Of a stretch of DNA of 59,494 nt, positions 1 to 59,494 are shown piece after piece (the first letter of the stretch is position 1; each line of letters begins with the position of its first letter). The notes below the pieces were generated by a model. The model was not told the DNA's origin and searched no databases. It saw nothing but the letters and a program-made list of their open reading frames with translations. The position numbers and the translations under genes are program-made. This DNA comes from Candidatus Woesearchaeota archaeon (GTDB taxonomy: Archaea; Nanobdellota; Nanobdellia; Woesearchaeales; UBA9642): contig JAFGLI010000006.1 of the NCBI GenBank assembly GCA_016928115.1, forward strand, positions 1 through 59,494. The letters run 5' to 3'.

Positions 1-551
1 AAATGTTTCCTGATTATGTTGATTTTATGTATATCTGCTTCTGAAACCAATAGTTGTTTGTTTATTTTCTGTATATTCTCAAGAGTTATATTTTCCTCCG
101 GATAAACCATCAAAGAAGAGCCTCCCCCGGAGATTAAGCATATTACAATATCCTTCTCAGTCATATTATATTTTTCTTTCAAAGATAATATCTCCTTTGT
201 TGAATCCATATTTTTTTGGTCTGGTATTGGATGGCTTGCCTTGTTTATTATTATCTTTTTTGTTTTATAAACAGAATTACAATTAACAATCCCTGCAGTT
301 ATATTCTCTGGTTTTATTATTCTCTCCAGTGATTCAGCCATTAAGCCAGAGGCTTTCCCTGCACCAATAACAAATATTCTTCCTTTTATTTCATATTCTT
401 TATTATTTATTATCAGAACATCATCATTAAACTTAACTGAATTTTTCATAATATTCTCAGGAAGAACCCTTTCAATACCCTTTTCAACTATATTTAATGC
501 CTTTTCCCTTAATTCATTAGTTGAAATCTCATCTCTGTTTTTTATAATCAT
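1..551 (-). CDS. Glycerate 2-kinase (MOFRL/GckA-type), N-terminal part; gene runs off the window
   Basis: Reverse-strand translation from ATG at 551: MIIKNRDEISTNELREKALNIVEKGIERVLP...VIGAGKASGLMAESLERI...ASHPIPD...ICLISGGGSSLMVYP; glycerate kinase motifs. Not in the ORF track because it is open at the edge. Confidence 0.85.
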   Translation of the reverse strand, partial: MIIKNRDEISTNELREKALNIVEKGIERVLPENIMKNSVKFNDDVLIINNKEYEIKGRIFVIGAGKASGLMAESLERIIKPENITAGIVNCNSVYKTKKIIINKASHPIPDQKNMDSTKEILSLKEKYNMTEKDIVICLISGGGSSLMVYPEENITLENIQKINKQLLVSEADIHKINIIRKH

Positions 552-654
552 AATCTATAAAAGAAATACTATGGTTTATTTAAATAATTTTTCTTAAAAC
601 CGGAAAAACACAGGACAACTAATAGAAACTTTTTTAAGCTATTAAATATTCTCT

Positions 655-928
655 TCTAATGCTAGCCTGGGTGATTGGTCCCCGCCTGTTACATCAAGTG
701 GACCTTATGGATGAGGCGAAGCCCGGGGGGCGGTGTTTTTTAGGAATCTGGTCCTTTAAGCATTGTCGAGCCTCTGTCCCTATTGATGGTAATGTTTGTG
801 AACCGGATCAGGCCTTGATCGGAGCAGTCCTAAGCTTTCATGATCATGCTTTGGGGGTCGCGGAGAGGAGATGTTTATGGGATTAAGCCAGAGTCTTTTG
901 AAATATCCACCTCCGGGCATGCACTTTT
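655..928 (+). ncRNA. ffs: Archaeal signal recognition particle RNA (7S/SRP RNA)
   Basis: Helix 8 signature GUGAACCGGAUCAGGCCUUGAUCGGAGCAGUCCUAAGC, Alu-like 5' part (GGUCCCCGCCUGUUACAUCAAGUGGACC), GC-rich island in AT-rich DNA; ends approximate. Confidence 0.9.
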
Positions 929-942
929 CATATAAATATAAA

Positions 943-2115
943 ATGATATACTCATATTCTAGGATAAATACGTTCAAGAACTGCCCCTTTCAGTTTAAGC
1001 TAAGGTATATAGACAAAGAAAAGCCATTATGGGAGCATACAGCAGAGAGTATTCTGGGTAATATAGTCCATGAGGTGCTTGAAAAAATGTACTATGACTT
1101 CAAGCACGGAAAAATAAATTCATTAAAGGAAACATTACAATACTTTGAAAAAATATGGAAGAAATGCTGGTCTGAAAATAATATTAAGATAATAAAAAAT
1201 TACAGCAGAGCAGAATACAAAAGGCTGGCTGAAAGGCATTTAATCAATTATATACAGAAATTCAGCCCTTTAAGCCTTAGTGAAGAAGAGAAAAAAAGAC
1301 TAAAAATTCTCGATGTTGAAAAAAAGGTTTCCATTGCACTTAACGGATTCAACATGATAGGATTTATAGACAGGCTTGACTATGAAAACGGCCTGTATAT
1401 AATAAATGACTATAAGACGTCTATGACGCTGCCTTCAGAAGATGATATGAAAAAGGACTGGCAGCTTGCCCTTTACAGCATAGCAATAAAGAAAAAATTC
1501 TCAACAGATAAAATAAAGCTAAGGTGGTATTATATAAACTTTGACAAGGTTTTTGAATTAAAGCCTGATTTCAGTCATGCAGAAAAAATGGCTATTGAAG
1601 GCATACAGGCAATAGAAAAGGCTGAAGAGTTTGAGCCAAAGCCTTCTGCCTTATGCGACTGGTGTGCCTACCAGCACCTATGCCCTTTGAGAAAGCATTT
1701 ATTTATGCCTGAAAAAAAAGAAGAAGTTGAAGGGGAAAAGCTGGTCGAGGAATATGCAAATCTGAAAATAAAAGAAAAAAAAATAAAGGTAATGATTGAT
1801 GAAATGAAGGAGAAAATAATCAATTATGCTGAAGAGAATGATTTAGGAAGTGTTTACGGCAAAAACTATATAGCAAATGTGAAGATAAAAGAGGATATTG
1901 AATTCCCCTCTAAAAGCAGTGAAGAAAGAACAGATCTTATCAGATTACTGAAAAAAATGGGGAAATGGGACAATGTTGAGGACCTTGATGTTTATGCCCT
2001 GAAAAGCATAATACTGAACAAGAAATGGACTGATAATGAAATAGAAAGACTAGATAAATTCATAAAAGAGAAAAAGATAGGATGCATCTCATTAAGGAAA
2101 AGGGAAAATAAATAA
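943..2115 (+). CDS. PD-(D/E)XK nuclease (RecB/Cas4-like, Fe-S cysteine pattern)
   Basis: MIYSYSRINTFKNCPFQFKLRY...GFIDRLDYENGLYIINDYKT...WQLALYSIA...CDWCAYQHLCP; start moved from 871 to 943 because the upstream part is SRP RNA. Confidence 0.8.
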   Translation: MIYSYSRINTFKNCPFQFKLRYIDKEKPLWEHTAESILGNIVHEVLEKMYYDFKHGKINSLKETLQYFEKIWKKCWSENNIKIIKNYSRAEYKRLAERHLINYIQKFSPLSLSEEEKKRLKILDVEKKVSIALNGFNMIGFIDRLDYENGLYIINDYKTSMTLPSEDDMKKDWQLALYSIAIKKKFSTDKIKLRWYYINFDKVFELKPDFSHAEKMAIEGIQAIEKAEEFEPKPSALCDWCAYQHLCPLRKHLFMPEKKEEVEGEKLVEEYANLKIKEKKIKVMIDEMKEKIINYAEENDLGSVYGKNYIANVKIKEDIEFPSKSSEERTDLIRLLKKMGKWDNVEDLDVYALKSIILNKKWTDNEIERLDKFIKEKKIGCISLRKRENK

Positions 2116-2124
2116 AAATATAAA

Positions 2125-2724
2125 ATGACAGATTATGATTTTAGGAATTTAATAAGAGATAGTTTTGACAGAGGAAAATGGGAAGCAAATCTGCATTCTA
2201 ATAAGGGTTTATTTCAAATAAGAGGCAATTCTTCAAATAAAATAGTCGGTCCAAAGATGGACAGTTCCGGAAATATAATAGGAGATTTAATGGCTTATGA
2301 AACAGCATATTTCTATAGCGTTGCAGACAGAGACCAAATCAGATTTTTTGAAATACTCCAGAAGGAAAACCCCCGGGCAGCAAAGGAATATTTATTGGTC
2401 ATTGCAGGAGGCTTAAGAAAATGGAGAGAGGATATAAAATGGCTGCAACTTGCTCTGAAATATTTACAGAAGAAAGAAAGAATGCTTGAAAAAGAAGAAA
2501 GATTAATTAAAGAAGACGAAGAATTAAACAGTTTCACCCAGAATATTCCTTCTGTTTTAAAAAGGCATTTCCCCCAATTATTTTTAGAACAGAACCTGCA
2601 TAATTTAGATTTTATAAGACTATTGGAAAAAATAGAATTAACTCTGAGAAAAGACAAAGAAGAAGAAAAACAATTAGAAAACTATCTTAATAAGAAAAGA
2701 GAGGAAATGCCTTTTCTGTTCTAA
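2125..2724 (+). CDS. Hypothetical protein, charged/coiled-coil C-terminus
   Basis: Intact 199 aa ORF directly after the nuclease, same strand. Confidence 0.6.
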   Translation: MTDYDFRNLIRDSFDRGKWEANLHSNKGLFQIRGNSSNKIVGPKMDSSGNIIGDLMAYETAYFYSVADRDQIRFFEILQKENPRAAKEYLLVIAGGLRKWREDIKWLQLALKYLQKKERMLEKEERLIKEDEELNSFTQNIPSVLKRHFPQLFLEQNLHNLDFIRLLEKIELTLRKDKEEEKQLENYLNKKREEMPFLF

Positions 2725-2731
2725 AAAGAAG

Positions 2732-2971
2732 TCACTTTATTTTCCCTGCTTTCGTTTTGGATTTCTTTTTGCCTTTTTTGTTATTTTTTGAAAAAATATA
2801 TATGTATAATATTTCTAACAAACCTACTGTATTTACCAAAAGCAAAACAATAAACCATGCCAAATGAGAATTCCTTGCAGACTTCCATAAGGCAATTGCC
2901 TTCCATACACCTGACCAAATCATTACAAAAATTAAAATCATAAGATAACCCGCACTCATTCCATAAAGCAT
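2732..2971 (-). CDS. Small two-helix membrane protein (DUF5652-like)
   Basis: MIWSGVWKAIALWKSARNSHLAWFIVLLLVNTVGLLEILYIYIF pattern. Confidence 0.7.
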   Translation of the reverse strand: MLYGMSAGYLMILIFVMIWSGVWKAIALWKSARNSHLAWFIVLLLVNTVGLLEILYIYIFSKNNKKGKKKSKTKAGKIK

Positions 2972-3030
2972 ATTTTCACCTCATTTAAAATAAACTATTA
3001 GAAAATATAATTATTAGTTTATATAATTTT

Positions 3031-3666
3031 TTATTTTAATAATTTATTCTTAATCAAAAAATCTTTTACTGTTTCATAAATCAGCTTATGGCCTTCTGAA
3101 TTGGGATGTAATCCATCATATAATAATTTTTTATAGTCTTTTTTAACAAATATTTTGTAAATATCTATAAAATGAACATTGTTTTTTGCACATATTTCTT
3201 TTAAATTATTGTTGTATTCCTGTATATATTCATTTTTATATGAATTAAGGTCGTTGTATAATGTTGTCATGGACTCATCAACAAATGTATAATTGATAAA
3301 GATTATTTTTGAACTGAAATTTTTAGCAAGAGAAATTAATTTTTTTATATTTTTTTTAAATTGCTCGGGTTTTACCTGTAACCTATTCTCATTATGATAA
3401 AAATGGCTGTCATTTGTTCCTATGGCAAAGATTATTATGCATTCCTCATCTTCATTTATAATAGTTGAGGTTTCTTCTTCAAATCTGTTTAAGACATCAC
3501 CCGTATCCTCACCACCAACACTGAAATTAAAGACTTCATCGTATTCATCATTATCCTTGTTCATATTTCTTTTATGGATAAACTTCTTTAATCTTTCAAC
3601 CCAGCCGCCTTCTTCATCCCATGCACCATAAGCTATGCTGTCTCCAAAAACCAATATTCTTGTCAT
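3031..3666 (-). CDS. SGNH/GDSL-family hydrolase
   Basis: ILVFGDSIAYG (GDS block), GTNDSHF, DGLHPNSEGH blocks. Confidence 0.85.
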   Translation of the reverse strand: MTRILVFGDSIAYGAWDEEGGWVERLKKFIHKRNMNKDNDEYDEVFNFSVGGEDTGDVLNRFEEETSTIINEDEECIIIFAIGTNDSHFYHNENRLQVKPEQFKKNIKKLISLAKNFSSKIIFINYTFVDESMTTLYNDLNSYKNEYIQEYNNNLKEICAKNNVHFIDIYKIFVKKDYKKLLYDGLHPNSEGHKLIYETVKDFLIKNKLLK

Positions 3667-3670
3667 AATA

Positions 3671-4429
3671 TCAAACCCAATTTTTCAAAGCTTCCTCTTC
3701 TATAAAATGCAATTCTCCCGGAACAATAATGCAGTGAGGAGGCTTTCCAAAGTCCTCTTTTAATAAGTCCTTAACTACAGAATATTTTATTTTTTTGTCT
3801 TTGCAGCCCAGTCTTGCACAGCCTATGACTTTTGTATCTCCATTGATTAATTTCTTACCCAATTCATTTTCTTTTTCCAATAATAGGTTTAAACCTTCTT
3901 TAACAGACATAAACTTATTGTCTTTAGACTTAATATCTAATAAGCATAATGTATGCAATCCATTTTTTTTATTCATCTTTATAACATCATAAGCAGTTTT
4001 TGGGTTGTAATTTTTTTCAGGAAAAACAATTGATGTTGTCTTGCCGAATTTATACAGCTCCAGACCAACAGAGCCGGCAACATTTATCACAGATGCATTA
4101 TGTATAAACCTGCATTCTATATTCTTTTCCTTGGCTCTAAGCCATAAGTCTGTATGTGTTGTAGCACCGAATATATCACCAACCACTAAAAAACTTACAT
4201 TTTTATCTTTAGCCTTATCTAAAATCTCATCTGCATTGTTCTCAACAAGATTCCTGTCTGCCCCAATAATTTTTTTGCCATAGAACTCCTCTAATTTTTC
4301 AACAGGAACCTGCAATAAAGATGTATAATTTTCCAGAAAAACATAATCACTTTTCTTAACTGCATATAAGCCCTTGACAGTAATGTCTTTTTCATCCTCT
4401 AAACCCAAACCTATAAAGTACAAAACCAT
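3671..4429 (-). CDS. dphB: Diphthine synthase
   Basis: MVLYFIGLGLEDEKDITVKGL...VGDIFGATTHTDL...HNASVINVAGSVGLELYKFGKTTSIVF. Confidence 0.92.
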   Translation of the reverse strand: MVLYFIGLGLEDEKDITVKGLYAVKKSDYVFLENYTSLLQVPVEKLEEFYGKKIIGADRNLVENNADEILDKAKDKNVSFLVVGDIFGATTHTDLWLRAKEKNIECRFIHNASVINVAGSVGLELYKFGKTTSIVFPEKNYNPKTAYDVIKMNKKNGLHTLCLLDIKSKDNKFMSVKEGLNLLLEKENELGKKLINGDTKVIGCARLGCKDKKIKYSVVKDLLKEDFGKPPHCIIVPGELHFIEEEALKNWV

Positions 4430-4430
4430 T

Positions 4431-5324
4431 TTATTTATCAGATTTTTTTTCAGACTCCTGCAGAACCAAGAGGTCCTGTGTTGTCAGTTTCTCTTTTTTC
4501 TTGATTTTTTCCCTGACTTCCTTGGTCCTTTCCTTCAGGGTCTTTTCCAGGTTATTGTCTTCTTTTAATTGTACATTGTTTTTTTCAAGAAGATCATTAA
4601 TCTCTTTCAGCTCCAGAAGCTTTTTGTTCAGTTCATTCTCAATCTTTTTTATTTCATCACTTGCATGGTCGATTTCTTTGTTTAATTCTTTTTCTTTTTC
4701 CTTCAGCTCATTTATGGCATCAGATGTTTTCATTAATTTTTCATGGGACTCCTGGCTCTTATCAGCCATTTTCTGGATTTCATTATGTATTGAATCAGCC
4801 CTTTCCCTGTATTTATCTATATCCACAGACAACTCAGAATTGCTCCTGCTTAATTCACTGATGCCTTTCAGCTTTTCAAGCTTATTTTTCATGACTTTTA
4901 TCTTCTTCATCAACTCTTTCTCCTGTTCAAAAGTCACTGCCCCTATCTCAATTTTATTATAGATGCCCTCAATCTGCTCTTTTATTTCTTCAGGGCTCTC
5001 TTTTATCCCCAGCTTATCAAGATTATTTTTCCTCTGCTTCTGTATTTCTTTTATGTCTTTTATCTTGTCTTTTATCTCCTGGTTCAGCTTTTTCCTTTCT
5101 TTCTTATTTTTCTTTATTGTATTGGTAATGTCATTTCTTTCTTTCTTGAACAAAGAAGCCTGTTTTATCTTATGTTTTATATCCTGGGATATTTTTCTTT
5201 TATCCCTTATCAGGCCTTTTTTTATATTGGACTGTTTATTCAGTTTATTCCTCAGGATATTTATTTCATCCTGGATTTTCCTTAACTCAGAAATCAATTC
5301 ATCTATTTTATTTTGTTCTAACAT
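4431..5324 (-). CDS. Coiled-coil protein (archaeal phosphoserine phosphatase-like/coiled-coil family)
   Basis: 297 aa, almost entirely heptad-rich K/E/L. Confidence 0.65.
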   Translation of the reverse strand: MLEQNKIDELISELRKIQDEINILRNKLNKQSNIKKGLIRDKRKISQDIKHKIKQASLFKKERNDITNTIKKNKKERKKLNQEIKDKIKDIKEIQKQRKNNLDKLGIKESPEEIKEQIEGIYNKIEIGAVTFEQEKELMKKIKVMKNKLEKLKGISELSRSNSELSVDIDKYRERADSIHNEIQKMADKSQESHEKLMKTSDAINELKEKEKELNKEIDHASDEIKKIENELNKKLLELKEINDLLEKNNVQLKEDNNLEKTLKERTKEVREKIKKKEKLTTQDLLVLQESEKKSDK

Positions 5325-5389
5325 TTGCGTGCCTTTTATATTTAATCCAATAAAAAAATATTAAAAAAATATTAAAAATTTAGTTATAT

Positions 5390-5716
5390 TTAACCGAACA
5401 GAGCTCCTAAACCTTCAGCAGACTCTTCTTCTGATTTCTTTTCTTCTTCTTTCTTTTTCTCTTCTTTCTTTTCTGTGCCTTCTGCCTTTGGTCCTTCTTC
5501 GCCGCCTGCACTTGATGCTGGTGCAGCTGCTGCAGGAACTGCTGCTGCCTCTTTCAAAGCCTTTTCAATATCCACTCCGTTCAAAGCACTGACCAGGGCC
5601 TTAACTTTTGCATCATCCACCTTAACAGATGCAGCCTGAAGCACTTTCTTAACTGAACCTTCATCTATCTTCTGTCCAGCCTTGTGTAGTAACATTGCAG
5701 CATATATATATTCCAT
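5390..5716 (-). CDS. rpl12: Ribosomal protein P1 (L12)
   Basis: MEYIYAAMLLHKAGQKIDEGSVKKVLQAA...AAAPA hinge, acidic tail ending GLGALFG. Confidence 0.95.
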   Translation of the reverse strand: MEYIYAAMLLHKAGQKIDEGSVKKVLQAASVKVDDAKVKALVSALNGVDIEKALKEAAAVPAAAAPASSAGGEEGPKAEGTEKKEEKKKEEEKKSEEESAEGLGALFG

Positions 5717-5742
5717 TTTACAACCTCCATAATAGTTTTTGA

Positions 5743-6807
5743 TTATAATTTATTTTTTTTGTCCTCTTTTTTCTCTGGTTTTTCTTCTTTGATTTCCTCA
5801 GTTTTATCTGTTTTAAATTCTTCTGGTTCTTTTTTCTCTTCTTTAATAATTTCTTTAGGCTGTTCATTAACTTCTTCTTTTTTATCTTCAGCTTTCTCTT
5901 CTTTATTTTCTTCTGGTTTCTTGGTTTCACTGGTTGTTTCTTCAGGAACTTCAATTTTCAAATCAAGCAGGGAATTCAGGTTCACTGCCTGTGCATTGGC
6001 CTTTGACAGGATAATTCCTGTGGTTTTATCCGTAAGTATATTCTCATTCAACGCAAGATTTAAGGCCTCTGCATGGGCTTTTTGAAGCAGTATGTTTATT
6101 GTAATATCAGCAGGATAATTTATGCTCAATGCAAGTTTGAATGAATCCATTGCAGATTTAATAATATTATTATAATATTCCTGCTCATCTATATCAAGTA
6201 TGTCTTTTTCAAGTATTTTCCCGTCATCCCATACAGCCTTCAGGTTTAAGCCTATCTCCATCGGCTTTAAATCAAGCCTTTTTAAGATTCCTGCAACCTT
6301 ATCATTAACCGTTTCTCCTTCTTTTACAACAAGGCAGTCTTCTTTTATAACTAATTTTCCTGCATCCACACCTGTTTGTATTCCTATAGACCCCAATTCT
6401 CCTATTATTGGACCTGGAGCGAAACTCGTTGGTCCTTTTGGGACAACAATGTTATTAACTGCTTCCTGCCCTGCTTTTATAGGGGCCTTGGTCTTATTCT
6501 TTTTTATTATGCTGTATAAGCTGAAAGGGTCTTCTTTAGAAAACAAAACAGCAGTCAATCCATCCATATAATCCTCAAGCTTTTCAAGGTTATCTTTGTT
6601 TGTTTTTTCAATTGCTATCTTCATCAGCCTTCTTTTAGTCATTTTTATCAGGACATTGTGCTCTCTTAATTTCGCTCTTATATCCTGAAACTGCCTGGCA
6701 GGAAGGTTTCTTAAATCCAGTATACCTATGATAGGATAACTATTAAACAAATCTATAAACTCCTTCACTTTGTCCTTCTTATATTCCTGGATTTTTGGCT
6801 CTGTCAT
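5743..6807 (-). CDS. rpl10: Ribosomal protein L10 (P0) with K/E-rich C-terminal tail
   Basis: IIGILDLRNLPARQFQDIRAKLR, GPTSFAPGPIIGELGSIGIQTGVDAGKLVI. Confidence 0.95.
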   Translation of the reverse strand: MTEPKIQEYKKDKVKEFIDLFNSYPIIGILDLRNLPARQFQDIRAKLREHNVLIKMTKRRLMKIAIEKTNKDNLEKLEDYMDGLTAVLFSKEDPFSLYSIIKKNKTKAPIKAGQEAVNNIVVPKGPTSFAPGPIIGELGSIGIQTGVDAGKLVIKEDCLVVKEGETVNDKVAGILKRLDLKPMEIGLNLKAVWDDGKILEKDILDIDEQEYYNNIIKSAMDSFKLALSINYPADITINILLQKAHAEALNLALNENILTDKTTGIILSKANAQAVNLNSLLDLKIEVPEETTSETKKPEENKEEKAEDKKEEVNEQPKEIIKEEKKEPEEFKTDKTEEIKEEKPEKKEDKKNKL

Positions 6808-6814
6808 TTTATCA

Positions 6815-7468
6815 TCATATTAATTTTACGGGCTTGCTCATGGTAAACTTAAGCATAGCATTTTTTACATTGTTTTTTTCTTTTGGCAGGCTGTGGACTA
6901 TGGTGTTATAAGCGACTATTATATTATCAATTATATCATCATCTTTCATATCCTCCTTCCCGACCATAAGATGGACAACAGGATTTCTTTCCACTCTTAC
7001 AGCAAGGGTATGCTGTAGTTTATAGTATAATGCATCAAAATCAGTCTTGGGATTAATAACGCAGCCTATTTTAGGGTTAGGCATTTTATTCCTAGGCCCC
7101 AGAATCCTTCCGAAACTTGAAGCTACTTTAGCCATTATATTTGCCTGTGAAACAAAAAAATCATATTTTCCTGCTATTTTTTTAGCACTTCTCATATTTT
7201 CACTGTATTTATTGAATTCAGAAACCTCAATGACCTTATCAAAAACCTTTTTTGCCTTGCTGACAAGGTCCATATCGACAAAAGCGCAGACAGTCCTTTT
7301 TTTGCCTATAGTCTTATGTAAATTTATGAACAAATTGATCTTATGCTGTGGATTCTTAAAGTCTATATCCTGCAGATTTATAATTAATTCAACTGACTGC
7401 TTAAAGTTCCTTTTCTTGGAATCTTTTCTCAGCTTATCCAATACTTTTATGCATTTATTCTTGTCCAT
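6815..7468 (-). CDS. rpl1: Ribosomal protein L1
   Basis: FGRILGPRNKMPNPKIGCVI and L1 domain pattern. Confidence 0.95.
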   Translation of the reverse strand: MDKNKCIKVLDKLRKDSKKRNFKQSVELIINLQDIDFKNPQHKINLFINLHKTIGKKRTVCAFVDMDLVSKAKKVFDKVIEVSEFNKYSENMRSAKKIAGKYDFFVSQANIMAKVASSFGRILGPRNKMPNPKIGCVINPKTDFDALYYKLQHTLAVRVERNPVVHLMVGKEDMKDDDIIDNIIVAYNTIVHSLPKEKNNVKNAMLKFTMSKPVKLI

Positions 7469-7483
7469 TTTGAAAGGGCCCTC

Positions 7484-7530
7484 CTACAAGAAATGTAGTA
7501 TGTCCTGTGCTCGAGAAAAGCACATGAACA
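7484..7530 (-). promoter_or_regulatory. Putative L1-operon mRNA leader hairpins
   Basis: On the - strand: GUGUUC-AU-GUGCU-uuucucg-AGCAC-A-GGACAU and CUACA-uuucu-UGUAG upstream of the GGAGG ribosome-binding region. Confidence 0.45.
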
Positions 7531-7588
7531 CATCGGGCAAAATCTTTTAAAGATTCTTAATTAACGGAATTTTGAAGGATTTATAAAG

Positions 7589-7698
7589 GTTACGGAAATG
7601 CAAGCATTTCCTAACTTAAAAAATCTCTGATTTTTGTAAGTTACGGAATTTTGCGGGCAAAATTACGAACTTAGAAAATGCCTACATTTTCGTAAGTT
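7589..7698. repeat. Chain of four interlocked palindromes between the divergent L1 and tRNA-Ser promoters
   Basis: GGAAATGC-AA-GCATTTCC; AACTTA-AAAAATC-TCT-GATTTTT-g-TAAGTT; AATTTTGC-GG-GCAAAATT; AACTTA-GAAAATG-CCTA-CATTTTC-g-TAAGTT, sharing TAACTTA/GTAAGTTA linkers. Confidence 0.75.
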
Positions 7699-7795
7699 AG
7701 GAATTATTTTATGTTTTCGTAAATTTTGGTTTATTTGAAAAAATAATGACAAAAGAAATAAAATTTATAAACCAATAGCTTTTTTCAAAAATAGT

Positions 7796-7912
7796 GCCTA
7801 GGTCGCATAACCTGGTATTGCGCCAGCTTGGAAAGCTGGTCCCTCTGGGATTCCCGGAAACCTTTTAGGAAAATGTCTTAAGGGTTGGGAAATTCAAATC
7901 CGGGCCTAGGCG
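7796..7912 (+). tRNA. tRNA-Ser(GGA) with an apparent 35-nt intron in the T-arm (about 7858-7892)
   Basis: Acceptor GCCUAGG/CCUAGGC, D-stem GCA/UGC, anticodon arm CCAGC-UUGGAAA-GCUGG, variable arm CCC-UCU-GGG, T-stem CCCGG (7853-7857) pairs CCGGG (7900-7904) only if 7858-7892 is removed. Confidence 0.88.
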
Positions 7913-7923
7913 TTTTTCTTTAT
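7901..7923 (+). repeat. 23-bp direct repeat, copy 1 (3' end of tRNA-Ser plus terminator)
   Basis: cgggcctaggcgtttttctttat identical at 7901-7923 and 7997-8019. Confidence 0.95.
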
Positions 7924-7996
7924 TTAAGGGCTTGACGAACGAAGTGAGGAAACCCTTGGTTTTAGTCAAGTTTTTAATGAAATGTCCAAAAACTTG

Positions 7997-8019
7997 CGGG
8001 CCTAGGCGTTTTTCTTTAT
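7997..8019 (+). repeat. 23-bp direct repeat, copy 2
   Basis: Identical to 7901-7923. Confidence 0.95.
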
Positions 8020-8079
8020 CAAAAATATAATGAATAATTCAGAAACAATCCTCAGAAAACAATACCAGAATTTTAGATA

Positions 8080-8580
8080 TTAATATTTATACATATTAAG
8101 ATAACCTTTTATTTTATCCTTTATGTCTTCATAATCACTCAGGGCCTTTCTTTCAAATTTTCTAGTGTATGACTTATATATAAACTTATCAAAAATAGTC
8201 CTAAGAAAATAATAAAGCGGCCTGTTCTGCAAAATATTTTCCCAATCTGTAACCAAAAACAAATCAAATATCATATCCACCTTTCCTTTATTGTAAATCT
8301 CTTTTATCCCGTCTCTCTCAACTTCAACATCTTTTATTTCACTGAAAATCATAAATATCCTTATCTCTATTTTAGCATAATCTGATATTAATTTAAATGG
8401 CCTTGCCTCAATAATAATTTGTTTTCCTGTATCATAATGCTCCTGATAATTCTTTAATTCCTGATGGTCATAGCCCATTTCATAGCACCATTTTTCTATA
8501 AGGTCATATAATTCCTTTACCTTGAAAAGACCTATATAGGACAGGCTTTCTCCTTCCACGATATTTTTTATTGCAGTCAT
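8080..8580 (-). CDS. Hypothetical protein, three-member paralogous family, member 1
   Basis: KGKVDMIFDLFLVTDWENI...FLR; similar layout to the ORFs at 8623 and 52409. Confidence 0.65.
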   Translation of the reverse strand: MTAIKNIVEGESLSYIGLFKVKELYDLIEKWCYEMGYDHQELKNYQEHYDTGKQIIIEARPFKLISDYAKIEIRIFMIFSEIKDVEVERDGIKEIYNKGKVDMIFDLFLVTDWENILQNRPLYYFLRTIFDKFIYKSYTRKFERKALSDYEDIKDKIKGYLNMYKY

Positions 8581-8622
8581 TATTATATTACATTTGATTA
8601 ATATAATATTTAGTTTATATAT

Positions 8623-9159
8623 TTAACCTATCTTTTGCCTGAATGCCTCTGACTCTGCATATAAATCAAGTATTTTTTTTAAATCATTTATAAACATAAC
8701 TGTCTCATAATGAACATAATCCGCGAATACACAATTAGTCATCCTGCCCTTAACAGTTCTCCTTAGAAAATATTTTAATTTCTGGGCAACGGCCCCGTGC
8801 TCCATTATATTATCATAATCCTCGACAACCCATGTATCAATAATAAATCTTATTCTTCCCTTATATATTGATTTATTGTTTTTTGTCTTGTCTTTTATAG
8901 GTATAAGCCCCCATCCTTTTATTGCAACAGATATCTGAAACATATAATATTCATCAATCTTTCTTTCTGCAGTTATAGCACATTCTAGTTTATTCGTACC
9001 CTCGACAGAATCAGGTTTATCTTTATATGTAGTTTCATGAATATCATAACGCTTATTTTTAAACCAGGCTTTTATAAAACCATATACTTCAGACCAATTA
9101 ACTACTCCCTTAATTTTTATTATTCTTGAAAAATTTGAAGGATATATGGCTTCTCCCAT
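8623..9159 (-). CDS. Hypothetical protein, paralogous family member 2
   Basis: YKGRIRFIIDTWVVEDYDNI...LKYFLRR; adjacent paralog of the 8080 ORF. Confidence 0.65.
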   Translation of the reverse strand: MGEAIYPSNFSRIIKIKGVVNWSEVYGFIKAWFKNKRYDIHETTYKDKPDSVEGTNKLECAITAERKIDEYYMFQISVAIKGWGLIPIKDKTKNNKSIYKGRIRFIIDTWVVEDYDNIMEHGAVAQKLKYFLRRTVKGRMTNCVFADYVHYETVMFINDLKKILDLYAESEAFRQKIG

Positions 9160-9222
9160 ATATATTAAAAATGCCTGAGAAGTTATATAAAGTTTTTGTT
9201 TTTAATAGTTGTATACACAAAA

Positions 9223-11121
9223 CTATTTTATCCTTACAGCCTCAAGATTCCTTGGAGCCTGTGTCTCTATATGGAATTTCTTGTGTATGGAGCTTGCCAA
9301 ATCAAGGGTTTTTGAGTTTTCACCGTGGTTTATTACAACCTTTCTGGGCCTTGGATTGCATCTTTTTATGAAATTCATCAGCTCTATCCTGTCTGAATGT
9401 CCTGAAACCTGTATTGTCTCTACATCCATCTTTAACTGCAGCATTTCCTGTTTCTGCCCTTCCCTGAATGCTATCTCTCTTTCGCCTCTCTGGATTCTTC
9501 TTCCCATAGAGCCTTTTCCCTGATAACATGAAAAAATCAGCGTGTTTTTAGGATTATCTCCTAACTGTCTTATATATTCAACAGAAGGTCCCCCTACCAG
9601 CATACCGCTTGTGGCAAGAATTATGCATGGTCCCTCATTCTCAATAAGGTCTTTTCTCTCTTTCTGGCTTCCTATCCTTTTAATATTAGGCATTAAAAAA
9701 GGATTGTTGTCCTTGTTGAATATCTGCTCTCTTATACTTTTATTAAGGAATTTAGGATAAGCAGTATGTATTGCAGTTATGTCCCAGACAAGACCATCTA
9801 TGTAAATAGGAATCTCTTTTTTTATTTTATTGTTCCTTATAAGCTCCTCAATAGTCACAATAATCTCCTGGGCCCTTCCTGAACCAAGAACAGGCAATAA
9901 TACTTTGCCTTTTCTTTCAATAGTACTATTTATCAATTGTGCAAGCAACTCTTTCTCTTCCTCAGGAGAACTCATCTTGTCATTCCTTCCGCCGTAGGTT
10001 GCTTCAATCATAAGTGTTTCCAGCCTAGGGAACTTAGTGACTGCCGGGCTTAAAAGATGGGTTTTTCCGTATTTCAGGTCGCCAGTATAAAGAATATTGT
10101 GAAGCCCATTACCTACATGTAAATGAACCATGCTGCTCCCTAAAATATGACCTGCATTATATAATGTAATCCTCACATCGGGAGTTACATCTGTAACCTG
10201 GTCATAATCCAAGGTAATGGTGTGCTTAACCATTTCCTTAACCTCTTTTGAGGTATATATAGGGTCCTGTGCATTCCATTTCTGTATTTTTATAAAGTCT
10301 AATTGTAATAATGCCATAACATCCCTTGTTGGAGCAGTGCAGTAAACAGGCCCTTTGTAACCGAACTTGAACAAATAAGGAATCAAGCCCGTATGGTCCA
10401 TATGTGCATGTGAAACAATCACTGCATCAAGCTCATCTATCTTGAATTCAGGCGATTCTAGGTAAGGATACATCTCATCTTCTGAGGCTGCAACATCTAT
10501 GCCACAATCCAGTAATACTCTTGATTCAGGAGTCTGCAACAGTATAGCGGACCTTCCTACTTGTCTTGCTCCGCCCAGATAGGTAATCCTTATCCACTCC
10601 TCTTTTTTCTTTCTCAGCCAGCCGTTGTAAATCCTTTTTCCTGTGCTGTTCAGGAATTTTCTCCTGTAATCATTATTCTGGTAAAGAACATTCCTGATAT
10701 TGTCAATAATCTTTGATTTTATGGGAGGAGTTCTCTGTATTATAGGAACCCAGAATGTCTCTTCCTTTATTTTCTGCAGGTTTTCCCCTTCCTTGCCTAT
10801 TGCAATACCTGGTTTTTCAACCTCAAGGATAACATTTGAACGCTGTGGGTCAAATATCATATTTGAAATCTCTGCCTCATCAGAGATTATTTTTTTTATT
10901 ATCTTTTCTGCCTTTTCCTGGTCCATTGTGACCTCAGGGTCAGGCTTTAACTCAACCCTTTTTTTTATCTTATTGACTATCTCTTTTATCAGGCCACCGT
11001 CATCTAGGAAAAAGTCCTTGTCTTTTGTGTAAAGGACTATGTTTGCTCCCTCAAAACCGGCAGAGCTTATCTTGCCTGCAGGCAAATCATTCTTTATTTC
11101 CTCTATAATGTTAGACTCCAT
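9223..11121 (-). CDS. KH-domain beta-CASP ribonuclease aCPSF1 (FttA, archaeal termination factor)
   Basis: N-terminal KH region plus MBL/beta-CASP: SHAHMDHTGLIPYLFKFGY, ATSGMLVGGPSVEYIRQL, QVSGHSDRIELMNFI. Confidence 0.95.
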   Translation of the reverse strand: MESNIIEEIKNDLPAGKISSAGFEGANIVLYTKDKDFFLDDGGLIKEIVNKIKKRVELKPDPEVTMDQEKAEKIIKKIISDEAEISNMIFDPQRSNVILEVEKPGIAIGKEGENLQKIKEETFWVPIIQRTPPIKSKIIDNIRNVLYQNNDYRRKFLNSTGKRIYNGWLRKKKEEWIRITYLGGARQVGRSAILLQTPESRVLLDCGIDVAASEDEMYPYLESPEFKIDELDAVIVSHAHMDHTGLIPYLFKFGYKGPVYCTAPTRDVMALLQLDFIKIQKWNAQDPIYTSKEVKEMVKHTITLDYDQVTDVTPDVRITLYNAGHILGSSMVHLHVGNGLHNILYTGDLKYGKTHLLSPAVTKFPRLETLMIEATYGGRNDKMSSPEEEKELLAQLINSTIERKGKVLLPVLGSGRAQEIIVTIEELIRNNKIKKEIPIYIDGLVWDITAIHTAYPKFLNKSIREQIFNKDNNPFLMPNIKRIGSQKERKDLIENEGPCIILATSGMLVGGPSVEYIRQLGDNPKNTLIFSCYQGKGSMGRRIQRGEREIAFREGQKQEMLQLKMDVETIQVSGHSDRIELMNFIKRCNPRPRKVVINHGENSKTLDLASSIHKKFHIETQAPRNLEAVRIK

Positions 11122-11204
11122 TTTTATCTACACACAAATTCAAAAAATATTATAATTTAAGATTTTTTTGAGATCAAATTTTTATAACAAAAGATTTAAT
11201 AAAA

Positions 11205-11840
11205 TTAATTATTATCCGGCTTTTTATTCTCAACAAGTCTTTGTATGCCGTCCTTGTTTATCAACACCATATCTATGCCGTTCCCTGAAGCACTGTCCCT
11301 CTTTAAAGCAGAATTAATAGCCTTCAATGCCATATCCTTAGCTTCAGTTTTTGACATGTTTTCTTTGTATTCAGACTCCAACAAACCGTAAACCATGGGG
11401 CTTCCTGAGCCTGAAGCAACAAAATCCTTTACTTCGTTCATGGAGCCGTCAGGGTAAATCTCATAAAGGTGATTCTCATATTTGTCATTGCCTGCAAAAA
11501 GAAAATGGCTTATGCCCGGAATCATGGACATTTTTCTTATGTTATAATAAACCATTCCTGCAAGAAGATTGGCTGCCTCTTTTGTAGTAAGCATTCTCCC
11601 CGACTTCAGGCTTTTAAGCTTTAATTCTCCCCTTAGACCTTTTACTAACATTTGGACATCAGAAACAGTTCCTGCAGTAGTCACTGCCATTTTATCATTT
11701 ATAGGTATGATCTTCTCTGCCTCTTTGCTGGCTATGAAATTTCCGGCTGTTGCTCTCTTATCTGCAGCAAGTATTATTCCTTCACTGCATTTGATTCCCA
11801 ATGTTGTAGTGCCTGTCTTCAGGCTGTTTTCGCTCATCAT
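11205..11840 (-). CDS. psmB: Proteasome beta subunit
   Basis: TGTTTLGIKCSEGIILAADKRATAGNFIASK. Confidence 0.95.
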   Translation of the reverse strand: MMSENSLKTGTTTLGIKCSEGIILAADKRATAGNFIASKEAEKIIPINDKMAVTTAGTVSDVQMLVKGLRGELKLKSLKSGRMLTTKEAANLLAGMVYYNIRKMSMIPGISHFLFAGNDKYENHLYEIYPDGSMNEVKDFVASGSGSPMVYGLLESEYKENMSKTEAKDMALKAINSALKRDSASGNGIDMVLINKDGIQRLVENKKPDNN

Positions 11841-11952
11841 AACACCTTTTGTTTATTTTTATTTCTTCATTTAGATATTATTTAACTCTTAAAGAATTAT
11901 CTTTTCAATCTGTGAAATCGCTCTTTATTTATAAATGTTATTGTTTTTAGGA

Positions 11953-12438
11953 TTATTTTTTCTTTTTAGAGGATTTAGCTTTAGCTTTTTTATTTTCAGA
12001 TGATTTTTCAGTCTTTTTCTTTGTTTTGGCTTTTTTATCATCTTTTTGCTCTTTGTTTTCGGGTTTTTTTGGCTTGCTGTCTTTTTTCTTTGCTCCGCTT
12101 AATTTCTCCTTTATTTCCTCAATCTTTCCTTCAGGAGCCTTTTTCTTTTCCTCTGTCTCTAGGGATTTTCCCTCAAGGTTTACATAAGCTATGTTATCTT
12201 TTTTAATTACATCAACCCTGACATGGTGTGGCGGATTTTTAATGCCTTTTTTCCACAAATGGTCGTTTAATTCCTTTTTTATCTTTACATTATCTGTTTT
12301 CATATGCTTTTTTATAAATAATTTTAATGTTGAAACTGCTTTTTTTGTTCTTTTATATTTAGGAGTATTTATGAATCCCTTTCTTAAAGGAACATTATAA
12401 GTTCTTTTTATTTCTTTTTCATTGTCTTTAGAAGCCAT
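11953..12438 (-). CDS. rpl31e: Ribosomal protein L31e with lysine-rich C-terminal extension
   Basis: RTYNVPLRKGFINTPKYKRTKKAVSTLKLFIKKHMK...WKKGIKNPPHHVRV. Confidence 0.9.
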   Translation of the reverse strand: MASKDNEKEIKRTYNVPLRKGFINTPKYKRTKKAVSTLKLFIKKHMKTDNVKIKKELNDHLWKKGIKNPPHHVRVDVIKKDNIAYVNLEGKSLETEEKKKAPEGKIEEIKEKLSGAKKKDSKPKKPENKEQKDDKKAKTKKKTEKSSENKKAKAKSSKKKK

Positions 12439-12447
12439 TTTATTAAC

Positions 12448-12618
12448 CTAATCTATGTTTGTCCTTCTCCAGGACCTTTTTACTCTTGTGTGCCTTGCGG
12501 GGTGAACCCTCCTGCCCTGGCCGTATTTTTTTGGTATGGTCCAGAAAGGGGCCCATTTTGTTCTCTTGTTTTCCTTTGCAAGCCTTTTCTTTTTCCCCAG
12601 TTTTTTGTATCTTGACAT
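12448..12618 (-). CDS. rpl39e: Ribosomal protein L39e (missing from ORF track, 56 aa)
   Basis: MSRYKKLGKKKRLAKENKRTKWAPFWTIPKKYGQGRRVHPARHTRVKRSWRRTNID-stop. Confidence 0.93.
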   Translation of the reverse strand: MSRYKKLGKKKRLAKENKRTKWAPFWTIPKKYGQGRRVHPARHTRVKRSWRRTNID

Positions 12619-12620
12619 TT

Positions 12621-13334
12621 TTATTGTTTTTCAGTTTTTTGCTCTTTAATTGGTTCTTTTTTGATTTCTTCTGATTTAACTTCTTCGGCTGGTTTAGATT
12701 CTGTTTTCTTTTCTTCTAACTGTTCTTTTGTTTCCTCTTTTTTATCTGGTATTTCTGGCTTAATTTCTTTTTCTTCAGGCTTTTTCTCTTCTTTAATGCT
12801 CTCTTTGGGCTTTTCTTCTTCTTTTGGTTTTTCTTCTTTGGATTCTGATTGTTCTGCTGGTTTAGGTTTTTCTGTTTTTGTTTCTTCTTTCTTTTTTGGT
12901 TTTGTATCTTCTTTTTTGGTAATCTTCTTAGTAAATGAGCATTTATCAATCAATGACTGGCCCTGTGGAGTTAAAATCCTTCCTTTATGAGCCCCTTTCT
13001 TGCCTTGTTTAACCAAACCTGCTTTTTCAAGCTGCTGCAGTATGTCCCTGATTATCTTTCCTGAGCCCTTGACAAATTTATCTGGTTGATGTCCTCTGTT
13101 CTTTCTTGTTCCATATTTTGTTCTTAATTTTGAAACTCCTATAGGACCTAAAAAAGCGACATTTTTCAATACTGAAGCTGACCTCAGATACCACCAATCA
13201 TCATCCATTGGAGGCCTTTCTTTGCCGTGGCTTGTTTTTACAAATAAAGTCCATTCAGGCTGCTTTATTACACCTTTTAAAGCCTCAGCCAGATTTTCTA
13301 CCAATTCCATGGTTTTAATATCATACATAGCCAT
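12621..13334 (-). CDS. rps19e: Ribosomal protein S19e with about 90 aa K/E-rich C-terminal tail
   Basis: WTLFVKTSHGKERPPMDDDWWYLRSASVLKNVAFLGPIGVSKLRTKYGTRKNRGHQPDKF. Confidence 0.93.
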   Translation of the reverse strand: MAMYDIKTMELVENLAEALKGVIKQPEWTLFVKTSHGKERPPMDDDWWYLRSASVLKNVAFLGPIGVSKLRTKYGTRKNRGHQPDKFVKGSGKIIRDILQQLEKAGLVKQGKKGAHKGRILTPQGQSLIDKCSFTKKITKKEDTKPKKKEETKTEKPKPAEQSESKEEKPKEEEKPKESIKEEKKPEEKEIKPEIPDKKEETKEQLEEKKTESKPAEEVKSEEIKKEPIKEQKTEKQ

Positions 13335-13369
13335 TTTATGTTCTCTGGAATTTTAAGGGGTTTAAAAAG

Positions 13370-13427
13370 GTTACGAAAATTCTTTAGAATTTTCTAACTT
13401 AGGAAATGTTTTCATTTTCGTAAATTA
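13370..13427. repeat. Two interlocked palindromes upstream of the S19e promoter, same architecture as 7589-7698
   Basis: GTTA-c-GAAAATTC-TTTA-GAATTTTC-TAAC then AACTTA-GGAAATG-TTTT-CATTTTC-g-TAAATT. Confidence 0.7.
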
Positions 13428-13479
13428 TGGTAATAAGCAAGAGAAAACAACAAAGATAAACAAACAAAAAATATTATTT

Positions 13480-13683
13480 TTATATTAACCTGTGTCTTAT
13501 GGTTGTAATAAAATATTCCTCTAATTCAACTTCTTTATCTGTAAATGCTTTGTATAATATCTCAGGCTTTCTTATATTATTTTTAAACATTATTTCACAT
13601 ACATCATCAGGAGATACAATAATATAATCATGAGAATCATTGCTTATATTAAATACATGTATGTTTTTTCCTATGGTTTTCAT
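13480..13683 (-). CDS. Hypothetical protein (67 aa), ATGA-coupled to the upstream gene
   Basis: 4-nt overlap with the 13680 ORF. Confidence 0.55.
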   Translation of the reverse strand: MKTIGKNIHVFNISNDSHDYIIVSPDDVCEIMFKNNIRKPEILYKAFTDKEVELEEYFITTIRHRLI

Positions 13684-14222
13684 TTTAAATACCTTAAGTT
13701 TCTTATCAACCTAGTTGCAATTTCTTTTCCTTCATTATTCGAACTTGGGGTACTTGAAACAAGAATCTTCTCTTTTAAAGAATCGCCTACAATATAAACA
13801 TGTTTGCTTCTACCCTCCAAGTCCAAATCATACTTATTCAATATATCTCTCTGAGAAGAACTAAGATGGTGTGTCCCCCTATAATCTGCAAAAGCATTTT
13901 TTATTTCTCTTTTCTCTTCTTTAGATAATTCTTGTTTATTATTTGGATTATCAATACTAATAAGTTCCCATTCAGCTCTTTTTAATATATGATTAACATA
14001 AAGTATGTCCTCTGAATTTTTTTTATTTTGATAATCATTTACTAAATATTCTAAAAAAAACTTTTTCATATTCTCATCAAATCTTTCTCCTTTATTTTGA
14101 AGATTTCCATACTTAAAGTAAACCCCATCAGGTTCTACAAAAGCATAAAAAATTTCGGAACCATCCATAATTTTAAAAATTGTTTCGTTTTTCTCTTTTC
14201 TTTCTAAAAAAACTTGACACAT
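13680..14222 (-). CDS. Hypothetical protein (180 aa)
   Basis: Intact ORF with upstream AT-rich promoter region; divergent from the MNT/HEPN pair. Confidence 0.6.
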   Translation of the reverse strand: MCQVFLERKEKNETIFKIMDGSEIFYAFVEPDGVYFKYGNLQNKGERFDENMKKFFLEYLVNDYQNKKNSEDILYVNHILKRAEWELISIDNPNNKQELSKEEKREIKNAFADYRGTHHLSSSQRDILNKYDLDLEGRSKHVYIVGDSLKEKILVSSTPSSNNEGKEIATRLIRNLRYLK

Positions 14223-14366
14223 TTTTTCACCTTAATTATTATTTACTACCATATAGTAATACATATTTATAAATCTTTCGTTTTTATCGTCAATTTTTGG
14301 TAAAAAATAACAGTTTTTTAATTATAATAAAAAGATTTATAAATAAGTGTAAGTAATTATTTACAG

Positions 14367-14900
14367 ATGGAAACTAATATAACCATATTAACCCCTTTTT
14401 TTGAGGATCCTGAAAGGAATTTTCATATAAGAGAACTTTCAAGGATAGTAAATATAAACCATACTACAGTAAGAAAATATCTCAAAGAATTTGTAAATAA
14501 AGGATTGTTAAAAACCCAGAAAAAAGGGATTTATGAAACATATGCTATTAATAAAAACAAAAAATTCCTAAATTTAAAGTTATTTTATAATCTAGAAAAG
14601 ATAAGAAAATCAGGAATAGTAGAAGATTTAGAAAAATATTTTGATTATCCTGTTATAGTACTCTTCGGCTCTTATGCTTTTGCTCAGGATAATAAAAAAA
14701 GTGATGTTGATATCTGCATAATTTCATCTTTTGAAAAGGAATTTGAAACTAAAAAATACGAAAAAACACTTAATAAAAAAGTTAGTTTACATATTTTTTC
14801 CGAAAAAACTTGGAAAAGATTAATAAATAAAAATCCAGAATTAGCCAATAATATCTCTAATGGGATTGTTTTATCCGGAGAATTTGAGGTTATGGGATGA
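14367..14900 (+). CDS. HTH-fused minimal nucleotidyltransferase (MNT antitoxin-like)
   Basis: wHTH then VIVLFGSYAFAQDNKKSDVDICI (GSxxxG...DxD). Confidence 0.88.
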   Translation: METNITILTPFFEDPERNFHIRELSRIVNINHTTVRKYLKEFVNKGLLKTQKKGIYETYAINKNKKFLNLKLFYNLEKIRKSGIVEDLEKYFDYPVIVLFGSYAFAQDNKKSDVDICIISSFEKEFETKKYEKTLNKKVSLHIFSEKTWKRLINKNPELANNISNGIVLSGEFEVMG

Positions 14901-15310
14901 ACTTTGGAAAAAGTACGGAAGAAGGGTATGCCAAAAAGGTTCCTGTTAATACTATTAGGGCAAAGAATTTGATAAAATCCTCAGAACAAACTATAAAGAC
15001 AGCAAAAAAGATAATTTTAACAGAAACAACATCTAAAACTGTAATAAGAGAGCTTTATGAAGGCTTAAGGGAATACTGTGAAGCCATAGGTTATATTAAA
15101 GGCTATAAATTTAATTCACATGAAGTGATTGTTTATTTTATTGAGGATATCTTAAAAGAGAAAAGCATTTCAATCAAGTTTGACAGATACAGGAAGATAA
15201 GAAATGGTATAAGTTATTATGGAAATAGTGTTAATATAAAGACTGTTGAAAAAGCCTTAAAAGAAATACCTATGATGATAAAAAAATTAACTGAACATAT
15301 AAAATACTAA
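14897..15310 (+). CDS. HEPN-domain protein (toxin partner of MNT)
   Basis: Four-helix pattern with RKIRNGISYYG; ATGA overlap with MNT. Confidence 0.82.
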   Translation: MNFGKSTEEGYAKKVPVNTIRAKNLIKSSEQTIKTAKKIILTETTSKTVIRELYEGLREYCEAIGYIKGYKFNSHEVIVYFIEDILKEKSISIKFDRYRKIRNGISYYGNSVNIKTVEKALKEIPMMIKKLTEHIKY

Positions 15311-15374
15311 AAACAAAAAATTTTATAAACATATTATTTTTTATCTGTAATCATAAAAAAGAGGTTACTGCATT

Positions 15375-16604
15375 ATGAAGATAAATGAGATGATTGCAAG
15401 GATGGTTCTTGATTCAAGAGGCAATCCGACTGTTGAATGTGAGATGCATAATTCTTATACTGGCGTCAGGGCTATTGTTCCTTCTGGAAAAAGTACGGGG
15501 AAGCATGAGGCAGTGGAATTAAGGGATAAAAAATCAAGTTTTAATGGCATGGGTGTTGAAAAAGCTGTTAAAAATATAAACAAAATCATAAAGAAAAATA
15601 TAATAAACAAAGACTGGGAGCAGGAAACACTTGATAATTTCCTTATTAAATTAGACAATACAGAAAACAAATCAAGACTGGGGGCAAATGCAATACTCGC
15701 AGTGAGCATGGCTTTTGCAAGATTAAATGCTATGTCAAAAAATGATGAATTGTTCTTTTATCTGCAGAAGATTACCGGAAACAAAAAGATTTCACTTCCC
15801 ATACCTTTTTGCAATGTAATCAACGGAGGGGTTCATGCAGGGAATGATCTGATGATGCAGGAATTCATGATTGTGCCGAAAGCAGGAAGTTTCAAGGAAA
15901 ACACAAGAATCATAAGCGAAACATACCATGAGCTTAAAAGAATAATAAGAAAAAAATACGGGAAAAACGCAGTGAATGTGGGGGATGAAGGAGGCTTTGC
16001 CCCACCCATAGAAACAGCTGAAGAAGCCCTGGACTTGCTTATGAAGGCAATAATTAACTCAAAACATAAATCACAGTTAAGAATAGCAATGGATTGTGCT
16101 GCATCTGATTTTTACAAAAAAGGAAAATATGAGATTGAGAAAAACAGCTATGTAAGTGCTGAAGAGCTGGGCAATTATTATATAAAACTAATCAAGAAAT
16201 ACCCTATTGTATCAATAGAAGACCCTTTTGCCGAGGATGATTTTGAAGCATGGAATAAATTCATGGAAAAAATAAATAAAAGAAACATACAAGTCGTGGG
16301 AGATGACTTATTAGTATCTAATAAAAAAAGGATTGAGGAAGCTGCTGAAAAAAAGCTCTGCAATGGATTATTATTAAAGCCTAACCAGATAGGGACTGTT
16401 ACAGAGGCTATTGAAGCAGCAAAGTCAGCAATGAAAAACAACTGGAATGTCATGGTTTCTCATAGAAGTGGAGAAACAGAAGACACTTTCATCTGCGACC
16501 TTGCTGTAGCCCTTAATTGCAAACAAATCAAGATAGGAGCTCCATGCAGGGGAGAAAGAACCTGTAAATTCAACAGGTTGTTGAGAATTGAAGAATTGAT
16601 TTAA
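15375..16604 (+). CDS. eno: Enolase
   Basis: ARMVLDSRGNPTVECE, NVGDEGGFAPP, VSHRSGETEDTFICDLAV. Confidence 0.97.
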   Translation: MKINEMIARMVLDSRGNPTVECEMHNSYTGVRAIVPSGKSTGKHEAVELRDKKSSFNGMGVEKAVKNINKIIKKNIINKDWEQETLDNFLIKLDNTENKSRLGANAILAVSMAFARLNAMSKNDELFFYLQKITGNKKISLPIPFCNVINGGVHAGNDLMMQEFMIVPKAGSFKENTRIISETYHELKRIIRKKYGKNAVNVGDEGGFAPPIETAEEALDLLMKAIINSKHKSQLRIAMDCAASDFYKKGKYEIEKNSYVSAEELGNYYIKLIKKYPIVSIEDPFAEDDFEAWNKFMEKINKRNIQVVGDDLLVSNKKRIEEAAEKKLCNGLLLKPNQIGTVTEAIEAAKSAMKNNWNVMVSHRSGETEDTFICDLAVALNCKQIKIGAPCRGERTCKFNRLLRIEELI

Positions 16605-16673
16605 TTTTTTCTGAAAATCTTACGAAAAATTAGTGTATAGACTTATTTATAATGTTCTATTTTAAAATTTTAG

Positions 16674-17090
16674 ATGGTTAAAAGATTTTATTTAGACACT
16701 TCAATATGGATGGATATTTATGAGGACAGAATAGGTTATAAAAAAGAACATTTAGGTGATTTTGCTCTTAAATTATTTAGTTTTATAAAAGCAGAAAATC
16801 ATCGAATATTTATCAGTGATTTATTAATAAAAGAACTGGAAATGAACTACTCAATTGAAGAGATTAATGGAATGATAAATCCATATAAAGAAAACATACA
16901 GAGAATTATTAGTAAAAAAGAAGAAAGAAAAGAAGCAGAAATAATAGCAAAAAAAAGAAAGATTCCTAAAGGGGATGTATTACATGCAATTCTAGCAAGG
17001 AATAATAATTTAATATTAATAACCAGAGATAAACATTTTAAAAATCTGAATGATATTTGTCAACATCATAAACCAGAAGATATTGTTTAA
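16674..17090 (+). CDS. PIN-domain nuclease (VapC-like toxin)
   Basis: YLDTSIWMDIYED ... KGDVLHAILARNNNLILITRDKHF. Confidence 0.88.
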   Translation: MVKRFYLDTSIWMDIYEDRIGYKKEHLGDFALKLFSFIKAENHRIFISDLLIKELEMNYSIEEINGMINPYKENIQRIISKKEERKEAEIIAKKRKIPKGDVLHAILARNNNLILITRDKHFKNLNDICQHHKPEDIV

Positions 17091-17344
17091 GGCCTTTTAT
17101 CAATAATGTCAAATGCTTTTTCTCTTATTTCTTCATATTCTTCCTCACTAGTTTTCTTATTAGAAGCTCCTTTTAATTTCTTTAAAGCTTTAAGCCAATC
17201 TGGCTCTTCAATATCCTCAACCTTTTCCCTTAAGGCATCCCTAATAAATTCTGTTCGATTCTGATAGTTCTTTTTTTCTACAACTTTATCTATATTTTTT
17301 AGAAAATTATTTTCTAATCTCAGAGTTATCAGTTTTGTTGTCAT
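17087..17344 (-). CDS. Ribbon-helix-helix antitoxin-like protein
   Basis: MTTKLITLRLENNFLKNIDKVVEKKNYQNRTEFIRDALREKV; tail-to-tail with PIN gene. Confidence 0.82.
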   Translation of the reverse strand: MTTKLITLRLENNFLKNIDKVVEKKNYQNRTEFIRDALREKVEDIEEPDWLKALKKLKGASNKKTSEEEYEEIREKAFDIIDKRP

Positions 17345-17408
17345 ATATCTATTAGATATACATTAGATATATAAAGGTTTCTGTATTATAATTGTAAAAT
17401 TTACAGAA

Positions 17409-18089
17409 TTAACTTAAAATAATCAAATTTCTTGAAGATTTAGTCAAAACTTCATAACCCTTCTCATTCATATAAATATCATCTTCTATTCTTATACCAT
17501 ATTTATTTTCCCAGTATAAACCAGGCTCTATTGTGAATACCATCCCCGGCTTTAACCTCCCTTTCCCATAAAGAGTTATCTTTGGTTTTTGATGAACTTT
17601 CTTTCCCAAGCCATGCCCTAAAGAATGCTTTAAATGTTTTATATAATCAGGATCTTTTTTATTTAATAATTCCCTGAACTTTTTACATAAACTATCTATA
17701 TTCATATTTGGTTTTATTGCTTTTATTGTATTTTCATGAACTTCTTTTATATCATTATAGAGTTTTATGTGTTGTTGTTTTGGTTCTCCTATATAAAACA
17801 TCCTGGTCATATCAGAGCAGAATCCTTTATATATTACACCAAAATCAATCATCAGGAAACCTTTTTTTAATTCTGAATTGTATTTCATATAATGCGGATC
17901 TGCAGAACTTTCTTTTGAAGCAACAATTGGCTTAAATGCTTTTTTTACATTATGTTTTTTATATTGGTCTTCAAGAAATTTCACAATGTCTTTTTCAGTT
18001 TTGAATTGTTTGTTTTTTAGTTTTTTAATTAATTCAGAAAAAATTATATCAGTAAGTTCACATGCTTTTCTTGTTTTTTCAAGTTTCAT
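17409..18089 (-). CDS. M24 family metallopeptidase (Xaa-Pro aminopeptidase-like)
   Basis: MIDFGVIYKGFCSDMTRMFYIG, HSLGHGLGKKVHQKP, GMVFTIEPGLY. Confidence 0.88.
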   Translation of the reverse strand: MKLEKTRKACELTDIIFSELIKKLKNKQFKTEKDIVKFLEDQYKKHNVKKAFKPIVASKESSADPHYMKYNSELKKGFLMIDFGVIYKGFCSDMTRMFYIGEPKQQHIKLYNDIKEVHENTIKAIKPNMNIDSLCKKFRELLNKKDPDYIKHLKHSLGHGLGKKVHQKPKITLYGKGRLKPGMVFTIEPGLYWENKYGIRIEDDIYMNEKGYEVLTKSSRNLIILS

Positions 18090-18149
18090 TTTTTAAATTA
18101 ATAATAAAGTAAAATTTATATATTTATATATTTTTATTAAAAAATAAAA

Positions 18150-18875
18150 ATGGAAGATTTGGACGAAGTTATTAAAAAAGTGGAAGACCAACTATCCTCT
18201 TTCGATTATGGTTTTAAAAGATCCTTAGCCAGAAGTGCAAACAAAGAAAAAAACTCTTTTGAAATCAAAGGACTTGATGAAAGCGAAGAATTTGAATGTC
18301 TTTATTATAGTTTAAAAGGGAAAGAACTTTTGGAAAAAGAGGGAATCAAAACAGATGTTTATTCTGGAAAAGATGAATCTGATATTTGGGAAAATCATTG
18401 TTTCTTAAAAACAGAAGATGGAACAATAATAGATTTTTCACCTCATTACAAAACAATAGGTGCAAAACATAAAGAAGGTAAAAAAATAAGCGAAAAAGAA
18501 ATAGAACAATATGGTGTGTCCCATGAACTAGAACTAAATAATATGATTCCTTTACATCATGACTCTAAATCAAGAAGTTTTTTAAGAATAGGGTTGGGGT
18601 CTAAGGAAACCTATGGCTTCATAAGAGGTATTTTTAAATTGGTTTATATTGATATGTTTAAATATGATACAAATAAAGAAAAATATGTTAAAAAAGAAGA
18701 GATTACGTTGTTATACAAAGGGGGAAAAATAGACAAAACTAAAAAAACACTTAAAAATCTTATTGATAATGGAATATTAGAAATAGAAAGCGAAACTGAA
18801 AATACTAAAGAATTATTTGAAATAGAATCAACCATAGATGATTATGTTGTTAGATTTATTAAAAGGGTTCTTTAA
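18150..18875 (+). CDS. Hypothetical protein
   Basis: Intact 241 aa ORF, TATA-like sequence upstream. Confidence 0.55.
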   Translation: MEDLDEVIKKVEDQLSSFDYGFKRSLARSANKEKNSFEIKGLDESEEFECLYYSLKGKELLEKEGIKTDVYSGKDESDIWENHCFLKTEDGTIIDFSPHYKTIGAKHKEGKKISEKEIEQYGVSHELELNNMIPLHHDSKSRSFLRIGLGSKETYGFIRGIFKLVYIDMFKYDTNKEKYVKKEEITLLYKGGKIDKTKKTLKNLIDNGILEIESETENTKELFEIESTIDDYVVRFIKRVL

Positions 18876-20651
18876 TCATTCCCATTCTATTGTTGCAGGA
18901 GGTTTATTGGTTATATCATAAAAAACAGCATCTACTCCTTTTATTTTTAGCAATTCTTTAGATATTTTGTTTACTATGTTTTCAGGAATCCTGCTGAAGT
19001 TTGCAGTCATAGCTTCCTTGCTGTCAACCGGACGCAGAATAATGCTTTCTCCCCCATTAACAGAAACAGGAACAAGAACAACAGGCATCTGCCATATTTT
19101 ATTATATATCTTCTCCTCTTTTAATATCTTTTCAACAACAAAATCTGCTTTTTGAAGAAGGTTAACTCTTTCAGAATTTATTGTTTTTTTCAAAAGTTTA
19201 AAATCTCCTTCTTTTTTTCTTATTATTAGTAAAACCCTGTTTATATCAGAAACACTATTGGTCATTCTTGTTGACAATTTTTCCATATAATTCCAATTAA
19301 TTTCAGAGTCTATTACTGCAGGATGTTTATATACTCTGGAATCTCCCTGCACACCCACACTTTTTATTGGAAGAACATAAGATTTCTTAAAAATATCTTT
19401 AACCTTTTTTTCAGTTTCAGAAACATCTTCAGCTTTTTTGTTATTACACAAAATCCTGACAGCTAAACCAGGACCAGGAAATGGGTGTCTTTCGATTAAT
19501 TCTTCCGGAAGGCCCAGTTTTTTACCAATTAATCTTACTTCATCTTTATATAGTTGTGATAAAGGCTCAATAACCTTACCCTTATTAATAAGCTCCTGCA
19601 TCTTCAGAACCCTGTTATGATGGGTTTTTATTAAGTCAGCGTTTTTCGTACCTTTTGTTTCAATTGTATCTGGATATATTGTTCCTTGTGCGATGATCCA
19701 TTCATCCGAGGATAAAATTTTATCAGATTTATCAAATATACTATCAATAAACAAGTTTCCTATAATCTTTCGTTTTTTCTCAGGATCAACAACATTTTCC
19801 AAAGCCTTTAAGAAAGATTCAGATGCATCATATAATTCCAGATTATCAAATCCTTGTTTTTTTAATACTTCTTCAACATTTTTGCTTTCATTTAATCTCA
19901 TAAGCCCAGTATCAATATGCAAACCCAATACTTTATTTTTACCTAATGATTTATTTAGAAGGGTAAACAAAACTGTAGAATCAACTCCCCCGCTTACAAG
20001 AAGAAATACTTTTTTATCTTTTACTTTATCTTTTATATCAGACCTTATTTCCTTTAGATAATTATCCATATTCCATTCTTTTTTACAAGAGCAAATATCT
20101 CCTGCAAAGTTTTCAAGAATTTTCATCCCGTTGGGTGTGTGGGTTACTTCCGGGTGAAACTGTAAACCATATATCTTTTTTTCAGTGTTTTCTACAGCAG
20201 CTATTTTACAGTAATCTGAACTGGCAATTATATCAAATCCTTCTGGTAAATCTTCAACTAAATCCCCATGGCTCATCCAGACTGTTTCTTTTTTTCCTAA
20301 CCCTTTAAATAGCCTGCTTGGTTTTAATTTCACAAGCGCTTGACCATATTCTTTAATTGAACCTTTATTTACTTTACCATTGAGCATATAGGTTATTAAT
20401 TGGTGCCCATAACAAATACCAAGTAGGGGTATGTTTAGATTAAATATTTCTTTTGATATTTTCGGAGATTCTTGTTCATAAACACTTGAAGGCCCACCAG
20501 ATAGTATAATTCCTTTTATATCTTTATTTTTTAAATTAATAATCGGTTCATTATTTTGTACAATCTCTCCCAGAAAACCTAGTCTTCTTAATCTGTTTGC
20601 AATAAGGTGAGCATATTGGCCTCCAAAATCAATTACAATTATTTTATCCAT
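18876..20651 (-). CDS. guaA: GMP synthase, single-chain (amidotransferase plus synthetase)
   Basis: IIVIDFGGQYAHLIANRLR, GICYGHQL, LLVSGGVDSTVLF, FPGPGLAVRIL. Confidence 0.97.
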   Translation of the reverse strand: MDKIIVIDFGGQYAHLIANRLRRLGFLGEIVQNNEPIINLKNKDIKGIILSGGPSSVYEQESPKISKEIFNLNIPLLGICYGHQLITYMLNGKVNKGSIKEYGQALVKLKPSRLFKGLGKKETVWMSHGDLVEDLPEGFDIIASSDYCKIAAVENTEKKIYGLQFHPEVTHTPNGMKILENFAGDICSCKKEWNMDNYLKEIRSDIKDKVKDKKVFLLVSGGVDSTVLFTLLNKSLGKNKVLGLHIDTGLMRLNESKNVEEVLKKQGFDNLELYDASESFLKALENVVDPEKKRKIIGNLFIDSIFDKSDKILSSDEWIIAQGTIYPDTIETKGTKNADLIKTHHNRVLKMQELINKGKVIEPLSQLYKDEVRLIGKKLGLPEELIERHPFPGPGLAVRILCNNKKAEDVSETEKKVKDIFKKSYVLPIKSVGVQGDSRVYKHPAVIDSEINWNYMEKLSTRMTNSVSDINRVLLIIRKKEGDFKLLKKTINSERVNLLQKADFVVEKILKEEKIYNKIWQMPVVLVPVSVNGGESIILRPVDSKEAMTANFSRIPENIVNKISKELLKIKGVDAVFYDITNKPPATIEWE

Positions 20652-20758
20652 AAAAATAGAATATTATATTGGTTTATAAAAATTTTCTTTAATATAAATT
20701 TATCGTAAATTAAAAATAAGTAAAATTTATGAATATATACTATTTTGTATAACATAAG

Positions 20759-20866
20759 ATGACTACTTATATCAAAAGGATTCATGAGGAATTAAGTGAA
20801 AAAGCAAAAGAAGCTCTAAAAAAAGCAAGGAAAACTCCTGAATCTAAATATATTGATTTAGAATGA
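20759..20866 (+). CDS. Small antitoxin-like ORF (35 aa)
   Basis: MTTYIKRIHEELSEKAKEALKKARKTPESKYIDLE-stop; ATGA-coupled to a RelE-like fragment. Confidence 0.4.
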   Translation: MTTYIKRIHEELSEKAKEALKKARKTPESKYIDLE

Positions 20867-20982
20867 GTTATAAAATAAAATTACATCCTAATGTTAATAA
20901 ATTTCTTAAAAAATGTAATAAGGATTTAGAAAAAAGAATAAAAAAGAAACTAAACTATCACATTAACTCCTTCTGTAACTAG
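20863..20982 (+). pseudogene. Truncated RelE-like toxin fragment
   Basis: MSYKIKLHPNVNKFLKKCNKDLEKRIKKKLNYHINSFCN-stop: RelE-like N-terminus cut at the pmbA gene end. Confidence 0.45.
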
Positions 20983-22206
20983 ACTTTTGGTATAGATTCC
21001 TTCCCTCTGCTCCTCTTTTCCTGCAAACCCGACTGACTTGTTCAATAAATCCGTTACAGAGCCTGAAATCATAAAATCAGTAACAGGGATTAGCTTATCT
21101 TTATCCTTCAGGTATGCTTTCTGAACATGAACAGAAAAATCCGTTGTTATGCTATCAGATGTATGCGCGCCCATTATAGTGTCTATTATAATGGCATTAT
21201 CAGGCTCTTTGATATTATCTCCTTTAATAATGACATTTGAGAAGTCTATGCCGAAAAGGGATGAATTTGACGTACTTTTTTTATTGTTATGCAGGGCTGT
21301 ATTGTAATCAAATATAACATTTTTAAGGATTCCTTTGCTTATCAAAACAGTTTTCATAGAGGGGGTTCCCTCATAGTCGCATTTTTCTGAATTTATCCCC
21401 CCTTTCAGGGAATTATCATCTATTATTGTTATGTTTTTATCCAGAATCTTTTTATTCATTTTCCCGGAAAACAGGGACTTGTTTTTCTCATAGTTATCTC
21501 CCCTTAAGTTAGGCAGGAAACCATAATTCAACAAAGATACCAAGGCTTTGGGCCTTATTATTACAACATCGGCTTTCTTATTTAATCCGGAAGCCTTCAA
21601 AAATTCCATTACTTTCCGGTTTACATTATCTGCTGTTTTTCCTGCATCAAAAAACTTATTGTCAAAATAATAATCCTCATAATCTGAAATACTGTCTGAT
21701 GAAGATGCCTCTATATTTACACCAAAATTCAAGCCTTCATCAGTAACATCAATATTGTTTGAGTTTATTAGCCTTATTTTGCTTTTATTCAGGATTAATG
21801 AGCCTGAATTCAGGATGACTTTCTTCTTATTGATTTTTTTTATTATTCTCTTCGAGATATTCACCATATCTTTTATATCCATATTCCTTAACTTTGCATC
21901 CTGCCCTGACTTAAATCTGTAAGAACGAGGCTTCGGCAGGCCGTAGAAATACTCCTTTTCAGGGCTGTTTTCAGCTGTTTTTATTGCATTATTTATAAGA
22001 TTATCATCCAGAACAGAGGAATATGAGCTTCCTTCCCGTTTACCAATATAAACCTTCAGAAAAAAGTCAGTTGAATTGCCGTGCCTGAAATTTTTTATAG
22101 ACTTGCCTTCAAAATTTAATTCACAGTTTTCATTAGTTACAGCATTCAGCTGGAAATGTCCTGTTTCCTTTTTCAGCTTTTTTATGTATTTTTCATATTT
22201 TTTCAT
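20950..22206 (-). CDS. PmbA/TldE-family peptidase subunit
   Basis: C-terminal TldE-like G(A)HTSDSITTDFSVHVQ...; next to tldD. Confidence 0.85.
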   Translation of the reverse strand: MKKYEKYIKKLKKETGHFQLNAVTNENCELNFEGKSIKNFRHGNSTDFFLKVYIGKREGSSYSSVLDDNLINNAIKTAENSPEKEYFYGLPKPRSYRFKSGQDAKLRNMDIKDMVNISKRIIKKINKKKVILNSGSLILNKSKIRLINSNNIDVTDEGLNFGVNIEASSSDSISDYEDYYFDNKFFDAGKTADNVNRKVMEFLKASGLNKKADVVIIRPKALVSLLNYGFLPNLRGDNYEKNKSLFSGKMNKKILDKNITIIDDNSLKGGINSEKCDYEGTPSMKTVLISKGILKNVIFDYNTALHNNKKSTSNSSLFGIDFSNVIIKGDNIKEPDNAIIIDTIMGAHTSDSITTDFSVHVQKAYLKDKDKLIPVTDFMISGSVTDLLNKSVGFAGKEEQREGIYTKSLVTEGVNVIV

Positions 22207-23573
22207 TCTGAGCCACCTACAAGGGCATCCTTCACCAGAACATAAGGATTCCTGCCGTTTACAGGAACCTGCTGTGCATTCTTGCCGCAGAAACCAGGAA
22301 AATCATACTCCCTCTTATCTGAAATCATAATTATATTCTTCAGCAGCTTGAATATATTTCCTGACAAAGAAACCCCTTTTACAGGCTTTCCCAGTTTCCC
22401 GTTTTTTATCAGGTAGCCGTACTGAGCGGAAAAATGGAATGTGCCTTGTGATGTATTAACCTGGCCGCCTTTTGTGCCGTTCAGCAGAACGCCTGATTTT
22501 ACATTTTTTATCAGCTCCTCTCTGGTGTTTTTTCCTTTTTTTATGAAAGTATTTGACATTCTCACCAAAGGCATATTATCTGTGAACTGGGCCCTTCCGT
22601 TGCCTGTTAGTTTCAATCCTGATTTTCCTGCTGTTTCCCTGCTTGCAAGGTAATTTTTAAGAACACCTTTTTCTATTAATAGAGTCTTTCCGGCAGGAAT
22701 GCCCTCATCATCATAAAAATAAGAGCCCCACTCATTACCTAAAGGAGAATCATAAACCGTAACTATATCAGAAGCAATTTTGGTATTTAATCTGTTTTTT
22801 AAGCAGGAATTGTTCTGCAAAACCAAATCAGATTCTGTTGCATGTCCCAGAGCCTCATGTATGAAAACACTTGCAAGCCTTGGGTCCATTATAACATCAA
22901 GCCTCCCTCCTTTTATGTTTTCAGCCTTGAAAAGGTCTTTTAATATCCTCAGTGAATCCCTGTACATAGCAGGATATTTTTTTGTTATCTCATAGCCCCC
23001 CATCATGCCTGTGCCGTGGGAATAGGATTCAGTCCTGGAGCCTTTTTTACCTACAATTACAGACCTTAAAGCAGTGAATGTCATGTCTTGTTTTATTAAT
23101 GAATTCTCAGAGTTCTCGAACAGATTTTCTATATTACTTTCCTCATACTGAAGCTGCATGCTTTTTACTACTTTGTTTGTTATCCTGCTGTTCCTGACCA
23201 CAAAATCTATCTTCTCCTTTAGAGGAATATTATTCGGGTCTGTTTTAAATGAGGATTTTTTATAATCATTAATTTTATGATGTTCTTTTATTTCGGTTTT
23301 CATTGAAGTTTCTTCTGAAAGCAACTTTGCTATTCTTATTGCTCTCTTAACAGTATTCCTTATATCATCATTTAGATTTCCGTATGCAAAACCAAAGGCA
23401 TTTTTATATAATACCCTTACACAATATCCCTCTTTTGTTCCCCGGCTTATTTTTTTAATATGATTATTCCAGCCCAGAATATTTGTGTTTTTTATTTTCT
23501 GAAACCTGAAATCCCAGTAATCTATCCCCTTTTCCTTCAATAAAAATTTATATGGTTTTATAGATATATTCAT
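22203..23573 (-). CDS. tldD: TldD-family metallopeptidase
   Basis: HEALGHATESDLV (HExxxH), NLLASRE/TGNGRAQ-type blocks. Confidence 0.9.
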   Translation of the reverse strand: MNISIKPYKFLLKEKGIDYWDFRFQKIKNTNILGWNNHIKKISRGTKEGYCVRVLYKNAFGFAYGNLNDDIRNTVKRAIRIAKLLSEETSMKTEIKEHHKINDYKKSSFKTDPNNIPLKEKIDFVVRNSRITNKVVKSMQLQYEESNIENLFENSENSLIKQDMTFTALRSVIVGKKGSRTESYSHGTGMMGGYEITKKYPAMYRDSLRILKDLFKAENIKGGRLDVIMDPRLASVFIHEALGHATESDLVLQNNSCLKNRLNTKIASDIVTVYDSPLGNEWGSYFYDDEGIPAGKTLLIEKGVLKNYLASRETAGKSGLKLTGNGRAQFTDNMPLVRMSNTFIKKGKNTREELIKNVKSGVLLNGTKGGQVNTSQGTFHFSAQYGYLIKNGKLGKPVKGVSLSGNIFKLLKNIIMISDKREYDFPGFCGKNAQQVPVNGRNPYVLVKDALVGGSE

Positions 23574-23626
23574 AACAACTAGAAGAATTCAGTTCATATA
23601 AAAAAGTTTTGAAAAAAAGAATAAAA

Positions 23627-24682
23627 TCAAAACCTGAAAATCTCACTAAGGTCAATTTTACTCTCAGCCATATCCTCTTTTCTTTTCATATATGGGTTGG
23701 CTTGAGGCTGCCTTGCTGGCTGTTGGGACATCTCCATATTATTTTTGCTATCTTCTTCAGAAGAATCTTCTTCATTGGTGTTATTATCTTCTGCACTGCC
23801 TCTTGTCTCTTCAGCCTTTTCCTCCTGAGACTCATCAGGTTCATCGTTTTCTTCCTGAGCCATATTTACTTCCTCTACCTCTGCCTGTTCTGGATGCGGT
23901 TCTTCTGTTTCTGCATTATTATTTTCCTCGTCAGCACCATCATCAGGCTCAGATATCTCTTCATCTTTTTCTTCTTCATCGCTGTTTTCATCGCTGCCGC
24001 TGTCTTCAGCAGAATTCTCATCTTCCGCAACATTACTGCCTTCTTCAGCAGCACTGCTTTCTGTTTCCTCATTCTCTTGTAGTTCAGGTTTCTCCTCAGG
24101 CATAATATCGCCCAGGGTTTTTCCTTCTGCCTCTTCTGCCAAATGCAGTGAAGAGTGTACTTCAGGAGAAAAATCCTCATTCTCTTTTTGCCCGGAAATC
24201 AGCTCATTCTCTTTTTTTTCAATCATCTTCTCTTCCACAGCCTCTTCCATACTTGGAGGCTCTTCTATATTATCAGCAGTAAGATTATTTTCTTCAGCAT
24301 TTTGTTCTTCTTCAGGCTCTGTTTTTTCAACAACCTCATCATTCTGTAAATCCTCATTCTCATCAGGAGCATCACCCATTTCCTTGTTTTCAGTGTGAAT
24401 CTCAATACTGTGGGGCTCTTGTGAATTATTTATATCTTCCTCGAATTCTTTTCTCACCGTTTCCCTTGCAGCAGCCTCCATATTCTGGTCCATTTCAAGA
24501 GTTCTTTTTTCCTTTTTCCAGCCTCCTTCCATTCTCTTGAAATCATTCATAACCTTTTCACCGGTTCCCAGTATTTCAAGAGCCTTTTGCCTGGCTAAAC
24601 TGTCTGAACATGCAAAACCTGTGTTTTTCAAAGATTCAGCTAATCTCTGCGCCTCAGGACTTAAATCCCCTGTATTTATCAT
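23627..24682 (-). CDS. Highly acidic low-complexity protein with conserved-looking ends
   Basis: Central region mostly E/D/N/S; N-term LSPEAQRLAESLKNTGFACSDSLARQKALEI; C-term NPYMKRKEDMAESKIDLSEIFRF. Confidence 0.65.
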   Translation of the reverse strand: MINTGDLSPEAQRLAESLKNTGFACSDSLARQKALEILGTGEKVMNDFKRMEGGWKKEKRTLEMDQNMEAAARETVRKEFEEDINNSQEPHSIEIHTENKEMGDAPDENEDLQNDEVVEKTEPEEEQNAEENNLTADNIEEPPSMEEAVEEKMIEKKENELISGQKENEDFSPEVHSSLHLAEEAEGKTLGDIMPEEKPELQENEETESSAAEEGSNVAEDENSAEDSGSDENSDEEEKDEEISEPDDGADEENNNAETEEPHPEQAEVEEVNMAQEENDEPDESQEEKAEETRGSAEDNNTNEEDSSEEDSKNNMEMSQQPARQPQANPYMKRKEDMAESKIDLSEIFRF

Positions 24683-24801
24683 TATACATCACCTTCCATT
24701 TGTTTTAAGTTATATTAATATATAAAAGCGTATACTAATATATTTTAGTACATTAAATGTTATTTAAAGTTTTCGTTTTTACAGAATATAAATCAGAGAT
24801 A

Positions 24802-25827
24802 TTACATAACCTTAAAATCAACACAGACTCTGTAGACATAAGGTGCATAATCCCCGCATTTTTCTGTATGGAGAATTTTGCATTTCTTGTTTTCTTTTTT
24901 ACAGATTTTCTTTATTTTTTTATGTATTTCCTTAAACTCTTTTTCAGTTCCGAAATCATAGAAATGTATCACTGTTCCTTTTTTAGATGCATTTAATGCT
25001 GTATCCAGAAAATCCTTACCTGTTTTAGGCAAAGGCATTAAAATCCTGTCAAACTTCATATTTAATTTAGGGACAACCTCTTTTACATCTCCTAAAAATA
25101 GTTTTATGTTTTTTGATTTGTTCAGTCTTATATTCTCAATTCCGTATTTATGCGCAGCGGGATTCAGCTCAACCCCATATATTTCTTTTGCTTCTGTGTT
25201 TTTGGAAATTACTAAAGGATAAGGCGCACAGCCTGAGAACATTACCAATACAGTTTCACCTTTTTTAATCATATTAGCTATTCTTTCTCTTTCGTGAGAC
25301 AATCTTACTGAGAAATAAACCTTTTCAACATCCAGTTTTATCCTCACATTGTTTTCCCTGTATATTGTTTCTTTAGTTTTTTTCCCTGCAATATATTTCA
25401 TATTCTGGGTTCTGAATTCCCCTGAATGAATGTCTGCTTTCTTAAGGACTGTTTTTATCTTAGGGTTTATTTCCAATAATGTTTTTCCTATTATTTTTTC
25501 TTTTTTTTCTAATCCCTCAGGGATTTCCATTACAGCTATATCTCCTATAATATCATAGCTGTTAGGAGCTTCTTTAAGCTCATTTTCAGATAGTTTCCCT
25601 TTCAAAGCCTCTTTCAGGTTAGAAATGATTTTGTTTTGCTTTTCAAGTTTCTTTTCAGTAAACCATATATCTTCTTTTGCTCTTATTATATGAAACCTTT
25701 TTTTTATAGGAAGAAAAATAAAGCCTTTTTCTTTTTTGATTTTATAATCCTTATTATATAAACTATTCTTGACGAGATAATCTTTCCATTTTTCCGCTTT
25801 TCCCAGAGGGACTTTTAATGCTAGCAT
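24802..25827 (-). CDS. tRNA (guanine37-N1)-methyltransferase Trm5-like
   Basis: YFSVRLSHERERIANMIKKGETVLVMFSGCAPYPLVISK...VELNPAAHKYGIENIRLNK. Confidence 0.9.
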   Translation of the reverse strand: MLALKVPLGKAEKWKDYLVKNSLYNKDYKIKKEKGFIFLPIKKRFHIIRAKEDIWFTEKKLEKQNKIISNLKEALKGKLSENELKEAPNSYDIIGDIAVMEIPEGLEKKEKIIGKTLLEINPKIKTVLKKADIHSGEFRTQNMKYIAGKKTKETIYRENNVRIKLDVEKVYFSVRLSHERERIANMIKKGETVLVMFSGCAPYPLVISKNTEAKEIYGVELNPAAHKYGIENIRLNKSKNIKLFLGDVKEVVPKLNMKFDRILMPLPKTGKDFLDTALNASKKGTVIHFYDFGTEKEFKEIHKKIKKICKKENKKCKILHTEKCGDYAPYVYRVCVDFKVM

Positions 25828-25831
25828 TTTT

Positions 25832-26860
25832 TCAGAAAAACTTATTGAGTGACTCTTCTTTGGGCTTGTTTTTTTGCAGATCTTTTAATCTCTTCCTGAT
25901 TCTCTCTTCTGAGAAATCATGTTTTTTTACCATTAAGTCTACGACTGCCTCTTCATCAATGCCTTTAAATTCGATATTATAATCAACAACAACACCCATA
26001 TTTTTTATAAGGCCAAAGATTTTTTCCCAGCCGAAATCAAAATCCCAATTATCTTTTATTTCATTGAAAATACCATCAAAATCTTTTCCTTTGTCTTTTA
26101 TTAATTTAAGGGCTTTTTTAGGCCCGATTCCTTTTATGCCCCCTCGATTATAATCTGTGCCCATCAGTATTCCCATAAATATCAACTGGTCCTGGTCAAT
26201 CCCCATCTTGTTGAGGTTCTTATCCAGAGAAATAAGCTCGGGCTGTATTGTCTCATACACTAATTTATTAGATTGTTTTCTTTTTTTGGTTATTGTAAGG
26301 TTCTTTATTATTTTTGGAGCTCCAAACATTAAGGAATCAGCATCCTGGCTTAACACTGCATAAGCATCTCCTTTTTTCACCATATATGCTGCCTGCGCCT
26401 CACCTTCTGAAGGAGCCTGAACAACAGGAAATCCTAGGGCTGTTATTAATTCTTTAGAACTTTTTATAATATCATTAGTTATTATGGATGTTCTCGAGGC
26501 ATATTTTTTCATTCTTTCCATGTCCTTTTCTTTTTTAGCCTCTTCATATTTCTTTTTGGCATCTATTTTTATTTCTTTTCTGTGCTCCCTTTCCTTGTTT
26601 TTCAGTTCAGGTGCTTTGCCGTCAAAAACAAAAACAAACTTTATGTCATTCTCCATTAGTTTTGTGAATCGATTGAATAATCCTGATAAATGGCTTGTTA
26701 TATTATTGTGCGAATCCATGAGCAAAGAGCCGTCTCTCTGCCTTATGGTTGTCAGGAACATATAAATCTGGTTAAATGTATCTACGACCAGAACCTTATC
26801 CCTTAAGCTTTCAAGATTTAAAGCTGTTGTTTCCATCAGCTCAGTTATCCTGCTCCCCAT
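25832..26860 (-). CDS. fen: Flap endonuclease 1
   Basis: KFVFVFDGKAPELK, APSEGEAQAAYMVKKGDAYAVLSQDADSLMFG, MGTDYNRGGIKGIGPKKALKLI. Confidence 0.96.
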   Translation of the reverse strand: MGSRITELMETTALNLESLRDKVLVVDTFNQIYMFLTTIRQRDGSLLMDSHNNITSHLSGLFNRFTKLMENDIKFVFVFDGKAPELKNKEREHRKEIKIDAKKKYEEAKKEKDMERMKKYASRTSIITNDIIKSSKELITALGFPVVQAPSEGEAQAAYMVKKGDAYAVLSQDADSLMFGAPKIIKNLTITKKRKQSNKLVYETIQPELISLDKNLNKMGIDQDQLIFMGILMGTDYNRGGIKGIGPKKALKLIKDKGKDFDGIFNEIKDNWDFDFGWEKIFGLIKNMGVVVDYNIEFKGIDEEAVVDLMVKKHDFSEERIRKRLKDLQKNKPKEESLNKFF

Positions 26861-26861
26861 T

Positions 26862-27737
26862 TTAGATATTCTCCCTTATGATTATTCCTTTTAGCTCATT
26901 CTCAGCCATTTCCTTTGCCTTTTTCGTTATCTTTCCTGTTGTAAGGAACAAAACAGGCAGTTTCTTGGTCTGTCCTTTTATATAGACGCTTGACAGGTCA
27001 CCGTCATTGCAGCTCTTCTTCTTTTTTGCCTTACAGTAATATTTAATCCTGCCCAGACCTGAAGGCACATTTACAATAAAATCAATCTCTGTCTTTCTTA
27101 TTATTTCCTTTTCAATAACCTCTATGTTCTTTTTTCCAAAGAAATCTATTATTGTGTTCATGAACTCAGACTGTGTTTTTTCAGGCTTTTTCTTCTTTTC
27201 CTCTTTTTGTTCTTTTTTTGTTTCCTCAGGAACTACTTTGACTATTTTCTCCTGTGTTTCCTTTTTCTCAGGCTTTTTCTCTCTAATTTCTTTCATATAC
27301 CTATCCTGAATTATTCTCTTTGCATCTTCATTTGAAAGCTTGTAATACTTCCAGAATATCTCTTTTTCATCTGTTAGCTGAACCTCAAGAGGTTTTGCAA
27401 AATCTTTTATTTCTCTTAAACTTGCCCTTACCTGTGGAGGATATTCTCTATCTCTTATTATTCCTTTAGTTTTTATTAATTCATAGCTGTTTTTATGAAT
27501 GGTTTTTAAATATTTAGACAAATCATCAAGCCTGAATTCCTGCTCAGGTGTATAGTAAAACGGGCTTCCTCCTAATTTTAATTTAGTTACTCTTATTTTT
27601 CCCTCTTTTTGCAGGTCATTTAATATGGCTCCTATCAGAAAAGTGTCCCCGCCCACTGCCTTTGTTATTCTTGCAGGTATGGTTGGGCCTGTCTGCTGGA
27701 CTATTCTTAAAACATCTTCTTGGGGAATATTTTTCAT
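26862..27737 (-). CDS. wHTH protein with C-terminal restriction-endonuclease-like domain (hypothetical)
   Basis: N-term wHTH; K/E linker; C-term IDFIVNVPSGLGRIKYYCKAKKKKSCNDGDLSSVYIKGQTKKLPVLFLTTGKITKKA. Confidence 0.55.
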   Translation of the reverse strand: MKNIPQEDVLRIVQQTGPTIPARITKAVGGDTFLIGAILNDLQKEGKIRVTKLKLGGSPFYYTPEQEFRLDDLSKYLKTIHKNSYELIKTKGIIRDREYPPQVRASLREIKDFAKPLEVQLTDEKEIFWKYYKLSNEDAKRIIQDRYMKEIREKKPEKKETQEKIVKVVPEETKKEQKEEKKKKPEKTQSEFMNTIIDFFGKKNIEVIEKEIIRKTEIDFIVNVPSGLGRIKYYCKAKKKKSCNDGDLSSVYIKGQTKKLPVLFLTTGKITKKAKEMAENELKGIIIRENI

Positions 27738-27823
27738 ATTAGTTCTAAAAATGGCTGAATGTTTATATAATTTATTATTTGTTTTGTATAATTAATACTT
27801 ACATTGTAAGTATAAGAACAAGA

Positions 27824-28492
27824 TTATAAACGCATCCATCTTATTTCATAATAAGTAACATCAGCTTCATCATCCACTATTCCTATTAATAATTTCTTTC
27901 TTGTTGAGTGTGCAACCCTGTTTTTTGCAGCAAACTCATGCCATGTTAATGTGGAGCCTTCACTTACAGGATAAACTATCCATTTGGCATGCTCTTCTCC
28001 TGGTTTAATGCCTCTGTCATATACTCTAAAATCAGCTCCGAATTTAAGGGCTGTTTTTACAATATAGCCTCTGTTTCTTATATCTTTAAAGACACAGTAT
28101 CGGGTCCAGAAATTAGGCTCAGCTTTTTTTGCTTTTTTAAGAAAAGTTTCAAACCTTATTTTTCTATTATTTGTACTCACAATATTCAGCTTGCCTTTTT
28201 CCATTAGATATAGTCCTTCAAGCAGAGACAACTGCAATTTGCCATTATCAAGTATCTTACCGAACCTGTTTTTGTTGTAGAAGTTTTTTGCCTCATCAGA
28301 ATCATCTGTGACTATTTTTTCTTTTATGAAAACTGCTCTAACCTTGTTTTTTTGTGATTTTGCCCTGACTTCCTTTACTTCTAATTTTTCAGGGATTTTT
28401 TCAACTAAATCATCAAGTTCTGTGGCTTTAGAAACTTTTTTTTTCTTTTTAGTGGATGTTGATTTTTTAGTTTTGGATAATTTTTTTGTCAT
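27824..28492 (-). CDS. endA: tRNA-splicing endonuclease with lysine-rich N-terminus
   Basis: FWTRYCVFKDIRNRGYIVKTALKFGADFRVYDRGIKPGEEHAKWIVYPV...STRKKLLIGIVDD. Confidence 0.94.
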   Translation of the reverse strand: MTKKLSKTKKSTSTKKKKKVSKATELDDLVEKIPEKLEVKEVRAKSQKNKVRAVFIKEKIVTDDSDEAKNFYNKNRFGKILDNGKLQLSLLEGLYLMEKGKLNIVSTNNRKIRFETFLKKAKKAEPNFWTRYCVFKDIRNRGYIVKTALKFGADFRVYDRGIKPGEEHAKWIVYPVSEGSTLTWHEFAAKNRVAHSTRKKLLIGIVDDEADVTYYEIRWMRL

Positions 28493-28549
28493 ATATCCTA
28501 AGAAGAAATATGCTATTTATATAATTTATGATTTAGAATAGAGAATAGG

Positions 28550-29437
28550 CTATATATAATTCTCAATAAGCTTTGACCTTCTGACCATATCATCATAGAA
28601 ATCATGGTACAGACTGACCATATCCTCGCTCTGTATAACTGCGCCTGTTGTAACCCCCAGATGTATCAATGAAAGCATGACTTTGTTTTCTATAATAAAA
28701 ATCTGCATAGGGACATATTCCTCTATAACATAGATTTTCATGCCATATTTTTTTATTTTCCTTTTAAGGTCGTTTATTATTTTTTTAAGGAAATCATTTC
28801 CTAATTGTGATTTTATTATATTCAGATTAAAATCCAGAGCGCTTTTCTCTATAATTGCACTAAAATGTTTCCCCTTTTCATATGCATCCCTGTGCGCCTT
28901 ATATATAAGAAAAGTCATTTCATGTGTTGTATGTGCAAGAGTTTGCCTGTTTTTTTCTATTGCCTCCCTTACCTTCCTGAATTCAACACTATTTGAAGGA
29001 TAAACAGGAAAAGGTATAGAGCCGTGCCTGACAACAGTCCTTATTTTTCTGCATTCAGCAAGCAGCTGTATCTGCTTAAAAGTAAAGTCATCACCGTTAT
29101 GGATTATTTCTATGTTCTCTATGGATTCCTTTTTCTGCATATAATCAAGAATCTTTTTTTCTTTTTCAACAAGGTCATCGAACTTATATTTCATAAAGTT
29201 AGTTATGTTTTCCTGGGGGTTTGTCATTGTGTATAAAGCAGGCCTCTGAGAGGTTTTTTCAATAAGGCCCCAGGATAATAATTCATTGAGAAAAGAATAA
29301 ATTCTGCCCATCGGAATATTTGTCAGTTTGGAAATATCGTGTGCAGATAAACTTTTATTATAGAGTTGTTCAAGTATAAGCAAATACCTGAACTTAAGGC
29401 TGAATTCAGTTCCAAGCTCTTTTATTATTTCATTCAT
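28550..29437 (-). CDS. TrmB-family transcriptional regulator
   Basis: N-term LLILEQLYNKSLSAHDISKLTNIPMGRIYSFLNELLSWGLIEK wHTH; start moved to internal Met at 29437. Confidence 0.8.
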   Translation of the reverse strand: MNEIIKELGTEFSLKFRYLLILEQLYNKSLSAHDISKLTNIPMGRIYSFLNELLSWGLIEKTSQRPALYTMTNPQENITNFMKYKFDDLVEKEKKILDYMQKKESIENIEIIHNGDDFTFKQIQLLAECRKIRTVVRHGSIPFPVYPSNSVEFRKVREAIEKNRQTLAHTTHEMTFLIYKAHRDAYEKGKHFSAIIEKSALDFNLNIIKSQLGNDFLKKIINDLKRKIKKYGMKIYVIEEYVPMQIFIIENKVMLSLIHLGVTTGAVIQSEDMVSLYHDFYDDMVRRSKLIENYI

Positions 29438-29564
29438 ATATATATTAAATAAATAATATTTATAAATTTTGTGAATTAAACACAAAAAAACATTTTTTTG
29501 TAGGAAATATATATAAATAGAAAAAATGTATATGTTTAGTTTTGTAACTATTTTTGTGTAGAAA

Positions 29565-30227
29565 ATGAAAAGAAAAAAACTTTTGGATACAATTGATCAA
29601 ATATATTTTAAAAAAAGAAAAAACAAAGAATTAATCAGAACAGATATAAGAAATTCTGACCTTAATTGTTATCTTAACTGTGAAAAAATCTTACCTCACA
29701 ATATTGCATTTGAATTAATAGACTTTATAATGGAATCAGAGCCAATTGAAAGTAAAGAAAAATTAGAAAAATTAGTTAATTCATATAATAAGATGAACAG
29801 CATAATCACAGAATGGGAAAACCAGGATAAATATTCTATGTTATTGAACAGAAAAGTATTGGAAGAAAATAAATCATCTCCAGTAAGCTTTTTTTACAGG
29901 GAAAAGGTATCATATAGTAATGAAAAAAAGGCTGACATATATTTTGCATTTGTAGAAACTGAAAGATTTGATTCAGAAAAGGATAATTTTGATATATCTA
30001 TGTTGGTTGATCCTGAAGATATTGAAAGCGAGATACTTTTATGCAAAGGACATACTTACGAGAGAAGAAATAGGGTATTGGCTATAGGAAGCAATATTAT
30101 AAAATACCTGCAGAAAAATGCAGAAGATATACTTAAGGAAAAACCAGAATCCTTCCTTGAAATAAGTTTTGCAAATGTTCTTAAAAAATTATATCCCGAT
30201 AATGATAATTTACCAAAAACATTATAA
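29565..30227 (+). CDS. Hypothetical protein
   Basis: Intact 220 aa ORF. Confidence 0.5.
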   Translation: MKRKKLLDTIDQIYFKKRKNKELIRTDIRNSDLNCYLNCEKILPHNIAFELIDFIMESEPIESKEKLEKLVNSYNKMNSIITEWENQDKYSMLLNRKVLEENKSSPVSFFYREKVSYSNEKKADIYFAFVETERFDSEKDNFDISMLVDPEDIESEILLCKGHTYERRNRVLAIGSNIIKYLQKNAEDILKEKPESFLEISFANVLKKLYPDNDNLPKTL

Positions 30228-30253
30228 ATCAATTTGTTTTCTTTAATTTTAGA

Positions 30254-31159
30254 ATGAAAATAACCTTTTTAGGGACTTCTTCAATGGTTCCGACAAAAGA
30301 CAGGAATGTTCAGGCAATTTTTCTTAGATACAAGGCTGAAGGCATTTTAATAGACTGCGGGGAAGGAACACAGAGGCAGATGAATATAGCAGGGATAAAC
30401 AGAAATAAGGTTAATAAAGTTCTGATAAGCCACTGGCACGGAGACCATGTTTCAGGGCTGATTGGATTAATTCAGACCCTGGGAAATAACATGGAGGAAA
30501 AGCCCGTATTGCAGGTATATGGACCTAAAGGAACAAAGGAAAGAATGCATCACATGTTAAAAACAGTTGTATTTGACAATAACAGGGTTGAATTAAAAAT
30601 ACATGAACTAAACCCAAAAAACATTAAAAAGTTTTTTGAGAATGATAACTATTATATTGAATGCGCTTATCTTAACCATTCTGTTCCTTGCTTAGGATAT
30701 AATTTTATTGAAAAGGACAGGCTGAGAATAGATGTAAAAAAGGCCAAAAAAATAGGCCTGAAACAAGGGCCTTTGATGGGAAAGCTGCAAAAGGGAAAAA
30801 CAGTAGAGTTTAAGGGCAAAAAAATAAAGCCTGAAGATGTAACTTATAATGTAAAAGGAAAGAAGATAACTTTTATTTTAGATACCCTACCATGCACAAA
30901 TGCAGTAAAATTAGCAAAGGATGCTGATTTAATGATATGTGAAAGTGTTTATCATTCTTCATTAAAGGAAAAATCTCATGTTTACAAACACATGACTGCA
31001 CAGGATGCTGCATTGATTGCAAACAAGGCAAATGCCAAGAAACTTATTTTAACCCATTTCAGCCAAAGGTATAAAGAAATCAATGAAGTTCTAAAAGATG
31101 CAAAAGATGTTTTCAATAATACTGAAGCTGCTTTTGATTTTAAGAATGTTAAGGTTTAA
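30254..31159 (+). CDS. rnz: Ribonuclease Z
   Basis: FLGTSSMVPTKDRN...SHWHGDHVSGLIGLIQTL...TAQDAALIANKANAKKLILTHFSQRY. Confidence 0.95.
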   Translation: MKITFLGTSSMVPTKDRNVQAIFLRYKAEGILIDCGEGTQRQMNIAGINRNKVNKVLISHWHGDHVSGLIGLIQTLGNNMEEKPVLQVYGPKGTKERMHHMLKTVVFDNNRVELKIHELNPKNIKKFFENDNYYIECAYLNHSVPCLGYNFIEKDRLRIDVKKAKKIGLKQGPLMGKLQKGKTVEFKGKKIKPEDVTYNVKGKKITFILDTLPCTNAVKLAKDADLMICESVYHSSLKEKSHVYKHMTAQDAALIANKANAKKLILTHFSQRYKEINEVLKDAKDVFNNTEAAFDFKNVKV

Positions 31160-31184
31160 TAATGTTCTTCTCTTCATCTTTTCA

Positions 31185-31200
31185 GTAACCTTTATAAACA
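31185..31200 (+). promoter_or_regulatory. Promoter (BRE/TATA) for leader ORF-leuA
   Basis: gtaacctttataaaca: BRE-like plus TTTATAAA about 30 nt upstream of the leader ATG. Confidence 0.6.
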
Positions 31201-31224
31201 AAAACACCTTTCTCTCTAAATAAT

Positions 31225-31293
31225 ATGGCTAACAAAAGAAGTTCATCAAATTCTGAATTTATTTTGTTAGTTCTGAGTCTGTTACTGTTATAA
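31225..31293 (+). CDS. Putative leucine-rich leader peptide of leuA (22 aa)
   Basis: ATG...TAA translates MANKRSSSNSEFILLVLSLLLL; 7 Leu in the last 9 codons. Confidence 0.7.
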   Translation: MANKRSSSNSEFILLVLSLLLL

Positions 31294-31368
31294 GGCCCTT
31301 GATCAGAATATTCTTTCAAAGGGTCTGGAAATGAACATTGTCTAAATAAGATTCTAAAGAATATTCTG
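31293..31368 (+). promoter_or_regulatory. Putative attenuator-like RNA region between leader ORF and leuA
   Basis: Stem A 31293-31302/31316-31326; stem B 31304-31316/31356-31368 (13 nt perfect complement); overlapping arms. Confidence 0.55.
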
Positions 31369-31401
31369 CCAAGAAATGAAATAAAATGGAGGAAAGATAA
31401 A

Positions 31402-33033
31402 ATGTTTTTAAAAAAACCTAAGAGCAACAGAGTTAAGATATTTGACACAACTTTAAGGGATGGAGAACAATCGCCCGGAGCAAGCATGACGCTTGAGGAA
31501 AAACTGGCAATAACGGATTATTTGGTAAAAATAAATGTTGATGTAATTGAAGCTGGGTTTCCTATATCATCTGAAGACGACAAAAAGGCTGTGGCTGAAA
31601 TTGCCAGGATTGTCCCTAAACATATTGAAGTTGCTGCATTAGCCAGAGTAAAGAAGGATGAAAAAGGCAGATTTCCGGATATTGATGCGGCTTATGATGC
31701 ATTGAAAGAATGCAAAAACCCAAGGCTTCATGTTTTTATAGGGACTTCTCCGCAGCATATTGAAGCTAAGTTTCCTGACCTTGGCTTAAAAGGAGTTGTT
31801 GAACTTGCAAAAGAAGGAATAAGATATGCAAAGAAATTATTTGGAAAAGATATTAAAATAGAATTTTCACCGGAAGATTTAGCAAGAACGCCTGATAAAG
31901 ACAGGAATTATGTTATAAAACAGATAGCAAAAGAGGGCGTTGATGTAATAAACTGCCCGGACACAACAGGATATGATGTCCCCCACAAATATGCAAAGAA
32001 AATAAGGTCTTCATACAGAATGGCAAATGGTTTTTTCAGAAGGTTTTTTGGCGGAAAAGAAACAGCAATAAGTGTGCACTGCCATAATGACTTAGGCATG
32101 GCAACTGCAAACTCCCTGGAAGCTGTTGCTTTGGGCAATGCAAGACAGATTGAATGCTCTATTTTAGGATTGGGTGAAAGGGGTGGAATGGCTGCTCTTG
32201 AACAGGTAGTCATGGCTATGAGAGTAAGAAAAGATATATTTGGTGAAGACGCTGTCCCTGATATAAAAACAAGATATTTCTTTGACGCCAGCAGAGAATT
32301 ATTGAATATAATAGATAATGATATGATAAGAGCCCCTGTTGTCGGAGATACATCATTTGCCCATGAAGCAGGAATACATCAACACGGGGAAATTAAAGGA
32401 AAAGAGAACAATATCCAAAGTGTCTATGAAATCATGAACCCAAGAGATGTAGGCTGGAAAGGAAACAAGTTTGTTCTTGGAAAGCACTCAGGATGGCATG
32501 CTGTTGAATTTAAACTAAATTCATTAGGTTATTCTCCGGATTCTATAAATGAGAATGAAGCTAAAGAAATCAGCAGGGAAGTGAAAAAACTTGCTGACCA
32601 GAAGAAGTATGTTTATGATAGTAACATTGATGATATTATGATTGCTAAAGGCAAAGCCCCTCATATAAACAAATATGAAGTGGTGCAGTGGATATCAAAA
32701 GACAGAAAGGATGGAACTCCTGTTGTAAGAATCAAGATTGAAGGCGATAGAAAATGGTATAAAGGAAAAGGAGACGGCCTTGTGGATGCTGCAATTAATG
32801 CAATTAATGAAGCAACAGGCATAAAAAACAAAGAGCTTGTTTATTACAGGTCAAGAAACATGGGAACAGGCTCAGATGCTGTGGGCAAAGTTATGATAGG
32901 AGTGAAAGACTCAAACGGAAATGATTCATATCATAATGGTGTTGCAACAGGAACAGACCTTTTTGAAGTCTCAATCAGGGCTTATACCAATGCATTAAAC
33001 AGGATGAGAATGTATCATGCACTAAAGAAATAA
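31402..33033 (+). CDS. leuA: 2-isopropylmalate synthase (bacterial-type LeuA)
   Basis: VKIFDTTLRDGEQSPGASMTLEEK, CHNDLGMATANSLEAV, AHEAGIHQHG, LGKHSG, C-terminal regulatory domain. Confidence 0.93.
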   Translation: MFLKKPKSNRVKIFDTTLRDGEQSPGASMTLEEKLAITDYLVKINVDVIEAGFPISSEDDKKAVAEIARIVPKHIEVAALARVKKDEKGRFPDIDAAYDALKECKNPRLHVFIGTSPQHIEAKFPDLGLKGVVELAKEGIRYAKKLFGKDIKIEFSPEDLARTPDKDRNYVIKQIAKEGVDVINCPDTTGYDVPHKYAKKIRSSYRMANGFFRRFFGGKETAISVHCHNDLGMATANSLEAVALGNARQIECSILGLGERGGMAALEQVVMAMRVRKDIFGEDAVPDIKTRYFFDASRELLNIIDNDMIRAPVVGDTSFAHEAGIHQHGEIKGKENNIQSVYEIMNPRDVGWKGNKFVLGKHSGWHAVEFKLNSLGYSPDSINENEAKEISREVKKLADQKKYVYDSNIDDIMIAKGKAPHINKYEVVQWISKDRKDGTPVVRIKIEGDRKWYKGKGDGLVDAAINAINEATGIKNKELVYYRSRNMGTGSDAVGKVMIGVKDSNGNDSYHNGVATGTDLFEVSIRAYTNALNRMRMYHALKK

Positions 33034-33121
33034 TTTTTAGTTTATTTTATTTTTTGTCTTAATTTTAAAGTAGATAAAAATAAAAAAATTTATAAGTATG
33101 TTCTCGATTCTGTTTTATAAT

Positions 33122-33799
33122 ATGAGACCTAGTAAGATAATAAAAACAACTTTAGGTGCTATTGTTTTAGGATTGACTTTTGCCGGATGCAACAGCAAGG
33201 CCATAAAGCAAAATGAAGAAAAAGGATTTATAAAACTTGAAGAAGGATTAATAAAACACAATGAGAATGAGAAAAAATCAGAAATTCATTCTTATGAAGA
33301 AGAAATAAAATATATTCTTAATCTGAAGAAAATTGAAATCTGGAAAGAAAATTGTGAAGACTATATGGGACTTCACAGATTGATTAAAGAAAGAAGAAAT
33401 CCTCTGGAAATAATATCCAAAATAAGATATATTAATGGTAAATATTGTATAGATATTGTTAATAAGCATAAAAAAGTATGTTCTGAAACATTTGATAAAG
33501 GGAGAACTGAAATGCATAATCAGATAATTGAGGGAATTGGCCTTAATTCCATTGTAAATTCTGTTTTTAGTGAAGGCCTTGCCGGAATGATTTTAAAAGG
33601 AGAATATGGAAAAGCCGAAAATATGATAGAAACTGGGTTGTCAAGAAGTAGGGATATGAATCGTGAATTTGTGAATTCTATATTAATGAACTATCCTGAA
33701 ACAATGCCTGATTCCATTCCAGAAAAAATAAAAGAAACATTTAAAGAAGAATCAGATAAAATCGGAAAATTTCTGGCAGTAGAAGGATATACTTTCTGA
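33122..33799 (+). CDS. Predicted lipoprotein, tandem paralog 1
   Basis: MRPSKIIKTTLGAIVLGLTFAGCNS signal plus lipobox; start moved to 33122. Confidence 0.7.
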   Translation: MRPSKIIKTTLGAIVLGLTFAGCNSKAIKQNEEKGFIKLEEGLIKHNENEKKSEIHSYEEEIKYILNLKKIEIWKENCEDYMGLHRLIKERRNPLEIISKIRYINGKYCIDIVNKHKKVCSETFDKGRTEMHNQIIEGIGLNSIVNSVFSEGLAGMILKGEYGKAENMIETGLSRSRDMNREFVNSILMNYPETMPDSIPEKIKETFKEESDKIGKFLAVEGYTF

Positions 33800-33813
33800 T
33801 AAAAAAGAAGAAG

Positions 33814-34464
33814 ATGGGACTTACTAATATAATAAAAACAAGTTTAACCACAATTATTCTAGGATTGGCTTTTAGTGGATGTAAATGTGATGCACCAAAA
33901 TGGACTGAAAAATTAGCAAAATCTCACCATAGTACTGAGAAAAAATTAATCTTTTCTTCTGAAAAAGAGATGATAAATGAAATAAATAGGGTAGCAGTTG
34001 AAATCTGGACAGAAACTTGCGAGGACTATGTTGAGCTTCATGATTTGATTAAGTATGAAAGACCTGCTTATGAAATAGAATGGAAACTGGATCAGATTAA
34101 ATGGGAATACTCTTTAAAAGCATCTGAAGAATACAAAGAAGTATGTTCTGAAGCCCGCAAAAATGGCAAACCTGAAATAGCTGATTCAATATCTAAAGTA
34201 ATAGAACGTAATTCCAATATAAATTCTAATTTTTGTTGTTTTCTTAATACCCTTATCCAGTTAGGAGCATACACCATAGCAGAAGATTTTTTAGAGGATA
34301 AGCTGATGGAAACCAAGTATGTAATGCGCGAATTTGTTGACTCAACATTAGTAAAATACAAAGAACAATTACCAGACTCCCTTTCAGAAGAGATAAAAAG
34401 AACATATGAGAAAGGTTCAGAAAAAATTAACTTAATTTTGATAAGAGAGGGACATTTAATATAA
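33814..34464 (+). CDS. Predicted lipoprotein, tandem paralog 2
   Basis: MGLTNIIKTSLTTIILGLAFSGCKC; shares ENCEDY/ETCEDYVELHDLIK-type blocks with paralog 1. Confidence 0.7.
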   Translation: MGLTNIIKTSLTTIILGLAFSGCKCDAPKWTEKLAKSHHSTEKKLIFSSEKEMINEINRVAVEIWTETCEDYVELHDLIKYERPAYEIEWKLDQIKWEYSLKASEEYKEVCSEARKNGKPEIADSISKVIERNSNINSNFCCFLNTLIQLGAYTIAEDFLEDKLMETKYVMREFVDSTLVKYKEQLPDSLSEEIKRTYEKGSEKINLILIREGHLI

Positions 34465-34499
34465 AAAAATAGATTTTTCTTTTAAGAATATTTTTTCCT

Positions 34500-34904
34500 T
34501 CAAACCCCAATCAACTCTTCAAAACTCAATCCCAATAATTTAGCCTTTTCATATTCAAAGACAAAACTCTTGTCTGTTTCCTTTAGGTCTTCTAATGTTA
34601 AGAAAATCCAGTCTTTATTCTTATTGTCCTTGTTGGTGAACTTTACAGCCACCCACGGCTCAACTCCGAAGATATTTGCGAACTGCCTGAGTTCATTTAC
34701 CTCTTTTCTCGTTAAATACTTATTATTGGACTTTGTAGTCTTGCATTCAATCGCTATTTTTTTAATATTATTTCCTGCCAGAATATCCGGAGAGGGATAT
34801 TTCATACTTCCGGAACCTGCTATCCTTACAGCCATCCACCCGTTATTATTAAACTTATGGACTAATTCTCTTTCTGCATCAATACCTTTTGACTTTCTCG
34901 ACAT
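34500..34904 (-). CDS. hjc: Holliday junction resolvase
   Basis: KGIDAERELVHKFNNNGWMAVRIAGSGSMKYPSPDILAGNNIKKIAIECKTTK. Confidence 0.93.
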   Translation of the reverse strand: MSRKSKGIDAERELVHKFNNNGWMAVRIAGSGSMKYPSPDILAGNNIKKIAIECKTTKSNNKYLTRKEVNELRQFANIFGVEPWVAVKFTNKDNKNKDWIFLTLEDLKETDKSFVFEYEKAKLLGLSFEELIGV

Positions 34905-35581
34905 TTTCTAAAACTTTTGTTTTTGGAAATGCTCAGGAACCTTTGTTCCCGACATTTTTTTATTGCCTTATCCAGAAACTCCATCCTGGGGTTGAAAATA
35001 AATGCATTATGCCTGTCAAAATACCCGCACCTGAATTTATTTAATTCCATCTGAGTTCTTTTGGCAAGCATCAAAGCATAGAAATAAACCTGTGTTGAGG
35101 CATATTTCTCCCTGTGGGCATTAGGCTTGTAGTCCCATATCTCTATCTTATCATCATTCACTCTTAATAAATCAATATGGCCTGACAAAACCTCGTCCGT
35201 ATTAAATATATTCTCAAAATTATTCATCTCCACAGGCTTTATCCATATAGGAACCTCAACACCTATTGTATTTTTATCATGCTGAAGCATAAAAACCTGG
35301 ACATTGCTGTGGGCTGTCTGGTAATTATTCCATTTCAGGCCTTTCTCTGCCCATTTACATATATCATGAGTCCTCAATGATTTTGCCCTTATCCCTAAAT
35401 CCAGTTTTAACTTGCTTGACCTCGGCCCTTTATTGAAATGCTCATCCGGGCAGTCATCAAATATATTTTCAAGATAATCCTTTAGTTCAGAAAAACCATT
35501 CTCGCATAATTTATTTGTTTTCGCAGAATGTATCCTGTAATGGTAAAACCACCCGTGGGCAAAAGATTTGTGTTTTATCAT
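34862..35581 (-). CDS. PD-(D/E)XK nuclease-like protein overlapping hjc
   Basis: LSGHIDLLRVNDDKIEIWDYKPNA...QVYFYALML. Confidence 0.7.
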   Translation of the reverse strand: MIKHKSFAHGWFYHYRIHSAKTNKLCENGFSELKDYLENIFDDCPDEHFNKGPRSSKLKLDLGIRAKSLRTHDICKWAEKGLKWNNYQTAHSNVQVFMLQHDKNTIGVEVPIWIKPVEMNNFENIFNTDEVLSGHIDLLRVNDDKIEIWDYKPNAHREKYASTQVYFYALMLAKRTQMELNKFRCGYFDRHNAFIFNPRMEFLDKAIKKCREQRFLSISKNKSFRKCRESQKVLMQKEN

Positions 35582-35648
35582 ATTTTTATTTTTGTTTTCT
35601 TGTTATATAAATTTTTCGTTGAAGAATTCAATCTTAAAATATATTTGA

Positions 35649-35951
35649 TTAACTAAGATTATTCCTGCTCTCATTAATATTCTCTATACAGCTTTTTTTA
35701 AACTCCTGATCAAAAGAACATTGAAAATTTCTGACTTTACAATCTCTGTTACATGCATATTCAGGAAGCCATTCACATGTAGTTGTTACATCACCAAAAA
35801 TATTCTTAGCTGAACAAATTTGACCTGAACATCCGCTAGTGTGACACTGAAAATCAAAAAATGCAATATTAAAAATAGGTAAAACAATTATTATAATAAC
35901 CAATATTAAAATTACAATACCAACAATTAAAATAATATTTTTTTTGTTCAT
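35649..35951 (-). CDS. Membrane-anchored cysteine-rich protein (eight-cysteine-cluster-like)
   Basis: N-terminal TM then CHTSGCSGQICSAKN...CEWLPEYACNRDC. Confidence 0.6.
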   Translation of the reverse strand: MNKKNIILIVGIVILILVIIIIVLPIFNIAFFDFQCHTSGCSGQICSAKNIFGDVTTTCEWLPEYACNRDCKVRNFQCSFDQEFKKSCIENINESRNNLS

Positions 35952-36019
35952 ATTATTTTTACTTTTGAAAATATATAAATCTTTGTATTCTCTAATCAAA
36001 AAATCAAAACTCTTTACGG

Positions 36020-36057
36020 GTGACTACAAAAATAGAAAAATATTTAAATGTGGTCAC
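36020..36057. repeat. Inverted-repeat element upstream of fic, overlapping its promoter
   Basis: GTGACTACA-N20-TGTGGTCAC. Confidence 0.8.
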
Positions 36058-36069
36058 CTTATATATATT

Positions 36070-36981
36070 ATGTTCATAGAAAAAAGAAAAACCAGAACAG
36101 GTATTAAATATTATTTGGCTCATTCTTATAGAGATAAAGATAAGATAAAGAAAATAAGAAAATACTTAGGTAGAAATCTCTCTAAAAAAGAATTAATTAA
36201 AAAAAGAAAAGAAGCAGAAAAAGAGATTAAGAAAAAAATAAAAGAGATTAGAACTGAAGTATTTAATTTTTCCCTTAAGCCAGAAGAAATAAAAAAACTC
36301 AATAAACTCTCTGAAGTCGAAATATATCACTTAGATAAAAAAGACTGGAAGAGATTTACAGAAGATTTTGTTTATAACACAAATGCTATTGAAGGCTCCA
36401 CGGTCAATCTAAATGAAGTAAAAACCATACTCCAAAAGAAACCAAAAATAAAAAACAGTGAAGAAAAAGAAACTCTGAATGTTGCTGAAGCAATAAAATT
36501 TATTAAAAATACAAATAAAACTTTGTCTTTATATCTTATAAAAGAAATTCATAAAATTTGTTTTAAAGGCTCTAAACCATTTGCAGGAGAATTTAGAGAT
36601 AAAGAAGTAGTAATTAGAAATTCAAAAGGAGAAATAATCCATCACAGTGTTTCTTCAGATAACATAGAAGGGTATATGAAAGAAATTATTGAATGGTATA
36701 AAGAGAATAAAAATAATTTTAACCCAATAGTCTTAGCTTCAATTATCCATAATCAATTTGAGCATATTCATCCTTTTGAAGATGGAAATGGCCGAGTTGG
36801 AAGACTTTTATTGAATTTTGTTCTATTGAGGAATAATTATCCCCCAATTAATATTTATCTAGAAGATAGAAAAGAATATTATGATTGTTTAAAGCAATAT
36901 TCTGATAAACAAAAAATTAAACCAACTGTTAAATTTTTAATAAAACAATACAAAAAAACATTAGATAAGGTGACCACATAA
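36070..36981 (+). CDS. Fic/DOC family protein
   Basis: HIHPFEDGNGRVGRLLLNFVLL (HPFxDGNGRxGR) and NAIEGSTV inhibitory-type motif upstream. Confidence 0.93.
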   Translation: MFIEKRKTRTGIKYYLAHSYRDKDKIKKIRKYLGRNLSKKELIKKRKEAEKEIKKKIKEIRTEVFNFSLKPEEIKKLNKLSEVEIYHLDKKDWKRFTEDFVYNTNAIEGSTVNLNEVKTILQKKPKIKNSEEKETLNVAEAIKFIKNTNKTLSLYLIKEIHKICFKGSKPFAGEFRDKEVVIRNSKGEIIHHSVSSDNIEGYMKEIIEWYKENKNNFNPIVLASIIHNQFEHIHPFEDGNGRVGRLLLNFVLLRNNYPPINIYLEDRKEYYDCLKQYSDKQKIKPTVKFLIKQYKKTLDKVTT

Positions 36982-37008
36982 AAATAAATAGTTAATAATT
37001 GTAGTCAC
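36970..37008. repeat. Inverted-repeat element at the fic stop codon, reverse orientation of 36020-36057
   Basis: GTGACCACA-N21-TGTAGTCAC. Confidence 0.8.
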
Positions 37009-37041
37009 TTTTTTAAAAATACATATTATTTTATATTTTAA

Positions 37042-39234
37042 TCAAGCAAGAATATCCTCAATATTGGAATCCTTGGTAAAAAGGAATGTCCTTTTTATAT
37101 TTCTTGTAGTTCTTGTATACTCCCTTAATTTCCTTAGGTCCTTAACAGGAATTATATGTATATCACCTTCAGGAGACTCTTTTATGCTTTTCCTTAAGCT
37201 ATTGTTTGTTTTTATCTCTATCTTTGTTTCTTTTGGGAACCTTGATTCATACACTAATTTTTCTATATGGTATTTTGCCTTATCACCCTTTCTTTTCGTG
37301 GATATTACCCATATGTTTATAGTGCCTTTCCAGTTCATATACAGCTTAAGGGCAGTGAGCATGGCAAGGTCAAAGTCCCTTTTTTCATATACCATTTTAT
37401 GTATTAAGTCATCAGTCAGCCATATATGGATATCTTTCTGTGACCCAAGGCCCAGTTCCTCATTCTTGTCAAAAAACATAAGACCGACATCAACTTCCTG
37501 AATAGTATTGTATATTTTCTCAAGTTCTTTTTTTGTAAAATTGTCAGGGCCTGCAGGTATTAATAATATGTTGGGGTGGAAAAACTGGCCTTCTATTGTC
37601 TCAAGGGCAATGCATATTCCCTCCATGTAATTTTCCGAGGAAACATGGGCATATGAGCTGAATATTCCCTGCTGGCTGAATTTCTTTACAAGTTCAGGCA
37701 TTTCCTTAAGCTCCTTTTTCTTCTTTTTTTCATCTAATTTCTCCTTATCTACTGTCAAATCCTCTTCAAGCTCCATTCCTAAAACAGATATTATGCCGTT
37801 GGGATAAATAATTGACTTTATAAGAGGATATGTCCCAAGTATTTTCTCTGATGTTGTTGCAGGAAGCAGTATGCTCGGCTTCCATATATGCTTCTTTGAC
37901 TCATCTAAAAAAGTTACTTCTTTTGCAGCCCATTCAGACAGGGCAGAAAACAAGCCTGACCTTACAAATCCTTTTTTTATATGAAGATGCCTCTTTACTA
38001 AAGCAAGATAAGTAATGAAAAGTGCCATTAATGCTATAGTTCCAGCCATGACATTAAGCGAAAACATTATGATTGTAGAGCCAAAAACACCATACAATGG
38101 TATTATCCTCGGCACCTTGAATGTCGGCCTGTAACTCGGCAGGTTTAAAGACTGCTCTATAAATACTACAAGATTAATCATGATATAAGTAATCAGAAAA
38201 AACATAGTTATGACGGGAGCAACTGTATTAATAGAGCCTACAAGCAGTATGGGTAGTATTATAATTGATGAAAAGAAAACAGCATTTCTTGGCTCTCCTT
38301 TGTCGGTTTTCCTTGCAAGTGTTTTTGAAGGAATTATCCTGTTCTCAGCAAGCGCCTGTAATACTCTTGTTGAAGCAATCCATGTTGTTAAAGCACTTGA
38401 AAATGTGGCTGCTAAAATACCAAATAATACCAGGGAGGGAACTGAAGAATAAAACAGAATTGCCAAATTATTATTCACTAATTCAGAAGGGTCTGCCACC
38501 TGGCCAAACCAGAGGATAATTATCAGATATATAACTGTGGTCACAGCGAGAGCAGACAACACCCCTTTTGGAATCTGTTTTTTGGGGTCAGTTAATTCTC
38601 CTGAAAGCCCTATTCCGGCCATTAATCCTGTAGCTGCAGGAAAAAACAGGGCAAACAAAGGCCAGAAGTTAGTCTTCATAGCCTGAATATTAAAAAAAGG
38701 AACTATTGCCCCATGGCTCCACCAGCTTCCGCCTGAAAGAACTGAAACCAAAGAGACCAGTATTAAAAGAAAAACCAGGAACTGGGCCCTTATGGCAAAG
38801 GATGTGCTTATGAATGTTGTAAGGAAAATAATAATAAAAAGGGCCAATAGAACATATATTCTCGGATGCATAGGAAAGATAACGCGCCATGTTTCAATAA
38901 AACCAAATAAATAAATACCCACTGAAAACACCTGCGCCAGAAACAAAGGTATGCCCACACTGCCCCCTATTTCTATACCTAATGTTGTTGATAATATAGA
39001 GAAAGCGCCTCCGCCGCCCATTTTTATGTTAGTCGTAATAGAACTTAATGATAAGCCTGTGGCAAATGTTATGGAAACAGCCAATAATAAAACTGCAATG
39101 CTGCCCACTATCCCTATAGAGCCAACTATGTAGCCAAGCCTTAAGAAAAGAATCACACCTATGATGCTGAGAAAGGTGGGGATAAAAACCCCCCTGAAAG
39201 AGCCGAATGTCCTTGAGCCTGTTGTGGGATACAT
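37042..39234 (-). CDS. APC-superfamily / cation-chloride cotransporter-like permease
   Basis: FRGVFIPTFLSIIGVILFLRLGYIVG, 12-TM pattern plus soluble C-terminal domain. Confidence 0.88.
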   Translation of the reverse strand: MYPTTGSRTFGSFRGVFIPTFLSIIGVILFLRLGYIVGSIGIVGSIAVLLLAVSITFATGLSLSSITTNIKMGGGGAFSILSTTLGIEIGGSVGIPLFLAQVFSVGIYLFGFIETWRVIFPMHPRIYVLLALFIIIFLTTFISTSFAIRAQFLVFLLILVSLVSVLSGGSWWSHGAIVPFFNIQAMKTNFWPLFALFFPAATGLMAGIGLSGELTDPKKQIPKGVLSALAVTTVIYLIIILWFGQVADPSELVNNNLAILFYSSVPSLVLFGILAATFSSALTTWIASTRVLQALAENRIIPSKTLARKTDKGEPRNAVFFSSIIILPILLVGSINTVAPVITMFFLITYIMINLVVFIEQSLNLPSYRPTFKVPRIIPLYGVFGSTIIMFSLNVMAGTIALMALFITYLALVKRHLHIKKGFVRSGLFSALSEWAAKEVTFLDESKKHIWKPSILLPATTSEKILGTYPLIKSIIYPNGIISVLGMELEEDLTVDKEKLDEKKKKKELKEMPELVKKFSQQGIFSSYAHVSSENYMEGICIALETIEGQFFHPNILLIPAGPDNFTKKELEKIYNTIQEVDVGLMFFDKNEELGLGSQKDIHIWLTDDLIHKMVYEKRDFDLAMLTALKLYMNWKGTINIWVISTKRKGDKAKYHIEKLVYESRFPKETKIEIKTNNSLRKSIKESPEGDIHIIPVKDLRKLREYTRTTRNIKRTFLFTKDSNIEDILA

Positions 39235-39335
39235 TAAAAACCTCTTTTTAATTTAACTATAGAAATAATTAAAACCTTAATATAAATATTTTTTGTTAAT
39301 AAGAGTACAAATATATTATTCCAATAATGTCTGCT

Positions 39336-39515
39336 TTAGTTTTTTGCCTGAATCTTCCTAAAAAAATTAATAAAAAACAGAACACTTGCAATTGAAACAA
39401 TTATGCCTCCATTTATATCTCCTCTATTAAAATAATGAAAGGTAGCAAATAGAAAAGCAATAGCTGAAACTAACCCTGGGTAAGGCCCAAAAAACCAAGA
39501 TTGTTTCTTTTTCAT
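39336..39515 (-). CDS. Small two-TM membrane protein (59 aa, not in ORF track)
   Basis: MKKKQSWFFGPYPGLVSAIAFLFATFHYFNRGDINGGIIVSIASVLFFINFFRKIQAKN-stop. Confidence 0.5.
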   Translation of the reverse strand: MKKKQSWFFGPYPGLVSAIAFLFATFHYFNRGDINGGIIVSIASVLFFINFFRKIQAKN

Positions 39516-39659
39516 ATACTTACATTAATTATTGAATAATATAAACATTTCGATAAGGCAGAATAAAATTGAATATAATTGTTATTATGTGTTTTTCTAC
39601 AAGAAAAATGCCGAAGCGAAGCATAAATACAGTATGAAGCAGGAGACGGTTTTAACTGA

Positions 39660-40028
39660 TTAAATAAAACTCATATAAATAAGCCATGCGCCAAGTAGAA
39701 TTAAGAAGATGGCACTAAGCCATTGTTTCTTTTTGAATCTCTGCGCTTGCTTATGTATAATCCCGGGAAAGCCTATTTTTGAAATACCTTTAAGTAAAGT
39801 TGACCAACCTAAAATAGTAATTACTACTTCCCAGCTTACAACCCAGACATTATGCAAAATTATGGTGACCAGTCCCATCAAGAAAGTAATATAACCGGTA
39901 GATATAACAAATGCTTTATCGTCAGTCATCTCTATAGTCCTACCTAATTGTTTTGTTATGATGAACAAAGAACCAAAAACAATAAAGAAACTGCCCCAAA
40001 GCCTTGCGAAAAAAATTGTGAGTTCCAT
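39660..40028 (-). CDS. Integral membrane protein
   Basis: 122 aa with about four hydrophobic segments. Confidence 0.6.
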   Translation of the reverse strand: MELTIFFARLWGSFFIVFGSLFIITKQLGRTIEMTDDKAFVISTGYITFLMGLVTIILHNVWVVSWEVVITILGWSTLLKGISKIGFPGIIHKQAQRFKKKQWLSAIFLILLGAWLIYMSFI

Positions 40029-40218
40029 AGTTTTTATTTAATGATTAAAGTATATAATGTTTTCGGTTAAAAAGGCTTAGAGTAATATTGCACTTAATTC
40101 CTGTCATATTTATTTTTAGAGCTGAACTAAATCCATTGAACTGAGAAAAACGAAAGCTTTATATAATATTTTATAATATTTTATTATAAATTATAATAAA
40201 TAATAAGGTGAATATAAA

Positions 40219-40461
40219 ATGGTACAAGCTATTGTGAACTTAGGAGAACGTGAAGATAGATTATTGACTATAGTTAAAGGTAAGTTTGGATTGAAAAATA
40301 AATCTGAAGCTGTTAATTTTGTAATAGATCAATATGGTGATGAACTTCTTGAACCTGAACTTAGACCTGAGTATAAAGAAGAATTATTAAAAATAGACAA
40401 AGGAAAATTCAAAAGGTTTAATAGTATTAATGATTTAAGAAAGGAAATAGAAAATGTATAG
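40219..40461 (+). CDS. RHH antitoxin-like protein (DUF2683-like)
   Basis: MVQAIVNLGEREDRLLTIVKGKFGLKNKSEAVNFVIDQYGDELLEPELRPEY. Confidence 0.75.
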   Translation: MVQAIVNLGEREDRLLTIVKGKFGLKNKSEAVNFVIDQYGDELLEPELRPEYKEELLKIDKGKFKRFNSINDLRKEIENV

Positions 40462-40735
40462 TTGGAAAAGAAGTGAAAAGTTAATCAAAATTCTAAAGAA
40501 GTTGTTTAAGAAAGATAAGAGAAGATATGAAACTACGCTTAATAAGATTAATGAAATTATCAGCAGTGAGAACCCAAATCGATATAAAAATTTGTGTTAT
40601 GATCTTAAAGAATTTAAGGGAGTTCATATCGATTCTCATTTTGTTCTCACCTTCAAAGTAGATGAAAATAATAAAATAATTAAATTTGAAGATCTACAGC
40701 ATCATGATGTGATCTACAGAAGGAAAAAGAAATAA
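40454..40735 (+). CDS. RelE/YafQ-like toxin
   Basis: WKRSEKLIKILKKLFKKDKRRYE...HIDSHFVLTFKVDENNKIIKFEDLQHHDVIY; overlaps antitoxin by 8 nt. Confidence 0.78.
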   Translation: MYSWKRSEKLIKILKKLFKKDKRRYETTLNKINEIISSENPNRYKNLCYDLKEFKGVHIDSHFVLTFKVDENNKIIKFEDLQHHDVIYRRKKK

Positions 40736-40816
40736 TTATTTTTCTCGTATTGATTAATAAACTTTTTCACTCTAATATATATACTTTTTTAAACTCAAAG
40801 GCTTTCTTTATTGAAA

Positions 40817-41521
40817 ATGGCAATAAATCCATCAAGAGAAGAATGGAAAACTTATAAAAATGTTTTTTCAAAGTTTAGTATAAGGCTTTTAGATAAATTA
40901 ATCTCTGAAGATGTTTTCAAAGGTTTGGAATCACCAATAAACATAGGAAAAGAAGCCAACATATTCACAGCATTAACAAAAAAAAATAAAAGGGTTGTAG
41001 TTAAAATTTATAGATTAGAAAGCTGTAATTTTAATAAGATGTATGAGTATATTGTTCAGGACACGCGTTATTCAAATATAAAAAAGAATAAGAGAAACAT
41101 AGTTTTTAAATGGACACAAAGGGAATATAAAAACCTGATGAAAGCAAGGGAAGTGATTAAAGTTCCCACCCCGCTGGCAGTAAAGGAGAATATTCTGGTT
41201 ATGGAATTCATCGGCACTAAAGAGCCGGCGCCTATGCTGAAAGATAAAGAGCCAAAAAATCCTGAAAAGTTTTTTAATGACATAATTGAAAATATGAGAA
41301 AATTATATAAAACAGGGATTATTCACGGGGACCTGTCCAAATTTAATATCCTGAACCATAATGAAAAGCCTGTGTTCATTGATTTTTCACAGGCAACATT
41401 AAAGGAATCATTCAATGCAGAGTATTTGCTGAAAAGAGATATTAAAAATGTGAGTGGTTATTTTTCAGGGTTTTTCGAGATAAATGAGGAAAATATACTA
41501 AAAAAGATAAAAGGCTCATAA
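40817..41521 (+). CDS. RIO-type serine/threonine kinase (Rio1-like)
   Basis: GKEANIFTALTKKNKRVVVKIYRLESCNF, GIIHGDLSKFNIL, FIDFSQA. Confidence 0.92.
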   Translation: MAINPSREEWKTYKNVFSKFSIRLLDKLISEDVFKGLESPINIGKEANIFTALTKKNKRVVVKIYRLESCNFNKMYEYIVQDTRYSNIKKNKRNIVFKWTQREYKNLMKAREVIKVPTPLAVKENILVMEFIGTKEPAPMLKDKEPKNPEKFFNDIIENMRKLYKTGIIHGDLSKFNILNHNEKPVFIDFSQATLKESFNAEYLLKRDIKNVSGYFSGFFEINEENILKKIKGS

Positions 41522-41554
41522 AAATTTAAAAACAATGCTCTTTTTCATAATAAA

Positions 41555-42094
41555 ATGGAATATGAATACATACTGAAAATACCTAAAGGAAGGATTGCTG
41601 TGCTAATAGGTAAGGAGGGGGAAATAAAGAAAGAAATAGAGTCAAACACAGATACAAGAATGGATATAGACTCAAAAAATGGTGAAGTAAAGGTAATGGG
41701 AGAAGACCCTTTAAAACTATATATAACAAGAAAGATAATAAAAGCCATAAGCAGGGGCTTTAATCCAAAAACAGCACAATTGCTCCTGAAGCCAGATTAC
41801 ATATTAAGGATTATCTCGCTGGATGAGTTCATAAAAAATAAAAACCACAGGAAACGGCTCAAAGGAAGGGTTATAGGAAAAGAAGGCAAGGCAAGGAAAA
41901 CAATTGAAGAACTGACTGACTGCAATATGTGTGTATATGGAAAAACCATTTCAATTATAGGCTTTGTCGAGGATGTTGAGACAGCCGCAAGGGCAGTTAT
42001 ACTTTTATTGGAAGGAAGCCCGCATTCAAATATATTCAGGTTTCTTGAGAAAAAAAAGAAAGACAAGATCGGTGAAAGGCTTAAAAGAGAATAG
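41555..42094 (+). CDS. KH-domain RNA-binding protein (Pno1/Dim2-like)
   Basis: IGKEGEIKKEIE..., GRVIGKEGKARKTIEELTDCNMCVYGKTISIIG. Confidence 0.88.
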   Translation: MEYEYILKIPKGRIAVLIGKEGEIKKEIESNTDTRMDIDSKNGEVKVMGEDPLKLYITRKIIKAISRGFNPKTAQLLLKPDYILRIISLDEFIKNKNHRKRLKGRVIGKEGKARKTIEELTDCNMCVYGKTISIIGFVEDVETAARAVILLLEGSPHSNIFRFLEKKKKDKIGERLKRE

Positions 42095-42240
42095 GATATT
42101 AACCCAAACATTTATAAACCCTTAGATTTCACAGAAATATATTAAGAAAATATGAGTGAGAGAGCACTGGTAACAACATATACTTTTCGCTTTTTCTATT
42201 AAATCATATTATATAAATAAATATTGTGAGGTAATTAAAT

Positions 42241-43536
42241 ATGAATACATTTGAAAATCTTAATTTAAGCGAACAACTAAAAGAATCAATTAACAGATTA
42301 GGTTTTACAGAACCTACACAAATCCAAAGAGAGTCTATCCCTTTAATATTAAAAGGTAAAGATGTTATAGGAGAATCTGCCACAGGCAGTGGTAAAACAC
42401 TGGCTTTTGGTGCAGGAATTATTAAAAATTGTAATCCTGATGGAGGAATTCAGGCAATTGTTTTAGTGCCAACAAGAGAACTGGCTGAACAAGTAAAAGA
42501 TGAAATGATTAAAATTTCTTATAACAAACCAATTAAAATTCTGGCAGTTTATGGCGGGGTTTCCATTAATCCGCAAATTGAAAAGTTAAGGAAAACCGAG
42601 GTTGTTATTGCAACTCCCGGCAGATTACTGGATCATCTAAACAGGCATACTATCAACACCTCTAAAGTAAAAATTATGGTATTGGATGAAGCTGACAGGA
42701 TGGTTGAAATGGGCTTTATTGAAGATGTTGAGCGAATTATTAAATCGTGCCCTAAGGACAGGCAAACATTGGTATTTTCAGCAACCATATACGGGCCTAC
42801 AAAAAGAATTGCACAAAAATACATGAAAAACCCTGAAACAATAGAAGCTACAAAGATGGTTGACCCGTCTAAACTAAAACAAACATATTATGATGTTCCC
42901 CCGAAATTAAAAAAAGAATTATTGGTCCACTTATTAAAAAAAGAAGATTCTGATTTGGTTATGGTCTTCTGCAACACCAGAAGAATAACAGATATAGTCG
43001 ACAGGGTTCTTAAAGCTAACGGCATTAAATCAGCTACGATTCACGGAGGGTTAAATCAGTCAAAAAGATTAAAAACAATTGAGCTGTTCCATAAAGGCAA
43101 ATTTAGGGTTTTAGTCTGCACAGATGTTGCTGCCCGGGGATTACATATAGAGGGAGTAACACATATCTATAATTTTGACATACCTAAAGAACCTGGGGAT
43201 TATGTGCATAGGATCGGCAGGACGGCAAGAGCAGGCAAGAAAGGCCTAGTTATTAATATTCTATCCTCTAATGATTATAAACTCTTTTCCAGATTAAAGA
43301 TGGCTTATGGGGAATTTGATATTCAGAAAGAAGAGAGGCCTTATCTAACTCCTATAACAAAAAGTGAAAAGAATTATTCAAGAGGAAAAGGTAATTTTAG
43401 AAAAGGTTATCGAAGAAAAAACACCAACAAATATGGAAGATCATCTTCAAGAAATAATACTAATAGACATGGAAAATCTTCTTCAAAAAATCCAAGATTC
43501 AAATCCCGAAGAAACTTTAAAAGGAAATATAATTAA
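42241..43536 (+). CDS. DEAD-box RNA helicase
   Basis: ATGSGKT, PTRELAEQ, VLDEADRM, SAT, ARGLHIEGV, HRIGRTARAG. Confidence 0.96.
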   Translation: MNTFENLNLSEQLKESINRLGFTEPTQIQRESIPLILKGKDVIGESATGSGKTLAFGAGIIKNCNPDGGIQAIVLVPTRELAEQVKDEMIKISYNKPIKILAVYGGVSINPQIEKLRKTEVVIATPGRLLDHLNRHTINTSKVKIMVLDEADRMVEMGFIEDVERIIKSCPKDRQTLVFSATIYGPTKRIAQKYMKNPETIEATKMVDPSKLKQTYYDVPPKLKKELLVHLLKKEDSDLVMVFCNTRRITDIVDRVLKANGIKSATIHGGLNQSKRLKTIELFHKGKFRVLVCTDVAARGLHIEGVTHIYNFDIPKEPGDYVHRIGRTARAGKKGLVINILSSNDYKLFSRLKMAYGEFDIQKEERPYLTPITKSEKNYSRGKGNFRKGYRRKNTNKYGRSSSRNNTNRHGKSSSKNPRFKSRRNFKRKYN

Positions 43537-43569
43537 TTTGTTTAGATATTTTTCTTGAGGGAGTTTAAT

Positions 43570-43755
43570 TGTTGTTATATTTCCTGTAAGGCTGAATTTT
43601 AGTGCAACGTTCCGAAGGGAAATTTCAGAGTTAAGTTTTCACGATAATAAATAACGACCGCAGAAGACTATATCATGAAAATCAGAGATTTTCAGGATGC
43701 CAAAAATGTTCCATTTTTGAGCATGTCCGTTAGGACTGAGGGGGAGTTCGATTAA
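43570..43755. other. Hairpin-dense, GC-richer intergenic region (candidate structured RNA or element end)
   Basis: UUCC-GAAG-GGAA, GAAAATC-AGA-GATTTTC, AAAAATG-TTC-CATTTTT, GTCC-GTTA-GGAC hairpins. Confidence 0.45.
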
Positions 43756-43767
43756 ATATAAAATTAA

Positions 43768-44025
43768 TCACTTTCTTTTCTTATTTTTAAGAAATCGTCT
43801 AATTAAATATACAGGAGATATTATGATTAATGAAACAAAAAATGAAATTATAATGGGTACTATCATTTCTAATCCCTGCCAGTTTCCCCACATACCCACA
43901 TTAATTGATCCTTTGTAAAATATACCTAAGAATATAAAAAACCATAATAATATTATTAAAATTATATCTAAACGATTGTATGCTTTTTTTAGATATGTTT
44001 TTATTTCATTTAACATTTTAAACAT
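43768..44025 (-). CDS. Small two-TM membrane protein
   Basis: 85 aa with two hydrophobic segments. Confidence 0.5.
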   Translation of the reverse strand: MFKMLNEIKTYLKKAYNRLDIILIILLWFFIFLGIFYKGSINVGMWGNWQGLEMIVPIIISFFVSLIIISPVYLIRRFLKNKKRK

Positions 44026-44099
44026 TTAGTATTCATTGATTATAAATTTTTTGGTAAAAATGGAATAAATTAAACATTTGAACTCCCCCCCTTTGCTTC

Positions 44100-44345
44100 T
44101 TCCATAAAAATCAAGATTTTTAGGGTCCCAGAAATCTTTGATTTCTGAAGATAACGAAGGCACCTATCTAAAAGATTCGAGGTTTGCCGACGGAGGAGAC
44201 AGTAAGAAAATTTTGGCTAATCGGTGTTATATGACCGACCCATACGAAGTATGGGGAGGGTAAGTCGCGAACATTAAAATTTCTTTTTGTAATTTTAACC
44301 ATAAGGTTGTGAGCGATTTCATATAACAATCTATATGCGAAAAAG
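44100..44345. other. Structured intergenic region next to recombinase (candidate ncRNA or recombination site)
   Basis: Nested complementary arms 44225-44234/44319-44328, 44239-44245/44249-44255, 44263-44268/44313-44318, 44274-44281/44291-44298. Confidence 0.5.
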
Positions 44346-44538
44346 GGGGAATTCGGGGTTTTTAGGGCTTTAGATGTTGGAATTTCATTATTTGATGTAG
44401 AAAAACTGTCTTTTTTAAACAGTGATGAAAATAAATATTATGGAATCTTGAAGATTTTTGATTGTTTTGCATCTTTAACAGAGATTTTTCGATTTTTTTG
44501 GGATTAGGTTTTTTAAGGAGTAGAATAAATATACATTA

Positions 44539-45351
44539 ATGGCAGTTGATGTAATTTATAATATGAAGAGGGAAATGCTTAGGAGAAAGCTATCGCCAAA
44601 AACAGTAAAGACATATCTTCAGTATGTTAAGTTATTTCTTTTAGCTAATAAAGATAAGGCTCCAAAAGAGTTCTCAAAAAAAGATGTTCGTGAATTTCTT
44701 TATAAGATGGAAGAGAAAAATGTTTCGGGAAGCACGCTTAATGTTGCACATAATGCACTAAGATTTATGATGATTGATGTATTGCATAAAGCGTGCTATC
44801 TAAAGATTCGCTATGCTAAAACACCTGTCCGAAAACCAGAATATTTAACAAAAAAAGAAATTAAAAAGATTTTAAATGTAATTACCAATAAAAAACACAA
44901 ACTCCTTGTTTCTCTGATGTACGGAGCAGGCCTTAGAGTAGGAGAAGTGACAAGATTAAAAGTATCTGATTTTTCATTTGAAGAAAATATTGGTTGGGTG
45001 AGAGCTGGAAAGGGGAACAAAGACAGGCCTTTTATTATTCCTCAAAAAATCAAAGAAGAAATAAAAAAACTATGTGAACAAGAAAGAACATGGCTTTTTC
45101 CGGGAAGAAAAGGGGCACTGACTATTAAATCAGTACAGGTAATGGTTGAAAAAGCCGGAAAGAAAGCAAAAATCAAAAAACACATTCATCCACACATGTT
45201 CAGGCACTCGTTTACAACACATTTGCTCGAATCTGGGATAGATGTAACATCAGTACAAAGTCTTTTAGGGCATATTAGACCAGAAACAACTCTTGGATAT
45301 TCACATACATTAAGACCGAAAATGATAGCGATAAAAAGCCCCCTAGACTAG
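44539..45351 (+). CDS. Tyrosine recombinase (XerA/XerCD-like integrase)
   Basis: SLMYGAGLRVGEVTRL, HPHMFRHSFTTHLLESG, QSLLGHIRPETTLGYSH. Confidence 0.92.
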   Translation: MAVDVIYNMKREMLRRKLSPKTVKTYLQYVKLFLLANKDKAPKEFSKKDVREFLYKMEEKNVSGSTLNVAHNALRFMMIDVLHKACYLKIRYAKTPVRKPEYLTKKEIKKILNVITNKKHKLLVSLMYGAGLRVGEVTRLKVSDFSFEENIGWVRAGKGNKDRPFIIPQKIKEEIKKLCEQERTWLFPGRKGALTIKSVQVMVEKAGKKAKIKKHIHPHMFRHSFTTHLLESGIDVTSVQSLLGHIRPETTLGYSHTLRPKMIAIKSPLD

Positions 45352-45447
45352 TTTTTCTTTCTATTTGGTTTATTAATAAAGCTTATTAATAAAGCTATAT
45401 ATATAGAAAAGTTTATTAATCTCTTATTTTTTAGGAAATGGTTGAAA

Positions 45448-47151
45448 ATGGCAGATAATCGGGTTCATGCAAAAGAGCTGGCAAAACACCAGAGGGAGAT
45501 AAGCGTTGCTGAGTTCTTTGAGAAAAACAGGCATCTTCTTGGATTTGATAATCCTAAAAAGGCTTTACTGACAACAATAAAAGAGGCAGTTGATAATGCT
45601 TTGGATGCATGCGAGGAGGCAAGGATACTGCCTGAGGTAAATGTTGAAGTAATTGACATGGGAAACAGCCGGTTCAGGGTTATTGTCGAGGACAACGGTC
45701 CGGGAATCATAAGAAGCCAGATACCCAAGATTTTCGCAAAATTACTCTATGGCTCCAAGTTTCACAGGTTATCCCAGAGCAGGGGGCAGCAGGGAATAGG
45801 GATTTCTGCCTCTGTAATGTATTCCCAGCTTACAACAGGAAAAGCAGTTAAAATTATGAGCAAAACAGACTCAAATGGTGAAGCCCACTACTATGAATTA
45901 AAGATAGACACAAAGAAGAACAAGCCTGAGATAATCGTGGATGAAACAAGGCCATGGGAAAACAAAGAGCACGGGACAAGGATAGAACTAGACCTGGAAG
46001 CAGAATACAAGAAAGGCTCCACAAGCATAGATGAATACTTAAAGGAAACAGGAATAATAAATCCTCATGTCACGCTCATATATGTGAATCCTGAATCAAA
46101 GCAGATAATTTTTCCAAGGGCAGTTGAAGAGCTTCCAAAAGAGCCAAAAGAAATCAAGCCCCACCCATACGGTGTTGAACTGGGGGCATTGATGAAGATG
46201 ATGAAGTTCTCGGAATACAAGAACTTAAATAAATTCTTAAAAAATGAATTCTCTAAAGTCGGCTCAGAAACTGTAAAAAAAATATGTGAAGAAGCCCTTA
46301 TAGACCCTTCTGAAAGATTAAAAAACATAAGAAGGGAAGAGGCTGAAAAACTAATACAGGCTATTAAAAAAACCAAAATAATAGCTCCCTCAACAGACTG
46401 CTTAAGCCCAATAGGCGAAGAGCCACTGGAAAAGGGATTGAGAAAAGGCATAAATGCTGAATTCTATTGTTCTGTAAGCCGAAGTCCTAATGTTTACAGG
46501 GGAAACCCTTTCCAGATAGAAGTGGCACTGGCTTATGGCGGAGAGCTGGAAAAAGAAGGAAAAGCAGAGATAATGAGATTCGCAAACAAAGTCCCCTTGC
46601 TTTACCAGAAAAGCGCATGTGCCATAACCAAGGCTGTGAAAGAGGTAAAATGGAGAAGCTACAGGTTAAAGCAATCAAATAATTCCATACCTGACGGCCC
46701 ATTAACTATTATTGTCCATATGGCTTCTGTATGGGTTCCGTTCACTTCAGAATCAAAAGAGGCTATTGCCCATTATCCGCAGATAATTGACGAAATTAAG
46801 CTTGCACTGCAGGAAGCAGGAAGAAAACTAAAGGTTTACCTTTCAAAAAAACAAAGAATAGGAAAAGAAATCAAGAAAAGAAGTTTGATAGAAAAATACA
46901 TGCCCCATGTTGCAGAAGCACTGCAGGATATACTGGGATTGAGTGATACAGAAAAAAAGCAGCTCATAGATGACCTAAAGATTGTGCTGGAAAAAGACAG
47001 GGGAAAAATCGATGATATTGAATTTGACAAAGATAAAAATGCTGATTACAGCGACACATGGGCTCTTAATAAAGAGAATGAAGAAGAAAATGAAAACAAG
47101 GATGAAGATGAATACAATGATGAAGAAGAAAATGAAAACAAGATGGAATAA
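45448..47151 (+). CDS. top6B: DNA topoisomerase VI subunit B
   Basis: GHKL ATPase: EAVDNALDACEEA, VEDNGPGI, RGQQGIGISASVMYSQLTTG. Confidence 0.96.
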   Translation: MADNRVHAKELAKHQREISVAEFFEKNRHLLGFDNPKKALLTTIKEAVDNALDACEEARILPEVNVEVIDMGNSRFRVIVEDNGPGIIRSQIPKIFAKLLYGSKFHRLSQSRGQQGIGISASVMYSQLTTGKAVKIMSKTDSNGEAHYYELKIDTKKNKPEIIVDETRPWENKEHGTRIELDLEAEYKKGSTSIDEYLKETGIINPHVTLIYVNPESKQIIFPRAVEELPKEPKEIKPHPYGVELGALMKMMKFSEYKNLNKFLKNEFSKVGSETVKKICEEALIDPSERLKNIRREEAEKLIQAIKKTKIIAPSTDCLSPIGEEPLEKGLRKGINAEFYCSVSRSPNVYRGNPFQIEVALAYGGELEKEGKAEIMRFANKVPLLYQKSACAITKAVKEVKWRSYRLKQSNNSIPDGPLTIIVHMASVWVPFTSESKEAIAHYPQIIDEIKLALQEAGRKLKVYLSKKQRIGKEIKKRSLIEKYMPHVAEALQDILGLSDTEKKQLIDDLKIVLEKDRGKIDDIEFDKDKNADYSDTWALNKENEEENENKDEDEYNDEEENENKME

Positions 47152-47153
47152 AA

Positions 47154-48236
47154 ATGAACGATGTAAAAAATGAGATAAAGGACATTGTAAAAAGGGTTTA
47201 TGATAAAATCAAAGTCAGGAAAAAGCCAAGCCTTGAAATGCCTATAAGGTCATTATCTAATGTAAGATATGACCAAGATGAAGGGTTTTTCATGCTAAAA
47301 GGCAGTAAAAAGAAAAGGACCTTGACTGCAAATACAGTAAAGACCTTTGCCCAGACTCTGAAAATGATGGACCTTTCAAACAATCTAATCAAGGATGATG
47401 ACATGGCCACTAAAAGAGAGGCTTATTATGTAAGCAAGAACTGGGACGAGGCAAGATTCAATGAGCAAAGCGAATCTGATACTGTGATGGATGATGTCGA
47501 AGCCATGCTCATGGTCAACAGGGAGCAGATGGGCTTTGTGCCTGAAGAAAAAGGAGGAGATATAGCAGGTTCTTTAATAGTCATAGACCAGGACCCTGAA
47601 ACAGGAAAAGAAATAAAAATAGACTGCACTAAATTCGGCTCAGGGGCTTATTCTGTTCCAAGCAGTGTAGAACATCTTAAATTTGAAACAAAGGCTGATT
47701 TTATATTAGCCATAGAAACAGCAGGTATGTTTCAAAGGCTGGTGAAACATAAATACTGGAAAAAAGCCAACTGTATTTTAATCAGTTTGGGTGGTGTTCC
47801 AACAAGGGCAACAAGAAGGTTTATCCGTAGGCTGAGTGATGAAAAAAAGCTGAAAGTTTATGTTTTTACAGACGGAGACCCTTATGGGTGGCTTAACATC
47901 TACAGGACTTTGAAAGTAGGCTCGGGAAATGCAGCCCACATAAATGAATATTTCTGCGTCCCCAATGCAACCCTTATCGGGATTACCCCGCAGGATATTG
48001 AGGATTATAAATTACCAACACATCCTTTAAAAGATATAGACATAAAAAGAATCAAAGACGGCTTAAAGAATGATCCTTTTGTAAAAGAGCACAGGGAATG
48101 GCAGAAAGCCCTGAAGCAGGCTAAAGAAATGAAGAAAAGGGCTGAGCAGCAGGCTCTTGCAAAATGGGGATTAAATTATGTTATTTCTGATTATCTTCCT
48201 AAGAAATTAAAGAATAAAGATTCATGGCTGCCTTGA
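47154..48236 (+). CDS. top6A: DNA topoisomerase VI subunit A
   Basis: REAYYVSKNW, TOPRIM VFTDGDPYGWLNIYRTLKVGS. Confidence 0.96.
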   Translation: MNDVKNEIKDIVKRVYDKIKVRKKPSLEMPIRSLSNVRYDQDEGFFMLKGSKKKRTLTANTVKTFAQTLKMMDLSNNLIKDDDMATKREAYYVSKNWDEARFNEQSESDTVMDDVEAMLMVNREQMGFVPEEKGGDIAGSLIVIDQDPETGKEIKIDCTKFGSGAYSVPSSVEHLKFETKADFILAIETAGMFQRLVKHKYWKKANCILISLGGVPTRATRRFIRRLSDEKKLKVYVFTDGDPYGWLNIYRTLKVGSGNAAHINEYFCVPNATLIGITPQDIEDYKLPTHPLKDIDIKRIKDGLKNDPFVKEHREWQKALKQAKEMKKRAEQQALAKWGLNYVISDYLPKKLKNKDSWLP

Positions 48237-48284
48237 TTTCTATAAATAATAAATACTACTTATACTATTGATAATTAATTATTC

Positions 48285-49484
48285 TTATTTTATAACCTTT
48301 AATTCAACATCAGGCCTTACGGTTTCCTTGTAGCCCACACCACAAGCCTTCATTAGATAATCATTTATAACTTCACAGCTGTTTTTGTAATTGCTGTCCC
48401 ATTTTTCTTGTGTTTTCTTAATAAATTTATCAGGGTTTATTCCCAAACGCTCTGCCTCTAATGTTAATCTCTGTTTAGTTGGCCCATATGCTTTCAAAGG
48501 ACCTATGTGTATTTTCAGGGAAAAATTCTTTATCTTTTTGTCCATATCAGTAAGATATTTTTTCAATGTCTCCGGATTAGGATTATAAGCCTGAGGATAT
48601 ATATCAAGCCCTGCATTTAATATTTTTCTCAGAGAATATTCCTGGTCTTCGAGTGTGGTCAAAGCTTGGACATTGTCCTGTACGTTCTGCTCATCACACC
48701 CTTTCAAAGCAGTTAATACCTTTATTTCAAACCGGGATAATTTCTCAAGGATATTTTTCTCATAAATGCCTTCTTTTTCAAATTTGTCTACCACTATTCC
48801 TGTTGAAAGGTTTGTGTCTAACTGGCCTACAAAATCAAGTCCTTTTTTATCAATCTTTCTCCATAATTCAAGAAGGTAATCCAGCGCTATCATCGGCTCT
48901 CCGCCTGAAAACCTCAAAACCCTTATGTCCATATCGGTGTCTGCTTGTTCTTTGTATATTTCTTTTACTCTTTCTCTGTTGGCTATGGCGCTTTCAATAT
49001 AATCTCCTATACTTAAATAAGCCTTTCCTGTGCAGGGTTTGCCGTCATTGCTTTTATTGTCAACATAACAATACCAGCATCCTCCTGTAGCATTTCCGTC
49101 ATGAAAATTACATCCTGCCACCTGGATAATCTGGGGGGGATTATAATCCAGAATATTCTTCATTTTAAACCTTTTTGTGTGCTTATACCATAAAGGGAAA
49201 TCAAACTCATGTTTTTTAACAAAATCCTCTATTTCTTTGTCTGTTTTTTCAGAAACATCAAAAAAATCTCTTTTATATTTTTTACGTGCTAGGGGGTCTG
49301 CCTCTTTAACATTGAACTTAAACCTGAAAACATGCTCCCCTGTATTTATATTGGGCATTACATCAATGACCTTTGAAGTATCTTTTCCCTGTAATGTGCC
49401 TGAATAATCAACAACAAGAATCTTATCATTTTTTACCACTGTTTTTCTTAACTCTAAAGCCCTTTTTATCGGATCTACTTTCAT
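48285..49484 (-). CDS. Radical SAM protein with atypical cysteine spacing
   Basis: AGCNFHDGNATGGCWYCYVD (CX10CX2C), LRFSGGEPMIALDYLLELW. Confidence 0.8.
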   Translation of the reverse strand: MKVDPIKRALELRKTVVKNDKILVVDYSGTLQGKDTSKVIDVMPNINTGEHVFRFKFNVKEADPLARKKYKRDFFDVSEKTDKEIEDFVKKHEFDFPLWYKHTKRFKMKNILDYNPPQIIQVAGCNFHDGNATGGCWYCYVDNKSNDGKPCTGKAYLSIGDYIESAIANRERVKEIYKEQADTDMDIRVLRFSGGEPMIALDYLLELWRKIDKKGLDFVGQLDTNLSTGIVVDKFEKEGIYEKNILEKLSRFEIKVLTALKGCDEQNVQDNVQALTTLEDQEYSLRKILNAGLDIYPQAYNPNPETLKKYLTDMDKKIKNFSLKIHIGPLKAYGPTKQRLTLEAERLGINPDKFIKKTQEKWDSNYKNSCEVINDYLMKACGVGYKETVRPDVELKVIK

Positions 49485-49707
49485 AACAACACCCCCGAAA
49501 AAAACCCGCCCCCTCTTTTCAGAAATAATGAATTTAATTATTGTAAATACAAATAATATAAAAATCTTTGTTTTTTGTTTTTAAAAAAAGGAAATGAGAA
49601 AAAACCACAATATTTATTAATTTGTTCTCTTATTAGTATTTATAGCGGGGTTTATTTATTATTAATCATAGGTTATTGATAATATAAGTTTTGTTGTTGG
49701 GGGTAAA

Positions 49708-50502
49708 ATGGCAAAGATAATCTTTTTAGGAACAAGCGGAGACTCTATAGTTACAGGAAAACAATTAAGGGCTTCAGGAGGAATTATTTTTAATTACAAT
49801 AATATGCAGTTTCACATAGACCCTGGTCCGGGGGCTCTGGTAAGGGCGCAGCAATATGGAATAAATATAAGAGAAACTACTGCAATACTCGCAAGCCATA
49901 ACCACACAAACCATGCTTCTTCTGTAAATGCCTTAATCAGCGGAATGACTTTGAACGGAATGGACAAGAAAGGAATTCTGATAGCCAATAAGGGAATAAC
50001 TGAAGGGAAAAACAGCTTTGTCACAGAATACAACCAGACTTTACTGGAAAGGGTAATAAATATGGACGGGGTTGCAAAAGTAGGGATAAATAATATTGAT
50101 ATTGTCAAGACGCCTGTAATAAACCATGCAGGCAACGGCTTTAAGATTACAACGCCTGAGTTTATCTTATCATATACTTCAGATACTGAAAACGGCGTTG
50201 AGCTGAAAAAGGCGCATGAAGACTCAAACATCATAATAATCAACTGCAAGCACCCTTCAGGCGTATCCCAGGAAGGACATATGAATGTGGATGATGTCAT
50301 TGATTTCCTGAAAGCAACAAAGCCCAGCCTTGGAATAATAACCCATTTCGGAATAAAAATGATACAAAAGAATCCCCTTGATGAAACAAGGATTATACAA
50401 AGAGAATCAAAAGTCCAGATAATAGCAGCCAAGGACGGCATGGAGATAAACCCCAAGGATTATTCTGCTTCTTTAAAACAAAAGAAACTCAAGAGTTATT
50501 AG
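49708..50502 (+). CDS. MBL-fold metallohydrolase (RNase Z-like) with altered motif
   Basis: IIFLGTSGDSIVTGKQLRASGG..., ASHNHTNHASSVNALI, IITHFGIKM. Confidence 0.85.
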   Translation: MAKIIFLGTSGDSIVTGKQLRASGGIIFNYNNMQFHIDPGPGALVRAQQYGINIRETTAILASHNHTNHASSVNALISGMTLNGMDKKGILIANKGITEGKNSFVTEYNQTLLERVINMDGVAKVGINNIDIVKTPVINHAGNGFKITTPEFILSYTSDTENGVELKKAHEDSNIIIINCKHPSGVSQEGHMNVDDVIDFLKATKPSLGIITHFGIKMIQKNPLDETRIIQRESKVQIIAAKDGMEINPKDYSASLKQKKLKSY

Positions 50503-50531
50503 TTTTTTAATCCAGATAAAAAATTAATTCT

Positions 50532-51176
50532 TTAAAATCCCAGAATTTCTTTCAAGTCATATAAGGAATAAATCTTAACTGAGGGATTTACATTAGAAAA
50601 TTTGTATTTATTATCTTCCCTTATTAAAAGAACATCAAGCACATCTGCATTTTTTGCAGCTTCCACATCTTCCTTAGCATTTCCCACATACATGGCTTTG
50701 GATTTATCCACACCCAGTATATTCAGGCAGGATTCCAATCCATGAGGATGGGGCTTTGGCTTTATCCCGTTTGAAGCCTGCGCAATTATTATGCCATCAA
50801 AATCACCTTCCCCCAGCATACCAATCTCAAGGGAGGCTATATTATTTTCTGCAGCAGTAACTATTCCTGTTTTGTATTTTTTTTTCCTTAATTCTTCTAT
50901 AAAAACAATATCACTATATGGTTTTGTAAATTTTTCTCTTATATTCGGAGTATCATATTCCCTGAATTTGTCCCAGAATAATTTACTGTCTACTCTGAAT
51001 TTTTCACGTATCATCTCATCCCTGTTGGACTCAAACCAACACATATCAATGTCTTCATCTTTTGGATTGGTGATTCCAAATTCACGTAATGTCTCTCTAA
51101 ATGCATAATGAATATGACTCATATTAGTATGCACAAGCGTCCCGTCCAGATCAAAGATTACTGCTTCATATTTCAT
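50532..51176 (-). CDS. HAD-superfamily hydrolase
   Basis: AVIFDLDGTLVHTN, GIVTAAEN, MYVGNAKEDVEAAKNA. Confidence 0.92.
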   Translation of the reverse strand: MKYEAVIFDLDGTLVHTNMSHIHYAFRETLREFGITNPKDEDIDMCWFESNRDEMIREKFRVDSKLFWDKFREYDTPNIREKFTKPYSDIVFIEELRKKKYKTGIVTAAENNIASLEIGMLGEGDFDGIIIAQASNGIKPKPHPHGLESCLNILGVDKSKAMYVGNAKEDVEAAKNADVLDVLLIREDNKYKFSNVNPSVKIYSLYDLKEILGF

Positions 51177-51232
51177 AATTTAAAGAATTAATAATAAATA
51201 TAAAAATATTTCGGAGTTAAATATATATTAAT

Positions 51233-52222
51233 TTACAGCAAAAAAACAATAAAATAACCTACCAAACAACCTAATGTGACAAAGGGCATTGCAGGGTAAT
51301 AATGCTTCTTTTTTGAATAAAGAAATAATAAGAACAAAGCCAGGGTTGTAGTAAAAGTTATTATTGAGGTCTGTAAAAAGGCTGCACCTTTAGTCAGACC
51401 ATTCATTATCAGGCTCTCCATCACTGCCCCGGAGAATATCAAAGGGAATGCAATATCCCCCCCGCCAAGGATTGCAATATTTGCTTTTGTTTTTATGGTT
51501 TTTTCTGCTTTATCTTCTCTCAAGACAGCTTTTGTTTTGGATTTTAATTTTCCTATTTTGCCTTTTGAATAAGGTATCATCAGTCCGGGAAATATGCTGT
51601 TTTCAAACTGAAACTTAGCCATTTTTACCATATGTTTTGATTTCCATACTGCAAACATATCATAAACAGAAATAACTAAAAGAAGGACAAAAGCCCAGAA
51701 AACACTGAACAAAGGGACTATCAGAACAGCAATCCCTGAATATATGAGAACCTCGGTTATATTGTGCAGAAGAACACTGCTGAACCTTGAAATCTTCAGG
51801 AAAGCCAGCACTAATGCTGTTCCCCAGATTACGTATTTGTTCTTAAACAAAACACCCAATGATATTGATAGTGTAAGAAAAACTGCAAGGAAAAACCACC
51901 CTCTCCAAACCATTGTCTTGTTAAACCTTATAATCATAAGTATCAATAATGTTCCTATTGCAACAGCCCCCAATATATAAAGCAGTGAGGAATATCCCTC
52001 AACATTGGGTCTATCGCCTATTGCTGTTTCATCGTGCCTGACAACTATTATTGTTTTATTATCAGGAGTAATCTCCTCGCCTATTTCAGCATCCCTGCTT
52101 ATAAGAAATAATCCTGTGACCTGGGAAGCAACAAACAAAAAAAGCAGGAGTAATGTTATTCTAAGGTTATGTTTCATTGATAGTTTATTTATGTGGTTAT
52201 TTATAAATTTTGTTTTGGTCAT
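51233..52222 (-). CDS. Presenilin/signal-peptide-peptidase-like intramembrane aspartyl protease
   Basis: VISVYDMFAVW (YD), ILGGGDIAFPLIFS (GxGD), YYPAMPFVTLGC (PAL-like). Confidence 0.88.
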   Translation of the reverse strand: MTKTKFINNHINKLSMKHNLRITLLLLFLFVASQVTGLFLISRDAEIGEEITPDNKTIIVVRHDETAIGDRPNVEGYSSLLYILGAVAIGTLLILMIIRFNKTMVWRGWFFLAVFLTLSISLGVLFKNKYVIWGTALVLAFLKISRFSSVLLHNITEVLIYSGIAVLIVPLFSVFWAFVLLLVISVYDMFAVWKSKHMVKMAKFQFENSIFPGLMIPYSKGKIGKLKSKTKAVLREDKAEKTIKTKANIAILGGGDIAFPLIFSGAVMESLIMNGLTKGAAFLQTSIITFTTTLALFLLFLYSKKKHYYPAMPFVTLGCLVGYFIVFLL

Positions 52223-52231
52223 TTAATGTTC

Positions 52232-52388
52232 TCTAAAAACACGAAAACATTTATACATGTAAAAATGAAACATTTTTGAGCATAAATATTTTCTAAAAAC
52301 ACGAAAACATTTATACATGTAAAAATCAGGAAAAAAGATTTTTGAGCATAAATATTTTCTAAAAACACGAAAACATTTATATATATTA
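52232..52388 (+). repeat. Three tandem promoter-like repeats (60/66 bp period), first two followed by short hairpins
   Basis: tctaaaaacacgaaaacatttata at 52232, 52292, 52358; hairpins AAAAATG-AAA-CATTTTT and AAAAATC-N9-GATTTTT, each followed by GAGCATAAATATT. Confidence 0.9.
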
Positions 52389-52408
52389 AAAATTAGATTA
52401 TAATTAAA

Positions 52409-53077
52409 ATGGCAGGACCTTACAGGGATTTGACAAGCAAGGAGATTCATGTCACAGAATATGAGATAGAGAATGAATCTTTTTTTCATCTTAAAAGCCT
52501 TTACAGAATGATATATAACTGGCTTATAGAGGAAAACTACCGTGACCCAAAAGACGGCGGAACCAAGTTTGAAAGGGTTTTTATGAAAAAAGTAAGCCCC
52601 ACAGGAAATGAAGAAATACATTGGTGGTGGAGAGCACAAAAAACTCCTGAAGGAGCAAACAAAGACTACTGGGCTTATTTGTTTAAGATACGCTGTCAAT
52701 TAATTGACCATAAAAAAGTGAAGCAAAAGATAAAAGGAAGAAATTATAAAATGGATACAGGCTCTTTCACAATATATTTCAATTCATATCTTATTCTTGA
52801 CAAAAACAAAGAATGGGAAAAACATTCCTTTTTAAAACACCTTGATAACATTTACCGTACAAGAATCATAAGAAAAAAAATACTTTATCACGTAAATGAA
52901 GTCTACAGGGAAAGCTACAGGCTGAACAATGCAATAAGAAAATTCTTTGAGATGCAGACTCCGTTTGAGGTTCCAAGGACATTCACTCCTGAAAGAGGAT
53001 ATGCATATGAAGAAGGACCTAATACATTACCTGAAAGCAAAGGCCCCGGAAAGGAATTCTTTGAAGCAAATAAATAG
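52409..53077 (+). CDS. Hypothetical protein, paralogous family member 3
   Basis: TGSFTIYFNSYLILDKNKEWEKHSFLKHL; same layout as ORFs at 8080 and 8623. Confidence 0.65.
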   Translation: MAGPYRDLTSKEIHVTEYEIENESFFHLKSLYRMIYNWLIEENYRDPKDGGTKFERVFMKKVSPTGNEEIHWWWRAQKTPEGANKDYWAYLFKIRCQLIDHKKVKQKIKGRNYKMDTGSFTIYFNSYLILDKNKEWEKHSFLKHLDNIYRTRIIRKKILYHVNEVYRESYRLNNAIRKFFEMQTPFEVPRTFTPERGYAYEEGPNTLPESKGPGKEFFEANK

Positions 53078-53097
53078 ACTTAAATATTAATCAATTC

Positions 53098-53970
53098 TTA
53101 CTTATTTTTCACATTAAACCCTATCTGCTTTATTTCCTCTTTTGCCCTCTCGCATAATTCAACAGCTATGAGATAAGGCTCCCTCACCCTCACATTGGTG
53201 TTGTTCATTATCACTTCTATAATCTTGCTGTTTCCGTATTTATCCCTTTTCAATGATTTTAATTTATCCATTTCCCCTCTCTCAAAAATCTCTTCCTCTG
53301 ATTTCTGGAGTTTCAAAAGCCTTATATACACCTGCATAAGCTGGTTTAAGAGCAATGCAGAATCCACATATTTATGTTTCCCTGGATGAAGAGTCTCCAT
53401 AATATCCCCGAACCAGGAGCTTTTTATTTTTATTTTATCCCTTATCTTATTATTTCCACCATGTGCCTTGTCATATACCTGCCCGATTGCCTTGTTTACA
53501 GGCATGACATTGGTTTTTATGCCATTAATATACTTTTCAATTTTTTGCTGCTGTTCTTTGATATCCTTCCTGACAATTACCTCCTTGGGGTGTATTTTTT
53601 CATCAAGAATAACATATATTATTAATGTATAAAGAGCGATAATGCCTAAATTCAGGAAAACAATAACAAGGTTATCCATATCCATTAAAAAATTAATTTC
53701 TCTTGTCAGGGAATAAAACAAAACAAGCAGCAATAAAGGAATGGCCCAGAGGGCTTTCTTCATCTTCGGGTCGCCTTTATACAAAAAAACAAAAAGCACT
53801 ACTGTAAGAACTGATGGAAAGAAAGCTGCTATAACATAAAATATCTCAGTATTTGTATGTGCAGCAATAGTAAAAACAAAAAAAAGAACTAAAAATAAAT
53901 AAATAACAGAAGTTCTGTCAAAAATTTTCTTGATGAATCCTTTGTTTATAATCAAATCTTCTTCTTCCAT
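53098..53970 (-). CDS. Membrane protein with C-terminal soluble domain
   Basis: Several hydrophobic segments in the N-terminal half. Confidence 0.6.
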   Translation of the reverse strand: MEEEDLIINKGFIKKIFDRTSVIYLFLVLFFVFTIAAHTNTEIFYVIAAFFPSVLTVVLFVFLYKGDPKMKKALWAIPLLLLVLFYSLTREINFLMDMDNLVIVFLNLGIIALYTLIIYVILDEKIHPKEVIVRKDIKEQQQKIEKYINGIKTNVMPVNKAIGQVYDKAHGGNNKIRDKIKIKSSWFGDIMETLHPGKHKYVDSALLLNQLMQVYIRLLKLQKSEEEIFERGEMDKLKSLKRDKYGNSKIIEVIMNNTNVRVREPYLIAVELCERAKEEIKQIGFNVKNK

Positions 53971-54080
53971 CTTTTATAAATACATAAAAAATTAATAATA
54001 AACTATAAAAATGTTTTGCTGTTTTTTATTTTCAAGGTAAAAACCATAAGTTTTATAAATAGATAATTATTCCTCTGAAA

Positions 54081-54123
54081 AAACCCGAGTGAGAAGCGAT
54101 TATAGGGTTTCAGATATGCTTCT
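54081..54123 (+). promoter_or_regulatory. Putative H-type pseudoknot in the S13 mRNA leader
   Basis: AAACCC 54081-54086/GGGTTT 54105-54110; AGAAGC 54092-54097/GCTTCT 54118-54123; TATA TTTATAAAT at about 54052. Confidence 0.5.
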
Positions 54124-54153
54124 TTTTAATAAGGGTTTTAATATGATGTAAAA

Positions 54154-54642
54154 ATGGCTGAAGATAATAAAATACATAGAAAAACAAAAGAAGGAAAAGG
54201 ATTCAAGCATTTAGTTAGAATAGGGGATACTGATTTAGACGGAAGTAAATATATAATCGAAGCACTGAGAAAAATAAAAGGAATCAACATGAGTTTCTCA
54301 AATGCCTTATGTAAGATTACTGATATAGACTCAAATAAAAAAGCAGGGGAGCTTTCTGATGAAGAAATTAAAAAAATAGATGATGCAGTCAAAAACCCTA
54401 TAAAATATAATCTGCCTAGATGGCTTTATAACAGGAGAAAAGACTACAAAACAGGCAGTGATATGCATATAATAAAAGGAAAGCTTGATTTTGTAAAGGA
54501 TGAAGACATACAGAGAATGAAGAAGATAAAAAGCTACAAGGGACTAAGGCACCAATGGGGGCTTACTGTAAGGGGGCAAAGAACAAGATCTAATTTCAGG
54601 AAAAGCAAAGCCAAAGGCTCAGGATTTAAAAGAAAAAAATAA
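54154..54642 (+). CDS. rps13: Ribosomal protein S13
   Basis: HLVRIGDTDLDGSKYIIEALRKIKGINMSFSNALC...KSYKGLRHQWGLTVRGQRTRSN. Confidence 0.96.
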   Translation: MAEDNKIHRKTKEGKGFKHLVRIGDTDLDGSKYIIEALRKIKGINMSFSNALCKITDIDSNKKAGELSDEEIKKIDDAVKNPIKYNLPRWLYNRRKDYKTGSDMHIIKGKLDFVKDEDIQRMKKIKSYKGLRHQWGLTVRGQRTRSNFRKSKAKGSGFKRKK

Positions 54643-54662
54643 AATAAATTATGTGATTCACT

Positions 54663-54761
54663 ATGGGACAAGTAAAAATTACACAAATCCAAAAAAAGAT
54701 TTGTGAAGTATGGAAGAAAAACTTCCAACTTTCAAAAAAAGAAATTTTTGAGTCCCAGTAT
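54663..54761 (+). promoter_or_regulatory. Cloverleaf-like structured element between S13 and S4
   Basis: Closing stem TGGGAC/GTCCCA around hairpins CACAAATC/GATTTGTG, TGGAAG/CTTCCA and CAAAAA/TTTTTG. Confidence 0.5.
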
Positions 54762-54776
54762 TTTAAGAGGTAAAAA

Positions 54777-55397
54777 ATGGGAGACCCAAAAAAAATCAGG
54801 AAAAAATACACAACCCCATCACACCCATGGCAGAGGTCTAATCTGGAGAATGAAGCCAGGCTTGTAAAAGAATACGGACTGATAAGAAAAAAAGAAGTAT
54901 GGAAAGTTAATTCCCTGCTTAAGAAAATCAAGGCAGAAGTCAAAGAAATCGCTGCTTCTGAAGGAGAAAAGGCAGAGAAAGACAAAAACCTGCTACTCAA
55001 AAAACTTAAAAGCTGGGGACTGTTAAAGCCTGAACAGGGAATTGATGATGTGCTTGTTCTCGAAACAAAGGATTTAATGGAAAGACGTTTACAGACACTG
55101 GTTTTCAAAAAAGGAATGTCCAAATCAATAGACCAAGCAAGACAATTCATAGTCCACGGCCATATTAAAGTCGGGGACAAAAAAATGAATACTCCGTCAT
55201 ACATGGTAAAAACAGGGGAAGAAGACCTGATTGGATTTATTGGAAGATCATCACTATCAGACCCTGAGCATCCTGAAAGAGTTTCAAAGAAAGAGAAAAA
55301 ACTAATTAAAGAGGAGCCAAAGGCAGAAGAAAAATCAACTGAAGAAAATAAAGACGAAAAAACTGAAGATAAAAAACAAGAGAGCAATGAAAAATGA
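54777..55397 (+). CDS. rps4: Ribosomal protein S4 with K/E tail
   Basis: MGDPKKIRKKYTTPSHPWQRSNLENEARLVKEYGL...RRLQTLVFKKGMSKSIDQARQFIVHGHIKV. Confidence 0.95.
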   Translation: MGDPKKIRKKYTTPSHPWQRSNLENEARLVKEYGLIRKKEVWKVNSLLKKIKAEVKEIAASEGEKAEKDKNLLLKKLKSWGLLKPEQGIDDVLVLETKDLMERRLQTLVFKKGMSKSIDQARQFIVHGHIKVGDKKMNTPSYMVKTGEEDLIGFIGRSSLSDPEHPERVSKKEKKLIKEEPKAEEKSTEENKDEKTEDKKQESNEK

Positions 55398-56254
55398 TAG
55401 AAAGGGATTTTGTAAAACAAAAAATAAAGGAATTTGAAATCAAGGAATATATACAGAGCAATCTGTCAAATGTAGGCTTAAGGAATGTTGAGATGAAAAG
55501 AACCCCTCTGGGAATCAAGCTGGTTATAAGCGCATCAAAACCTGGATTGGTTGTAGGCAAAAAAGGCTCAAACATCAACAAGCTTACAGAAGACCTAAAA
55601 GTCAAATTTGAGCTTGAAAATCCACAGATTGAACTTGAGGAAGTTGAAAAGCCCTATTCATACGCAACAATTGTTGCTGAAGAAATAGTTAATTCACTGG
55701 AAAGATTCGGGTCAAACAATTTCAAGAGTATAGGATATAATGTAATGGAAAAAGTCATGAGGGAAGGAGATGCCCTGGGAGTTGAGATACTTATCTCAGG
55801 AAAAGTTCCAAGTGCAAGAGCAAGAGTCTGGAGATTTTACAAAGGATACCTGAAAAAATGCGGAAATATCGCATACAGGGAAGTGGATAAGTCATTCCAG
55901 GTTGCAAAACTGAAAACAGGCACCATAGGCATAAAAGTGAGCATAATGAAAAAAGAAACCAAACTGCCTGATGATATCATACTAAAAAAAGAAGATATGG
56001 AAACAGAATTCTCTGAAGTTGAAAAAGATAAAGAATTAGAAGAAAAAAAGGAACAAATAGAAAAAGATGAAATAAAAGAAGATAAAAAACCTGAAGAAAA
56101 GACTGAAAAAGAGAAAAAGAAAACTAAAAAGAAAAAAGACAGCAAGACAAAAAAAGCTGGGAAAAAAGATGATGAAAAAGCCAAAACAAAGAAAAAGACT
56201 GAAAAATCATCTGAAAAGAAAAAAACAACAAAGAAGAAAGGTAATAAAAAATGA
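55394..56254 (+). CDS. rps3: Ribosomal protein S3 with long K/E tail
   Basis: [37 protein letters not shown]..., [37 protein letters not shown]. Confidence 0.95.
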
Positions 56255-56649
56255 GCAAGGAAAAAACAAGATGGGGGATTTGTCATATTTACTCTTCATA
56301 CAATAACACAATAATCCATATTACAGATATTACAGGAACAGAAACAATCGCAAAATGCTCAGGAGGGCAGGTTGTAAAGAGCGACAGGCTGGAATCAAGC
56401 ACAACAGCTGCAATGACTTCAGCAAAAATAGCAGGGGAAGAAGCAAAGCAGAAAGGCATTGATGCAATAAATATAAAAATAAAAGCCCCGGGAGGGCACA
56501 ACGGTCCAATGAGTGTGGGTGCCGGAGCACAGGCAGCAATAAGGGCACTGTCAAGAATAGGGCTGAGGATTGGCTTTATAGAAGAAGTAACACCATACCC
56601 CCATGATTCATGCAGGAAAAAAGGCGGAAGAAGGGGCAGAAGAGTATAA
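56251..56649 (+). CDS. rps11: Ribosomal protein S11
   Basis: [32 protein letters not shown]...[19 protein letters not shown]. Confidence 0.97.
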
Positions 56650-56675
56650 TCATTAAAACAGCTGAGGGAATAAAA

Positions 56676-57476
56676 ATGGCTAAACCAAAAATAGAGCTTT
56701 TGAACAAAAGCAAAAAACCTGAAAAGATGAGTTTTTTGATATCTGATGTGCCTATAGAATACATCAACAGTTTAAGAAGGTACATTATGAAAGAGGTTCC
56801 TGTCATGGCTATAGAGGATGTTGAGATAATCAATAACAGCTCCATAATTTATAATGAGGTTCTGGCACACAGGCTGGGACTTGTAGTATTGTCAACTGAT
56901 TTGAAAACATATAACATGAAAAACGAATGCAAATGCAAGGGCAAAGGCTGTGCAGGATGTGAAGTGAAAATGAGCCTCAAGGAAAAGGAGCCCGGCTATG
57001 TATATGCATCACAGATAAAATCAAAAGACCCTAAAATAAAGCCTGTTTACGGAAAAACACCCATAGCAAAACTGAAAAAAGGGCAGAAAATAGAGCTTGT
57101 GGCCACAGCTGTTCTGGGTAAGGGAAAAGAACACTCAAAATGGAATCCCGGGCTGGTTTATTATAACCAGATGGTCTCAATAGATATAAAAAACAAGGAC
57201 AAAATAAGTAAGGAAAAGGCTGAATATATGGTAAAACATTTTCCTGAAGTATTTAGTCTTAAAAACAACAAAATAGAGCTATTGAAAAAAGAATGGAATG
57301 ACAGCATATTATATTGTGATTTTGCAAATGACCCCAATATTGAAATCAAGAGGCTTGACAAATACGTATTTACTGTTGAGCCTTTCGGGCAGTTAAAGGC
57401 AGGGGAAATGATTGAAAAAGCCCTTGATATTTTTGACTCACATCTTGATGAGTTTGAAAAGAAAATAAACAAATAA
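56676..57476 (+). CDS. rpoD: RNA polymerase subunit D
   Basis: EYINSLRRYIMKEVPVMAIEDVEI...HRLGLVVL...CKCKGKGCAGCEV (Fe-S cysteines); start moved to 56676. Confidence 0.94.
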   Translation: MAKPKIELLNKSKKPEKMSFLISDVPIEYINSLRRYIMKEVPVMAIEDVEIINNSSIIYNEVLAHRLGLVVLSTDLKTYNMKNECKCKGKGCAGCEVKMSLKEKEPGYVYASQIKSKDPKIKPVYGKTPIAKLKKGQKIELVATAVLGKGKEHSKWNPGLVYYNQMVSIDIKNKDKISKEKAEYMVKHFPEVFSLKNNKIELLKKEWNDSILYCDFANDPNIEIKRLDKYVFTVEPFGQLKAGEMIEKALDIFDSHLDEFEKKINK

Positions 57477-57477
57477 A

Positions 57478-57834
57478 ATGACTTTGGAAAACAAAAACCG
57501 GATACTGAATGAACTGATTGAAAAACTCAAGAAGCTTTCAATAGATAAAGATGCAAAGCTATGGAAAAGAATAGCTTCTGACCTGGAAAAAAGCACAAGA
57601 AACAGGAGAGTTGTAAACCTGTCAAAGATTAACAGGTACAGTAAGGAGGGCATTACTGTTGTTGTGCCCGGCAAGGTTCTGGCAGGCGGAAACCTTGAGC
57701 ATCCTGTGAATGTTGTTGCATATAATTTTTCAAAAAAGGCATTTGATGAGATAAACAAAAAAGGCTCAGCCATAACACTGAATAATTTCATAGAAAAAAA
57801 TCCAAATACCAAGAATATAAAAATAATAGGCTGA
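57478..57834 (+). CDS. rpl18e: Ribosomal protein L18e
   Basis: RRVVNLSKINRYSKEGITVVVPGKVLAGGNLEHPVNVVAYNFSKKA. Confidence 0.92.
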   Translation: MTLENKNRILNELIEKLKKLSIDKDAKLWKRIASDLEKSTRNRRVVNLSKINRYSKEGITVVVPGKVLAGGNLEHPVNVVAYNFSKKAFDEINKKGSAITLNNFIEKNPNTKNIKIIG

Positions 57835-57838
57835 TAAA

Positions 57839-58273
57839 ATGGCAGAAAATGAACTGATTATAAACGGGGAAGGCATGGTGGCAGGAAGGCTTGCAGCCAT
57901 TGCAGCAAAAAAAGCCCTGCTCGGCTTTGATGTAAATATAATCAACAGCGAAAAAGCACTGATAGTTGGCAATAAAAAAGAGATTATAAAAAAGTACAAG
58001 ATAAAAGAAGACAGGGGGATACCCTCAAAAGGACCGTTTCTGCCAAAGAGGCCTGACAGGTTTTTAAGAAAGATAATCAGAGGAATGCTTCCTTATAAAA
58101 AATCCCGGGGAAGAAATGCTTATAAACAAGTAAAATGCTTTATAGGAATGCCCGAGGAATTCAAAGACAAAAAAATAACAGAATATGATAATGCTCATAT
58201 AAAAAAATCAAAGCACACTGAATTTATAACAATAAAAGAGATACTAAAAAATCTGGGAAGTGATTTTGAATGA
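57839..58273 (+). CDS. rpl13: Ribosomal protein L13
   Basis: GRLAAIAAKKALLG...RGIPSKGPFLPKRPDRFLRKIIRGMLPYKKSRGRNAYKQVKCFIGMP. Confidence 0.95.
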   Translation: MAENELIINGEGMVAGRLAAIAAKKALLGFDVNIINSEKALIVGNKKEIIKKYKIKEDRGIPSKGPFLPKRPDRFLRKIIRGMLPYKKSRGRNAYKQVKCFIGMPEEFKDKKITEYDNAHIKKSKHTEFITIKEILKNLGSDFE

Positions 58274-58665
58274 AAATAATAAACAGCTCAGGAAAAAGAA
58301 AAACCGCTATTGCAAGAGCAACGCTTAAGGAAGGAAACGGAAAAGTGAATGTAAATAATGAGATGCTTGAGAATATAGAGCCAAGCATATCAAGAATGAA
58401 AATAAAAGAGCCTTTAATACTTGCAGGCGAGACAGCCAAAAAACTAGATATTGATGTTGATGTGAAAGGCGGGGGGTACAATGCGCAGGCAGAGGCTGCA
58501 AGAGTTGCAATTTCAAGAGCATTGATAAAATATGATTCAAAACTGGAGAGGATTTTCCTTGACTACAACAGGAGCCTTCTGGTTTCAGATGTAAGGAGAA
58601 AGGAATGTGCCAAGCCTAATTCAAGAGGAAGGGCAAGAGCCAAAAGGCAAAAGAGTTACCGTTAA
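58270..58665 (+). CDS. rps9: Ribosomal protein S9
   Basis: SSGKRKTAIARATLKEGNGKVNVN...RRKECAKPNSRGRARAKRQKSYR. Confidence 0.96.
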   Translation: MKIINSSGKRKTAIARATLKEGNGKVNVNNEMLENIEPSISRMKIKEPLILAGETAKKLDIDVDVKGGGYNAQAEAARVAISRALIKYDSKLERIFLDYNRSLLVSDVRRKECAKPNSRGRARAKRQKSYR

Positions 58666-58684
58666 ATATTGCGGGGTGCAAAAG

Positions 58685-58747
58685 ATGATAACAATAAAAA
58701 ATATTAATTTTTTAAGTCACCATTTTTTCAACGGGGTGAAAAAATGA
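58685..58747 (+). CDS. Tiny ORF (20 aa) ATGA-coupled to rpoN
   Basis: MITIKNINFLSHHFFNGVKK-stop; GGGGTG-type ribosome-binding sequence before both it and rpoN. Confidence 0.35.
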   Translation: MITIKNINFLSHHFFNGVKK

Positions 58748-58941
58748 TAATACCTATAAGATGTTTTTCATGCGGAAAGCCCATAGCCCATTTATGGGAG
58801 GAATTCCTTGAAAGGACCCAGAAAGGGGAAAACAAAAAGGACGTACTGGATGATTTAGGCCTGGAAAGATACTGCTGCAGGGCATTATTCCTTGGGCATG
58901 TTGACCTTATAGACACAGCCGGTGAGTTTAAAAAATTTTAA
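58744..58941 (+). CDS. rpoN: RNA polymerase subunit N
   Basis: MIIPIRCFSCGKPIAHLWEEF...LGLERYCCRALFLGHVDLID. Confidence 0.96.
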   Translation: MIIPIRCFSCGKPIAHLWEEFLERTQKGENKKDVLDDLGLERYCCRALFLGHVDLIDTAGEFKKF

Positions 58942-58943
58942 AA

Positions 58944-59483
58944 ATGCCTGGAAAAAAGACTTTTAAAGAAAATAAAATCAAAGACATATTATCTACAATT
59001 GAATCAGATTCTAAATTCAGGGATTTTAAAAAGAAAAATCCTGGTTATTATTTAGCGCATTTGTTCTATATGGAAAAATCTGAGAATGAAAAGAATGAGC
59101 CATGGCAGGCAGGCTACTACGATAAGAAAAAAGACAAAATGGTTGTCTTTAGTTTAAAGGAAAATAATAAAATTGAAAAGGAGCCTGAATCAGAGATTTT
59201 TAAAAAAGACAAAAAAGCAGTTAATAAGCTTGAGCTGAAAAAAATAAAAATAGATTTTGAGGAAGCCAAAAACATAAACAATGAGTTTGTTAAAAGCAAA
59301 TACAATGGTGAGCCAATCAAGGACAGAATATATATAATACAGAAGCTTGAAAAACACATATGGAACATAACCAATGTAAGCCGTTTCTTTAATATTATTA
59401 ATGTGAAGATAGACGCACAGAAAGGAAAGGTAATTAAAAGCAGCAAAGACTCTTTAATGGGTCTGGGCAGGGTTATGGAATAA
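58944..59483 (+). CDS. Hypothetical protein
   Basis: Intact 179 aa ORF directly after rpoN. Confidence 0.55.
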   Translation: MPGKKTFKENKIKDILSTIESDSKFRDFKKKNPGYYLAHLFYMEKSENEKNEPWQAGYYDKKKDKMVVFSLKENNKIEKEPESEIFKKDKKAVNKLELKKIKIDFEEAKNINNEFVKSKYNGEPIKDRIYIIQKLEKHIWNITNVSRFFNIINVKIDAQKGKVIKSSKDSLMGLGRVME

Positions 59484-59494
59484 TCCGAATAACT

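Follow-up and report, generated by a model that had tools for sequence, protein, structure and literature searches.

The question raised by this locus is whether a serine tRNA gene whose T-arm is interrupted by 35 nucleotides is a working gene with an unusual intron or a damaged one, and, if it works, how its precursor could be spliced. The gene lies in the window, by which we mean the whole stretch of 59,494 nucleotides analysed here, and belongs to a woesearchaeal genome of 774 kb in 23 contigs that is 91.5% complete. The gene and its flanks are made up as follows.

7764 to 7771, plus strand: TATA-box-like sequence TTTATAAA, 25-32 nt 5' of the tRNA start (direct reading; putative function)
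7796 to 7912, plus strand: interrupted tRNA-Ser(GGA) gene (direct reading, Infernal, and ARAGORN on the exons)
7796 to 7857, plus strand: 5' exon, tRNA positions 1-53 (direct reading)
7858 to 7892, plus strand: predicted 35-nt intron AAACCTTTTAGGAAAATGTCTTAAGGGTTGGGAAA at 53/54 (homologous insert in tRNA-Ser(TGA); helix covariation in relatives)
7893 to 7912, plus strand: 3' exon, positions 54-73, with T-loop, T-stem, acceptor strand and discriminator G (direct reading)
7913 to 7923, plus strand: T-rich 3' flank TTTTTCTTTAT, terminator-like, common to the tRNA-Ser(TGA) copy (putative function)

Direct re-reading of positions 7796 to 7912 recovered all of the tRNA parts named in the preliminary description. 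The acceptor strands are GCCTAGG and CCTAGGC, with the discriminator G at 7912, the anticodon loop is TTGGAAA (anticodon GGA), the variable arm is long (TCCC-TCT-GGGA), and the T-stem strands CCCGG (7853-7857) and CCGGG (7900-7904) enclose the T-loop TTCAAAT (7893-7899). The exons by themselves make a complete tRNA in which all stems are intact. A shift of the insert by one base in either direction destroys TTCAAAT, so that the junction between positions 53 and 54, where the insert had been placed from the start, is the only one that leaves a standard T-arm. ARAGORN makes no tRNA call for the window or for the interrupted gene, and reports tRNA-Ser(gga) once the 35 nucleotides are omitted. In a whole-genome Infernal search with the Rfam tRNA model the interrupted gene scores 32.5 bits over 117 nt (cut-off 29), and an Rfam scan of the window with fast filters does not list it. 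Elsewhere in the window, positions 655 to 928 hold an archaeal SRP RNA gene (Rfam RF01857, 106 bits).

Our reading is that this tRNA-Ser(GGA) is almost certainly a functional gene with a lineage-specific intron at 53/54, which would be excised by EndA and followed by joining of the exons by RtcB. Relatives, whose genomes are mostly fragmented assemblies, were gathered with a model of four spliced tRNA-Ser sequences and with BLAST over 359 genomes of the order. An ordinary T-loop of seven nucleotides is present in 140 of the 162 distinct Ser-type genes that were parsed, a sample biased towards genes resembling the queries. An insert at 53/54 occurs in six tRNA-Ser genes, two in this genome and one each in genomes G165, G168, G248 and G031, and the carriers span four families of the order, the latter four genomes representing three other families. 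The carriers in G168, G248 and G031 are tRNA-Ser(TGA) genes. That in G165 is a tRNA-Ser(CGA) gene, missed by the parser, whose anticodon loop is also longer, consistent with an intron at 37/38. The closest homologs of tRNA-Ser(GGA) have uninterrupted T-arms with no insert at 53/54. The elements of the predicted splice motif are the following.

7852 to 7855, plus strand: 5' strand of the central helix, UCCC, in the exon (invariant in all six 53/54 genes)
7856 to 7858, plus strand: bulge GG|A at the 5' splice site (direct reading; RNAfold on cores)
7859 to 7862, plus strand: 5' strand of the intron helix h', AACC (four of four pairs covary in relatives)
7883 to 7886, plus strand: 3' strand of the intron helix h', GGUU (four of four pairs covary in relatives)
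7887 to 7890, plus strand: 3' strand of the central helix, GGGA, in the intron (invariant in all six 53/54 genes)
7891 to 7893, plus strand: 3' splice site AA|U, with no closing exon helix (direct reading; RNAfold on cores)

All six 53/54 genes share one layout: the exon ends with UCCCGG, the intron ends with GGGAAA and the next exon starts with UUCAAA, while intron bases two to five are paired with the tetranucleotide just before GGGAAA. The intron helix exists in the versions AACC/GGUU, AGCU/AGCU, AAUC/GGUU and GAUC/GAUC. Among the five distinct junction sequences, on which the covariation statistics entirely rest, standard pairing holds in 40 of 40 pair cells, each of the four intron-helix pairs shows a change on both sides, and only 1 of 500 shuffles equals what is observed; slid registers of the junction alignment give no double changes. 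The central helix is invariant and so gains no support from covariation itself. The predicted cleavage register is identical in all six genes, with the cut sites two bases past the strands of the 4-bp helix, and for several of the cores RNAfold recovers the 5' bulge of three nucleotides unprompted. We also scanned 647 kb of DNA for a pattern of T-stem, central helix, intron helix, 7-nt T-loop and acceptor; the only matches are the three tRNA-Ser genes that carry this T-arm insert alone, and shuffled sequence gives none.

These results bear directly on the motif as it was first drawn. The central helix UCCC/GGGA, the GG|A and AA|U sites and the AACC/GGUU helix are correct on re-reading, and the weakness of the outer exon helix is confirmed, with a shifted GA/UC as the most that it offers. 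The inner helix had been placed rightly and drawn too short, the intron hairpin being longer than stated. No exon-side pairing outside the central helix is conserved among the six 53/54 genes, as a strict hBHBh' motif would need; what is present is a central helix, a 5' bulge and an intron helix, with the 3' site in an open loop. The missing exon-side helix makes this a relaxed motif of the HBh' form. A strict BHB in which the T-stem serves as the outer helix was considered and rejected, since it lacks the spacing for EndA and the covarying helix belongs to the form that breaks the T-stem. A group I intron was likewise set aside, with no Rfam match at 7858-7892; 35 nucleotides are far too short for such an intron.

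Several woesearchaeal tRNA-Ser genes have a second kind of T-arm insert, within the T-loop at 59/60, and 16 of the parsed ones have it without an insert at 53/54. Here the T-stem serves as the outer helix and the central helix is UUCA/UGAA, replaced in some genes by UUCG/CGAA, a compensatory change; the bulge sequences read AA|N and, in most cases, AG|U, which brings the motif close to the strict one. Both T-arm introns occur together in G168, G248 and G031 (L260, L261 and L275), where they enclose an exon of six nucleotides, UUCAAA. Because the 59/60 motif requires the T-stem beside UUCA, the 53/54 intron would have to go first, and we infer ordered splicing, 53/54 before 59/60, in these three precursors. 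Closely spaced archaeal introns that are removed in order have been described (PMC8450103), and they resemble these genes in that one motif forms only after removal of the other intron; unlike those cases, the T-arm introns of G168, G248 and G031 leave the six-base exon UUCAAA, an arrangement to which the window gene does not belong. An intron at 59/60 is also carried by two Ser-like type II tRNA genes from two families (L161:61-176 and L164:61-176) whose anticodon loop, CTGAAAC, presents the Phe anticodon GAA. In the genome of the window itself, tRNA-Ala(TGC) (contig C22, from position 732 onward; L027) has an insert in the T-loop, at 59/60, whose BHB motif is near-strict.

In the mechanism that we propose, UCCC in the precursor, composed of the base before the T-stem and the first three T-stem bases, would pair with the GGGA located close to the intron's 3' end, with the intron hairpin stacked beyond the 3-nt bulge. 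The bonds to be cut, GG|A and AA|U, would then each lie two bases past the 3' terminus of one strand of the 4-bp helix, a bulge-helix-loop (HBh') arrangement, so that EndA could cleave both sites and RtcB could ligate the exons. The T-stem CCCGG/CCGGG and the loop UUCAAAU, as in a normal tRNA, would form only after splicing. The tRNA-Ser(GGA) would presumably be transcribed, cleaved, ligated and used in translation in this way. RtcB is encoded on contig C17, and the candidate endonuclease is encoded in the window.

27824 to 28492, minus strand: tRNA-splicing endonuclease EndA, 222 aa (PF01974 and PF02778)

This EndA gene is about 20 kb from tRNA-Ser(GGA). Its product combines one N domain and one C domain in a single protein, the two-domain layout of an alpha4-type gene, and no second EndA or beta subunit was found with PF01974 or PF02778 in the 91.5%-complete genome. 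Its best matches come from archaeal genomes mostly labelled Woesearchaeota, with top identities of 66-77%, so that the organism is taken to be a DPANN archaeon of the Woesearchaeota type, not a crenarchaeote. The catalytic Y158, H168 and K199 are invariant among 28 homologs. The lysine-rich N-terminal tail varies in length among relatives. An AlphaFold2 monomer model (mean pLDDT 81) has its nearest match in the alpha4 EndA of M. jannaschii (1A79; TM-score 0.93 over the target, rmsd 1.6), which is likewise a single protein of N and C domains with the catalytic Tyr, His and Lys. From the model and the gene, the window EndA looks like a single-gene, alpha4-type, homotetramer-like enzyme. A CSL/ASL, taken as a loop of 11-18 residues with a lysine near the active site, is absent: a short turn stands at its place, with only 1-2 residue indels among the 28 homologs, and the S. 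tokodaii enzyme has a 10-residue insertion there relative to the window EndA. The EndA of G031, which carries a 53/54 intron, is of the same kind and likewise has no CSL/ASL. We considered the lysine of the short loop (NGK) as a substitute for a CSL/ASL; it is conserved in many homologs, not in all, and the idea was dropped as speculation.

Yoshihisa 2014 (PMC4090602) lists introns at 53/54, as well as HBh' motifs, in the tRNAs of archaea, and the intron described here agrees with those in site, motif class and the EndA/RtcB pathway. The known ones are mainly from Crenarchaeota and Nanoarchaeota, whereas here they occur in tRNA-Ser genes of Woesearchaeota, in at least four families, beside a single-gene EndA without CSL/ASL. 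Heavy loads of non-canonical tRNA introns are known from Thermoproteales and some Asgard archaea, and we found no description of T-arm tRNA introns in DPANN or Woesearchaeota in the open-licence literature. The relaxed BHB substrates of Aeropyrum, Nanoarchaeum and ARMAN-2 (PMC6379350, PMC12397907) likewise have a 4-bp central helix and one bulge. According to reviews, relaxed motifs are efficiently removed only by (alpha-beta)2 and epsilon2 enzymes (PMC6379350), which have a beta unit and, in the crenarchaeal and ARMAN-2 cases, a CSL or ASL, in contrast to the one alpha-type gene without the insertion found here. Alpha4 enzymes are said to cleave canonical motifs only (PMC4033280), and the M. 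jannaschii EndA is described as narrow in this sense, whereas the window EndA faces a relaxed motif. A single alpha-type EndA together with a relaxed motif places this lineage off the specificity rule, unless help comes from the tRNA body or from a partner not yet seen. The 53/54 site and HBh' motifs have precedents in archaea; the features that most deserve specialist attention are the mismatch with the enzyme and, in relatives, the six-nucleotide exon. We tentatively propose that in Woesearchaeota a homotetrameric EndA without CSL/ASL may remove relaxed T-arm introns, its broad specificity having arisen by a previously unrecognised route, and that in those members with both introns the 53/54 one goes before the 59/60 one, a proposal that we hold with a little less than even confidence.

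It is possible, if rather doubtful, that the intron is spliced and that a homotetrameric EndA alone is insufficient, so that recognition would be aided by a structural subunit that escaped detection or by the intact body of the tRNA. Such help would suit the narrowness of the known alpha4 enzymes, and the closest solved sequence to the window EndA is the alpha subunit of the broad (alpha-beta)2 enzyme of N. equitans. On the other hand, a beta subunit of the N. equitans type should have shown itself in our searches, because the query itself matches the N. equitans beta subunit at 1e-16, and a single EndA gene is the rule in the order. Among 61 genomes surveyed, 59 have a match, nearly all as a single gene, the best-completed genomes included; three genomes have two hits, and in two of these the hits include contig-end pieces. 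Relaxed splice motifs are at present tied to EndA enzymes that possess either a beta unit or a special loop, and this lineage offers a direct test of that connection.

The insert at 7858-7892 is very probably a real intron rather than the mark of a pseudogene. The preliminary description had held that a second, intact tRNA-Ser(GGA) gene would point to a pseudogene; none was found in the 91.5%-complete genome by the Rfam tRNA model, by a search with the spliced sequence or by BLAST, and the same searches found no intact tRNA-Ser(TGA). What the spliced tRNA-Ser(GGA) query did find is an interrupted tRNA-Ser(TGA) on contig C12 (31860-31984, minus strand), in which the match breaks after base 62 and restarts at 63, and the homologous insert at 53/54 is 43 nt long, AAACCTTTTAGGGATAATTAGAAAATTCTTATAGGTTGGGAAA. 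The five differences between the spliced exons of the two genes are confined to the anticodon arm, and a compensatory change from A-U to G-C is among them. The intron interior has diverged, and short 5' and 3' flanks are in common, so that the GGA and TGA genes look like duplicates that kept the intron. The tRNA-Ser(GCT) and tRNA-Ser(CGA) genes of this genome are uninterrupted. Among the 3566 codons of 11 window genes, UCU occurs 39 times, UCC 13 times and UCA 51 times. A decayed or insertion-inactivated gene, whose 35 nucleotides are accidental and whose task in the cell has passed to another tRNA, would agree with the silence of ARAGORN on the interrupted form, and at 91.5% completeness an intact tRNA-Ser(GGA) copy could be missing from the assembly. 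Nevertheless we consider this explanation very improbable, given that every tRNA stem is intact, that a second isoacceptor bears the same insert, that the insert shows compensatory changes across families and that no replacement gene appears in what has been assembled.

Folding of the whole precursor separates the BHB form from the T-stem form by about 1 kcal/mol, and both lie about 2-3 kcal/mol above a free minimum that pairs the exons otherwise, so that energy is not decisive here. Extremely improbable is an unspliced, unusual mature tRNA that retains the insert as an enlarged T-loop: the T-stem can pair with the insert looped out at that small energy difference, but the TTCAAAT loop stands undivided to one side of the insert, what has been conserved is a helix in competition with the T-stem, and the three relatives with two inserts flanking the T-loop make retention implausible. 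In view of the second gene, the covariation and the encoded EndA and RtcB, the best explanation is the one originally suggested, an intron in the T-arm whose relaxed BHB-type motif EndA would cleave. Essential serine tRNAs of these small-genome archaea can escape ordinary tRNA finders, and such missed tRNAs bear on judging whether these genomes lack tRNAs and depend on hosts.

The surroundings of the tRNA genes show a further feature. A short repeat element composed of two hairpins, AAGGGCTTGACGAACGAAGTGAGGAAACCCTT and CAAGTTTTT...AAAAACTTG, is found whole or in part just 3' of several tRNA genes, in the window and on contigs C3, C14 and C20 of the same genome. After the element there is a copy of the 3' end of the adjoining tRNA, 23 nt for Ser(GGA) (7901-7923 and 7997-8019), 17 nt for His and 48 nt for Trp. 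As judged from these arrangements, the repeat looks like a mini element that may use tRNA 3' ends as attachment sites. The downstream copy at 7997-8019 was considered as an alternative 3' exon for tRNA-Ser(GGA) and rejected, as it has no T-loop. Contigs C20 and C21 start just 64 bases 3' of a tRNA gene.
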